Of a DNA stretch of 41,239 bases, positions 1 to 41,239 are shown in pieces. This DNA is from Terriglobia bacterium. GTDB lineage: Bacteria > Acidobacteriota > Terriglobia > JAIQFV01. The stretch is from assembly GCA_028716525.1 (NCBI GenBank), contig JAQUPQ010000037.1, forward strand, positions 1 through 41,239. The letters run 5' to 3'. Positions within the stretch are counted from its first letter, which is position 1. Each line of letters opens with the position of its first letter. Both the position numbers and the translations under genes were made by a program. The notes beneath the pieces were generated by a model. That model was not told where the DNA came from, did no database searches, and saw only the letters and a list, made by a program, of their open reading frames with translations.

Positions 1-1953
1 TACCACAAGTGGCATTCACCCAATGGAATTCAAACGGCTGCTACAGTGACGGTATCCCCATCGGCCAACGGCAGCGATGATGTTCGAACGGATCTTATCC
101 TGGCGCGCCTGACCTCCGTTTTGACGAACAACACAGTGAATGAATTTCGCTTCCAGTGGGGGCGTGACTTTGAGTTTGAGTTCCCCAACGCACCGGGACC
201 GAGCGTGTTTTGGACGAACGGTGTGAGTTTTGGCCAACCCAACTTCCTGCCTCGACCGGCATTCCCGAATGAGAAAAAGTTTCAAATCACCGACAACTAT
301 TCCTTCAGTCGCGGAAATCATTCCATCAAGGCCGGAATGGACATCGTTCACTACAACGAGTTGTTGATCAACCTGTTCAACGGCGGCGGCGTTTACAGCT
401 ACTCCAACAGCTTCTCGTTCAATGGAGTCAGTAGCCAATTGAACGCTCTGGCAGCGGACTGCCCTCCGCAGGCGTCGGGTTGCGTCCCGGTGAGCGACGG
501 TACGAAGACGGGAAAACACTACTCCTCTTTCGCCCAAGCGTTTGACCTCACTGGCCAAAGCGGCAGGTCTCAATTCACCACCACCAACTACAACTTCTAT
601 ATCCAGGATAACTGGCGCGCGCGTCCCAACCTGACGCTTTACATGGGCGTGCGTTATGAGTACCAGCATATGCCCCCACCGGGCGCCACAAACCCGCTGG
701 TTCCGCTCACCGGCCAGATCAATCAAGACACCAACAACTGGGCCCCTCGAGTGGGATTCTCTTGGGACATGTTCGGCAACCACAAGACCGTGCTTCGCGG
801 CGGGTACGGAATTTATTACGGCATCACTTCGAGCAGCTACATTTCCAGCGCCATTACCGGCAATGGAATTACTCAGGTCAGCCTCAGTTTGAGCCCGACC
901 CGATCTACGGATCTACCGCTTGCACCTGTTTTTCCGAATATCTTGTCGAACCCCAGTGGCGTCCCTGGCGCCATCACGGTGTTTTCTCCGGATTTTGTCG
1001 AGCCTTTGATTCACTCGGCCGATTTGACCATCGAGCATGAATTGGCCAACGGCTTGACGGTTTCCGGATCTTACTTGTTCAGCCGTGGGCTGCATCTGTT
1101 CACAACCGTCGATCTGAACCTGCCGCCGGCTGTGGGGACCGTCACATACATTCTTCCTGACGGAACGCCGCAAGGTCCCTTCACGCTGTATCAGGGCGCA
1201 CGGCCCAACGCCGCTGTGGGCGCGATCATCGAAGCTCAGAGCGTGGCCAATTCCGAATACCATGGCTTCGTCTTTTCGTTGAACAAGCGCTTCAGTCATG
1301 GTGTTCAGATTCAGTCGAACTTCACCCTGGCGAAGGCGATTGACAACGGTCAAACCTCTTCAACCTTCATTCCCACCTTCCCGCAGGCCTTCGATCAGAA
1401 CAATCGAGGTCTTGAGAAAGGGCTCTCACAGTTCGACACCCGTAAACGTTGGGTGACGAACTTTGTGGTGGCTCCTTCCATCAACCGATTTACTGATAAT
1501 GCGGCGGCCAAGGCCGTATTCAACGACTGGCAATTCAGCGGCGTGCTGACGCTGTCTGATGGCCATGCCTTAACGCCCAATCTGAGCGGCGGATCGGTGG
1601 GTTTGGGTGGAACCAACGGCAGCAACGGAAGCTTTAGAGTTCCATTCCTTGCACCGGGTACATTTGTCACGCCCGGCTTCGCCGCGTTGGATATGCGCTT
1701 TGCTCGTAACTTTAAAGTTGGAGAAAAAGCCCACTTCCAGTTCATCTGGGAAGGCTTCAACATTTTCAACCGCGTCAATTACACGGGTTTCATCAGCAAC
1801 TTGTATAGCGCGAGTTCGAAAGTTACAGGGAACAATTCCATTGTGACCCTATCCAACCCCAGCGCGACTTCAGCCTTCTTGACGCCCACGGCGGACAGCA
1901 GCTTCTTCAATGGTCCGCGTGAGTTTCAGCTGGGCTTGAAATTCATCTGGTAA
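1..1953 (+). CDS. TonB-dependent receptor, Oar-like, 3' portion (partial)
   Basis: The reading frame is open from the first base of the window, so the gene starts upstream; about 650 C-terminal residues are visible. The sequence is rich in alternating aromatic and polar strands (for example NFYIQDNWRARPNLTLYMGVRYEYQ and PRVGFSWDMFG types of segment), as expected of an outer-membrane beta barrel, and it ends in FQLGLKFIW with the terminal aromatic residue typical of barrel proteins. The pattern matches the large TonB-dependent, Oar-like receptors abundant in Acidobacteriota, whose N-terminal carboxypeptidase-regulatory-like and plug domains would lie outside the window. The substrate cannot be inferred; this class is often linked to uptake of large oligomers. 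A strong terminator follows, so it is transcribed separately from the next gene. Confidence 0.85.
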   Translation, partial: YHKWHSPNGIQTAATVTVSPSANGSDDVRTDLILARLTSVLTNNTVNEFRFQWGRDFEFEFPNAPGPSVFWTNGVSFGQPNFLPRPAFPNEKKFQITDNYSFSRGNHSIKAGMDIVHYNELLINLFNGGGVYSYSNSFSFNGVSSQLNALAADCPPQASGCVPVSDGTKTGKHYSSFAQAFDLTGQSGRSQFTTTNYNFYIQDNWRARPNLTLYMGVRYEYQHMPPPGATNPLVPLTGQINQDTNNWAPRVGFSWDMFGNHKTVLRGGYGIYYGITSSSYISSAITGNGITQVSLSLSPTRSTDLPLAPVFPNILSNPSGVPGAITVFSPDFVEPLIHSADLTIEHELANGLTVSGSYLFSRGLHLFTTVDLNLPPAVGTVTYILPDGTPQGPFTLYQGARPNAAVGAIIEAQSVANSEYHGFVFSLNKRFSHGVQIQSNFTLAKAIDNGQTSSTFIPTFPQAFDQNNRGLEKGLSQFDTRKRWVTNFVVAPSINRFTDNAAAKAVFNDWQFSGVLTLSDGHALTPNLSGGSVGLGGTNGSNGSFRVPFLAPGTFVTPGFAALDMRFARNFKVGEKAHFQFIWEGFNIFNRVNYTGFISNLYSASSKVTGNNSIVTLSNPSATSAFLTPTADSSFFNGPREFQLGLKFIW

Positions 1954-1971
1954 CTTTTCAATGAACTATCG

Positions 1972-2006
1972 GGCAGGAAGGGTATCCTCCTTCCTGCCTT
2001 TTTTTT
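1972..2006 (+). terminator. Rho-independent terminator of the TonB receptor gene
   Basis: A perfect 10-bp stem (GGCAGGAAGG at 1972-1981, CCTTCCTGCC at 1989-1998) with a 7-nt loop is followed directly by eight T residues. It lies 19 nt after the receptor stop codon. Confidence 0.92.
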
Positions 2007-2073
2007 CTTGATTGGGATGAATGGCTTTGGGTTCTTTGAATATCCAGGCCGTGATCCGTGATTCGGATATCCT

Positions 2074-2101
2074 TTGAAAGATTCGAACTACACGGTATAA
2101 T
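2074..2101 (+). promoter_or_regulatory. Sigma-70-like promoter for the VWFA-related gene
   Basis: TTGAAA (2074-2079) and a perfect TATAAT (2096-2101) are separated by 16 bp. Transcription would start near 2108, giving a leader of about 35 nt before the ATG at 2143. It sits just after the upstream terminator. Confidence 0.65.
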
Positions 2102-2142
2102 CTCTTCCTTGTCAGGCTGTTGCGTTTGAACGAAAGTTCCCC

Positions 2143-3888
2143 ATGATTTACAGTCGTAATGAACTTCCGCGCCGGGTCTTGGTGACCCTGATTGTGATTG
2201 CCCTGCTCACGTTTTCGCATTCGAGCATCCGGAGATCATTGGCCGCCGATTCCCGCAAGAAAGAGTCACCCGACTCCCAGACCTTTAAAGTGATTGTTGA
2301 TTTGGTCACTGTGAACGCCACGGTCAGCGACAAGCAGGGCGCTCCCATCAAGAATCTGACACAAGATGATTTTCAAGTTCTTGAAGAGGGTGTTCCGCAA
2401 AAGATATCTGTATTCAAAATCCAAGTATTGCCTGGAATTGCGGTCCCGATTGTTACGAAGCCGGGAGAAGCCGCTGCTGCAAATCCCGTCGCCCCTCTCG
2501 CCAGGAAAGTCATTTTGTTCGTCGATGACTATCACATCCAATTTGCAAATCTATATCGCATCAAGAAAGCGGGAGAGAAATTTCTAAGAGACAATTTGGG
2601 CCCGGAGGACTTGGTCGCTCTGATCACCGCCTCCGGGCAGCATTCCACGGAACTGACAAAGTATCACGAATATGTTCTGGCCAGCTTAAACAGCCTGAAC
2701 CCGAACATCCGGACAACCGGAAAGGGAAACAACCTCGCCGAATGCCCTCCCCTCTTTGACACGCAGGCATTTCAAATCTCGGAACGCGGCGACTTGGCGG
2801 GTGACCCGTGGACGCTGGCCATTAACGATACGATCCAATGCGCCAATTTGCAGAACCTGCAGGATGCGGCGGCCATCGCCGCCAATATTGTCCGCGCTCA
2901 TGCGCGCCAGCGCGTCGCCGAAATGAGCGACGATTCCAAACGGGCCCTGGCATCGCTACAAACATTGCTCCGGCGGCTGCGGGCAATTGACGGCCCCAAA
3001 AAAGTGGTGTTCCTGTCGGACGGATTCTTGCTGTTGGAACTCACAGAACAGCTTGAAATGGCCATCGACAGTGCCACCCGGTCCAATACCATTATTGATT
3101 CCATTGACTCTCTGGGCCTGGATGCCACGCCCCCCATGGGAGATGCCAGCACACCGGGGCTGCCAGTCAGCGGAGGGGATTTTGGAACGCGCATGCGAAT
3201 GGCTTCGGACGACCGCAGCAGCCGTGAAGACCCTTTGAACGCCCTTGCTGTAGACACCGGCGGAAAGTTCTATCACAACAATAACGATCTCGCCGTCCAA
3301 ATGAGGTCGGCTGTTGATGAGGCCACCTTCACATACATCTTGGGTTACTATCCCACCAACACACAGCGCGACGGAAAATTTCGAAAGCTGGCTGTCAAGG
3401 TCAACCGTCCCGGCGTCCGTGTTACCGCCCGCAAGGGTTATTACGCCCCAAAAGGCGAGGCCGCGTTCGAAGCTGAAAAGAACGCCGACATCCGGGAAGC
3501 TTTGGAAAGCGCCCAAAATTTTAACGACATTCCCATTGCCCTATCCCTGAATGTGACTCACGACAACCTCCCGCAGGCCGCCGTGTCTGTCCAGACTCGA
3601 ATCGATGTCCATAAGATTCATTTTCAAAAGCGCGAAGATCGAAATCGCAACACTTTCACCATTGTGACGATCATTTACGATGCCTCGGATCATATGCTCG
3701 ACGGCAAGGAAACCCGCATTGATTTTAATTTGACCGATCCGAATTTCAAGAACGTTATGCAAGAAGGCCTGGTGACCCAGGCCAGCTTCCGCCTGGGCCC
3801 TGGTTCTTACAAGATCAGAGCTGTGGTGCGGGATGCCGCTGAAACCAAGCTGGGGAGCACCACGAAAGCTATCGAGATTCAGGATTAG
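2143..3888 (+). CDS. VWFA-related acidobacterial-type exported protein
   Basis: This 581-residue protein begins with a basic segment and a hydrophobic stretch (about residues 10-27), consistent with a signal peptide. Residues about 46-85 (DLVTVNATVSDKQGAPI, then LTQDDFQVLEEG, then QKISVF) match the N-terminal signature of the VWFA-related acidobacterial family. A von Willebrand A-like fold follows (VILFVDDYHIQF, later KKVVFLSDGFLL), and the C-terminal part has the family hallmark YILGYYP, then GKFRKLAVKV, then ARKGYYAP. The metal site is degenerate: FVDDYH replaces the canonical DxSxS. Function is unknown for the family; an extracytoplasmic adhesion or scaffold role is inference. It forms a tandem pair with the next gene, so recent or ancient duplication is likely. 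Confidence 0.88.
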   Translation: MIYSRNELPRRVLVTLIVIALLTFSHSSIRRSLAADSRKKESPDSQTFKVIVDLVTVNATVSDKQGAPIKNLTQDDFQVLEEGVPQKISVFKIQVLPGIAVPIVTKPGEAAAANPVAPLARKVILFVDDYHIQFANLYRIKKAGEKFLRDNLGPEDLVALITASGQHSTELTKYHEYVLASLNSLNPNIRTTGKGNNLAECPPLFDTQAFQISERGDLAGDPWTLAINDTIQCANLQNLQDAAAIAANIVRAHARQRVAEMSDDSKRALASLQTLLRRLRAIDGPKKVVFLSDGFLLLELTEQLEMAIDSATRSNTIIDSIDSLGLDATPPMGDASTPGLPVSGGDFGTRMRMASDDRSSREDPLNALAVDTGGKFYHNNNDLAVQMRSAVDEATFTYILGYYPTNTQRDGKFRKLAVKVNRPGVRVTARKGYYAPKGEAAFEAEKNADIREALESAQNFNDIPIALSLNVTHDNLPQAAVSVQTRIDVHKIHFQKREDRNRNTFTIVTIIYDASDHMLDGKETRIDFNLTDPNFKNVMQEGLVTQASFRLGPGSYKIRAVVRDAAETKLGSTTKAIEIQD

Positions 3889-3977
3889 AACTGTTCCAAC
3901 ATGGATCACTTTGGTCTTATTCACGATCAGCGAATATGGTAACAGACAGTAACTCCTCTAGAGGGCTGGAGGTTCGA

Positions 3978-6374
3978 ATGAGAATCAGACGCTACATCAA
4001 CGGATTTAGCATTCCCGTCGTTCTCCTGACGCTAGCGTGGGGTGGATTGCAGGGCAGATCCTGGTCCCAATCGAAAGCGGACTCAAATGCCCCCGACAAA
4101 TCGGCGCCCTTGAGCAATCAAGGTGTTATCAAAGTCGAAGTCCCCATCGTGACGGTCGACGTCGTGGTCACCGACAAGAAAGGCAAACCGGTTACGGGAT
4201 TGACAAAATCCGATTTCCGACTCCTCGAGGACGGCGTTCCTCAAGACATCAGCAATTTTGAGTATGTCAGTGAGAATGAATCCAATGGCCAGCTGGCCTC
4301 CATTACCTCGGATCGGCCCCTGGCTCCCGAACGCCAGAATTATGTTTTGTTTCTCTTTGACAACAGCACCATGGACGCTTCCAGTCAAGAACGTGCCCGG
4401 GAGGCGGCGCTGAAATTTATCAACGAGAAGCTTAAGGATGGCGACTTCGTCGCCATTGCAAGCTATCGAAGCTCCATCGAGATTCTTCAGAATTTCACTT
4501 CCAATCGCAGGCGTTTGGCCCAGGCGCTCGGGGTCATTGTTACCGGCCAGTCGGCTACGGCAAACACCGGCGCCGTGGCGCCTTATATGACCTCAACCCA
4601 ACAACAGCGTTTGAATTCCCTGGGGGCCGGATTTAGCGCGCGCAATCTCCTCATCGGCCTTCGTGGACTGTTCGCTTCCCTGAATGGCATCAAGGGACGA
4701 AAATCGGTCATCGTTTTCTCAGCAGGCATAACCCTTTCCAACGAGAACAGCATCGATCTGATCTCTGCCATCGATACAGCCAACAGAGCCAACGTCACGG
4801 TGTTCACCATCGACTCCAAAGGTTTGGACGTGCAAATGCCACGCCCTCCCTCTCCCACGGGACGTCCGTTCGGGTTCGTATCGTCGCCGCTCAGCCTGCC
4901 CGGGGGTTTTGGTTCATTTGTTAATGCATTTCAGGGCGGACCGCGTGGCGGAGGTGGCGGGCAAGGCGGGGGTACAGGTGGCGGTACGGGCGGCGGCACC
5001 GGTGGGGGCGGAACGCGAGGTGGCAGCGGTGGTGGCACCGGAGGCGGCGGTTTCGGTGGCGGTGGTACGGGAGGTGGATTTGGCGGAGGGGGAACCCGTG
5101 GCGGTAACGGCGGGATTGGTGGAAATGCCGGTGGCTTCAATCCCAATGGGCCCAATCCGTACGGACCCAACAATCCGTATGGTCCCTATGGACGCAATCC
5201 TATGGACCGCCCGCTGGATCAACTCTCCATGACGGACATGAAGGATGTATTGCTCACCTTGGCTACGGAGACCGGGGGATTTTATATTCGAAACTCCAAC
5301 GATTTTTCGCGCGGACTCGACGATATCAGATCCGAAATGCGCAATTATTACTCCCTGGGCTATGAGTCCAAGAACAATATTCACAACGGCAAATTCCGCA
5401 GCATTAAAGTTCAAGTCACAAAAAAAGGCGTTGAGGCCAAGGCCAGGAAAGGATACTTCGATCAGAAGTCTTTGGATGCCCTGGCAGGGACGCCCGCGGA
5501 ACAACCCCTTAATAACGCCATTGAGCAGAAAACGCCTATAACTGCGCTGTCGCTTCGAATGGTTTCCGACTATTTCTATGAGGGTCCTAGCCAGGCGCGC
5601 GCCCCCGTTACCATTCAGCTCCCCGTATCGAATCTCAAATTCAAAAAGGACAAGGGCGTAGACGCCGATGATGTGGATGTTATGGGAGTGGCCTTCCGAG
5701 AGGATGGATCCAAAGCAGCACGCTTCAGCGATACTTTCAATTTAACATTTGATCGCGATCAGTTCAAACATTTGGCTCCTGATGCGACCGTCACCCTTTC
5801 GAATTATTTCAATTTGCCCCCGGGAAAATATCAGTTGAAGATTGCGGCCAAGGATCAAGGAAACACCATCGGAACGACGGAGCAAACCCTGGTCATTCCG
5901 CCCTACAACGGCGGACAGTTCACCGTCAGCAGCCTGGTTCTCAGTAATCAAGTTCAACCGGTCTCGGCACTGATCAGCAGCCTTGAATCGCAACTGCTCG
6001 ATGACAAGAATCCTTTAATTTTTAACGGGATGAAAGTGTTTCAATCGGCGGACAGGCGCTTCGAAAAAGACAGCAACATGGCTGCTTATTTCGCGATCTA
6101 CAACCCGGCGTTGGATGCCAAAGAGAAGAAACCCTCGCTGTATGCCAGTTATTCGATATTGACCGCAGAAAAGATTTACTATGAGTTGCCCCTGTCCTTT
6201 TTGAAAAATCCGCAGATAAATAACGGAGTAATGCCATTGGGCATTGCTGTCCCGCTCAAAGGCTTGCAACCTGGAAAATATACCTTCCAATTGACCTTGC
6301 GCGACGCCATCACAAATGCCACGCGGTATCTACGGAGCGATTTCGAGATTGTCTCCCTTGAAACCAAGAAGTGA
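3978..6374 (+). CDS. VWFA-related acidobacterial-type exported protein with glycine-rich insert
   Basis: The ATG at 3978 is chosen because it has a GGAGG ribosome site 6 nt upstream and gives a clean signal peptide (MRIRRY followed by a hydrophobic stretch); an in-frame ATG at 3936 lacks both. The 798-residue product has the family N-terminal signature (VDVVVTDKKGKPVTGL, then DFRLLEDGVPQ), a VWA-like region with a partially kept metal motif (LFLFDNSTMD, i.e. DxSxM) and IKGRKSVIVFSAG. A glycine-rich tract covers residues about 320-386. The C-terminal hallmark is YYSLGYES, then GKFRSIKVQV, then ARKGYFD. About 280 further residues form a beta-rich extension absent from its shorter neighbour. The gap to the upstream paralogue is 89 nt, so co-transcription is plausible. 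Function unknown. Confidence 0.88.
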   Translation: MRIRRYINGFSIPVVLLTLAWGGLQGRSWSQSKADSNAPDKSAPLSNQGVIKVEVPIVTVDVVVTDKKGKPVTGLTKSDFRLLEDGVPQDISNFEYVSENESNGQLASITSDRPLAPERQNYVLFLFDNSTMDASSQERAREAALKFINEKLKDGDFVAIASYRSSIEILQNFTSNRRRLAQALGVIVTGQSATANTGAVAPYMTSTQQQRLNSLGAGFSARNLLIGLRGLFASLNGIKGRKSVIVFSAGITLSNENSIDLISAIDTANRANVTVFTIDSKGLDVQMPRPPSPTGRPFGFVSSPLSLPGGFGSFVNAFQGGPRGGGGGQGGGTGGGTGGGTGGGGTRGGSGGGTGGGGFGGGGTGGGFGGGGTRGGNGGIGGNAGGFNPNGPNPYGPNNPYGPYGRNPMDRPLDQLSMTDMKDVLLTLATETGGFYIRNSNDFSRGLDDIRSEMRNYYSLGYESKNNIHNGKFRSIKVQVTKKGVEAKARKGYFDQKSLDALAGTPAEQPLNNAIEQKTPITALSLRMVSDYFYEGPSQARAPVTIQLPVSNLKFKKDKGVDADDVDVMGVAFREDGSKAARFSDTFNLTFDRDQFKHLAPDATVTLSNYFNLPPGKYQLKIAAKDQGNTIGTTEQTLVIPPYNGGQFTVSSLVLSNQVQPVSALISSLESQLLDDKNPLIFNGMKVFQSADRRFEKDSNMAAYFAIYNPALDAKEKKPSLYASYSILTAEKIYYELPLSFLKNPQINNGVMPLGIAVPLKGLQPGKYTFQLTLRDAITNATRYLRSDFEIVSLETKK
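4935..5135 (+). repeat. Glycine-rich coding repeat (GGGTGGG-type)
   Basis: About 67 codons inside the second VWFA-related gene are mostly Gly with scattered Thr, Arg, Phe, Gln and Ser, in short units such as GGGTGGG, GGGGTRGG and GGGFGGGGT. A Pro/Asn/Tyr-rich stretch (NPYGPNNPYGPYGRN) follows. It probably acts as a flexible linker between the VWA-like domain and the family-specific C-terminal domain. Imperfect codon repetition makes the tract prone to length change. Confidence 0.85.
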
Positions 6375-6397
6375 TGTTCACCAAATAGCTTCGGTAG

Positions 6398-6810
6398 CGC
6401 CGGCAGTTCTTTATGCCGGCGATTATCTGTCGCCCCTGCCGGGGCTAGGCGATCTTATCGGTCCGCAAGATTGTCAGTCCAGTCCCCCGCAGGGGACTGG
6501 GCTATTAAAGATGTCCCTTGCAGGGACCAGAAAAGGGTCGCTCCAAGCGCCTGAGTTCATTTTCATGCTCCTGGGTGCCCCGACCCATCGGGGCATGAAG
6601 AACTGCCTCGGAAAATACAATCCCCCTTGGGGGATGGAATAGTCGTGGCCCCGCCCTGCGGGGCGCAAGCCTCAGGACTTGTGTCCCGATTGAATGGTCA
6701 AGTCCGCCTTTGCGGACGACAGACTCTGCGCCGTCATTTCCAGATATAGCTTCGCACCCGCTCGACCTGCGACTGACGACCGTCATCCCCGCGTTTCGGG
6801 GCCATTCTAA
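6398..6810. repeat. Hairpin-rich intergenic region
   Basis: No gene is supported in this 441-nt gap. It holds a chain of short palindromes with different arms: CGCCGGCA/TGCCGGCG (6398-6421), GCCCC/GGGGC (6432-6445), a 9-bp stem CCAGTCCCC/GGGGACTGG (6479-6500), GTCCC/GGGAC (6513-6527), CGCT/AGCG (6539-6549), TGCCCC/GGGGCA (6576-6595), then a three-hairpin unit annotated separately. None has a T-run, so they are not classical terminators, although the first could end the upstream transcript. Confidence 0.7.
6620..6717 (+). repeat. Three-hairpin (A-B-C) repeat unit, divergent copy
   Basis: Hairpin A is ATCCCCCTTGGGGGAT (6620-6635), hairpin B is GCCCCGC-cct-GCGGGGC (6648-6664) and hairpin C is GTCCGC-cttt-GCGGAC (6702-6717). 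The A-B linker GGAATAGTCGTGGCC resembles the ATAATCGTAGCC linker of the arrays at 28.2-29.9 kb. Hairpin C is nearly identical to the C hairpin there, while A and B have different arms that are still self-complementary. Confidence 0.6.
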
Positions 6811-6815
6811 AATAT

Positions 6816-7847
6816 TTATTTGGAATCCTTCTTGGAGGACATCTCTTCCACGCGCCGAACCAGATCCCTTAAAGTGTGGTGGAGTTCCGGGAGCTTGGCG
6901 TATATCGCCGAGGACTTCATCCACTGCATGATCTCAATGGCCGGCGATCCCGAAATGGTCGATCCGGCTTTCACGTCATTGGGAATACCGCTCTGCGCTA
7001 CAGCAATCACGCCGTCGCCAATGACCAGGTGACCCGCCACTCCAACCTGCCCGGCTAATACGACGTTCTTCCCAACCACCGTGCTTCCGGCAAGTCCCAC
7101 TTGAGCGCACAAGAGTGTGTTTTCACCCACCACGCTGGCGTGGCCGATTTGCACCAGGTTGTCGATTTTCGCACCCCGTTTGATGCGCGTCTCTCCAACA
7201 GCCGCCCGATCAACCGTCGTATTGGCTCCAATCTCTACATCATCCTCGACGACCACTTTTCCCGATTGGGGAATCTTGAAGTAGGTCCCATCGGCTTGTT
7301 TAACGTATCCAAAACCGTCGCTACCAATAGTGACTCCGCTTTGCAAAATAACGTTGTTCCCTATCTGGGATGACTCCCGAATGACAACGTAAGCGTGGCC
7401 GAAAAAATTGTCCCCGATGTGTACCCCGGGATAAATTACAGCAGGCCCAACAAGGGTGGCATTTTTTCCAATAACGACATCTTTGTGAACGACAACATAG
7501 GGTCCAATGTGCGCATCAGGACCGATTCGTGCGCTCGGATCAATCGCGGATGTATGATGGACACCCGGGCTGAAGCGGGGCGCCTCATAAAAAAGACCAA
7601 CAGCCTTCGCAAAAGCCAGGTACGGTTGAGCGGTCCGCAATGTCGGTTTTGAAAGCTTCTCGAAATCCTCCTCGACGATGATTGCAGAAGCTGCCGTGGT
7701 TTTGGCAAAGGGAACATATTTTTTGTTGGCGACAAAAGTCAGGTCCCCTTCTTCGGCTTCTTCGATGCCAAAAACGCGCCTGATCTCGATTTCGCCATCG
7801 CCTTCAAGCCGGCAATCCAAGCGTGTGGCCACTTCCCGCAGCTTCAT
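6816..7847 (-). CDS. lpxD: UDP-3-O-acylglucosamine N-acyltransferase
   Basis: LpxD transfers a 3-hydroxyacyl chain from acyl-ACP to UDP-3-O-acyl-glucosamine, the third step of lipid A synthesis. The 343-residue protein has the N-terminal LpxD domain ([11 protein letters not shown] at about residues 34-44), then a left-handed beta-helix of hexapeptide repeats (about 100-310) and a short helical C-terminus. H236 in [13 protein letters not shown] lies where the catalytic His239 of E. coli LpxD is found. AGGAG about 9 nt before the ATG supports the start. The length equals that of the E. coli enzyme. It stands alone here, without lpxA, lpxB or fabZ, and is divergent from murJ. It indicates a lipid A-bearing outer membrane. 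Confidence 0.95.
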
Positions 7848-7974
7848 CCCATAATCTCCTTAGAAGTGCAGATTCGGAGTGAAATTCAGATGGATGTCCT
7901 TCGAGTCGACCCAACAAACAATTTACCTGCACGACCCTGGTTCAACCGGACGTAGTGCGCAATGCAGTGCGCAA

Positions 7975-8004
7975 TTGCCAGTGTCGAGCAGCGTGTGCTA
8001 GTAT
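7975..8004 (+). promoter_or_regulatory. Candidate sigma-70 promoter for murJ
   Basis: TTGCCA (7975-7980) and TAGTAT (7999-8004) are 18 bp apart. Predicted initiation near 8011 places the ATG at 8036 about 25 nt downstream and excludes the in-frame GTG at 7955 as the start. Confidence 0.5.
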
Positions 8005-8035
8005 ACGCGGGTTTTTCCAGCCCGACAAACCGCCG

Positions 8036-9709
8036 ATGGAAGATACTCAAGAGCAGACTCAACATCATAAACTTCACATTCTAAAACACGCCGGGATCAT
8101 TACTTCCATAACCCTGTTGAGCCGCATCTTCGGTTATCTTCGCGACCAGCGTATTACCTATCTGCTGGGGACCCTGCCATCCAACGACGCTTACACCGTG
8201 GCCTATCGCATTCCCAACCTGCTCCGTCGGCTGGTCGCCGAGGGGGCCATGACCGCCTCCTTTATTCCGGTTTTCACACAGATTCTCAAGCAAGAGAGCC
8301 GCGAGAAGGTGTGGGAATTCGCCAACAAGTTCTTTTGGACCATGGCCCTGGTGTTAACCGGTTTAGCCGTTTTCGGCATCATTTTCTCGCCATTTTTTGT
8401 CGATCTGGTCGCCTCAGGATTTCGAAATACCCCGAGTTACGATCTCACGGTTCATTTGAATCGCATCATTTTCCCCTATGTATTCTTTATCGGCTTGGCG
8501 GCCTTGGCTTCGGCTGTTTTGAATACCTTTCACAGTTTTGCGGTTCCGGCCTCAACGCCCATCGCTTTGAATCTTTCCATCATCACATTTTCGTTTTTTG
8601 CATTTCGTTTCAAGGAACCCGCCACGGCGCTGGCTCTCGGGGTAGTCGGCGGAGGCATATTGCAGCTGGCCATTCAGATTCCCCAACTCCGAAAGCATGG
8701 AATGACGTTCCACTTGGGAATTTCATTTCGTCATCCCGCCATTCGCAAAGTGGCCCGTCTTATGGTGCCGGTATTCTTTGGAGTGGGGGTCGCCCAATTG
8801 GGTTTGATCATCGACACTCAGTTTGCTTCGTATCTGTTTCCCGGGGCACAAACGTCTCTCTATGTCGCCGATCGCGTCATGGAATTGATCCTCGGCGGAT
8901 ACGCTATCTCGGTGGCGACCGTCATCTTGCCGCTGCTCTCACAGCAAGCTGCCAGCCGGCAGATCGACGGCATGCGGCAAACGCTGGGCTTCTCGCTCCG
9001 CATTGTAGCCTTCATCGCGCTTCCTTCGACCGTGGGTCTGGCCGTTCTGCGCCGACCCATCATCGAGGTGTTGTTTCAACACGGCAAATTCAATGCCCAA
9101 TCCACCGCGATAACCGTGTCCCCTCTCATGTTTTTCGCTGTGGGCTTGTCGGCATTCGCTCTGATTAAAGTGGTTGTCCCCGCATTCTATTCCCTCCACG
9201 ACACCAAAACGCCGGTCAAGATTGCGGCCTGCGCGCTGGGGTTCAATCTCATCTCTAATTTTCTTGTATCGAGACCTTCCAACGTGGCCGGGCTCATGGG
9301 CCACGTCTTTGGTTTTTTTGCCGGGGTCGCAAGCGCCCTGCATATTCCCACCCTGCAAAACGGCGGGTTGGCTCTCTCCACATCCCTGGCTGCTTACTTA
9401 AACCTGATTGTGTTGATCTACGTCTTCCAGAAACGCCACGGATCGATTTTCACGCATGAGGTCACACTGTCGTTTGTGAAAGCGGCTATCGCCTCCGTCG
9501 CCATGGGAGTGGTGTGTTGGTTTGTCATTCGTATTCCCGGATGGTACTACCACCAACATTTCCTGAAACGGCTTGTGACCTTTATCTTGACCTTGGGTCT
9601 GGGCACGGCGACCTATTTTGCATTAGCCCTTTTGATGAAGTGCACGGAAATGCAGGAAGTCTGGGGAATTGCCACACGTCGATCGAAACCCACCACCACC
9701 ACTTCTTAA
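8036..9709 (+). CDS. murJ: Lipid II flippase MurJ
   Basis: MurJ moves lipid II across the inner membrane for peptidoglycan synthesis. The 557-residue product has the MVIN/MurJ opening SRIFGYLRDQRITYLLG followed by AYRIPNLLRRLVAEGAMTASFIPVF, in which the conserved Arg and Glu residues of the family are visible, and a long series of hydrophobic segments consistent with 14 membrane helices. The ATG at 8036 is preferred over an upstream GTG because the extra 27 residues do not resemble the family and a promoter lies between the two. The size is slightly above the usual 510-530 residues. xerD follows after 78 nt on the same strand. Confidence 0.95.
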   Translation: MEDTQEQTQHHKLHILKHAGIITSITLLSRIFGYLRDQRITYLLGTLPSNDAYTVAYRIPNLLRRLVAEGAMTASFIPVFTQILKQESREKVWEFANKFFWTMALVLTGLAVFGIIFSPFFVDLVASGFRNTPSYDLTVHLNRIIFPYVFFIGLAALASAVLNTFHSFAVPASTPIALNLSIITFSFFAFRFKEPATALALGVVGGGILQLAIQIPQLRKHGMTFHLGISFRHPAIRKVARLMVPVFFGVGVAQLGLIIDTQFASYLFPGAQTSLYVADRVMELILGGYAISVATVILPLLSQQAASRQIDGMRQTLGFSLRIVAFIALPSTVGLAVLRRPIIEVLFQHGKFNAQSTAITVSPLMFFAVGLSAFALIKVVVPAFYSLHDTKTPVKIAACALGFNLISNFLVSRPSNVAGLMGHVFGFFAGVASALHIPTLQNGGLALSTSLAAYLNLIVLIYVFQKRHGSIFTHEVTLSFVKAAIASVAMGVVCWFVIRIPGWYYHQHFLKRLVTFILTLGLGTATYFALALLMKCTEMQEVWGIATRRSKPTTTTS

Positions 9710-9787
9710 TTCACATTCTCGGCGATTACCAGCCCCGTCCGAAATTTTTCGGTGTATTCAAACACCGAATGGATTTACTCTCTGCCT

Positions 9788-10675
9788 ATGGAAGAGCACA
9801 TTGCAGCCTACCTGAATTACATACGGGTCGAGAAGGGTCTGGCGGACAATACCATCGAGGCTTATCAGCGCGATCTGCGGCTTTGGCAGGCTTTTGTATC
9901 CACACGGCACAATCTCCGCTTGGAGAAAATAGGACGCGCCGACATCCTTGATTTCCTGCAGTGGCTTTACAAGCGAAAGTTGAACAGCCGCTCCGTGGCA
10001 CGAATTTTGACGGCCCTCCGGAACTACTTCAAATTCCTTCAACTGGACGGGATCATCGAGAATAATCCGGCCTCCACGGTGGAAGCGCCACGGCTGTGGA
10101 AGAAACTACCGAAGTATCTTTCACCCGAGGACGTGGATCGCCTCTTGGAGGCGCCTGACACCTCCGCGCCATTGGGACTGCGCGACAAAGCGATGCTGGA
10201 GCTTCTGTACGCCACCGGATTGCGGGTTTCAGAACTTGTTAATTTAAAGTTCAGCGAACTTCACTTGGAACCGGGTTATGTCCAATGTATGGGAAAAGGG
10301 AATAAGGAGCGGATCGTCCCATTGGGTCGCTCGGCAGCGGCGGCGGTTGAAAAATACATTTCAGAAGCCCGAGCTCTACTCCTCAAGAAGGCTCGCAGTG
10401 ATTACCTCTTCGTCACCCAACGCGGCGACCGGATGACCCGCCAAGCATTCTGGGTCATCATTTCACACTGCGGGCTCAAAGCCGGTATTCAAACCAGGTT
10501 GACGCCGCACCTCTTACGCCACTCTTTTGCCACCCATTTACTCGAACGGGGCGCCGATCTCCGCTCAGTTCAAACCATGTTGGGACATGCGGATATCTCG
10601 ACGACGCAGATCTACACGCATGTCATCAACGCACGGCTGCGTGAGATCTATCAAAAACACCATCCGCGCGCATGA
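9788..10675 (+). CDS. xerD: Site-specific tyrosine recombinase XerD
   Basis: XerD acts with XerC at dif to resolve chromosome dimers. From the ATG at 9788 the protein has 295 residues, close to the E. coli length of 298. All catalytic residues are visible: R146 (ATGLRVSEL), K170 (GKGNKERIVPLG), H241 and R244 (TPHLLRHSFATHLL), H267 (MLGHADIS) and the nucleophile Y276 (TTQIYTHV). The C-terminal HHPRA is characteristic of XerD rather than XerC. An in-frame GTG at 9752 would add 12 residues; neither start has a clear ribosome site. It is convergent with deoB, and the 30-nt gap has no obvious terminator. Confidence 0.93.
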   Translation: MEEHIAAYLNYIRVEKGLADNTIEAYQRDLRLWQAFVSTRHNLRLEKIGRADILDFLQWLYKRKLNSRSVARILTALRNYFKFLQLDGIIENNPASTVEAPRLWKKLPKYLSPEDVDRLLEAPDTSAPLGLRDKAMLELLYATGLRVSELVNLKFSELHLEPGYVQCMGKGNKERIVPLGRSAAAAVEKYISEARALLLKKARSDYLFVTQRGDRMTRQAFWVIISHCGLKAGIQTRLTPHLLRHSFATHLLERGADLRSVQTMLGHADISTTQIYTHVINARLREIYQKHHPRA

Positions 10676-10705
10676 GTCCTTCCGCTAAGAGGTGGTTCAA
10701 GAAAA

Positions 10706-11881
10706 TTAGGATTTTAGGGCGCTGAGGAAGCTTTTGCCTCGAGGAAGAGTTAATCCGAAATTTTCAGCAATCGTCTGGCCCATATCGGAAAGTGTTTCGC
10801 GCGTACCCAAATTCACGTTCCCCCGCGCCGACTTTGAATACGCCAGAAGAGGAACATATTCGCGCGTGTGGTCCGCGGTTTTTAGATAGGTGGGATCGCA
10901 TCCATGATCGGCCGTAATCAAAAGCAGGTCATCCTGAGGGAACACCTCCAGGAGTTGACCGAGTTGACGGTCAAACTCCTCCAAGGCATTGGCATATCCT
11001 TCAACGTCACGGCGGTGTCCGTAGTTCATATCAAAGTCCACCAAGTTGGTGAATATCATGTCGAAGTCATCGGTTTGAGCTGCCGCAATGGTGTGTTCCA
11101 TGCCCTCGGCATTGTTCTTCATTTTGAGGTGTTCGGTAATTCCTCGCCCGCAATAAATATCCTTAATCTTTCCGACAGCCAGCACCTTCAGACCGTGCTC
11201 CTGCATGATATCCAGCAACATGGGTTTGGGCGGATCGATGGCATAATCGTGCCGTCGTTCGGTACGTCGGAAGTTTCCCGGAGTACCGACAAAAGGACGG
11301 GCAATAACTCGACCCACGCGGTCAGGTCCATCTAAAATCGCACGCGCAGTCTCACACATTCGATAAAGCTCCGGAACCGGAATGACGTCTTCATGGGCAG
11401 CAATCTGAAAGACGCTATCTCCCGAGGTGTAAACGATGGGACACCCGGTCTTCATGTGCTCTTCACCCAGCTCTTTGATGATCTCTGTGCCCGAAGCAGG
11501 GTAATTTCCCAGAATGTTTCGACCAATAGCTTTCTCAAAGGGCTCCACGATTCTGGGCGGAAATCCCTGGGGGTATGTCGGAAACGGAACCTCGGTTAGA
11601 ATTCCGGCCATCTCCCAATGCCCTGCTGCCGTATCCTTTCCGTTCGAGGCCAGGGTCATCTTGCCGTAAGCTCCCAAGGGGTTTTTGCTGGGATCGATAT
11701 GTGAAAGCGGACGGATATTTCCCAGACCCAGGCTTGCCATGTGAGGCAATCGTAAGGCGCGATACTCGCACACATGACCCAAAGTATCGGTGCCGCCGTC
11801 CCCCCAGGCTTCGGCGTCCGGCATGGCACCAATACCCGCGCTGTCCAGGACTATCGCAATCACTCGCTTGAATTTGGACAT
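10706..11881 (-). CDS. deoB: Phosphopentomutase
   Basis: DeoB interconverts ribose or deoxyribose 1-phosphate and 5-phosphate, linking nucleoside phosphorolysis to central metabolism. The 391-residue protein shows alkaline-phosphatase superfamily metal motifs (VLDSAGIGAMPDA with D13; ITADHGCDPT near the C-terminus) and the phospho-acceptor T84 in GKDTAAGHWEM, which aligns with the phosphothreonine of bacterial phosphopentomutases. It is the last gene of the six-gene nucleoside operon, 43 nt after the amidohydrolase stop codon, and accepts the sugar phosphates made by the pdp and punA products. Confidence 0.96.
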   Translation of the reverse strand: MSKFKRVIAIVLDSAGIGAMPDAEAWGDGGTDTLGHVCEYRALRLPHMASLGLGNIRPLSHIDPSKNPLGAYGKMTLASNGKDTAAGHWEMAGILTEVPFPTYPQGFPPRIVEPFEKAIGRNILGNYPASGTEIIKELGEEHMKTGCPIVYTSGDSVFQIAAHEDVIPVPELYRMCETARAILDGPDRVGRVIARPFVGTPGNFRRTERRHDYAIDPPKPMLLDIMQEHGLKVLAVGKIKDIYCGRGITEHLKMKNNAEGMEHTIAAAQTDDFDMIFTNLVDFDMNYGHRRDVEGYANALEEFDRQLGQLLEVFPQDDLLLITADHGCDPTYLKTADHTREYVPLLAYSKSARGNVNLGTRETLSDMGQTIAENFGLTLPRGKSFLSALKS

Positions 11882-11924
11882 AGCGTTTCGCCCGAAAATG
11901 AATACTCCAATCAGACCAGCAAGA

Positions 11925-13328
11925 TCAGTGGGTTTTTAAGCTTTCGAGAATCCTATCATGAAACTCGCGGGCCTTTTGAATGATTTCAGGCTCGTTCAAC
12001 GTCAGAACATTACGGTGTCGCATTAAAATGTGCCCGTTCACAATGGTGGTATCCACATCACAGCCTTTAATCGAATAGACCAAGCTCCCGTAGAGATCGT
12101 AAGAGGGCACCTCGTTGGGGTGGCTCAGATTCAAGATTATAAGATCTGCTCTCTTGCCCTTTTCCAGGGAGCCGATTTCTTTATCCAGCTTCAATACTTT
12201 GGCCCCTTCGATTGTCGCCATCGCCACAGCGCTACGGGCAGGAAGAGCCTTTGGATCCATCAGAGTGATTTTCTGCAGCTTTGACGCAAGATCCATTTCC
12301 TCCAGCATGTCGAAATCGTTATTGCTGCCCGCCGGCCCATCGGTGCCCAAACCGACGTCCATACCCGCCTGCAGCATTTTCACTACCGGGGCTACGCCGC
12401 TGGCCAGCATCATGTTACTGGACGGATTGTGTGCACATCCCACATCAAAGGTCTTCAGAATAGCAATATCGGTGTCGTTCACCCACACGCAGTGAGCCGC
12501 CACTACGGATTTCTCAAGGAAGCCGACGTTCTTGAGGTGCTGAACGGGACGGGCATGGTATTTCGCCTCAATTTGTTGTTCCTCGGCCTTTGTTTCAGCC
12601 ACATGGATGAGTAGCGGAACGCCGTATTTGTCCGCCAATGCCCTTGCGGCCTTCAAGTGTTCCGGCGACACGGTGAAAGGTGCATGCGGCGCCACGGCCG
12701 GCGTGATCAATGGATCGCCCTTGAATTCTTGTATGAACTTTTCGGTAAATGCCTCCATGGCTTCAAACGTCTTGTTGTCGGGGGCGGGAAAGTCGAGCCA
12801 TGTTTCACCCAACACCCCTCGCAAGCCGGCCTGTTTGGTTGAGCGCGCCACTTCGTCTTCAAAGTAATACATATCGGCAAATGTGGTCGTTCCGGACTTG
12901 ATCATTTCCAGCGCGCCCAGCAGCGTTCCCCAGTGAACAAAGTCTCTGGTCACATTGCGCGCTTCGGCCGGGAAAATGTAATGCTCCAACCAGTCCTGAA
13001 GCGTGAGGTCGTTGGCGATGCCTCGAAAGAGGGACATGGGGATATGGGTATGCGTATTAATCAAGCCCGGCATCGCCAGTTGCCCTTTGGCATTAATGAT
13101 CTGCCGCGGGTGATAGAGCCTCTCCAATCGTGACTTCGGTCCGACATCAACAATTCGATCCTTGCGAATGGCTACATATCCTTCCTGGATCTGATGCGCC
13201 TCAGAATCCATGGTAAGAACAGTGCCGCCCACAATAGCCAGATCAATGGGTTCTTGTGCCACTGCCGGAAGGGCGATGCTTAAAATGAAGACACAAATAC
13301 TAACGACAATGAAAAGTGTTCTCTTCAT
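11925..13328 (-). CDS. Exported amidohydrolase, MTA/SAH/adenosine deaminase-like
   Basis: This 467-residue metal-dependent hydrolase has the motif order of the 5-methylthioadenosine/S-adenosylhomocysteine deaminase branch: H93 and H95 in LINTHTHIPMSLFRG, a His in VAPHAPFTVSPEHL, a His in LLIHVAETKAEEQQIE, and an Asp in GLGTDGPAGSNNDFDM. Unlike the cytosolic enzymes it starts with a clear signal peptide (MKRTLFIVV, then a hydrophobic core, then AVAQ as likely cleavage site), so it probably acts in the periplasm. GAGGG before the ATG supports the start. It lies 10 nt after cdd within the nucleoside operon, which favours a nucleoside substrate such as adenosine, MTA or SAH; the exact substrate is not fixed by sequence. 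Confidence 0.88.
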   Translation of the reverse strand: MKRTLFIVVSICVFILSIALPAVAQEPIDLAIVGGTVLTMDSEAHQIQEGYVAIRKDRIVDVGPKSRLERLYHPRQIINAKGQLAMPGLINTHTHIPMSLFRGIANDLTLQDWLEHYIFPAEARNVTRDFVHWGTLLGALEMIKSGTTTFADMYYFEDEVARSTKQAGLRGVLGETWLDFPAPDNKTFEAMEAFTEKFIQEFKGDPLITPAVAPHAPFTVSPEHLKAARALADKYGVPLLIHVAETKAEEQQIEAKYHARPVQHLKNVGFLEKSVVAAHCVWVNDTDIAILKTFDVGCAHNPSSNMMLASGVAPVVKMLQAGMDVGLGTDGPAGSNNDFDMLEEMDLASKLQKITLMDPKALPARSAVAMATIEGAKVLKLDKEIGSLEKGKRADLIILNLSHPNEVPSYDLYGSLVYSIKGCDVDTTIVNGHILMRHRNVLTLNEPEIIQKAREFHDRILESLKTH

Positions 13329-13338
13329 GATGAAACCC

Positions 13339-13752
13339 TCAAGGTTGTTTCTTCAGAAATCCTGAGTCAAAGGGGCGTGGAAGAAGCGTTGTCATGGAGA
13401 CGATCTCAGTGTCCCCTTCGAGATTTGAAAGGATCACCTCAATATCGCCACAAAACTCCCAGATAATTTGTCGACACGGCCCGCAAGGCGGCGTCAACCG
13501 TTTCGTATCAGCCACCACAGCGATCTTGACAAACTGGCGAGCACCCTCCGAAATCGCTTTGAAGATGGCGTTCCGCTCGGCACATATCGTCAACCCGTAG
13601 GTGGCATTTTCAACATTGCATCCCGTGAAAATACGTCCATCCCAGGCCAGAAGCGCCGCGCCGACCTTAAAATCAGAAAAAGGTGCATGGGCCCGTTGAC
13701 GGACCTTAAGAGCCTCGCGGATCAACTTCTTGGTAATCGAATCTATTTTCAT
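13339..13752 (-). CDS. cdd: Cytidine deaminase
   Basis: Cdd deaminates cytidine and deoxycytidine to uridine and deoxyuridine. The 137-residue length fits the small homotetrameric class. Zinc ligands C57, C90 and C93 and the catalytic E59 are visible in TICAERNAIFKAI and TPPCGPCRQIIWEF. The ATG overlaps the punA stop codon in an ATGA arrangement, indicating translational coupling. Its products feed the pyrimidine phosphorylase encoded first in the operon. Confidence 0.97.
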   Translation of the reverse strand: MKIDSITKKLIREALKVRQRAHAPFSDFKVGAALLAWDGRIFTGCNVENATYGLTICAERNAIFKAISEGARQFVKIAVVADTKRLTPPCGPCRQIIWEFCGDIEVILSNLEGDTEIVSMTTLLPRPFDSGFLKKQP

Positions 13753-14588
13753 TGTCGCCCTTGCAACGATGCCACCGCGGGGATGATCGCGCGCAAAAGA
13801 CGGATAAAATCCCCCTTGACGCGCTCCCCCGTGAGCATCACTTCTTCATGGTTGATCTTCTCTTTTGAAACACCCGCCGCCATGTTCGTTATGCACGAAA
13901 TACCCAGACACTTCACGCCCATGTGATTGGCCACAATGACTTCCGGAACCGTAGACATCCCGACCGCGTCGGCCCCCAAGCGCTTCAACATCCGAATTTC
14001 TGCCGGAGTTTCATAACTGGGACCGGTCAAAGCGGCATAAACTCCGCGATGCACCGTGAGTCTCAAACGGCGGGCTGAAGACAAAGCGATTTCGCGCATC
14101 TTCTTGTTGTAGGCTTCACTCATATCAAAGAAACGGGGTCCAAAGCGGCTCTCATTCGGGCCGATCAGCGGATTTGTGGACTGCAAATTCAGGTGGTCTT
14201 CAATGATCATCAAGCGACCCGCTTTGAACCGGCTGTTGATTCCACCCGCCGCGTTCGTGAGGATGAGATGCTTAATGCCAAAACGTGCCAGTACTTTGGT
14301 CGGGAAAGTCACTTCCTTCATTGAATAGCCTTCATAGAAGTGAACCCGGCCTTGCATGACTGCGATGGATGTGCCGCCCTCATTCCCGATCACCAGATTC
14401 CCGGAATGTCCCTCGACCGTCGATTTCGGAAAATTCGGAATCTCGGAGTACGGAATGACTTCCCGCTTTCCAACCTGGTCGGCAAACGCCCCTAAGCCGG
14501 AACCCAGCACCAACGCGATTTTCGGACGCGCTGATGTCCGAGCATTTAAAAACTCAACAGCATCCCGAACTTTATCGAAATCCATCAT
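13749..14588 (-). CDS. punA: Purine-nucleoside phosphorylase (trimeric PNP-I type)
   Basis: The enzyme cleaves inosine and guanosine (and the deoxy forms) with phosphate, giving the base and (deoxy)ribose 1-phosphate. Visible family motifs are VLGSGLGAFADQV, VEGHSGNLVIG, MQGRVHFYEGY, LILTNAAGGIN, GPSYETPAEIRML and AVGMSTVPEVIVA, which place it with the trimeric class rather than with hexameric DeoD. The ATG at 14588 has GGAGGG 9 nt upstream and gives 279 residues; an in-frame ATG at 14615 abuts the nupC stop and has no clear ribosome site. It is third in the operon and overlaps cdd by 4 nt. Confidence 0.95.
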   Translation of the reverse strand: MMDFDKVRDAVEFLNARTSARPKIALVLGSGLGAFADQVGKREVIPYSEIPNFPKSTVEGHSGNLVIGNEGGTSIAVMQGRVHFYEGYSMKEVTFPTKVLARFGIKHLILTNAAGGINSRFKAGRLMIIEDHLNLQSTNPLIGPNESRFGPRFFDMSEAYNKKMREIALSSARRLRLTVHRGVYAALTGPSYETPAEIRMLKRLGADAVGMSTVPEVIVANHMGVKCLGISCITNMAAGVSKEKINHEEVMLTGERVKGDFIRLLRAIIPAVASLQGRQ

Positions 14589-14615
14589 GCTTTTCTTCCC
14601 TCCAAGGGTGTTCAT

Positions 14616-15887
14616 TTAGGTGAGAATTCCTGCGATGGAGGCAGTCAGGAAATTGGCGAGGGTTCCGGCAAGAACCGCCCGCAATCCCAAGCGAGCCAGA
14701 TCATGACGTCGACTGGGAGCCAAGGCCCCAATGCCGCCAATCTGAATACCGATGGATGAGAAATTAGCAAACCCGCACAAGGCAAACGTCGCAATGGTGA
14801 ATGAACGCGGATCCAAGACATTCTTCAGATCGCCCAGTCCGCTGTACGCGATGAATTCATTTAAAACCAGGCGCGTGCCCAGCAAATTACCGATGTTGGC
14901 ACAATCTTTCCAGGGAACACCCATGACCCAGGCCACGGGGGCGAATAACACTCCGAATATCCGCTGCAAGCTCACCGGCTGTCCGTGGAAGGGGATGAAC
15001 CCCAAGATCCCATTCAGCAAGTAGATGATGGCGATGAATGAAATCAACATGGCCCCGACATTCAGCGCCAAGCTCAAACCCTCGCCGGTCCCGCGAGAGG
15101 CCGCATCGATAATGTTTACATCGGTCTTTGCAACTTCCAGCTTTACCTTGCCGGCGGTCTTTGGTTCTCCCGTCTCCGGAACCAACATTTTGGACATCAT
15201 GATAGTGCCGGGCGCGGTCATGATGACGGCCGTCAAAAGATTTTCGGCTCGCGCCCCAAAAGCAATATAAGCCGCCATGATGCCCCCCGAAATATGGGCC
15301 ATTCCCGAGGTCATCACGCACATAAGTTCCGATTCCGTCATATCCTCGAGGTAGGGGCGAATCGTCAGAGGCGCTTCGGTCTGTCCCATGAAAATGGATG
15401 CCGCCACGTTCAACGACTCGGCGCCGCTCGCCGCCATCAACCAAGTCATCACCTTGGCAAAAATTCGCACGATGAATTGCATGACCCCGAGGTAGTACAG
15501 AATCGCAAACAGCGCCGCCACGAAAATAATGGTGGGAAGCACCTGAAGCGCAAAAATGCTGACGAAATTCATGAGAGGATCCGTCGGCGCCAACGGGTGC
15601 CCCACCACGCTTTCCATAAATTTGATCATGGCGGCGCGAGATCCCAGTGGTCCAAAAACAAAATTGGATCCGTATTGTGAATACGATAGAAGCTTGTTGA
15701 TCGCATCCCCCACTCTCTTGAAGAGCATGACTCCCGGAGCCCACTTCAATACCAACAGAGCAAAGGAGATTTGCAGCGTGAATCCCCAGGCAACCGTCTT
15801 CCATCGAATGGCTTTGCGATTGGTCGAAAGCAAATAAACAACGAACGGAAAAACCACCAAACCAACCAGCCCGGCAAGGTGAGGCAT
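14616..15887 (-). CDS. nupC: Concentrative nucleoside transporter (NupC/CNT family)
   Basis: This 423-residue inner-membrane protein matches the CNT family, which imports nucleosides by cation symport. Family features include FGPLGSR, the MGQTEAPLTIRPYLEDMTESELM region with the Gln-Thr-Glu substrate motif, SGMAHISGGIMAAYIAFG, and LVLNEFIAYSGL followed by ALCGFANFSSIGIQIGGIGALAPSR near the C-terminus. GGAGGG 5 nt before the ATG supports the start. It is second in the operon, 19 nt after pdp, and would supply all downstream catabolic enzymes. Confidence 0.96.
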   Translation of the reverse strand: MPHLAGLVGLVVFPFVVYLLSTNRKAIRWKTVAWGFTLQISFALLVLKWAPGVMLFKRVGDAINKLLSYSQYGSNFVFGPLGSRAAMIKFMESVVGHPLAPTDPLMNFVSIFALQVLPTIIFVAALFAILYYLGVMQFIVRIFAKVMTWLMAASGAESLNVAASIFMGQTEAPLTIRPYLEDMTESELMCVMTSGMAHISGGIMAAYIAFGARAENLLTAVIMTAPGTIMMSKMLVPETGEPKTAGKVKLEVAKTDVNIIDAASRGTGEGLSLALNVGAMLISFIAIIYLLNGILGFIPFHGQPVSLQRIFGVLFAPVAWVMGVPWKDCANIGNLLGTRLVLNEFIAYSGLGDLKNVLDPRSFTIATFALCGFANFSSIGIQIGGIGALAPSRRHDLARLGLRAVLAGTLANFLTASIAGILT

Positions 15888-15906
15888 CGATACCCTCCAA
15901 AAAAGG

Positions 15907-17211
15907 TCAATCGAGCACTTCGTAAATCAAAGGTGGAGCTTTTACTGGGGCGGCAGAAATAAGGTAAGCGGAATTGAGAAGTTCCAAAGCAGAAGCAAGA
16001 CGCCCTTCATCGTTGTAATACATCGTACACAATGCTTCCCCGGCATTGACGGCGTCGCCGATCTTTTTGTGCAATTGAAGACCGACGGAATGGTCAATCA
16101 CAGAGTCAACCCGTTCCCGTCCGGCGCCCATCAACATAGCGGCGATCCCGATCTTTTCGGCATGAATTCCGGCCACAAATCCCGACGATATGGAATGGAA
16201 TCGGAACTGTTTCGAGGCGGCGGGAAGAAGCTTGTAATCCTCAACCACCTTGGGGTTTCCTCCCTGCATTTGAATAACCTTCCGGAATGCCTCCAGACCG
16301 GCACCGCTCTTGATAAGCTCATGGACCTTTTGGCGCGCTTCGTCCAGGGTGCGGCTGATTTTTCCCAATACCAACATATGCGCGGCCAGCTCCACCGAAA
16401 CTTCGGTTAAGTCTTTGGGCCCCCGTCCCTTCAAGGTTTCCAGGGATTCGAAGATTTCCAACGAATTGCCCACCCAATTTCCCAGAGGCTGATTCATGTC
16501 GGTGATCAGGCCGACCACACTCTTTCCCATGCCCTTTCCGATGTCGATCATGGTTCGGGCCAGGCGTTTCGAATCTTCCAAAGTCTTCATGAACGCGCCC
16601 ACCCCGGTCTTCACATCCAGCACCAAGGCATCAATTCCTTCGGCCAGCTTTTTGCTCATGATGGATGCGGAGATGAGCGGATAGCTTTCAACCGTCGCGG
16701 TAACGTCGCGCAAAGCATAGAGCTTCTTATCGGCGGGTGCGATGTCTTTGGTCTGTCCGATCAAACCGCAGCGCGCTTCCTTCAGCATGGTGCGAAACTG
16801 CGGCAATGACAAATTGACATTGAATCCCGGAATGGATTCCAGTTTATCGAGCGTGCCCCCGGTGTGCCCCAAGCCCCGCCCCGAAATCATCGGAACGTAG
16901 ATGCCGGCGGCGGCGGCCAGCGGCGCCAGAATAAACGAGGTCTTGTCGCCAACCCCACCTGTGGAATGTTTATCCACCTTGGGTCCCGGCAAATCCGACC
17001 AATCCATCGTGGCTCCGGATTGCATCATGGCGTTCGTCAGCGCCACGGTTTCATCGACAGTGGCTCCGTTGAGGAAGAAAGCCATCAATAACGCTGAAGC
17101 TTGATAATCCGGAATCAGTTCTTTTGTGTAGTTTGAAACAAAGTGATGAATTTCGGCAGCGGAGAGAGCTTCGCGGTCCCGCTTCTTTCGGATAATATCG
17201 ACGGCACGCAT
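15907..17211 (-). CDS. pdp: Pyrimidine-nucleoside/thymidine phosphorylase
   Basis: The enzyme phosphorolyses thymidine, uridine or deoxyuridine. The 434-residue protein (Bacillus Pdp is about 433) opens with MRAVDIIRKKRD and ELIPDYQASALLMAFFLNG, has the KHSTGGVGDKTS phosphate-binding motif and the thymidine-phosphorylase signature SGRGLGHTGGTLDKLE at about residues 110-125. The ATG at 17211 is preferred over an in-frame TTG at 17232 because family members begin at this point. Broad pyrimidine specificity (pdp) versus thymidine-only (deoA) cannot be settled by eye. It is the first gene of the nucleoside operon, about 38 nt downstream of the predicted transcription start. Confidence 0.93.
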   Translation of the reverse strand: MRAVDIIRKKRDREALSAAEIHHFVSNYTKELIPDYQASALLMAFFLNGATVDETVALTNAMMQSGATMDWSDLPGPKVDKHSTGGVGDKTSFILAPLAAAAGIYVPMISGRGLGHTGGTLDKLESIPGFNVNLSLPQFRTMLKEARCGLIGQTKDIAPADKKLYALRDVTATVESYPLISASIMSKKLAEGIDALVLDVKTGVGAFMKTLEDSKRLARTMIDIGKGMGKSVVGLITDMNQPLGNWVGNSLEIFESLETLKGRGPKDLTEVSVELAAHMLVLGKISRTLDEARQKVHELIKSGAGLEAFRKVIQMQGGNPKVVEDYKLLPAASKQFRFHSISSGFVAGIHAEKIGIAAMLMGAGRERVDSVIDHSVGLQLHKKIGDAVNAGEALCTMYYNDEGRLASALELLNSAYLISAAPVKAPPLIYEVLD

Positions 17212-17255
17212 GAGGAAGGAAATAAAGCCCAAAGATTCAACAGCAAAGAGCGCTC

Positions 17256-17284
17256 AGACTATGCGAACTACTCCACATTGTCAA
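17256..17284 (-). promoter_or_regulatory. Promoter of the nucleoside catabolism operon
   Basis: On the minus strand a perfect TTGACA (17279-17284) is separated by 17 bp from TAGTCT (17256-17261). Predicted initiation near 17249 gives a leader of about 38 nt before the pdp ATG. No DeoR or CytR operator was recognised. Confidence 0.6.
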
Positions 17285-17412
17285 GCAATTACAGCCCCTT
17301 GGAATTTGACTGAAAATTAGATAATCTCGTGTCTTGGAGCGGTATCCACATTGATCCCGCACCGCTCATGAAGCCTGATTGCAAACATACTAATCACAAG
17401 GAAGTCATTCCC

Positions 17413-17847
17413 ATGAAGCGATCTCTCATTCTGCTCTTCCTCGCAATTTGCACCCTGGGCTGTTCCAAACAAAAGTCCCAGAATCAAACTCACTCTCCGG
17501 CTGCTCCTAAAGACTTTGCCATCCTGGAGCAGACGTCGAAGGAAACCGGTTGGAAAGCAGCGCTTTCATATGACCCGTCTCCCGCGGTGATCGGCAAAGA
17601 GACCGCGTTCACACTTCGCCTCACGAATCCCTCTGGTGCGCCGGTTGACGGAGCGCAGGTGAACTTTGCCCTTCTGATGCCCCTTATGGACATGAAAGCG
17701 CAACGTTTTGAGGCAAGGAATTCCGGCGGCGGTATTTACAATGGTACGGGGGCTTTTTCCATGAACGGCATATGGATTGTCCAGGCGAATATTGAAAAAA
17801 ATAGCGCCAAGGCACACCTTGAATTCGAAGTGCATGTGGGACAGTAG
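17413..17847 (+). CDS. FixH/YtkA-like lipoprotein
   Basis: From the ATG at 17413 (AAGGAAG upstream) this is a 144-residue protein with a lipoprotein signal ending in the lipobox CTLGC, so it should be membrane-anchored outside the cytoplasm. The mature part resembles the FixH/YtkA-like beta-sandwich domain: PAVIGKETAFTLRLTNPSGAPVDGA, then LLMPLMDM, then GGGIYNGTGAFSMNGIWIVQANIEK. Such proteins occur near metal handling and cytochrome oxidase genes, but no such neighbours exist here. It is divergent from the nucleoside operon and precedes the large oxidoreductase gene by 237 nt, which has its own promoter. The function is unassigned. Confidence 0.75.
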   Translation: MKRSLILLFLAICTLGCSKQKSQNQTHSPAAPKDFAILEQTSKETGWKAALSYDPSPAVIGKETAFTLRLTNPSGAPVDGAQVNFALLMPLMDMKAQRFEARNSGGGIYNGTGAFSMNGIWIVQANIEKNSAKAHLEFEVHVGQ

Positions 17848-17980
17848 GTTTGGCTTCTCAGAACACCAGCCCGCAGAACTGTACCACCGTTGATAAGCCT
17901 TTTCATCGGCTCCGTTTGTACTCTGCTATCCGGTCGCAAGTGATCACTTTTTTCATCTATCCGGTCATGATTTTAGACTC

Positions 17981-18010
17981 TTGAAGAGACCGAATCCCGC
18001 ATGCGATAAT
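17981..18010 (+). promoter_or_regulatory. Candidate promoter of the large oxidoreductase gene
   Basis: TTGAAG (17981-17986) and GATAAT (18005-18010) are 18 bp apart. Initiation near 18017 would leave a leader of about 68 nt before the ATG at 18085 and makes an in-frame TTG at 18019 unlikely as start. Confidence 0.5.
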
Positions 18011-18084
18011 GTATATTCTTGTCAGGTGAGTGTACGCCCCCTGTGAGAGGGCATTCTGAATCATGGAGTGAAGCGGCCCCCATA

Positions 18085-21000
18085 ATGCCAAATGCTATTG
18101 ATGTTTCGTTGAAACCGTACGAGATTGTTTTTTGCCACCAACTCGAGGACCACTCCATCCTCTTTGAAATCCGGCTTCCCAGCGACGACGTAGTTTACAT
18201 GCCGGGAACGCGCCTTCAGGCCCGGGTTTCTGAGAAGAGTCAGGCCCTGGAAGGAACGGTTCGCCGCATCAAACCACTCGACCGTGTCTTCGAGATGGAA
18301 ATTCCTCTCGACCGGCACTCCGACCCCGAAATCGCCCGGCTAAAAGCGGGCGATTTTTTTGTGTCCATTCAGCCCTCCGAACCCAGCGATAAAGATTTCA
18401 ACCTGGGGGTCAGCGGGTTTCGCTATTCCGACTTGTATAAGCCCGAGCGCCTGGCAGCTCTCGATCAGCGATTCTGCGCCGAGCTTCAAGTCAAGGATTC
18501 TGCCCTGGCGAAGGAATTGCAAGTCTATCGAGAATCCAAAGGCCAGGGAATGCCGGCACTGGCTGAATCGACCTTGCTGATTCGTCTGGCGCCGCACGTC
18601 AGTGAGTTCCTTGCGCGCTTGTTTCACATTGAACCTGCCCGTGAACAGCTTCTTGCGCGTGGAAAACGCGAGCAGGCAATTTTCGAAATGAAGTTTTTTG
18701 TGCAGCGGCGGGCCCTCAGGAAATACAAGGAGGACGCTGCCAAGCAACTGGATTTTTCAAAACTGGATCTCGAGGTTTCCGCGCTCCAGCGGCTCTTATT
18801 TCCCTCCACGCTGAATGTGAAAGATCCCGAGCTGGGATTGGCGCTGATGGTCCAGGAGCTCCTGCGCTTGGAGAAGGCTTATCACCAGGCCCAAGAACAT
18901 AAGGACGCTGTGGCGGCAGAAGAAGAAGCCGCCGTCAAGCAATTGTACCGCCGCCTAAGATCCGCCAATCACACACCCGCGGCTCTTACCGCGCTCTTCC
19001 CTGCCGATTCCTTGGATTTGAGCCCGGATCAGGAACTCGATTTCATATCCCGCTTGCTTGGGGTCATTGAGGATTGGATCGTCGCCGCAACACACGACGA
19101 ACGCGGAAAATCCAAAGTCGCCGATTGGATCTCCTTCAAAAAACCGGAATCCCTCGATTATCAACACTTGGTTCAAATCACGCGCCCGCGCCCCAATCTG
19201 GCTCAACTCCTGGCAGGACCCCTGGAGCGCCTGCGGCGGCGCGATGGTTTCAAACTGACGGATTCTCGCTACGATTACAAACACGTCTTTAATGAAATCG
19301 ATTATTGCCTCTATTGCCACGATCGGGGCAAAGATTCCTGCTCCAAGGGCCTTCACGAGAAGGACGGGGCCCTCAAAGCCAATCCATTGGGAATTCCACT
19401 GGCCGGCTGCCCTCTGGATGAAAAGATTTCCGAGGCCCATTTATTGAAAAAGTCGGGCGATTCGATTGCGGCTCTGAGCGCGATCATCATCGACAATCCC
19501 ATGCTTCCGGGCACGGGCCACCGTATCTGCAACGATTGCATGAAGAGTTGCATTTTCCAGAAACAGGAGCCGGTCAATATTCCTCAGGCTGAGACAGGAA
19601 TCTTGACGGATGTTCTGAAGTTACCCTACGGCTTCGAAATCTACACACTCCTGACGCGCTGGAACCCGCTCAATGTGAAGCGCCCCTACGCGCTTCCTTA
19701 CAACGGAAAAAACGTTCTCGTGGTCGGCCTCGGACCGGCCGGCTATACGCTGGCGCATTACTTGTTAAACGAAGGCTTCGGCGTGGTCGGGATTGACGGA
19801 TTAAAAATTGAGCCCTTGCCGCGAAGTTTGACAGGCGATGAGAACCTTTTGCCGACGCCCATCGCCGATTGGAATGCCCTCTACCATCAGCTGGACCAAC
19901 GCATTCTCGAAGGATTTGGCGGGGTCAGCGAATACGGGATCACCGTTCGCTGGGATAAGAACTTTCTTACACTCCTCCATCTATCGCTGGCACGGCGGCT
20001 GAAATTCAGAATCTTTGGCGGCATTCGATTTGGAGGAACATTGTCGGTGGAAGACGCCTGGGATTTGGGTTTCCATCACATTGCCATCGCCACGGGCGCC
20101 GGAAAACCGACTCAGGTGGGCATGAAAAACAGCCTGATTCGAGGGGTCCGGATGGCCAGCGACTTTCTTATGGCGTTGCAGCTGACGGGCGCATTTAAAC
20201 GAAATGCCCTGGCCAATTTGCAAATTCAATTGCCGGCCCTGGTCATCGGCGGAGGGCTGACCGCCATCGACACGGCCACCGAATTGATGGCCTACTACCC
20301 CATCGAAGTCGAAAAGTTTCTCGATCATTTCAATGAATTGACGACGGAGATCGGCGAGGAAAAAGTCTGGTCCGTGTATAACCCGGAAGAACGGGAGATT
20401 GCCGAACGCTTTCTGGAGCATGGCCGGGCTGTAAAGGCCGAGCGTCAACGTGCCCTCCAAGCCCACGAGGCGCCGAATTTTGTCCCCCTGGTACAGCACT
20501 GGGGCGGAGTCTATATCTGTTACCGCAAATCCCTCAACGACTCTCCCGCCTACCGGCTGAATCACGAAGAGGTCATCAAATCGCTTGAAGAAGGAATTTT
20601 CTACGTTGAAGCCGTTTCTCCTACAGAAGCATTGACGAACAAATTCGGCGCCCTGGATGGCGTTATGTTTGAACGTCAGGCACTCAACGAAAAGGGGCGC
20701 TGGAGCGGGACGGGTGAGTTTATCAATCTGCCGGCGCGATCGCTGATGGTCGCCGCCGGAACCAATCCTAACGTCATCTATGAACGGGAGCGTCCCGGGA
20801 CTTTTGAGTTGGACGAACGCAAGGAATTCTTTAAAGGGTTCCGTTTGGAAAAACGCGCTAAGTCCGACTCCGACGGCGACACAGGAGGAGAATTTGAGTT
20901 GGTCGCCGGCGAGGATGCCGGCATTCCGGCCTTTTTCACGTCCTATCACAGCCCCTCGCCGGATTCCAAGGGCGAAGGTCGATATATCACCTACTATGGC

Positions 21001-22164
21001 GACAACCATCCCGTCTTTGAGGGAAATGTAGTTAAGGCCATGGCCTCGGCAAAATTCGGATATCCCAATATCGTTCAGGTTTTTGAAAAGCATTTGAAGG
21101 GCCTGAGTCCCGAGGATCAACCGAAGCGCGAAGAACAGTTTCGGAATCTCATCCAACGCCTCGACGAGGAGTTGTGCCCGCGTGTGGTTGAGGTCGTCCG
21201 CCTTACGCCCACCATCGTGGAGGTCATCGTCCGGGCGCGTATGCAAGCCCGGAAGTTCAGGCCGGGCCAGTTCTTCCGGCTCCAGAACTACGAGGTCGAC
21301 TCTCCGCACATCGACGATTCCACGTTGATGATGGAGGGAATCGCGCTCACCGGCGCCTGGGTCGATCGAAGTAAGGGGCTTTTGTCCATGATTGTTCTGG
21401 AGATGGGTGTCAGTTCCCGGCTGGTCGCGACCCTCAAACCCGGCCAACCCGTTGTGGTCATGGGTCCCACAGGAACGCCCACAGAAATCCCCCGCGATGA
21501 AACCGTACTTCTGGCCGGCGGCGGCCTTGGGAATGCTGTGCTGTTCTCCATCGCCAAGGCGCTCAAGGAAAACAAATGCCGGGTGATTTATTTTGCGGGT
21601 TACAAGAAGAAGCAGGATTTTTACAAGCGCGAAGAAATCGAGTCGTCAACCGACCAGGTCATCTACAGCGTGGATGACGGAGACATGATTGAGGCGCAGC
21701 GTCCGGGTGATCGGACATTTCGCGGCAACATTGTGCAAGCCATGAAAAGCTACGCCGACGGTGTACTGGAACCCCAGGGAGGTCAGCCGCGTTTCGATTT
21801 TCACGAAGTCCACCGCATTATTGCGATTGGGAGTGATCGTATGATGGGTGCCGTCAAGGTGGCCCGCCGAACGGTGCTGTGCGATTATCTCGATCCTCGG
21901 CATACCGCCATCGCTTCCATCAACTCGCCTATGCAATGCATGATGAAAGAAGTGTGCGCTCAGTGTTTGCAAATGCACGTGGATCCGGACTCCGGCGAAC
22001 CGACGGGCCCGGTCTTCTCCTGTTTCAATCAGGATCAACCCATGGATGAGGTGGATTTCAAGAACCTCAATGATCGTCTGCGACAGAATACTGTCCAAGA
22101 AAAACTCGGAAATCTCTGGTTCGATCACCTGCTCAAGAAACGTCCGGATGTGATTCTTGTTTGA
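18085..22164 (+). CDS. Giant multidomain FAD/NAD(P)/Fe-S oxidoreductase (GltD-like plus PyrK-like)
   Basis: The 1359-residue protein has four visible parts. Residues 1 to about 390 match nothing I recognise: a beta-rich start, then charged helices. Residues about 400-495 resemble the iron-sulfur domain that precedes the flavin module in glutamate synthase small subunits, with C408, C411, C419, C442 (GCPLDEK), C482, C485 and C489. Residues about 540-1000 form a two-Rossmann FAD/NAD(P) module (VVGLGPAGYTLAHYL at about 546; VIGGGLTAIDTA at about 720). Residues about 1031-1320 resemble a ferredoxin-reductase/PyrK unit: FRPGQFFRLQ, LAGGGLGNAVLFSIAKAL at about 1143, and a 2Fe-2S-like set C1285, C1291, C1294, C1313. 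An electron-bifurcating or electron-transfer role is inference. No substrate-binding catalytic domain is obvious, so it may act with a partner encoded elsewhere. No signal peptide: cytosolic. Confidence 0.85.
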   Translation: MPNAIDVSLKPYEIVFCHQLEDHSILFEIRLPSDDVVYMPGTRLQARVSEKSQALEGTVRRIKPLDRVFEMEIPLDRHSDPEIARLKAGDFFVSIQPSEPSDKDFNLGVSGFRYSDLYKPERLAALDQRFCAELQVKDSALAKELQVYRESKGQGMPALAESTLLIRLAPHVSEFLARLFHIEPAREQLLARGKREQAIFEMKFFVQRRALRKYKEDAAKQLDFSKLDLEVSALQRLLFPSTLNVKDPELGLALMVQELLRLEKAYHQAQEHKDAVAAEEEAAVKQLYRRLRSANHTPAALTALFPADSLDLSPDQELDFISRLLGVIEDWIVAATHDERGKSKVADWISFKKPESLDYQHLVQITRPRPNLAQLLAGPLERLRRRDGFKLTDSRYDYKHVFNEIDYCLYCHDRGKDSCSKGLHEKDGALKANPLGIPLAGCPLDEKISEAHLLKKSGDSIAALSAIIIDNPMLPGTGHRICNDCMKSCIFQKQEPVNIPQAETGILTDVLKLPYGFEIYTLLTRWNPLNVKRPYALPYNGKNVLVVGLGPAGYTLAHYLLNEGFGVVGIDGLKIEPLPRSLTGDENLLPTPIADWNALYHQLDQRILEGFGGVSEYGITVRWDKNFLTLLHLSLARRLKFRIFGGIRFGGTLSVEDAWDLGFHHIAIATGAGKPTQVGMKNSLIRGVRMASDFLMALQLTGAFKRNALANLQIQLPALVIGGGLTAIDTATELMAYYPIEVEKFLDHFNELTTEIGEEKVWSVYNPEEREIAERFLEHGRAVKAERQRALQAHEAPNFVPLVQHWGGVYICYRKSLNDSPAYRLNHEEVIKSLEEGIFYVEAVSPTEALTNKFGALDGVMFERQALNEKGRWSGTGEFINLPARSLMVAAGTNPNVIYERERPGTFELDERKEFFKGFRLEKRAKSDSDGDTGGEFELVAGEDAGIPAFFTSYHSPSPDSKGEGRYITYYGDNHPVFEGNVVKAMASAKFGYPNIVQVFEKHLKGLSPEDQPKREEQFRNLIQRLDEELCPRVVEVVRLTPTIVEVIVRARMQARKFRPGQFFRLQNYEVDSPHIDDSTLMMEGIALTGAWVDRSKGLLSMIVLEMGVSSRLVATLKPGQPVVVMGPTGTPTEIPRDETVLLAGGGLGNAVLFSIAKALKENKCRVIYFAGYKKKQDFYKREEIESSTDQVIYSVDDGDMIEAQRPGDRTFRGNIVQAMKSYADGVLEPQGGQPRFDFHEVHRIIAIGSDRMMGAVKVARRTVLCDYLDPRHTAIASINSPMQCMMKEVCAQCLQMHVDPDSGEPTGPVFSCFNQDQPMDEVDFKNLNDRLRQNTVQEKLGNLWFDHLLKKRPDVILV

Positions 22165-22248
22165 GATGCATTTGCAGCTGCTCACTTACCGAATTTCATA
22201 CCGCCCAGCCGCTTATCCCAGCCTGTGGCCAAAACGAGGCATATTCAC

Positions 22249-22851
22249 ATGAACATTCGATCCCTCTTTCGTATGCTTTCTATCTCCCTGCTTTCGTGTC
22301 CTCTGCTCACCCTGGGTGCTCCACCCACATCACCGCCGGTCAAAAATCCTGTGGTCCTCATGCAAACTTCCATGGGCGACATCAAAATCGAGCTTTTCCA
22401 GGACAGGGCTCCGATTACTGTAAAGAATTTTCTGGATTACGCCCGGATGGGATTTTTTAATGGAACAACGTTTCATCGCGTTATTCGTGGTTTTATGATC
22501 CAGGGCGGCGGCGTTACGTCCGATCTGCACGAAAAGGCCACGCGTTCGGCCATAAAGAACGAAGCCACCAACGGCCTCTCCAACCTTCGAGGCACCGTTT
22601 CCATGGCGCGCGAAGAGGAGCCCAACACCGCTACGGCCCAGTTCTTTATCAACCTGGTGGATAACACTCGCCTCGACCATACCGGAAACACCGGACGATC
22701 TTTTGGCTACGCCGTTTTCGGAAAAGTAATTGAAGGCATGGAGGTGGTCGATAAGATAGGAGTTCAACCCACTAAGAGCGTCAATCAGGAATACAAGAAC
22801 GTGCCGATGACTGCGATTGTCATCAAATCCGTCAAGATCATTTCAAACTAG
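22249..22851 (+). CDS. Exported cyclophilin-type peptidylprolyl isomerase
   Basis: Cyclophilins accelerate cis-trans isomerisation of Xaa-Pro bonds during protein folding. The 200-residue product starts at an ATG with GAGG about 9 nt upstream, carries a signal peptide (MNIRSLFRM, hydrophobic core, TLGAP), and shows the core motifs TSMGDIKIELFQDRAPITVKNF, FNGTTFHRVIRGFMIQGGG, and TATAQFFINL with YAVFGKVIEGMEVVDKI. An in-frame GTG at 22225 would place extra residues before the signal and is less likely. It probably folds envelope proteins in the periplasm. It lies 84 nt after the oxidoreductase gene; a shared transcript is possible but the functions are not obviously linked. Confidence 0.93.
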   Translation: MNIRSLFRMLSISLLSCPLLTLGAPPTSPPVKNPVVLMQTSMGDIKIELFQDRAPITVKNFLDYARMGFFNGTTFHRVIRGFMIQGGGVTSDLHEKATRSAIKNEATNGLSNLRGTVSMAREEEPNTATAQFFINLVDNTRLDHTGNTGRSFGYAVFGKVIEGMEVVDKIGVQPTKSVNQEYKNVPMTAIVIKSVKIISN

Positions 22852-22887
22852 GGTGTGCTCTTCAGCCGCGAAAATAGGTGTCGGGTG

Positions 22888-23111
22888 TCCCCGGCCCGTT
22901 CCCGGAGCGAAGCGCCGGGGCGGGCAGGTGCCGGGGAGAGTCTTTTGCTCACAAAACATCCGGAGGGTTCTTTGCGCAGTCTCGGCGACCTCAGCGTCTC
23001 CGCGGTGAACGGTCGTCCAAGGACCGAATCATTTGTTTTCATGCTCCTGGGCGCCACAAAGGCGCGTGAGCAAGCGCATTGAGAATCCTGTGGCTCCATC
23101 TGCAGATGGAG
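22888..23111. repeat. Intergenic palindromes and dispersed-repeat copy
   Basis: The 305-nt convergent gap has no supported gene. It contains TCCCCGGC/GCCGGGGA arms (22888-22895, 22930-22937) around a nested GC-rich inverted repeat, GGTC/GACC (23011-23025), the 16-mer TTTTCATGCTCCTGGG (23036-23051) also found at 6560-6575, GCGCC/GGCGC (23051-23065), and a perfect 18-bp palindrome CTCCATCTGCAGATGGAG (23094-23111). No T-run follows any hairpin. Confidence 0.6.
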
Positions 23112-23156
23112 TGTCCATGTTTCAGGTCCAGGATAAGCCGAAACAAAACCACGCGC

Positions 23157-24530
23157 CTAGTGCGGCAAACCAAAAATGAAGTAGATTGCGCAGACCACCC
23201 CCAGGGTTATTGATCCCCAATTGAGTTCCTTGATCCGTCCGGTGAAAATCTTCATCAACGGGTAGATCAACAGCCCGGCCGTCAAACCATTTCCGATATT
23301 GTAAGTGAACAGCATCATCACGATAGTGGCAAACGCCGGGACCAGTTCCGTCATATCCTCGAAATCAATTCGACGCACGGCACCCAACATCAAGACACCC
23401 ACGGCAATCAAAGCGGGCCCGTAAGCATAACGCAGCTCTTGCAAAGGCTCGAGCAGCGGAATGAAAAAAAGCGACCCGCCGAACAGGAAGGCACAGGTCA
23501 CGGCAGCCAGCCCTGTGCGGGCTCCTTCACGAATTCCCGTAGCCGATTCAATGTAGGCGCCGCTCGTGGACGTTCCGACCAAAGCACTGAACATACAGGT
23601 CGTTGCATCCACCATCATGGGCTTCTCGATCTCCGGAAAATTTCCCTTCTCATCAATCATATTTCCTGCCGCTCCAACGCCCACCAAGGTGCCCAAGGTA
23701 TCCAGAAAACTCATCAGGAACAATGTCAATAAAATGGGAAGGAATGCAATCTTGAATACACCCGCGAGATCGAGGTGAAAAGCCAGGGCGGAAAGACTGT
23801 ATTGACCCGCAAAAGGCAACGCCGTGATAGCTTGAGGGGCGTGTCCGTAACCCAACATTGATCCGACAATGGCCGTGGCCGCAATTCCGATGAGAATGGC
23901 GCCACGAACACGACGGTAAAGAAGAACCGAAATAATCAGAAAACCCAGGATGGCCAACAAGACAGGAACTTCTCTGAGATTTCCAATTTTGACGGGCACA
24001 TCCGGTGAATGGAGGATCGAAGAATTCGGCACCAATAAAGCTTCGACAGGCATTCCGGCGACGAAACTGGTCACAATGCCCGTTTCATACAATCCGATGA
24101 AAGCCAGAAAGAGCCCGATGCCTACGGCGAAACTCTGTTTCAAACTACTGGAGATGGAATTGGCCAGCCAGGAGCGGATCTTGAACGCCGTAATCAATGC
24201 AAACACAGCCCCGCTCACAAAGACGGTCCCCAGGCGTGTTTGCCAACCCACGCCCATGGTCGCCAGGCCAAAGGCGATGAAGGCGTTTTCCCCCATGTAA
24301 GGCGCCACCGCTATCGGACGGTTGGCGTATACACCCATCAACAGGCATCCGAAGATCGCCGACAGGATTGTAGCCACTGTGCTCGGGCCTTTGGGGATCC
24401 CCGCAAAACTCAATATGGCCGGATTCACCACGATGATATAAGCCATCGTCACAAAAGTGGTGATGCCGCCAAGAATTTCTGTTCGGATATTGGTTTGATT
24501 TTCGCGAAGCTTGAAAAGCCTCTCCCACAT
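23157..24530 (-). CDS. NCS2-family purine permease (AzgA/PbuG-like)
   Basis: This 457-residue inner-membrane protein begins MWERLFKLRENQTNIRTEILGG and continues TTFVTMAYIIVVNPAILSFAG, the usual start of AzgA-type hypoxanthine/guanine/adenine permeases. Further family motifs are PYMGENAFIAFG, SFLDTLGTLVGVG and MVDATTCMFSALVGTSTSGAYIESATGIREGARTG, the last being the second conserved NAT/AzgA helix region. The ATG at 24530 fits the family start; a GTG at 24539 would add three residues. It imports purine bases and complements the nucleoside operon 6 kb away, but it is a separate transcript. Substrate specificity among purines cannot be read from the sequence. Confidence 0.9.
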   Translation of the reverse strand: MWERLFKLRENQTNIRTEILGGITTFVTMAYIIVVNPAILSFAGIPKGPSTVATILSAIFGCLLMGVYANRPIAVAPYMGENAFIAFGLATMGVGWQTRLGTVFVSGAVFALITAFKIRSWLANSISSSLKQSFAVGIGLFLAFIGLYETGIVTSFVAGMPVEALLVPNSSILHSPDVPVKIGNLREVPVLLAILGFLIISVLLYRRVRGAILIGIAATAIVGSMLGYGHAPQAITALPFAGQYSLSALAFHLDLAGVFKIAFLPILLTLFLMSFLDTLGTLVGVGAAGNMIDEKGNFPEIEKPMMVDATTCMFSALVGTSTSGAYIESATGIREGARTGLAAVTCAFLFGGSLFFIPLLEPLQELRYAYGPALIAVGVLMLGAVRRIDFEDMTELVPAFATIVMMLFTYNIGNGLTAGLLIYPLMKIFTGRIKELNWGSITLGVVCAIYFIFGLPH

Positions 24531-24734
24531 ATGGCGCACAGCATATGGAGGCCCATCCAGGGTGTCAAATTAAATTTCCAGCCACAATCAGTGCGGCTTC
24601 GTTGGCGAAGAATCCGATACGCCTCAACTCAAAACCGTTGTAGACTTCAAGTCGGATATCGCACCACGATTGGCTCTTGATCTTGCGGATGTTGCGTTTG
24701 CAAGAAACACATTAGCTGGAGGTTCAATAGGCTC

Positions 24735-26117
24735 ATGTTTGGTCTTCCTTGCAGGGTTACTCGCTTAAGCATCATCTTCGTTCTTTCATCTGTGATTCCG
24801 TTCTCCTTCACGTTGGGTGCAGAAGCCACACGGAAAATCTCTGCCCCGTCCAATTCAAGAACAAGCGCACGAACTGCGGCCTCTCGCTCGCGTTTGCCGA
24901 TTGTGAAGCCAGAAACTGTCGGGCTATCCGGTTCCCAACTGGCTCGTATTGACGACGCTGTCAAAGACGCGATTGAGCACCATGAGACTCCCGGTGCCGT
25001 CGTTTTGGTGGGTCACCGCGGAAGGATTGTGTTTCGAAAGGCCTATGGCAACCGTTCGTTAGAGCCTGAAGTTCGTCCCATGCTGGTTTCCACCGTCTTT
25101 GATATGGCTTCCTTGACGAAGGTTGTGGCTACCGCTACTTCCATGATGATTCTTTTGGAACGCGGCAAATATCGGCTGGATGATCCTGCTTCAAAGTATC
25201 TTCCGGAATTTGCTCCGCCCCGGAAGGACTCAGCAACATCTGGACGGCCGGCAAATGTCGCTTGGGATCCTCAAGACAAGAGCCACATCACCCTCCGTCA
25301 GTTGATGACCCATCTTTCCGGATTGAAACCCGACTTTGATCTGTCGCAGAAATGGACCGGCTACGCAGAAGCCATCCGACACCTGGGTGACGAAACACTT
25401 CAGGCACGACCGGGAACCAAATTCACTTACAGCGATCTGAACTACATCGCGCTGGGCGAAATTGTTCATCGCCTATCCGGAGAACCCCTGGATCAGTTTT
25501 CCGAACAAAACATCTTCAAACCCCTGGGCATGCGTGACACCTCTTTCACACCCGGCGAGCCGCATCGTGAACGTGCAGCACCCACGGAAAGGCGATCCGG
25601 CACTGAATCTTACTTGGGAGGCAGCCCTGCCACTTCGGGCCCGAACGAATTTCGGCAGGGCGAAGTGCATGATCCCACGGCTTGGCGCATGGGAGGTGTG
25701 GCAGGCCATGCCGGTTTGTTTTCTACGGCCGACGATTTGGCGGTTTTTTGTCAGATGATTCTGAACCATGGAGAATTCAGCGGAGTCCGTATCTTGAGTC
25801 CCCTGGGCGTCAAGACCATGACCACCAATCAAGTGCCGGCTGCCCTATCCCACGATGCTCCATCAGATTCCCATGTGGCTCGTGGGATCGGATGGGATAT
25901 CGTGTCGTCGTATTCCAGCAACAGAGGCGATTTGTTGCCGCCTAATTCGTTCGGCCACACCGGATTTACGGGCACGTCCTTATGGATTGACCCTTCCACC
26001 CAAACCTTCGTCATCATTCTCACCAATCGCGTTCACCCCAACGGGAAAGGCAATGTCACAGCTCTGCGAGCGAGGATCGCAAACATTGTTGCAGCCTCGA
26101 TCCAGGAGATAAGGTGA
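24735..26117 (+). CDS. Serine hydrolase, class C beta-lactamase/CubicO-like, exported
   Basis: The 460-residue protein has an N-terminal hydrophobic segment (about residues 9-27) compatible with a signal peptide and a GGAGG site 12 nt before the ATG. The class C beta-lactamase-fold active site is visible: S126 and K129 in DMASLTKV (SxxK), FTYSDLNYIALG (YxN-like, with Asp in place of Asn), and GHTGFTGTS in place of KTG. Members of this broad family act as DD-peptidases, esterases or amidases, and true beta-lactamase activity is not implied. It is divergent from the permease gene across a 204-nt gap in which I see no further feature. The substrate is unknown. Confidence 0.87.
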   Translation: MFGLPCRVTRLSIIFVLSSVIPFSFTLGAEATRKISAPSNSRTSARTAASRSRLPIVKPETVGLSGSQLARIDDAVKDAIEHHETPGAVVLVGHRGRIVFRKAYGNRSLEPEVRPMLVSTVFDMASLTKVVATATSMMILLERGKYRLDDPASKYLPEFAPPRKDSATSGRPANVAWDPQDKSHITLRQLMTHLSGLKPDFDLSQKWTGYAEAIRHLGDETLQARPGTKFTYSDLNYIALGEIVHRLSGEPLDQFSEQNIFKPLGMRDTSFTPGEPHRERAAPTERRSGTESYLGGSPATSGPNEFRQGEVHDPTAWRMGGVAGHAGLFSTADDLAVFCQMILNHGEFSGVRILSPLGVKTMTTNQVPAALSHDAPSDSHVARGIGWDIVSSYSSNRGDLLPPNSFGHTGFTGTSLWIDPSTQTFVIILTNRVHPNGKGNVTALRARIANIVAASIQEIR

Positions 26118-26282
26118 TCGGGCAATGCTCAATCCCTTGTGGATAGACATATCGAGCGGCTAATTCTCGAGGAATCATCTCTTGCAGGTATCTGTCAACA
26201 CTCCTTCGACAGAAAAGCCGGCCGCTGGAAGTCGATCCTGGCGTGCTTGCGAATTTCCATTAAATCCTTTATAAAGTTTCCT

Positions 26283-26576
26283 ATGCTCAAAAGGTCGATC
26301 TTTCAAAACCCCGAAGCCGTGGAACGGGGTCTGGAGCTGCCCAATGTGATCTCTTTTCGATTTGTGGGCCCCTCGGATCACAAGTATTACTCCAAACTTT
26401 TGGGAGCGATTGAAAGCGCGGTCCAGCGCGCTCAGATCAAACGCCAGGTGGAACGTGCTTCTCGAACCGGGCGATATATTTCCTACCAATTCGATATTTT
26501 TTGCACCGACATGCAAGAGGTCGAATCCATTTACCGCGCAGTCGGAAAGCTTACCGACACCAAGTTTGTTTTATAA
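26283..26576 (+). CDS. DUF493 (YbeD-like) family protein
   Basis: From the ATG at 26283 this is a 97-residue protein. Its C-terminal half, SRTGRYISYQFDIFCTDMQEVESIYRAVGKL followed by KFVL, resembles the YbeD/DUF493 pattern (S-x-G-x-Y-x-S, then E-x-V-x-x-x-Y, then a terminal VL). YbeD-like proteins have an ACT-like fold and poorly known roles. The frame is open back to 26139, but the extra 48 residues are Ser/Lys/Arg-rich and not family-like, so they are excluded. The ribosome site is weak. It lies 165 nt after the serine hydrolase gene. Confidence 0.7.
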   Translation: MLKRSIFQNPEAVERGLELPNVISFRFVGPSDHKYYSKLLGAIESAVQRAQIKRQVERASRTGRYISYQFDIFCTDMQEVESIYRAVGKLTDTKFVL

Positions 26577-26580
26577 GAGT

Positions 26581-26640
26581 GGGGACAGACACCTCTCGCA
26601 CATTCGCATAGGGCTATTGATGGTTTTGGTGTCTGTCCCC
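26581..26640. repeat. 13-bp inverted repeat GGGGACAGACACC / GGTGTCTGTCCCC
   Basis: Perfect 13-bp arms at 26581-26593 and 26628-26640 are separated by 34 nt. The left arm starts 4 nt after the DUF493 stop codon and the right arm is followed by a pyrimidine-rich TCTTTCTT, so the structure may terminate transcription. Its long loop is unusual for a terminator and more like a dispersed palindromic element. Confidence 0.65.
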
Positions 26641-26734
26641 TCTTTCTTAACCGGCCGCACAGGCTTGCCGCTTGGTCCTGATATGGTCTACCATGACCAC
26701 GCTGCTAATCACGCCGAATACTTAGGAGTTGTTG

Positions 26735-27469
26735 ATGAAACTAAAGGGATCGACAGCAGTCGTCACCGGAGGCGCTTTGCGAGTGGGTCGGGAGATTGCC
26801 CTTCGGCTCGCGGAGCGAGGCGCCAATGTTGCCATCATTTATAATCGATCAGCAGAGGCGGCCCTGAAAACTGTTAACGAAATCGAGGCGCACGGAGTTC
26901 AAGCAAGAGCGGTCCAGTGTGACGTCAGCCGTGTCGATCAGACTAAAGACGTGATTAATTCACTCGCGGCTGAATTTGGCTCTCTCGACGTGCTTGTAAA
27001 CAATGCCGCTATTTACGAGAAAACTCCGCTTCCTGCCTTGACCGAGGATGAATGGGATCGTCACATCGACATCAACTTAAAGGGCTCTTTTTTCTGTGCC
27101 AAATTCGCCGGCGAGATTATGTTGCGACAGCAGCGGGGCAAGATCATAAATTTTGCCGACTGGTCAGGCGTGCGCCCCTATGCCGATTACCTTCCCTACT
27201 GCATTTCCAAGGCGGGCGTAATTGCTATGACTCGCGGTTTGGCCAAATCTCTGGCACCCCATGTCCAAGTCAACTGCATTGCTCCCGGGCCTATTCTCCT
27301 TCCTGCGGATTTTACGGAGGAAGAGCGGGAAGCAATTATCAAGGCGACGCCCTTGAAACGTATCGGCTCACCCCAGGATATTGCCGCAACTGTGATCTTT
27401 CTTGTCGAAGGATCCGATTTCATCACTGGAACAATGATCACGGTCGACGGGGGTCGATTGATAGCTTAG
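26735..27469 (+). CDS. Short-chain reductase, pteridine reductase (PTR1/FolM)-like
   Basis: A 244-residue SDR with AGGAG 6 nt before the ATG. The nucleotide-binding motif is TGGALRVG (residues 11-18), i.e. TGxxxRxG, as in pteridine reductases, rather than TGxxxGxG. The catalytic set is D142-Y155-K159 (NFADWSG, then YCISK): Asp replaces the usual SDR Ser, with the same 13- and 4-residue spacings as Asp181-Tyr194-Lys198 of Leishmania PTR1; E. coli FolM also has Asp. The C-terminus (CIAPGPILLPAD, then FITGTMITVDGGR) is standard. The likely reaction is NADPH-dependent reduction of dihydro- or oxidised pterins, supported by the pterin synthase gene 130 nt downstream. A FabG-type ketoreductase is the alternative, but the Asp argues against it. 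Confidence 0.8.
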   Translation: MKLKGSTAVVTGGALRVGREIALRLAERGANVAIIYNRSAEAALKTVNEIEAHGVQARAVQCDVSRVDQTKDVINSLAAEFGSLDVLVNNAAIYEKTPLPALTEDEWDRHIDINLKGSFFCAKFAGEIMLRQQRGKIINFADWSGVRPYADYLPYCISKAGVIAMTRGLAKSLAPHVQVNCIAPGPILLPADFTEEEREAIIKATPLKRIGSPQDIAATVIFLVEGSDFITGTMITVDGGRLIA

Positions 27470-27511
27470 AAATCAGCGGCAAGTGACGAGTGGCCAGCGA
27501 AAAGAGGAGTC

Positions 27512-27607
27512 TTGAATATTCCATCTATTCACCCGATACCGGAAGCCCTTGAAGCATTACGCCGGCTTTATTTCCTTGATCGCATGGAGGACGCACTGAA
27601 TGTATAA
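27512..27607 (+). CDS. Possible small leader ORF upstream of the pterin synthase
   Basis: A 31-codon frame starts at TTG and ends in TAA, overlapping the first 8 nt of the next gene. The predicted peptide is helix-like (IPEALEALRRLYFLDRMEDA). AGAGGAG lies only 2 nt before the TTG, which is too close for a normal ribosome site, and the frame is also open back to the preceding reductase stop codon. It may be a coupling leader or chance. Confidence 0.2.
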   Translation: MNIPSIHPIPEALEALRRLYFLDRMEDALNV

Positions 27608-28046
27608 AGTCACAAAGGAACTTCACTTCTGCTATGGACACCGCCTGTTGAATTACCAGGGCATTTGCATGCATCCACACGGGCACAATTCAAAAGTGGA
27701 GGTGGAGTTGACGCTCTCCGACCTCGACGACCGGCACATGGTGGTTGATTTTGGAGATATCAAACGAAGCATTCAGACCTGGATCGACGATAACCTGGAC
27801 CACAAAATGGTCCTTCACAAGGATGATCCCTTAGTCGGTGTTCTCAAACAGCTTCGGGAGCCCATGTTCTTACTCAACACCAATCCTACCGCCGAGAGTT
27901 TGGCCCGCCTGATCTTTGAATTTGCTGCGGCAAAAGGTTTTCCGGTGAGCGAGGTACGCCTGTGGGAGGGCTTTACATCCTATGCCTCCTACAGCCATTC
28001 CGACGCCATATCCAAGAGCGAACCCGTAGCCTACGAACGAGCCTGA
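27600..28046 (+). CDS. 6-pyruvoyl-tetrahydropterin synthase / QueD family enzyme
   Basis: The 148-residue protein converts dihydroneopterin triphosphate in the pterin or queuosine pathways. Zinc ligands H14 (FCYGHRL), H27 and H29 (CMHPHGHN), the catalytic C23 four residues before H27 as in QueD, D67-H68 (NLDHKM) and E123 (LWEGFTSYA) are visible. FCYGHR has Cys where many members have Ala, as in FxAAH. No other queuosine genes are nearby, and the upstream gene is a pteridine-reductase-like SDR, so a tetrahydropterin role is at least as likely as queuosine synthesis. GGAGG at 27586-27590 supports the ATG. Confidence 0.88.
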   Translation: MYKVTKELHFCYGHRLLNYQGICMHPHGHNSKVEVELTLSDLDDRHMVVDFGDIKRSIQTWIDDNLDHKMVLHKDDPLVGVLKQLREPMFLLNTNPTAESLARLIFEFAAAKGFPVSEVRLWEGFTSYASYSHSDAISKSEPVAYERA

Positions 28047-28203
28047 TTCGCTATAATCGCGCCAATTGAATCTGCCGACCGCCGCATTCTTCCCATTGCA
28101 TATCAGCCGCTCTGCAGCCGCGGGTTGCCGGGGCGGCATCATCGTTGCCTCGAGCATGAAGAAATGAATGGTGTTTGAAGTGATGAATCGCCGAGCATGA
28201 AGA

Positions 28204-28684
28204 GCCCCAAGTATTTGGGGCGATATAATCGTAGCCTGAGGCGCAAGCAAATCAACTGGTGCGAACAGCTCGATTGTTGGCTGCAGCACAACCCCGAATA
28301 ATTAACGGGAGATAGCGTCACTGAATCCGGAATTGATGAGATGCATATGTGCCTGCATTCGAAGAACGTTGCTCGTCCTCGGCGCAGAAGCCCCGCTTTG
28401 CGGGGCGATATAACCGTAGCCTGAGGCGTAAGCCTCAGGTGTGAGATGCGCCGAGAAAGTTTTCAGTCCGCCTGGGCGGACGGCATAGAACAGCCCCAAG
28501 GGTTTGCGAGAGCTTTGCGGTAGCCTGATGCGCCAACCGACACCGCCTCCAGCCGCAAAGTCGAACAAGGCGGAGTGTTTGCCGATAAGGCAGCCCCGCT
28601 TTGGCGGGGCGATATAATCGTAGCCTGAGGCGTAAGCCTCGGGTGTGAGACGCGCCGCATTCTTCTCAGTCCGCCTTGGCGGAC
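28204..28684 (+). repeat. Array of three-hairpin repeats, left of the transposase
   Basis: The order reading plus is A, linker GATATAATCGTAG, B, about 26 nt, C. Two complete units are visible: A 28390-28406, B CCTGAGGCGTAAGCCTCAGG 28420-28439, C GTCCGCCTGGGCGGAC 28466-28481; and A 28593-28610, B 28624-28643, C 28669-28684. Two degenerate units are at 28204-28250 (A has altered but paired arms GCCCCAA/TTTGGGGC) and about 28492-28535. From 28047 to 28203 I see no gene or structure. Confidence 0.88.
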
Positions 28685-28700
28685 GGCATAGGACCACTCC

Positions 28701-29153
28701 TCAATTCCAGATATACCGCTCGTCGTATTCAATCCCGTGGGCCTTCAATAGCCTCACAAACTCCTCCTGAAAACTGACTCGCCGGTGATGCTCCTTCTGA
28801 TTTTGAATATACGTTCGCACTCGGTCAATTTGTGAATGACTCACGGTCGTTCCGAAATATCCGCGTTGCCATTCAAAATCTCGCCGCTTCCTCCATTTCT
28901 CATGAATCCACTTCGATGAATTGCACTTCAAAATCCTAAGAGCCGCGGCCGGCGATTGATCGGCTCGGAGCGCGAAGAGCAGGTGTACGTGATCTTCGGT
29001 TCCATTGCCTTCCAACAGTCGTCCCCCTGTCTCTTGGAGAATTCCCGCCAGGTAGGCATAAAGCTCTGGTTCCCAGTCCGGGGTGATCAATCGGCTTCGA
29101 TTCTTGGTGCTGAAGACAGCGTGATAACGGAAGGCAGTAAAACTGCTGGCCAT
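28701..29153 (-). CDS. tnpA: IS200/IS605-type Y1 (HUH) transposase
   Basis: The 150-residue protein matches the small single-strand transposases: FRYHAVFSTKNRSRLI at the start, the HUH metal pair as HVH in DHVHLLFAL, and the nucleophile Tyr in VRTYIQNQKEHH. The ATG at 29153 gives the canonical MASSFTAFRYHAVFSTK opening; an in-frame GTG at 29204 is upstream. Such enzymes cut at hairpins in single-stranded DNA; related domesticated versions (RAYTs) serve REP palindromes. No tnpB accompanies it, and palindromic arrays flank it on both sides in opposite orientation, so RAYT-like behaviour is plausible. No frame damage is visible. Confidence 0.9.
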   Translation of the reverse strand: MASSFTAFRYHAVFSTKNRSRLITPDWEPELYAYLAGILQETGGRLLEGNGTEDHVHLLFALRADQSPAAALRILKCNSSKWIHEKWRKRRDFEWQRGYFGTTVSHSQIDRVRTYIQNQKEHHRRVSFQEEFVRLLKAHGIEYDERYIWN

Positions 29154-29261
29154 AGATAAACCCGTCGCGGGGGTAGGTTGGAAACATGTTGGGGGGAGTA
29201 TCACGCGAATAATAGCACTCTTTAAACGGGGGATTTGTTATTTCGCTTGGATGCCTATGCC

Positions 29262-29872
29262 GTCCGCCAGGGCGGACTCGGAACAACTCCGAACATCCGT
29301 TACCTGAGGCTTACGCCTCAGGCTACGACTATCTCGCCCCGCAAAGCGGGGCTATTCTATGTCGTCCGCCCAGGCGGATTGAAAACTTTCTCGGCGCATC
29401 TCACACTTGAGGCTCACGCCTCAGGCTACGACTATATCGCCCCGCCAAAGCGGGGCTCCCCTGGCGGCCGCAGTCCGCACTTTTCGACTCCGCCCCTGGA
29501 GTCAACTATTCATTCACGCCTCAGGGTACGACTATCTCGCCCCGCCAAAGCGGGGCTATTCTATGTCGTCCGCCAAGGCGGACTGAAGACATTCTTGGGG
29601 GCGTCTCCAAACCTGAGGCTTACGCCTCAGGCTACGACTATGTCGCCCCGCCAAAGCGGGGCTATTCTATGTCGTCCGCCAAGCGGACTGAAGACATTCT
29701 TGGGGGCGCCTCTCAAACCTGAGGCTCACGCCTCAGGCTACGACTATCTCGCCCCGCCAAGCGGGGCTATTCTATGTCGTCCGCCAAGGCGGACTGAAGA
29801 CATTCTTGGGGGCGTCTCCAAACCTGAGGCTCACGCCTCAGGCTACGGTTATATCGCCCCGCAAAGCGGGGC
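29262..29872 (-). repeat. Tandem array of about six three-hairpin repeats, right of the transposase
   Basis: Orientation is opposite to the left array. Hairpin A (GCCCCGC...GCGGGGC) occurs at 29336, 29439, 29539, 29645, 29751 and 29856, giving a period of 100-106 bp. Hairpin B (CCTGAGGCTTACGCCTCAGG or close) is at 29303, 29406, 29612, 29718 and 29823, with only a half at about 29515. Hairpin C (GTCCGCCAAGGCGGAC type) is at 29262, 29364, 29568, 29674 and 29779. The last three units are nearly identical, suggesting recent amplification. Linkers CTACGACTATCTC and TATTCTATGTC are conserved. Confidence 0.92.
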
Positions 29873-29973
29873 TCTTCCAGGGAAACTGTCTTCAGATTGG
29901 GAAAAGACAACCGCTCTCGGGGGCTTGCAAGTTGAAGAGGAAATCCCGAATATCCACATGCTCTCAATCAAGC

Positions 29974-31029
29974 CTACAACACTTGCCGCTGCCGACGATT
30001 TCCACTTACTTGACTCTGCGGTAATTGTGAGGCGTGCACCATCGGTCTGGTGGGAGGGATTTGTTGCTCTAGCGCCGCCTCCACGTTCCATTCGGTCTGA
30101 ATCCCATTATGAACAACCGCAGAGATGACGCGACCAGGATCGCCGAGATCACTCCATCCCAAGCCATCGGCGCGCAGAACAGCCAGCCGTTCCGGGCGCG
30201 CCGCCAAAACGTCTTGAGAAAAATTTACGATCTTGATCCGCGCATAGAGCTCTTCCAAAGCCATGGGGTCGGCCTCTTGAAGACAGGAGCTCGTCAAGTA
30301 GAATGTTTGGAATATGGCAGGAAGAGCCTGCGACGTCAAATCCAGGAACGCTTGGATCCGGCCGACCATGATAAAGGTATTCCACAGACAGCCCCGTCGA
30401 ATCAAGGCGGACGCCAAGGGGACGGATGGTTTTTCCCAAAAGCGTCTGACCCGAAACATCGCTTTATCCGAACTCTCAGAAAACGGCATGCCGGGTTGAA
30501 TCCACCCATACTCGGCCTCTGGGGATGCAGGTCGAATCCCCAAGACAATCACTGCATTCGGATGTGATTCCGCCGCACGAAATGCGGCGCCCACGTGCCT
30601 CTGCAGAACAGATTCTGAGGAAAAATAATGATCCGATGGAAAAAACGCCACCATGGCATCGGGATCGAGATGTTGCACTCGGGCCAAAGCATACAAAACA
30701 GCCGGCAGGGTTCCCCGGTTAAACGGTTGAACCAGCACGCGTGCGGGTTCAAGATCCTGGACTTCATCAAAGTAAAAGAGCTCATGCGCCTTGGTCAGCA
30801 CGACCAGCGTTTGTCGAGCTGCGATCATTCCGGAGACCCGGCTACGCGTCTGCTGCAGGAGCGTTTCGCTCCCCATGACACGGCAGAATTGTTTGGGCCG
30901 CTCATCCCCGGAAATGCGGCGCGTCAGCGGCAGCAGGCGTTTTCCATCACCGCCGGCAAGAACCACGCCCCAACGATGGTCTACCCTTCGGCTTTTATCG
31001 ACTTTTCCGGAGCAACCCATCTTCGTCAT
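29974..31029 (-). CDS. Sugar-1-phosphate nucleotidyltransferase, mannose-1-P guanylyltransferase-like
   Basis: The protein (351 residues from the ATG at 31029; an ATG at 31020 or a GTG at 31047 is also possible) opens with the nucleotidyltransferase signature GVVLAGGDGKRLLPLTRRISG followed by RPKQF, in which the Gly-rich loop, Arg and Lys bind the nucleotide. FFPSDHYF is the metal and substrate region, and FWEKPSVPLASAL and WNTFIMVGR fit mannose-1-phosphate guanylyltransferases. GDP-mannose for glycan synthesis is the likely product. The usual C-terminal isomerase domain of ManC is absent. It ends close to the right repeat array, and the C-terminal tail (after about residue 320) is Gln/Pro-rich. 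Confidence 0.75.
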   Translation of the reverse strand: MTKMGCSGKVDKSRRVDHRWGVVLAGGDGKRLLPLTRRISGDERPKQFCRVMGSETLLQQTRSRVSGMIAARQTLVVLTKAHELFYFDEVQDLEPARVLVQPFNRGTLPAVLYALARVQHLDPDAMVAFFPSDHYFSSESVLQRHVGAAFRAAESHPNAVIVLGIRPASPEAEYGWIQPGMPFSESSDKAMFRVRRFWEKPSVPLASALIRRGCLWNTFIMVGRIQAFLDLTSQALPAIFQTFYLTSSCLQEADPMALEELYARIKIVNFSQDVLAARPERLAVLRADGLGWSDLGDPGRVISAVVHNGIQTEWNVEAALEQQIPPTRPMVHASQLPQSQVSGNRRQRQVL

Positions 31030-31104
31030 GGCGATCAGCAGCCTCACAAAAGTACTCCGCCGGCCTCAACCGTCACTCCAATCGCCTTGACCAAAACCAT
31101 TCCC

Positions 31105-31473
31105 TTATCCGGGTCGATCACGGCGACTCATGGCTTCGTGGATTGACGCCAATAACACGTCCGAAGCAAACGGCTTATTGAGAAAAGCCACAGCGCCCGC
31201 CTCAATCACTTGGCTGCGGATCGGTTCGTCATCGTATGCCGCTACAAAAATAATCGGCACGCGAGCGTTCTCTGAATTCAAGTGATGTTGCAACTCCAAG
31301 CCGCTCATCCCGGGCATACGCACATCCAAGATCAGGCACTCTGTTTCATTGAGAGCCCCTGAAGTCAGAAACAGCTCCGCCGAAGGAAACAATTCCGCCC
31401 GGTAGCCGGCGGACCGGAGCAAGGTCGCGGTTGCGTCCCGCACCGATTCATCGTCGTCAATTACTGAAATCAA
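31105..31473 (-). CDS. Stand-alone response regulator receiver (FixJ-type N-terminus)
   Basis: A 122-residue receiver without an output domain. The acidic pocket D6-D7-D8, phospho-acceptor D50 (LILDVRMPGMSGLEL) and K100 (FLNKPF) are present. The conserved Thr/Ser that normally follows beta-4 (as in FLTGHGD of the regulator at 34.4 kb) is Ala here (FVAAYDD, A78), which may weaken phosphorylation-driven switching. The start is TTG with GGAGGG 5 nt upstream; only 14 nt separate it from the upstream small gene. CheY-like or phosphorelay use is inference. Confidence 0.8.
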   Translation of the reverse strand: MISVIDDDESVRDATATLLRSAGYRAELFPSAELFLTSGALNETECLILDVRMPGMSGLELQHHLNSENARVPIIFVAAYDDEPIRSQVIEAGAVAFLNKPFASDVLLASIHEAMSRRDRPG

Positions 31474-31487
31474 TCAAGCCCTCCAGA

Positions 31488-31811
31488 TCAATCATATGGT
31501 CTTTGATTTCGGGACAACCTTTTGTTATGAGACATCCGTGTGCGAACCTGATTGAACTGGTGCAACCCCAGCACGTAGTCTTGAAGCGCCTGAGACTCTG
31601 CCAAACGAGCCCGTCTCAGTACTTCCCAGCCCTGAGAAGGTCGGCCGCTTTCCCTGTGCCTTCCTTCGAGTATCCTTTGATGCAATAAACGCGCGGCTTC
31701 ATAGCGGTTCTTCATGACTTCAAGCTTTAGACGGCTTGCGCTCTCAGTCATCTCCGCCATAGCCAACACAGATCCGCTTTCCTTAATCTGTATGCACTCT
31801 TTTTCGGACAT
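31488..31811 (-). CDS. Small hypothetical protein preceding the receiver gene
   Basis: A 107-residue, charged, mostly helical protein (MAEMTESASRLKLEVMKNRYEAARLLHQ, then RRARLAESQALQDYVLGLHQFN). I do not recognise a family. Support for coding comes from its compact spacing to the receiver gene, whose ribosome site lies just after this stop codon, and from a protein-like helical pattern. No clear ribosome site precedes its own ATG. Confidence 0.5.
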   Translation of the reverse strand: MSEKECIQIKESGSVLAMAEMTESASRLKLEVMKNRYEAARLLHQRILEGRHRESGRPSQGWEVLRRARLAESQALQDYVLGLHQFNQVRTRMSHNKRLSRNQRPYD

Positions 31812-31919
31812 AAGCGATTTAGTGTTTGATTCCGGATCTGAAGCTCACCTTCTGTACATCCTCACATCCTTGTTTTGGATCACTTCGCTTCGGCTAGGTG
31901 CACAACCCCGCCCCGGGAT

Positions 31920-32192
31920 CTACGGGGTCAGCACCGCTTCACCGCCATGAGCGACTGCGCTTGCTTCGGCCACTCCACACACGTCGGCGACCAAGCTATA
32001 TTGCTTACGTGTTTGAAGCATCTTGATTCGGGCTTCATATGCCCGGGCCCGATGTTCATGCCGGATCGCCTCACCGTTGTACCAAACCAGCAACGCGTAA
32101 TGGAGGCACACCATTCCAATGCCAATAGCTCCCCCCAGGGCTGCCAAAATTCCTGCAATCTGAATGACCCAATCTGCCAGACTCATGCCCAT
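31920..32192 (-). CDS. Small single-pass membrane protein
   Basis: About 90 residues from the ATG at 32192 (an ATG at 32186 is an alternative). One long hydrophobic segment (WVIQIAGILAALGGAIGIGM, then VCLHYALLVWY) at about residues 8-38 is followed by a basic helical tail (RHEHRARAYEARIKMLQTRK). I do not recognise a family. The composition is consistent with a real membrane protein on the same strand as its neighbours. Confidence 0.5.
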   Translation of the reverse strand: MGMSLADWVIQIAGILAALGGAIGIGMVCLHYALLVWYNGEAIRHEHRARAYEARIKMLQTRKQYSLVADVCGVAEASAVAHGGEAVLTP

Positions 32193-32265
32193 GGAAACCC
32201 CCAAGCCTCTTCAAAAAAAGCGGAGTTCGGCACAAATTCCGAATTCCGCCAGCGGAAACCCCTTC

Positions 32266-32766
32266 TCAGCCCTTGGCGGCCTTGGCCTTCTTGGTCATTT
32301 GGGAGAAGGCTTCGCGGGAGCGCCGTTCGAGTTCTTCCGGCGACACTTCTTCGATGTGCTGGCCCAAGGCCCAGCTATGTCCGAAGGGATCGGTGACCTG
32401 ACCGTAGCGATCGCCCCAGAACATATCGGCAAGCGGCATCGTCACAGTCGCACCTGCTCCTACCGCCCGTTTGAACAATTCGTCCACGTTCTCCTGGTAA
32501 AGATTTAGCGTTACGCTGGTGCCTCCGAGCGTTTGTGGAGAGCTGCAGCTTCCCATTCCCGGAAACTCATCGGCCAACATGATGATGGAGTCTCCGACAC
32601 GCAACTCGGCATGCATAATCTTGCCATCAGGAGTCTTGTGAACTCCTTTCACTTCCGCCCCAAATGCTTCGCGATAAAAATCAATGGCTTTTTGGGCACC
32701 GTTCACCACCAAGTGAGGGGTGATCGTGTGTTCGCCGGATCGAACCGGCTTAACTTGACTTGACAT
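32266..32766 (-). CDS. VOC/PhnB-like glyoxalase-fold protein
   Basis: The ATG at 32766 has GGAG 7 nt upstream and yields 166 residues. The sequence matches the PhnB-type VOC superfamily: ITPHLVVNGAQKAIDFYREAFGAEV, then GKIMHAELRVGDSIIMLADE, then NVDELFKRAVGAGATVTMPLADMFWGDRYGQVTDPFGHSWALGQHIEEVSPEEL. Two beta-alpha-beta-beta-beta modules are apparent. Substrates vary widely in this family, so no reaction is assigned. The C-terminus is Lys/Ala-rich. Confidence 0.88.
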   Translation of the reverse strand: MSSQVKPVRSGEHTITPHLVVNGAQKAIDFYREAFGAEVKGVHKTPDGKIMHAELRVGDSIIMLADEFPGMGSCSSPQTLGGTSVTLNLYQENVDELFKRAVGAGATVTMPLADMFWGDRYGQVTDPFGHSWALGQHIEEVSPEELERRSREAFSQMTKKAKAAKG

Positions 32767-32869
32767 AGTCTCTCTCCTCTCTCGCTCCGCAGCAGTTATT
32801 TCTCTCAATCATAATTCCGTTTCTCGGCGGTCAACCGCAGGTCGGTTCTCACGGTCATGCCATTCATAG

Positions 32870-32953
32870 TTTTCAGGCCTCCCACTGTTTCATTCAATCG
32901 CCTACTTACGCGATCGGCAGGGCTTAAGGAGGGATAAGCAGGAGGCCTGAAAA
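32870..32953. repeat. 13-bp perfect inverted repeat around 58 nt
   Basis: TTTTCAGGCCTCC (32870-32882) and GGAGGCCTGAAAA (32941-32953) are perfect complements. The interior has no gene. The 84-bp element may be a small palindromic insertion; it sits upstream of the VOC gene, in the otherwise featureless gap 32809-33030. Confidence 0.55.
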
Positions 32954-33030
32954 TGGGCCGCACCGTACCCTCGCCGCTGAACAGGAGCAAGTTCCCAACG
33001 TCAACATGGCGGCGAGGGTCTGGCGCGTCC

Positions 33031-33246
33031 CTAACTCGGCTCGACGGAAACCACCCTCATGGTGTCACCTCTTACAATGCCGGTGATTCTAATTTCTCCG
33101 TCTTCCACAACAAACTGACTCTCGCTTGTTCTCAAAGATCTTCGGGTCGTAGTGCAAGGCTCGATTTGATAGCCCACCGATCGGAACAGCGCCTTTGCGG
33201 ATTCGCGGACAGATTCGTCATCACCCACAATTGAGATCCACCGCAT
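33031..33246 (-). pseudogene. Truncated or degenerate response regulator receiver
   Basis: The first 30 residues (MRWISIVGDDESVRESAKALFRSVGYQIEPC) align well with the receiver at 31.4 kb (MISVIDDDESVRDATATLLRSAGY). The sequence then departs into CTTTRRSLRTSESQFVVEDG and stops after 71 codons, so the phospho-acceptor Asp, the Thr and the Lys are all missing. One Asp of the acidic pocket is already Gly (VGDD versus IDDD). This looks like a remnant after an internal deletion rather than a working regulator. Confidence 0.6.
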
Positions 33247-33276
33247 CTCTCGACGCACTGTGACCCCCAATATTCA

Positions 33277-33492
33277 TCAATTCGCCTGGCGTTCGTCCTC
33301 ACCGGGTCCAAACATCTCCCGATGATTTCTCAGTTCCTCTTCCGCTCGAAACCAATCCTCATCCGGGGACCCGATCGGACACCCGCGTTCGTTCCAGAGC
33401 CGATATGCAAGTTCTGAGATTCTCTCCAAAGAAATGCTCGCGGCCGTATCTCGTCGTGGCCTCTCCACTAGAGTCATTCCTTGTTTTCTCAT
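33277..33492 (-). CDS. DUF2934-containing small protein
   Basis: The ATG at 33492 has GGGAGG 8 nt upstream and yields 71 residues. RISELAYRLWNERGCPIGSPDEDWFRAEEEL matches the DUF2934 pattern (AY-x-LW-x-x-x-G, then DW-x-x-AE). The function is unknown; many such small proteins occur in soil Proteobacteria and Acidobacteriota. Confidence 0.75.
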   Translation of the reverse strand: MRKQGMTLVERPRRDTAASISLERISELAYRLWNERGCPIGSPDEDWFRAEEELRNHREMFGPGEDERQAN

Positions 33493-33567
33493 TGGTAGCA
33501 CCTCCCAGTCCCATTGATGTAATTCTTGGGAGCATCATTACAGCGGGCAATAATTGATCTGCCCCTT

Positions 33568-33816
33568 TCACACTGCTGGCTTGGGCATCGGTTCTCCGCG
33601 GCCCTGGAGGTCTTCGGCGAACATCAAAACGGTTTCGCCTTCGAAATTAACCTCGATCAGGCCCTCCGCATCGTTCAGAGGCGACCTCACATCGATAACG
33701 GACTCGCTCGGAACCGTAATGATCTTCCGTGCAATCCTCCCCATAAGGGGAACTCTTTCGATAATGATTGCCGAAGTTGCGTTCTTCATCACATAGCGCC
33801 GCGCTGGGCTTGGCAT
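33568..33816 (-). CDS. Hypothetical small protein
   Basis: The ATG at 33816 gives 82 residues; an internal ATG at 33789 would give 73. The core (SAIIIERVPLMGRIARKIITVPSESVIDVRSPL, then GLIEVNFEGETVLMFAEDLQGRGEP) is beta-rich and protein-like, but I do not recognise a family. The frame stays open upstream to 34002, where the translation becomes Arg/Ser-rich and implausible. It may be co-transcribed with the DUF2934 gene. Confidence 0.5.
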   Translation of the reverse strand: MPSPARRYVMKNATSAIIIERVPLMGRIARKIITVPSESVIDVRSPLNDAEGLIEVNFEGETVLMFAEDLQGRGEPMPKPAV

Positions 33817-34074
33817 AATATTCTCGCAAGCAACTAAATTGGGGTTGGAGCGGAAGAACCGGAGAGAGGCCGTTTGTGTTTTTCTCAGACCATGCAGCGT
33901 CTGCCGCCCACCAGCAACCGACGTCTGCCGCCACCGCTCACTACGGCCTCTCTTCTTCCTCCCTACAGGAGCAACGATAGTCCGAGCGTCGGGGAATATC
34001 AATTCGACATTGGGCGATTTTAGCTAGACGTTAGTATAGGTTGGCTTAACAGTCGATTGGGCAGGACATACTTG

Positions 34075-34433
34075 TAAATTCCAAATTCCAAAACCAAATT
34101 CCAAGCAAAAACCAAATTCCAAATCTCAAACTATAGCGTGATTACTCGTTCCTGATAACACCAGAGGATCCAGCTGCATGAATGAGAACTTCCTCTGACG
34201 GCGGCTGTTGATGCAGTTCCGACCTGCGCAATGTCATTGTGAGAAGACAAAATCCCCCTTGGGGGATGAAAGAATCGTAGCCTGGGCCGTGAGGCCCAGG
34301 ACACCGACTCGAAACCGAGCAAGCTCCCGAAGGGAGCGACATAAACGAATCGGATCCCGATCCCTTAGCATCAACTCATTCAGATTGGATAGTGAATTGT
34401 GGTTTTTGCTTGGATTTTGGATTTTGGAATTTA
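34075..34433. mobile_element. MITE-like element with A-rich inverted ends
   Basis: The left end (34075-34113) and right end (34401-34433) are imperfect inverted repeats: both, read inward, start TAAATTCCAAA and end TCCAAGCAAAAACC, with a 6-nt insertion in the left copy. The 359-bp element holds no gene and carries a three-hairpin unit. TA occurs at both outer ends, compatible with a TA target duplication, although it is part of the palindromic ends and so is not proof. It occupies the 432-nt gap between the hypothetical gene and the response regulator gene. Confidence 0.6.
34252..34337 (+). repeat. Three-hairpin (A-B-C) unit inside the MITE-like element
   Basis: A is ATCCCCCTTGGGGGAT (34252-34267), the linker is GAAAGAATCGTAG, B is CCTGGGCCGTGAGGCCCAGG (34281-34300), an extra small hairpin CTCG/CGAG lies at 34308-34319, and C is GCTCCCGAAGGGAGC (34323-34337). 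The A-B linker shares AATCGTAGCCTG with the arrays at 28.2-29.9 kb, while all three stems have different, still paired arms. Confidence 0.7.
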
Positions 34434-34454
34434 TCAGTGCCGGACTGCCAATTC

Positions 34455-35078
34455 TCAATGAGGGCCCGGCATTCTAAGTTTGTCAGCCATACGCAACAAA
34501 TCAGGAAGAGAGACCGCTTGCATCTTATGCATCACGCGACCGCGATGCAATTTAACGGTGGCCTCGCTGGTTCCCAACTCCCCGGCGATCTGCTTGTTCA
34601 AAAGGCCTCGAACTACCAGGGCCATTACTTCCTGTTCGCGGGGTGTGAGGGTTTCATAACGATCTCGATATTCTGCCTTCTCCGCCTGTTGCGCCCGCAC
34701 CTCGCGATCCCGCTCCAAGGCTAACCGGACGGCGTCCAGAAGATCCTGATCGCGAAATGGTTTGGTCAAAAACTCCACCGCTCCGGCCTTCATGGCGCGT
34801 ACCGACATCTGAATATCGCCATGGCCCGTGAGGAAGACGATCGGGATATTCACGTTGGCTTCAGCAATTTTCCGCTGCACATCCAGCCCGCTCAAGCCCG
34901 GCAGTCTCACATCCAGGATAAGGCAACTCGGGACGTCGGAGCGCTGTCTTGACAAAAACTCTTGCGCGCTGCCAAAGGTCTCGACTTCCAGCCCCACAGA
35001 CCTCAACAGATTCTTCAATGCTCTCCGGACTGAATGATCGTCGTCCACGACATAAACAGCCGTATGGTCCGGGCTCAT
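34455..35078 (-). CDS. FixJ/NarL-type response regulator (receiver plus LuxR HTH)
   Basis: The 207-residue protein has a receiver domain (acidic D12-D14, phospho-acceptor D56 in LILDVRLPGLSGLDV, T84 in VFLTGHGD, K106 in FLTKPF) and a C-terminal LuxR-type helix-turn-helix (LTPREQEVMALVVRGLLNKQIAGELGTSEATVKLHRGRVMHKM, about residues 143-186). It is thus a DNA-binding transcription regulator. Its ATG overlaps the stop codon of the upstream kinase gene (ATGA), so it is almost certainly the output of the adjacent kinases. Confidence 0.94.
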   Translation of the reverse strand: MSPDHTAVYVVDDDHSVRRALKNLLRSVGLEVETFGSAQEFLSRQRSDVPSCLILDVRLPGLSGLDVQRKIAEANVNIPIVFLTGHGDIQMSVRAMKAGAVEFLTKPFRDQDLLDAVRLALERDREVRAQQAEKAEYRDRYETLTPREQEVMALVVRGLLNKQIAGELGTSEATVKLHRGRVMHKMQAVSLPDLLRMADKLRMPGPH

Positions 35079-38000
35079 GCCTGACCCTCACTTTCTGACG
35101 GTAGACTGAATCGGACCGACAATCCCGGTCCGTCGTTTGCCTCGGCCCAAATTCGGCCCCCATGGGCTTCAATGATGGATCGATTGATGGTCAGACCCAA
35201 CCCCATACCATTGGATTTAGTCGTGAAGAAAGCGTCGAAAATCCTGTTAATGTCCTGCTGCTTGACCCCCATACCGGAATCTCGCACCGTCACAAGAACG
35301 CCGGGGCGTCCATCCGGACCGGCGCACTTTTCTGAACTCACGAGCAATTCGTGTGATCGACCTAAGGCCAAGGCCATGGCGTCCCGGCTGTTTATCATCA
35401 AATGCAAAACCACTTGCTGCAATTGGACCCGATCACCCCGCACTGCAGGGAGTCCGGTGCCAAGTTTGACTCGCATCGAAACTTCGCACCTTTGCAACTC
35501 AGTCTTCGCTAAAGCGATGGCCTCTTGAACTACTTCATTGATATCGAAGATCGCCATCTCGTGTTCGTCTTTCTTCAAGAAGCTCCGAATGCGGCGAATG
35601 ACCTCACCGGCTCGATTCCCATCCCGGACGATCAGTGCCAGGGATTCCTTCACCTCGGGAAGGTTGGGCGTCCTGCTGCCAAGCCAGCGGAGACCCGCCT
35701 CGGCATTGGTGACGATGCCGGCGAGCGGTTGATTGACCTCGTGGGCGATGGAGGTGGCCAGCTCGCCCACCGTCAAGGCCCGCAACACTTGCGCCAGCTC
35801 CGCCTCCAATTCCCGAGCTCTCCTCTCAGAAGCCAACGTCTGCTCGTTTCGAAGCCCCTCGAGGCGCTGCTGTTCCAACCGTTGGGTAATATCCTCGATC
35901 GCCAGAAGGATAGTTTCGTCATAGGGTGCAGGCTGCCGGATCACCCGACCGCTGAGCAGCATCGTCTTCCGCCCGATGCTTTCAAATTCATGTTCCACCA
36001 TAAAATCATTGAATCCCCCGGCGTCCGGAAGAATTTCCTCCAGCGCCTCCCGCAGCTTAGGGATGTTCCATTGTCGATTGCCGAGATCGTAGATGAAACG
36101 ATCCTTTGTCTCGGCCTCGGTGACCCTGAAGGTTTTGTAAAATGCCCGATTTACCCTCCGGATCTTGAGGTCTTTACTCAAAATCACGAGAGGTTGTCCA
36201 ACGGTTTCGACGACCGCCTCAGCATAGTCCCGGGAATGCTTGATGGCATCGATATCGTGCAGCACCAAGAGAGCCCCGTCTATTTTATGGTCCACTTTGT
36301 ATGGCAACACCTGAAGTAAATACCCGCGACCATCCACTCCCTGAATCTCTCGCTCCCCGGGAGTAGCCCCTTTGACCACGCTGCGGAGCAATTCCAGCAG
36401 GTCCGGCACATCAATATTGGGCTTCAAATCAGAGATTAATCGCCCCACGTCGGACTCGATGAGATTCAGCATGGGTTCGATGGTGCGGGTGAAACGCCGG
36501 ATCTTCAGGTCTTTTCCGACCATGACCAAAGGCACTGTAATACTGGTCAGCACGTTCGATAGGTCGCTGTTTACTTCAGTCAATGCGGCGTTACGAATTC
36601 TCAACTCCTCATTGACCGTATTCAATTCCTCATTAGCGGATTGCAGCTCTTCTTTGGCTGTTTCCAACTCTTCGTTGCTTGCCTGCGCTTCCTCGTTGGC
36701 GGATTTGAGTTCCTCGGAAGCGGCCTCCTGCTCTTCGATGATGGATTGAAGATATTCCCTGGTCGCCGCCAGCTCCTCTTTAAGATGGACGTTCTCCCGC
36801 CGCACGCGCACTCCGGCGGCCTTGGACGGTTTGGCGAGGCGGTTCACCTGCTCATCGGCACGGAGACCGGCCGGCGCTGTTGTTGCGTTGATCTCCTCAA
36901 ACAGAACCATGAAATGCCGCGCCTTGGCACGAACCGGCCCCTTGATGGGAATGACCTTGAGATGAACCTCTTTGAATTGCCCGTTCTGCTTGACACGAAT
37001 GGGCAAAGCAATGGTCCCCTTACTCCGTTTTGCCCTCTCGATCATCTTACGCAAGCTGACCACCAGCCCCTCACGCGCCATCCTGAGAAGGTTGTAAGTT
37101 GGCTCGCCGGGCGCAAGCTGGAGGTAAGGACCGGTATCGCCGCGAACGTGAACAACGGTCATGGCATCATCAACGATTACGCCGGCCGGAGCATACTGGC
37201 TCAGCAGCATCCGCTCCGCGGTTCTTTGCACATTGGGAGCCGCACGGGCGTTCTCGCCCGTCGATTCACTGCCATTTGTACTGGTCCACGACGGTCCGCT
37301 CGCAAGGAATGGAACATTCAGCGGATAGGAACCCGGTTGCTTCGAATAAAGCCTGATCTTCTTCTCCACCGGAACAAATGCATGCGGAAGCGCACCCACA
37401 CCTTCCGACGGCCCGAGCAGGAGGAGGCCCTCCGGTTTCAGGGCATAATGGAATATCGACAACGCTTTGGTCTGCAAGACCGGCCCGAAATAAATCAAGA
37501 CATTACAACAACTGATCAAGTCGAGATTATGGAAGGGCGGATCTTTGATGAGGTTTTGTTTGGCAAAGACGCACATCTCGCGAATCATTTTACGGATTTG
37601 ATAACCGCCATTCGCTTTTGTGAAAAACCGTTTTAACCGGGCCGCCGAGACGTCGCCCAGTCCCGCTGTGTCATATATTCCTGTGCGCGCCTTCTCCAAT
37701 CCCGTCTCACTGACATCCGTTGCAAATATCTGAATGGGTACGTTGGCCTTTCTGCGCTCCAAATACTCGGCCAAACAAATCGCGATAGAGTAGGCCTCTT
37801 CGCCGGTCGCACAGCCGGGAACCCAGACCCGGATGGGGTTATCCGAAGATCGGTTCTTGAGAATTTCAGGAAACACCCTGTGTTCCAGGGTTTCATATGC
37901 TTTATGTTCCCGGAAAAATGAAGTGACGCAGATCAGGAGGTCGTCTGCCAGTGCCCGCACCTCGGCAGGATTCTCGTGGAGATACGTGGAATATTCGCTC

Positions 38001-38839
38001 ACTTTCTCAGAGCCGTGGAGAACCATGCGCCGATGTATGCGTCGACGGATGGTCGGTGCCTTGTAATGCGCAAAATCGTTGCCTGTCGCCGACCTCAAAA
38101 GACGAAACACGCGGTTCAGTTCAAACTCCGTCTCTTGTGCAGCGTCATCAGCCTGTTCCGGCTTGCGGGCAACGTAGGGATGTTGCGCCAGTCGCACCAA
38201 TCGCTTTGCAATTTCGGTCGGTGGCATGACGAAATCCGCGACCCCGGCCGCAATCGCACTGCGAGGCATGCCGTCGAATTTCGCCGAAGAGGGTTCCTGA
38301 GCGAACGTGATGCCGCCTTCGACTTTAATCGATTTGAGACCGAGCGTGCCGTCTGAGGCGGTGCCCGAAAGCACGATGCCGATAGCGGTGCTGCCCGCAT
38401 CGGAGGCCAAGGATCGAAAGAAATGATCGATGGGCAGGTTTCGGCCGGGTTCGCGGGGTTCAACCCTTAAGCGGCCACCGGACAGACTCAAGCACACCCC
38501 GGGCGAGATGACGTAAACGTGATTCGCTTTCACCGTCGTGTCGGTCCTGACTTCCTGGACCGGCATTCGGGAAGCCTTTGAGAGAAGATCGGTCAGTTGG
38601 CTGTGTTGTTTCGGGTCCAAGTGCTGAATCAGCACGAAGGCCATGCCGGATTCCGCGGGCATCGGCTTGAGGAACGCGGTGAAAGCCTCCAACCCACCCG
38701 CCGATGCTCCCACACCAACAATCGGGAACACGTGCTTCTTCGCGACAGATGGCTCGGCCGCATCCGGTGCATGCTCTTTTTCAGGCGGTTGGGCCTTCTC
38801 CGTTTCACCTTCTGCCGCAAAACGTTTCGATCGCCTCAT
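35075..38839 (-). CDS. CheB-CheR-PAS hybrid histidine kinase
   Basis: A 1254-residue signalling protein. Residues about 38-225 form a CheB methylesterase domain with the triad S46 (GASAGG), H73 (IQHLD) and D163 (SGTASDGT). Residues about 240-490 form a CheR methyltransferase (VPGCATGEEAYSIA at about 336-350). A long Glu-rich coiled coil (about 680-760) is followed by PAS-like segments. The C-terminal kinase has the phospho-acceptor H1033 (SIAHEVNQPL) and an ATPase domain (INSRDAM, DSGMGV, GMGLGL). No receiver domain lies at the CheB N-terminus, so control is probably not by classical CheA phosphotransfer. No membrane segment is seen. It overlaps both neighbours by ATGA. Confidence 0.93.
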   Translation of the reverse strand: MRRSKRFAAEGETEKAQPPEKEHAPDAAEPSVAKKHVFPIVGVGASAGGLEAFTAFLKPMPAESGMAFVLIQHLDPKQHSQLTDLLSKASRMPVQEVRTDTTVKANHVYVISPGVCLSLSGGRLRVEPREPGRNLPIDHFFRSLASDAGSTAIGIVLSGTASDGTLGLKSIKVEGGITFAQEPSSAKFDGMPRSAIAAGVADFVMPPTEIAKRLVRLAQHPYVARKPEQADDAAQETEFELNRVFRLLRSATGNDFAHYKAPTIRRRIHRRMVLHGSEKVSEYSTYLHENPAEVRALADDLLICVTSFFREHKAYETLEHRVFPEILKNRSSDNPIRVWVPGCATGEEAYSIAICLAEYLERRKANVPIQIFATDVSETGLEKARTGIYDTAGLGDVSAARLKRFFTKANGGYQIRKMIREMCVFAKQNLIKDPPFHNLDLISCCNVLIYFGPVLQTKALSIFHYALKPEGLLLLGPSEGVGALPHAFVPVEKKIRLYSKQPGSYPLNVPFLASGPSWTSTNGSESTGENARAAPNVQRTAERMLLSQYAPAGVIVDDAMTVVHVRGDTGPYLQLAPGEPTYNLLRMAREGLVVSLRKMIERAKRSKGTIALPIRVKQNGQFKEVHLKVIPIKGPVRAKARHFMVLFEEINATTAPAGLRADEQVNRLAKPSKAAGVRVRRENVHLKEELAATREYLQSIIEEQEAASEELKSANEEAQASNEELETAKEELQSANEELNTVNEELRIRNAALTEVNSDLSNVLTSITVPLVMVGKDLKIRRFTRTIEPMLNLIESDVGRLISDLKPNIDVPDLLELLRSVVKGATPGEREIQGVDGRGYLLQVLPYKVDHKIDGALLVLHDIDAIKHSRDYAEAVVETVGQPLVILSKDLKIRRVNRAFYKTFRVTEAETKDRFIYDLGNRQWNIPKLREALEEILPDAGGFNDFMVEHEFESIGRKTMLLSGRVIRQPAPYDETILLAIEDITQRLEQQRLEGLRNEQTLASERRARELEAELAQVLRALTVGELATSIAHEVNQPLAGIVTNAEAGLRWLGSRTPNLPEVKESLALIVRDGNRAGEVIRRIRSFLKKDEHEMAIFDINEVVQEAIALAKTELQRCEVSMRVKLGTGLPAVRGDRVQLQQVVLHLMINSRDAMALALGRSHELLVSSEKCAGPDGRPGVLVTVRDSGMGVKQQDINRIFDAFFTTKSNGMGLGLTINRSIIEAHGGRIWAEANDGPGLSVRFSLPSESEGQA

Positions 38840-41239
38840 GAGAGGCTCCTCGAGACAGTCCTTGCTTCATTTTCGGTGTCGGTCGGCAAACTGAACTGGA
38901 CCGTCAGCCCCGGGCCGTCCCCTGCTTCAGCCCAAATACGGCCCCCGTGGGCTTCGATGATTGATCGGCTGATCGATAAGCCCAACCCCATACCGTTGGT
39001 CTTGGTTGTGAAAAAGGCCTCAAAAATCCTGGTTGTATCCTCAGGTCTGATTCCAACGCCAGAATCTTGAATCTTAACAAGAATCCCGCCCCCATTGGAC
39101 TCTTGCGACGTGACCACCAGATCGCGTGGTCGATCGTTTACAGTAATCATGGCGTCGCGGCTGTTCATGATCAAATTCAGAAACACTTGCTGCACACCAA
39201 TCCTGTCTCCCAGGACTCGTGGAAGTCCGGTGGCGAATTGAGTCCGCACCTCAACTCCACTCCTTATCAAGTGAGACTCCGCCAGAGCCAACACCTCCTG
39301 AAACGCTTCGTTGATATCGAATGATGTTATTTCCTGGTTCCCTTTCTTCAAGAATCCACGAATCCGTTGAATCACGGCACTCGCACGATTCGCATCGCGC
39401 GCAATTAATGCCAGCGATTCCCTGACCTCCGGAAGATTCGGTGGTTCGCTGCCAAGCCAGCGAAGTCCGGCTTCGGCGTTGGTCACTACCCCGGTAAGAG
39501 GTTGATTGACCTCATGCGCAATAGATGAGGCCAATTCGCCCAGCGTCAACCCCCTGGCGACGCGAGCCAGTTCAGCTTCCGTTTCTCGCAGGGCTCTCTC
39601 AGATGCCAACGTGCTTTCCTTGGCCACCATTTCGAGGCGCTCCTGTTCCATCCGTTTGCGTTCCGTGATATCCACAACCGCGCTCAACACCCATCGGCCT
39701 CGGCTGGTCTCGATCGGGTTCAGGGCGATCTCGACTGGAAACTCACTCCCGTCCTTGCGGCGCCCACGGAGGTCCCGGCCTTCTCCCATCAGCCGGGCTT
39801 CCGGATTGGCGTAAAAGCTCTTGCGATACTGCACGTGCGAATCGCCAAGTCTCAGGGGGGCGAGAAATTCGACCGGCTGGCCGATCATTTCCTCATGGCT
39901 ATAGCCGAATAACCTCTCCATCTCGGAGTTGACCAGAATCATCTTTCCCTCTTCGTCCGTTACAATCATGCCATTGGGGGCCGCCTCCACCGCCAGTCGG
40001 AATCGTTCCTCGGCTTGCCTCCGCTCGGTGATGTCGCGAAAGATGAGCACGACGCCGATGATTTCTCCGCGGGCATTGCGGATCGGAGCCGCACTGTCGT
40101 CGATCGCGGTCTCCTTCCCATCCCGAGAGATGAGGACCGTGTGATTGGCTAATCCGGCGATCTGTCCCTCCCTGATCACTCTCGTCACCGGGTTTTCCAC
40201 CTTCAGCCCAGACTTCTCATTGACGATACGGAATACTTCCTCGAGTGGCCGGCTAACCGCTTCCTCAAGGCCCCATCCCGTCAACTGCTCCGCCACCGGA
40301 TTCAAATAGGAAACACGGCCGGAAATATCGGTCGTCATGACGGCATCCCCGATGCTGTTCAGTGTAACCCGCAGGCGCTCCCGCTGCTCCGCGATCTCTT
40401 CCTTGGCGCGTACCTCGGGCGTCATGTCGCGAACGATTTTGGAGGCGCCGATAACCCGACCGTCGGAATCAAGGACCGGCGACACCGAAACAGACGCATG
40501 GATCAATTTTCCTGCCTTGGTGCGGCGAAGCGTTTCGAAATGATTCACCCGTTCGCCTTCCGCGATCCGTTTCAAAATGGCCGTCATCTCATCCGGGTGA
40601 CCGGGAACCTCCAAGAGTGAAATCGGCTTGCCGATCATTTCCTCGGCTGAATAGTCAAACATCCGCTCCGCGCCCCGGTTCCAACTCGTGACCACGCCGT
40701 CTAAATTCTTGCCGATGATGGCGTCGTCAGAGGACTCGACAATCCACGAGAGTACCTGCCTCGTTCGCTCGGCTTGCCTTCGTGCCGTGATATCCCGAAA
40801 CACCAGTACGGTGCCCTGGACCGCTCCGGCTCCATCGCGAATCGGAGCAGCGCTGTCGTCGATGGGGATTTCTTCGCCGCTCCGCGTAATTAGAACTGTG
40901 TGATTCGCCAGTCCAACAACGGCACCCTCTCGCAACACCTTTTCGACGGGGTTTTGGACGGTCGCACGAGTGAATTCATTAACGATCCGGAAGACCTCCG
41001 CCAGGTCCTGGCCCACCATCTCCTCCTCCGACCAGCCTGTCAGTGACAGGGCGACCTTGTTGGCAAACGTAACCCGACCGACTTCATCAGTCGCTATGAC
41101 CGCATCTCCAATACTCGCCAGGGTCGTCTCGAACCGCTGCTTTTGTTCACGTTCGGCATACTTGGAGCGCGTTGCCCGAGCCACTGCTCGCCGTTCCGAA
41201 TCGCTGATCAATGCCAGGCCAAACGACGCCAAAACGAAA
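38836..41239 (-). CDS. Multi-PAS sensor histidine kinase (N-terminus cut by window edge)
   Basis: The frame is open to the window end, so the true start lies beyond it; about 800 residues are visible. The first visible residues (FVLASFGLALISDSERR) could be the end of a membrane helix. Four PAS domains follow, at about visible residues 36-150, 155-275, 280-400 and 405-525; the first and third are near duplicates (SIGDAV, EVFRIVNE, GLANHTVLI, DDSAAPIR in both). The kinase core has the phospho-acceptor His at about residue 573 (SIAHEVNQPL) and ATPase motifs NSRDAM, DSGVGI and GMGLGL. This core closely resembles that of the next gene in the operon. The ligand is unknown. Confidence 0.92.
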   Translation of the reverse strand, partial: FVLASFGLALISDSERRAVARATRSKYAEREQKQRFETTLASIGDAVIATDEVGRVTFANKVALSLTGWSEEEMVGQDLAEVFRIVNEFTRATVQNPVEKVLREGAVVGLANHTVLITRSGEEIPIDDSAAPIRDGAGAVQGTVLVFRDITARRQAERTRQVLSWIVESSDDAIIGKNLDGVVTSWNRGAERMFDYSAEEMIGKPISLLEVPGHPDEMTAILKRIAEGERVNHFETLRRTKAGKLIHASVSVSPVLDSDGRVIGASKIVRDMTPEVRAKEEIAEQRERLRVTLNSIGDAVMTTDISGRVSYLNPVAEQLTGWGLEEAVSRPLEEVFRIVNEKSGLKVENPVTRVIREGQIAGLANHTVLISRDGKETAIDDSAAPIRNARGEIIGVVLIFRDITERRQAEERFRLAVEAAPNGMIVTDEEGKMILVNSEMERLFGYSHEEMIGQPVEFLAPLRLGDSHVQYRKSFYANPEARLMGEGRDLRGRRKDGSEFPVEIALNPIETSRGRWVLSAVVDITERKRMEQERLEMVAKESTLASERALRETEAELARVARGLTLGELASSIAHEVNQPLTGVVTNAEAGLRWLGSEPPNLPEVRESLALIARDANRASAVIQRIRGFLKKGNQEITSFDINEAFQEVLALAESHLIRSGVEVRTQFATGLPRVLGDRIGVQQVFLNLIMNSRDAMITVNDRPRDLVVTSQESNGGGILVKIQDSGVGIRPEDTTRIFEAFFTTKTNGMGLGLSISRSIIEAHGGRIWAEAGDGPGLTVQFSLPTDTENEARTVSRSLS

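Follow-up and report, generated by a model that had tools for sequence, protein, structure and literature searches.

Inverted arrays of a GTAG-tagged three-hairpin repeat around a Y1 transposase gene suggest a REPtron-like locus in an Acidobacteriota genome

Does a Y1 transposase gene that lies between two oppositely oriented arrays of hairpin repeats have those repeats as its own, and, if so, is it a REP enzyme or an ordinary insertion sequence? The question is raised by one locus in the window, a 41,239-nucleotide stretch of a Terriglobia bacterium genome. REPs, whose hallmark is a short palindrome tagged with GTAG, rank with the most common repeats of bacteria, and how they spread has yet to be explained; to our knowledge, all REP enzymes examined to date come from a single class of Y1 proteins. 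The original prediction placed the gene, tnpA, at 28701-29153 between hairpin arrays. This description is accurate, and the gene is borne out by a match to Pfam Y1_Tnp (PF01797, E 8.9e-27). The features of the locus are as follows.

28202-28248, plus strand: degenerate left unit (B hairpin GCCCCAAGTATTTGGGGC, linker, GTAG, half of A)
28390-28481, plus strand: complete left unit (B 28390-28406, GTAG 28416-28419, A 28420-28439, C 28466-28481, then GGCATAG)
28488-28533, plus strand: degenerate left unit
28593-28684, plus strand: complete left unit, closest to tnpA (B 28593-28610, GTAG 28620-28623, A 28624-28643, C 28669-28684)
28701-29153, minus strand: tnpA, Y1/HuH transposase of 150 aa with the subclass 1.2 signature (DHVH, WQ, YIQNQKEHH, C-terminal YDERY)
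29168-29181, minus strand: leader motif CCAACCTACCCCCG upstream of the tnpA start; variant forms precede all eight paralogues of the genome
29262-29352, minus strand: right unit 1 (C 29262-29277, A 29303-29322, GTAG 29323-29326, B 29336-29352)
29364-29456, minus strand: right unit 2 (C 29364-29379, A 29406-29425 with one mismatch, B 29439-29456)
about 29512-29556, minus strand: right unit 3, with A degenerate (B 29539-29556)
29568-29662, minus strand: right unit 4 (C 29568-29583, A 29612-29631, B 29645-29662)
29674-29767, minus strand: right unit 5 (C about 29674-29688, A 29718-29737, B 29751-29767)
29779-29872, minus strand: right unit 6 (C 29779-29794, A 29823-29842, B 29856-29872)

As predicted, two complete and two degenerate units were found on the left and six units of about 105 bp on the right, with hairpin A degenerate in right unit 3. 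The right array (29262-29872) has units of 100 to 106 bp each, at spacings of 103, 100, 106, 106, and 105, and scores 719 in Tandem Repeats Finder at a period of 106 bp. The opposite orientation of the arrays, also anticipated, is seen directly as inverted repeats of 55 to 101 nt between left and right (92 to 96% identity). The last right-hand units had been described as nearly identical through recent growth, and three overlapping 114-bp segments of the right array are 95 to 96% identical, which makes recent tandem growth plausible. Tandem units of which the last are nearly identical could also be pre-existing minisatellites into which tnpA landed by chance. However, insertion into a single pre-existing array cannot yield opposite orientations and is thereby ruled out, and the same layout, with other stems, recurs around paralogues and around homologues from other phyla; a chance meeting of gene and minisatellites is therefore exceedingly improbable. 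Long open frames run through the arrays (29235-30128 on the plus strand, 297 codons, and 28302-28697 on the minus strand, 131 codons). They are long because the unit period is roughly 105 bp; they are likely spurious, and an annotator might call them genes.

On the tagged strand, the order in every complete copy is B, a linker, GTAG, A, 21 to 28 bases, and C. The linker from B to GTAG is GATATAATC or similar (nine bases in most copies), hairpin A is GTAG plus CCTGAGGC-GYRA-GCCTCAGG, an 8-bp palindrome, and GRCATAG or a similar sequence usually stands directly after hairpin C. Sequence is constant across copies in hairpin A only; B and C hold their position and pairing while their sequence changes with compensation. 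The B stems include GCCCCGC, ATCCCCC, AGCCCGAT, and GTCCGC, and the C stems include GTCCGCC, GCTCCC, and GCCCCCT. The covariation score over 26 units was 0.227, higher than in any of 500 shuffles or any slid version, and the covariation count is an underestimate because the MAFFT unit alignment places some B and C stems off by one base. Three distinct hairpins with conserved linkers had been proposed for each unit: the three are present, but they are not equivalent, A being tagged and conserved in sequence and B and C being accessory at fixed spacing. The tagged hairpin A corresponds to a REP in the terms of the literature. We dropped the reading as a two-hairpin BIME, since B and C stand at fixed spacing beside A in flanking and dispersed copies alike.

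TnpA has the Y1_Tnp HuH fold and its catalytic Tyr. By its protein it falls outside the classical RAYT class: it lacks Y--NP (YIQNQKEHH stands in its place), scores 20.9 bits on the RAYT model NF047646 against a cut-off of 80, and has a predicted fold closer to IS200. It passes the NCBIfam IS200 model NF033573 (72.2 bits versus 55). The folds nearest to its AlphaFold model (pLDDT 92.9) are those of IS608 and ISDra2, the closest solved folds, with a Z of about 14 at about 2 Å, compared with a Z of 10.7 at 3.5 Å for the E. coli RAYT (4er8). The motif Y---Q--HH is present in 86 of 88 homologues. W95-Q96 of TnpA align with W94-Q95 of the E. coli RAYT, a region linked to GTAG recognition, in which Q95 reportedly makes contact with GTAG together with other residues (PMC8266576, PMC6006769). 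Quentin et al. (2018; PMC6006769) characterized TnpA-Y1 subclass 1.2 by Y---Q--HH, DH[IV]H, WQ, a length of about 148 to 150 aa, low copy number, and a C-terminal tail, and recorded it as lacking REPs and as occurring mostly in Cyanobacteria and Bacteroidetes. TnpA resembles this description throughout (DHVH, WQ, Y---Q--HH, 150 aa, low copy, and a C-terminal tail), and it is assigned to subclass 1.2 by motif.

The palindromes extend well beyond the locus. Across the 4.2-Mb genome, 85 sites match a generic pattern for tagged palindromes, whereas the reversed control pattern matches nowhere, so the pattern of the arrays is far beyond chance. The CCTGAGGC family, which has the stem of the tnpA locus, accounts for about 30 copies (29 to 30) on 14 contigs; the other stem families among the 85 matches are CCCGGCAC (18), CCCGGGGC (10), CCCGGAGC (9), and CCCAGGAC (6), followed by the smaller families CCTGGGGC (4), CCGGGGGC (3), and others (5). 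About 30 copies is a modest number compared with the hundreds of REP copies in the classical REPtron of E. coli. Dispersed loci lie outside open reading frames of at least 120 aa in 14 of the 16 cases checked, and most dispersed copies are gene-free. Several copies are inverted pairs within diverged composites of about 500 bp (L004, L006, L013, L024, and L028), which have inverted A palindromes, a conserved interior, and no gene and are MITE-like; clean insertion boundaries of these composites were sought via the limits of homology and were not obtained. At another place (L177, G000:C5:42000-43300), inverted CCCGGAGC REP units about 680 bp apart surround a tRNA-Arg(acg) gene and an incomplete tRNA-like copy; a transposase gene is absent there.

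The substrates of IS200/IS605 elements are hairpins preceded on the 5' side by a tetranucleotide, and the ends of these elements are not inverted. The locus could be an ordinary insertion sequence of this type (IS608, ISDra2; subclass 1.1), the repeats being its multi-hairpin ends, which spawned MITEs by internal deletion. The score on the IS200 model and the nearest folds fit such an origin, as do the composites of about 500 bp, found at five or more places, in which the A palindromes are inverted and tnpA is absent. Nevertheless, we consider it unlikely, since the genome holds no near-identical tnpA copies (the best paralogue is 57% identical), the flanks are inverted and inward tagged, unlike IS200/IS605 ends, most dispersed copies contain no gene, and the W and Y motifs of TnpA (WQ and Y--NQ--HH) differ from the subclass 1.1 versions (W[TS] and Y[IV]ENQ). 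The predicted designation as an IS200-type transposase thus holds for the profile and the fold but not for the element: missing near-identical copies, inverted flanks, and subclass 1.2 motifs do not describe an ordinary IS200 element.

Eight tnpA paralogues are present in the genome, and the proteins of the seven others are 36 to 57% identical to that encoded at 28701-29153. Seven of the eight have tagged palindromes beside them, inverted and on both sides in at least five cases. The paralogues C64, C19:23k, C5, and C3 have inverted tagged palindromes on both sides, each with its own stems; at C1, one partner palindrome is perfect and the other imperfect, C19:52k has a longer GTAG palindrome on one side, and the flanks of C2:180922 (L038) hold no recognizable REP. 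Hairpins B and C were both present in all 10 own-genome flanks tested. Most palindrome families are therefore tied to a particular enzyme gene, like those of known REPtrons; the families CCCGGGGC and CCTGGGGC are without an assigned enzyme. A leader motif, AAYCYNCCCCCG, stands about 20 to 55 nt before the start codon of all eight paralogues (the one in the window and L032 to L038), the REP-less one included, and was not found in other phyla.

The repeat and the enzyme also occur together in relatives. Among 101 genomes, the CCTGAGGC palindrome is found only in the window's genome (29 to 30 matches) and in G002 (7 matches), which belongs to a different genus of the same family. The tnpA orthologue of G002 is 72% identical over residues 47 to 149, while the homologues of other genomes reach at most 56% among the matches listed; it is flanked by the same CCTGAGGC palindrome and the same C hairpin and appears to be frameshifted (decay or assembly error). 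G001, from the genus of G002, has neither the CCTGAGGC palindrome nor a close orthologue. The palindrome is therefore present in two of two genomes with a close tnpA orthologue versus none of 99 without one (Fisher p 2e-4, with only two positives). Equal abundance of the repeat in relatives lacking the transposase had been named as grounds for abandoning the proposed link, and the comparison failed to refute it. As an association, the link is supported both by this co-occurrence and by the recurrence of the layout at paralogues and at homologues from other phyla.

Hairpins directly on both sides of tnpA might instead act as RNA, in termination, mRNA stability, or down-regulation of the transposase, with the enzyme a passenger or merely regulated. 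Effects of REPs on termination and mRNA stability have been proposed (Di Nocera 2013; PMC3733652). The strand-specific tag, however, points inward on both sides, so that a transcript carries the tagged strand on one side only, and the palindrome tracks the enzyme phylogenetically. Further, none of the hairpins in the sequences read is followed by the T-run of an intrinsic terminator, and an Rfam search returned no match. We consider a role confined to RNA quite improbable, more so than the insertion sequence.

The wider distribution of the layout was assessed at 75 homologue loci with both flanks in one-genome-per-species data, counting palindromes within 300 bp; the set is biased to homologues most like P0001, and several of the genomes are metagenome assembled. 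Inward AG-tagged palindromes were present on both sides at 25 of the 75 loci, compared with none in shuffles and none of 51 distant control flanks, and palindromes were outward on both sides at a single locus. The groups represented are Planctomycetota, Acidobacteriota, Verrucomicrobiota, Chlamydiota, a deltaproteobacterium, Calditrichaceae, and Bacteroidota (at least seven phyla), and the tags vary as NNAG across the lineage. Of the 34 flanks tested, 30 have a hairpin B that ends 9 to 13 nt ahead of the A stem (shuffling predicts 0.3, and a control offset gave 0), and 19 have a hairpin C that starts 19 to 28 nt after A (0.7 expected). Among the 18 flanks with both hairpins, the inner stem of B is also that of C in 10. 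Fixed position is the informative test for B and C, over stem length alone, which gave 17 of 56 at p < 0.05 each and only modest significance. In stem and tag, the two flanks of one gene agree far more than mismatched pairs do, and both track protein distance (Mantel tests, p 0.001 and 0.004). In two further Acidobacteria genomes, B keeps its distance from A in 17 of 17 dispersed copies and C in 10 of 17. Contigs of the acidobacterial genome G102 (e.g., L235 and L236) carry a family with a 3-nt loop, AGCCGGGGGCAACGCCCCCGG, with many inverted pairs about 118 to 180 bp apart and similarly spaced B hairpins.

The association is not universal in subclass 1.2, because two-sided flanks occur at only 3 of 32 loci of the Bacteroidota-type group, versus 22 of 43 elsewhere. 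This low rate may explain why REPs escaped an earlier survey that applied the GT[AG]G rule strictly. The published account of the subclass differs from our results in this respect, as dedicated REPs are found here in Acidobacteriota, Planctomycetota, Verrucomicrobiota, Chlamydiota, and others (PMC6006769). A literature search, which covered open-licence papers, returned no report of REPs for subclass 1.2.

Is the three-part unit a property of REPs in general? The control comprised 30 loci that match the RAYT model in the same genome set, 28 of them with Y--NP. These classical RAYT loci have other palindromes, often beginning AAG-GGCACGG, and hairpin B was found in 1 of 20 of their flanks versus 23 of 31 for the P0001-like genes of the same relatives (Fisher p 1e-6); the three-part unit is thus a property of TnpA's enzyme branch and not of REPs generally. 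Beside Y--NP RAYT genes in genomes of the same class (L193 to L222, e.g., L198, L203, and L218), inverted AAG-GGCACGGYTTC- palindromes are common, with a different tag and no B.

Several likenesses to described REP systems remain. First, as in the E. coli REPtron (subclass 2.2) and the group 3 RAYTs of Stenotrophomonas and Pseudomonas (subclass 2.5), a Y1 HuH gene of low copy number lies between inverted palindromes tagged with GTAG, the palindrome families are cognate to particular genes, and their members are scattered outside genes, with tandem and inverted pairing; the perfect short palindrome stem is shared with the group 3 RAYTs (PMC8266576, PMC6006769). Unlike in those systems, the enzyme here lacks Y--NP and fails the RAYT model, the tags vary as NNAG across the lineage, and the REP lies inside a fixed three-hairpin unit. 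Second, the GTAG tag, stems of 6 to 9 bp, dimers, and clusters recall the GTAG-tagged REP families and TIRtrons of Di Nocera 2013, excerpts of which note GTAG repeats in the PVC superphylum and describe REP dimers and stem-loop spacers; a fixed B-tag/A-C unit tied to Y--Q--HH enzymes is not described in those excerpts (PMC3733652).

We conclude that the locus is probably REPtron-like: a Y1 single-strand transposase, present in low copy number and apparently domesticated, is accompanied by a REP family of its own, with hairpin A as the cognate REP within a three-hairpin unit. The following course of events may be envisaged. The strand of the unit would become single stranded, e.g., as the lagging-strand template, and a TnpA dimer would bind the tagged hairpin A through the WQ region and the loop. 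The tag would then direct cleavage to a site close by, in the manner of REP and IS200/IS605 systems, and B and C might hold or space the substrate or serve as the second bound hairpin. Cleavage and strand transfer would copy or move units to extragenic sites, and arrays would grow in tandem. What the sequences show is the anatomy and inversion of the arrays, their spread through the genome, the paralogue-specific palindromes, the co-occurrence with the enzyme, the spacing kept across phyla, and the compensatory changes; that TnpA binds and cuts the unit, which strand it chooses, what B and C do, that it made the copies, and that the units are mobile is inferred.

A transposase branch recorded as REP-free thus appears, from comparisons of genes and their flanks, to have its own kind of REPs, and we read the branch of TnpA as a putative second REP-enzyme lineage with a three-part REP. 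More tentatively, subclass 1.2 might have been recruited to REPs independently, and the unit might be a minimal single-strand mobile element, with B and C as end hairpins and A and its tag as guides, intermediate between IS200 ends and classical REPs; we regard this extension as possible but doubtful. The branch stands nearer to true IS200 transposases, and its gene-specific REPs in a three-hairpin layout that crosses phyla would offer an independent case for testing how a transposase becomes tied to REPs. One genome may supply many natural enzyme/substrate pairs (up to seven), and the predicted substrate, B-tag-A-C, is defined and directly assayable.
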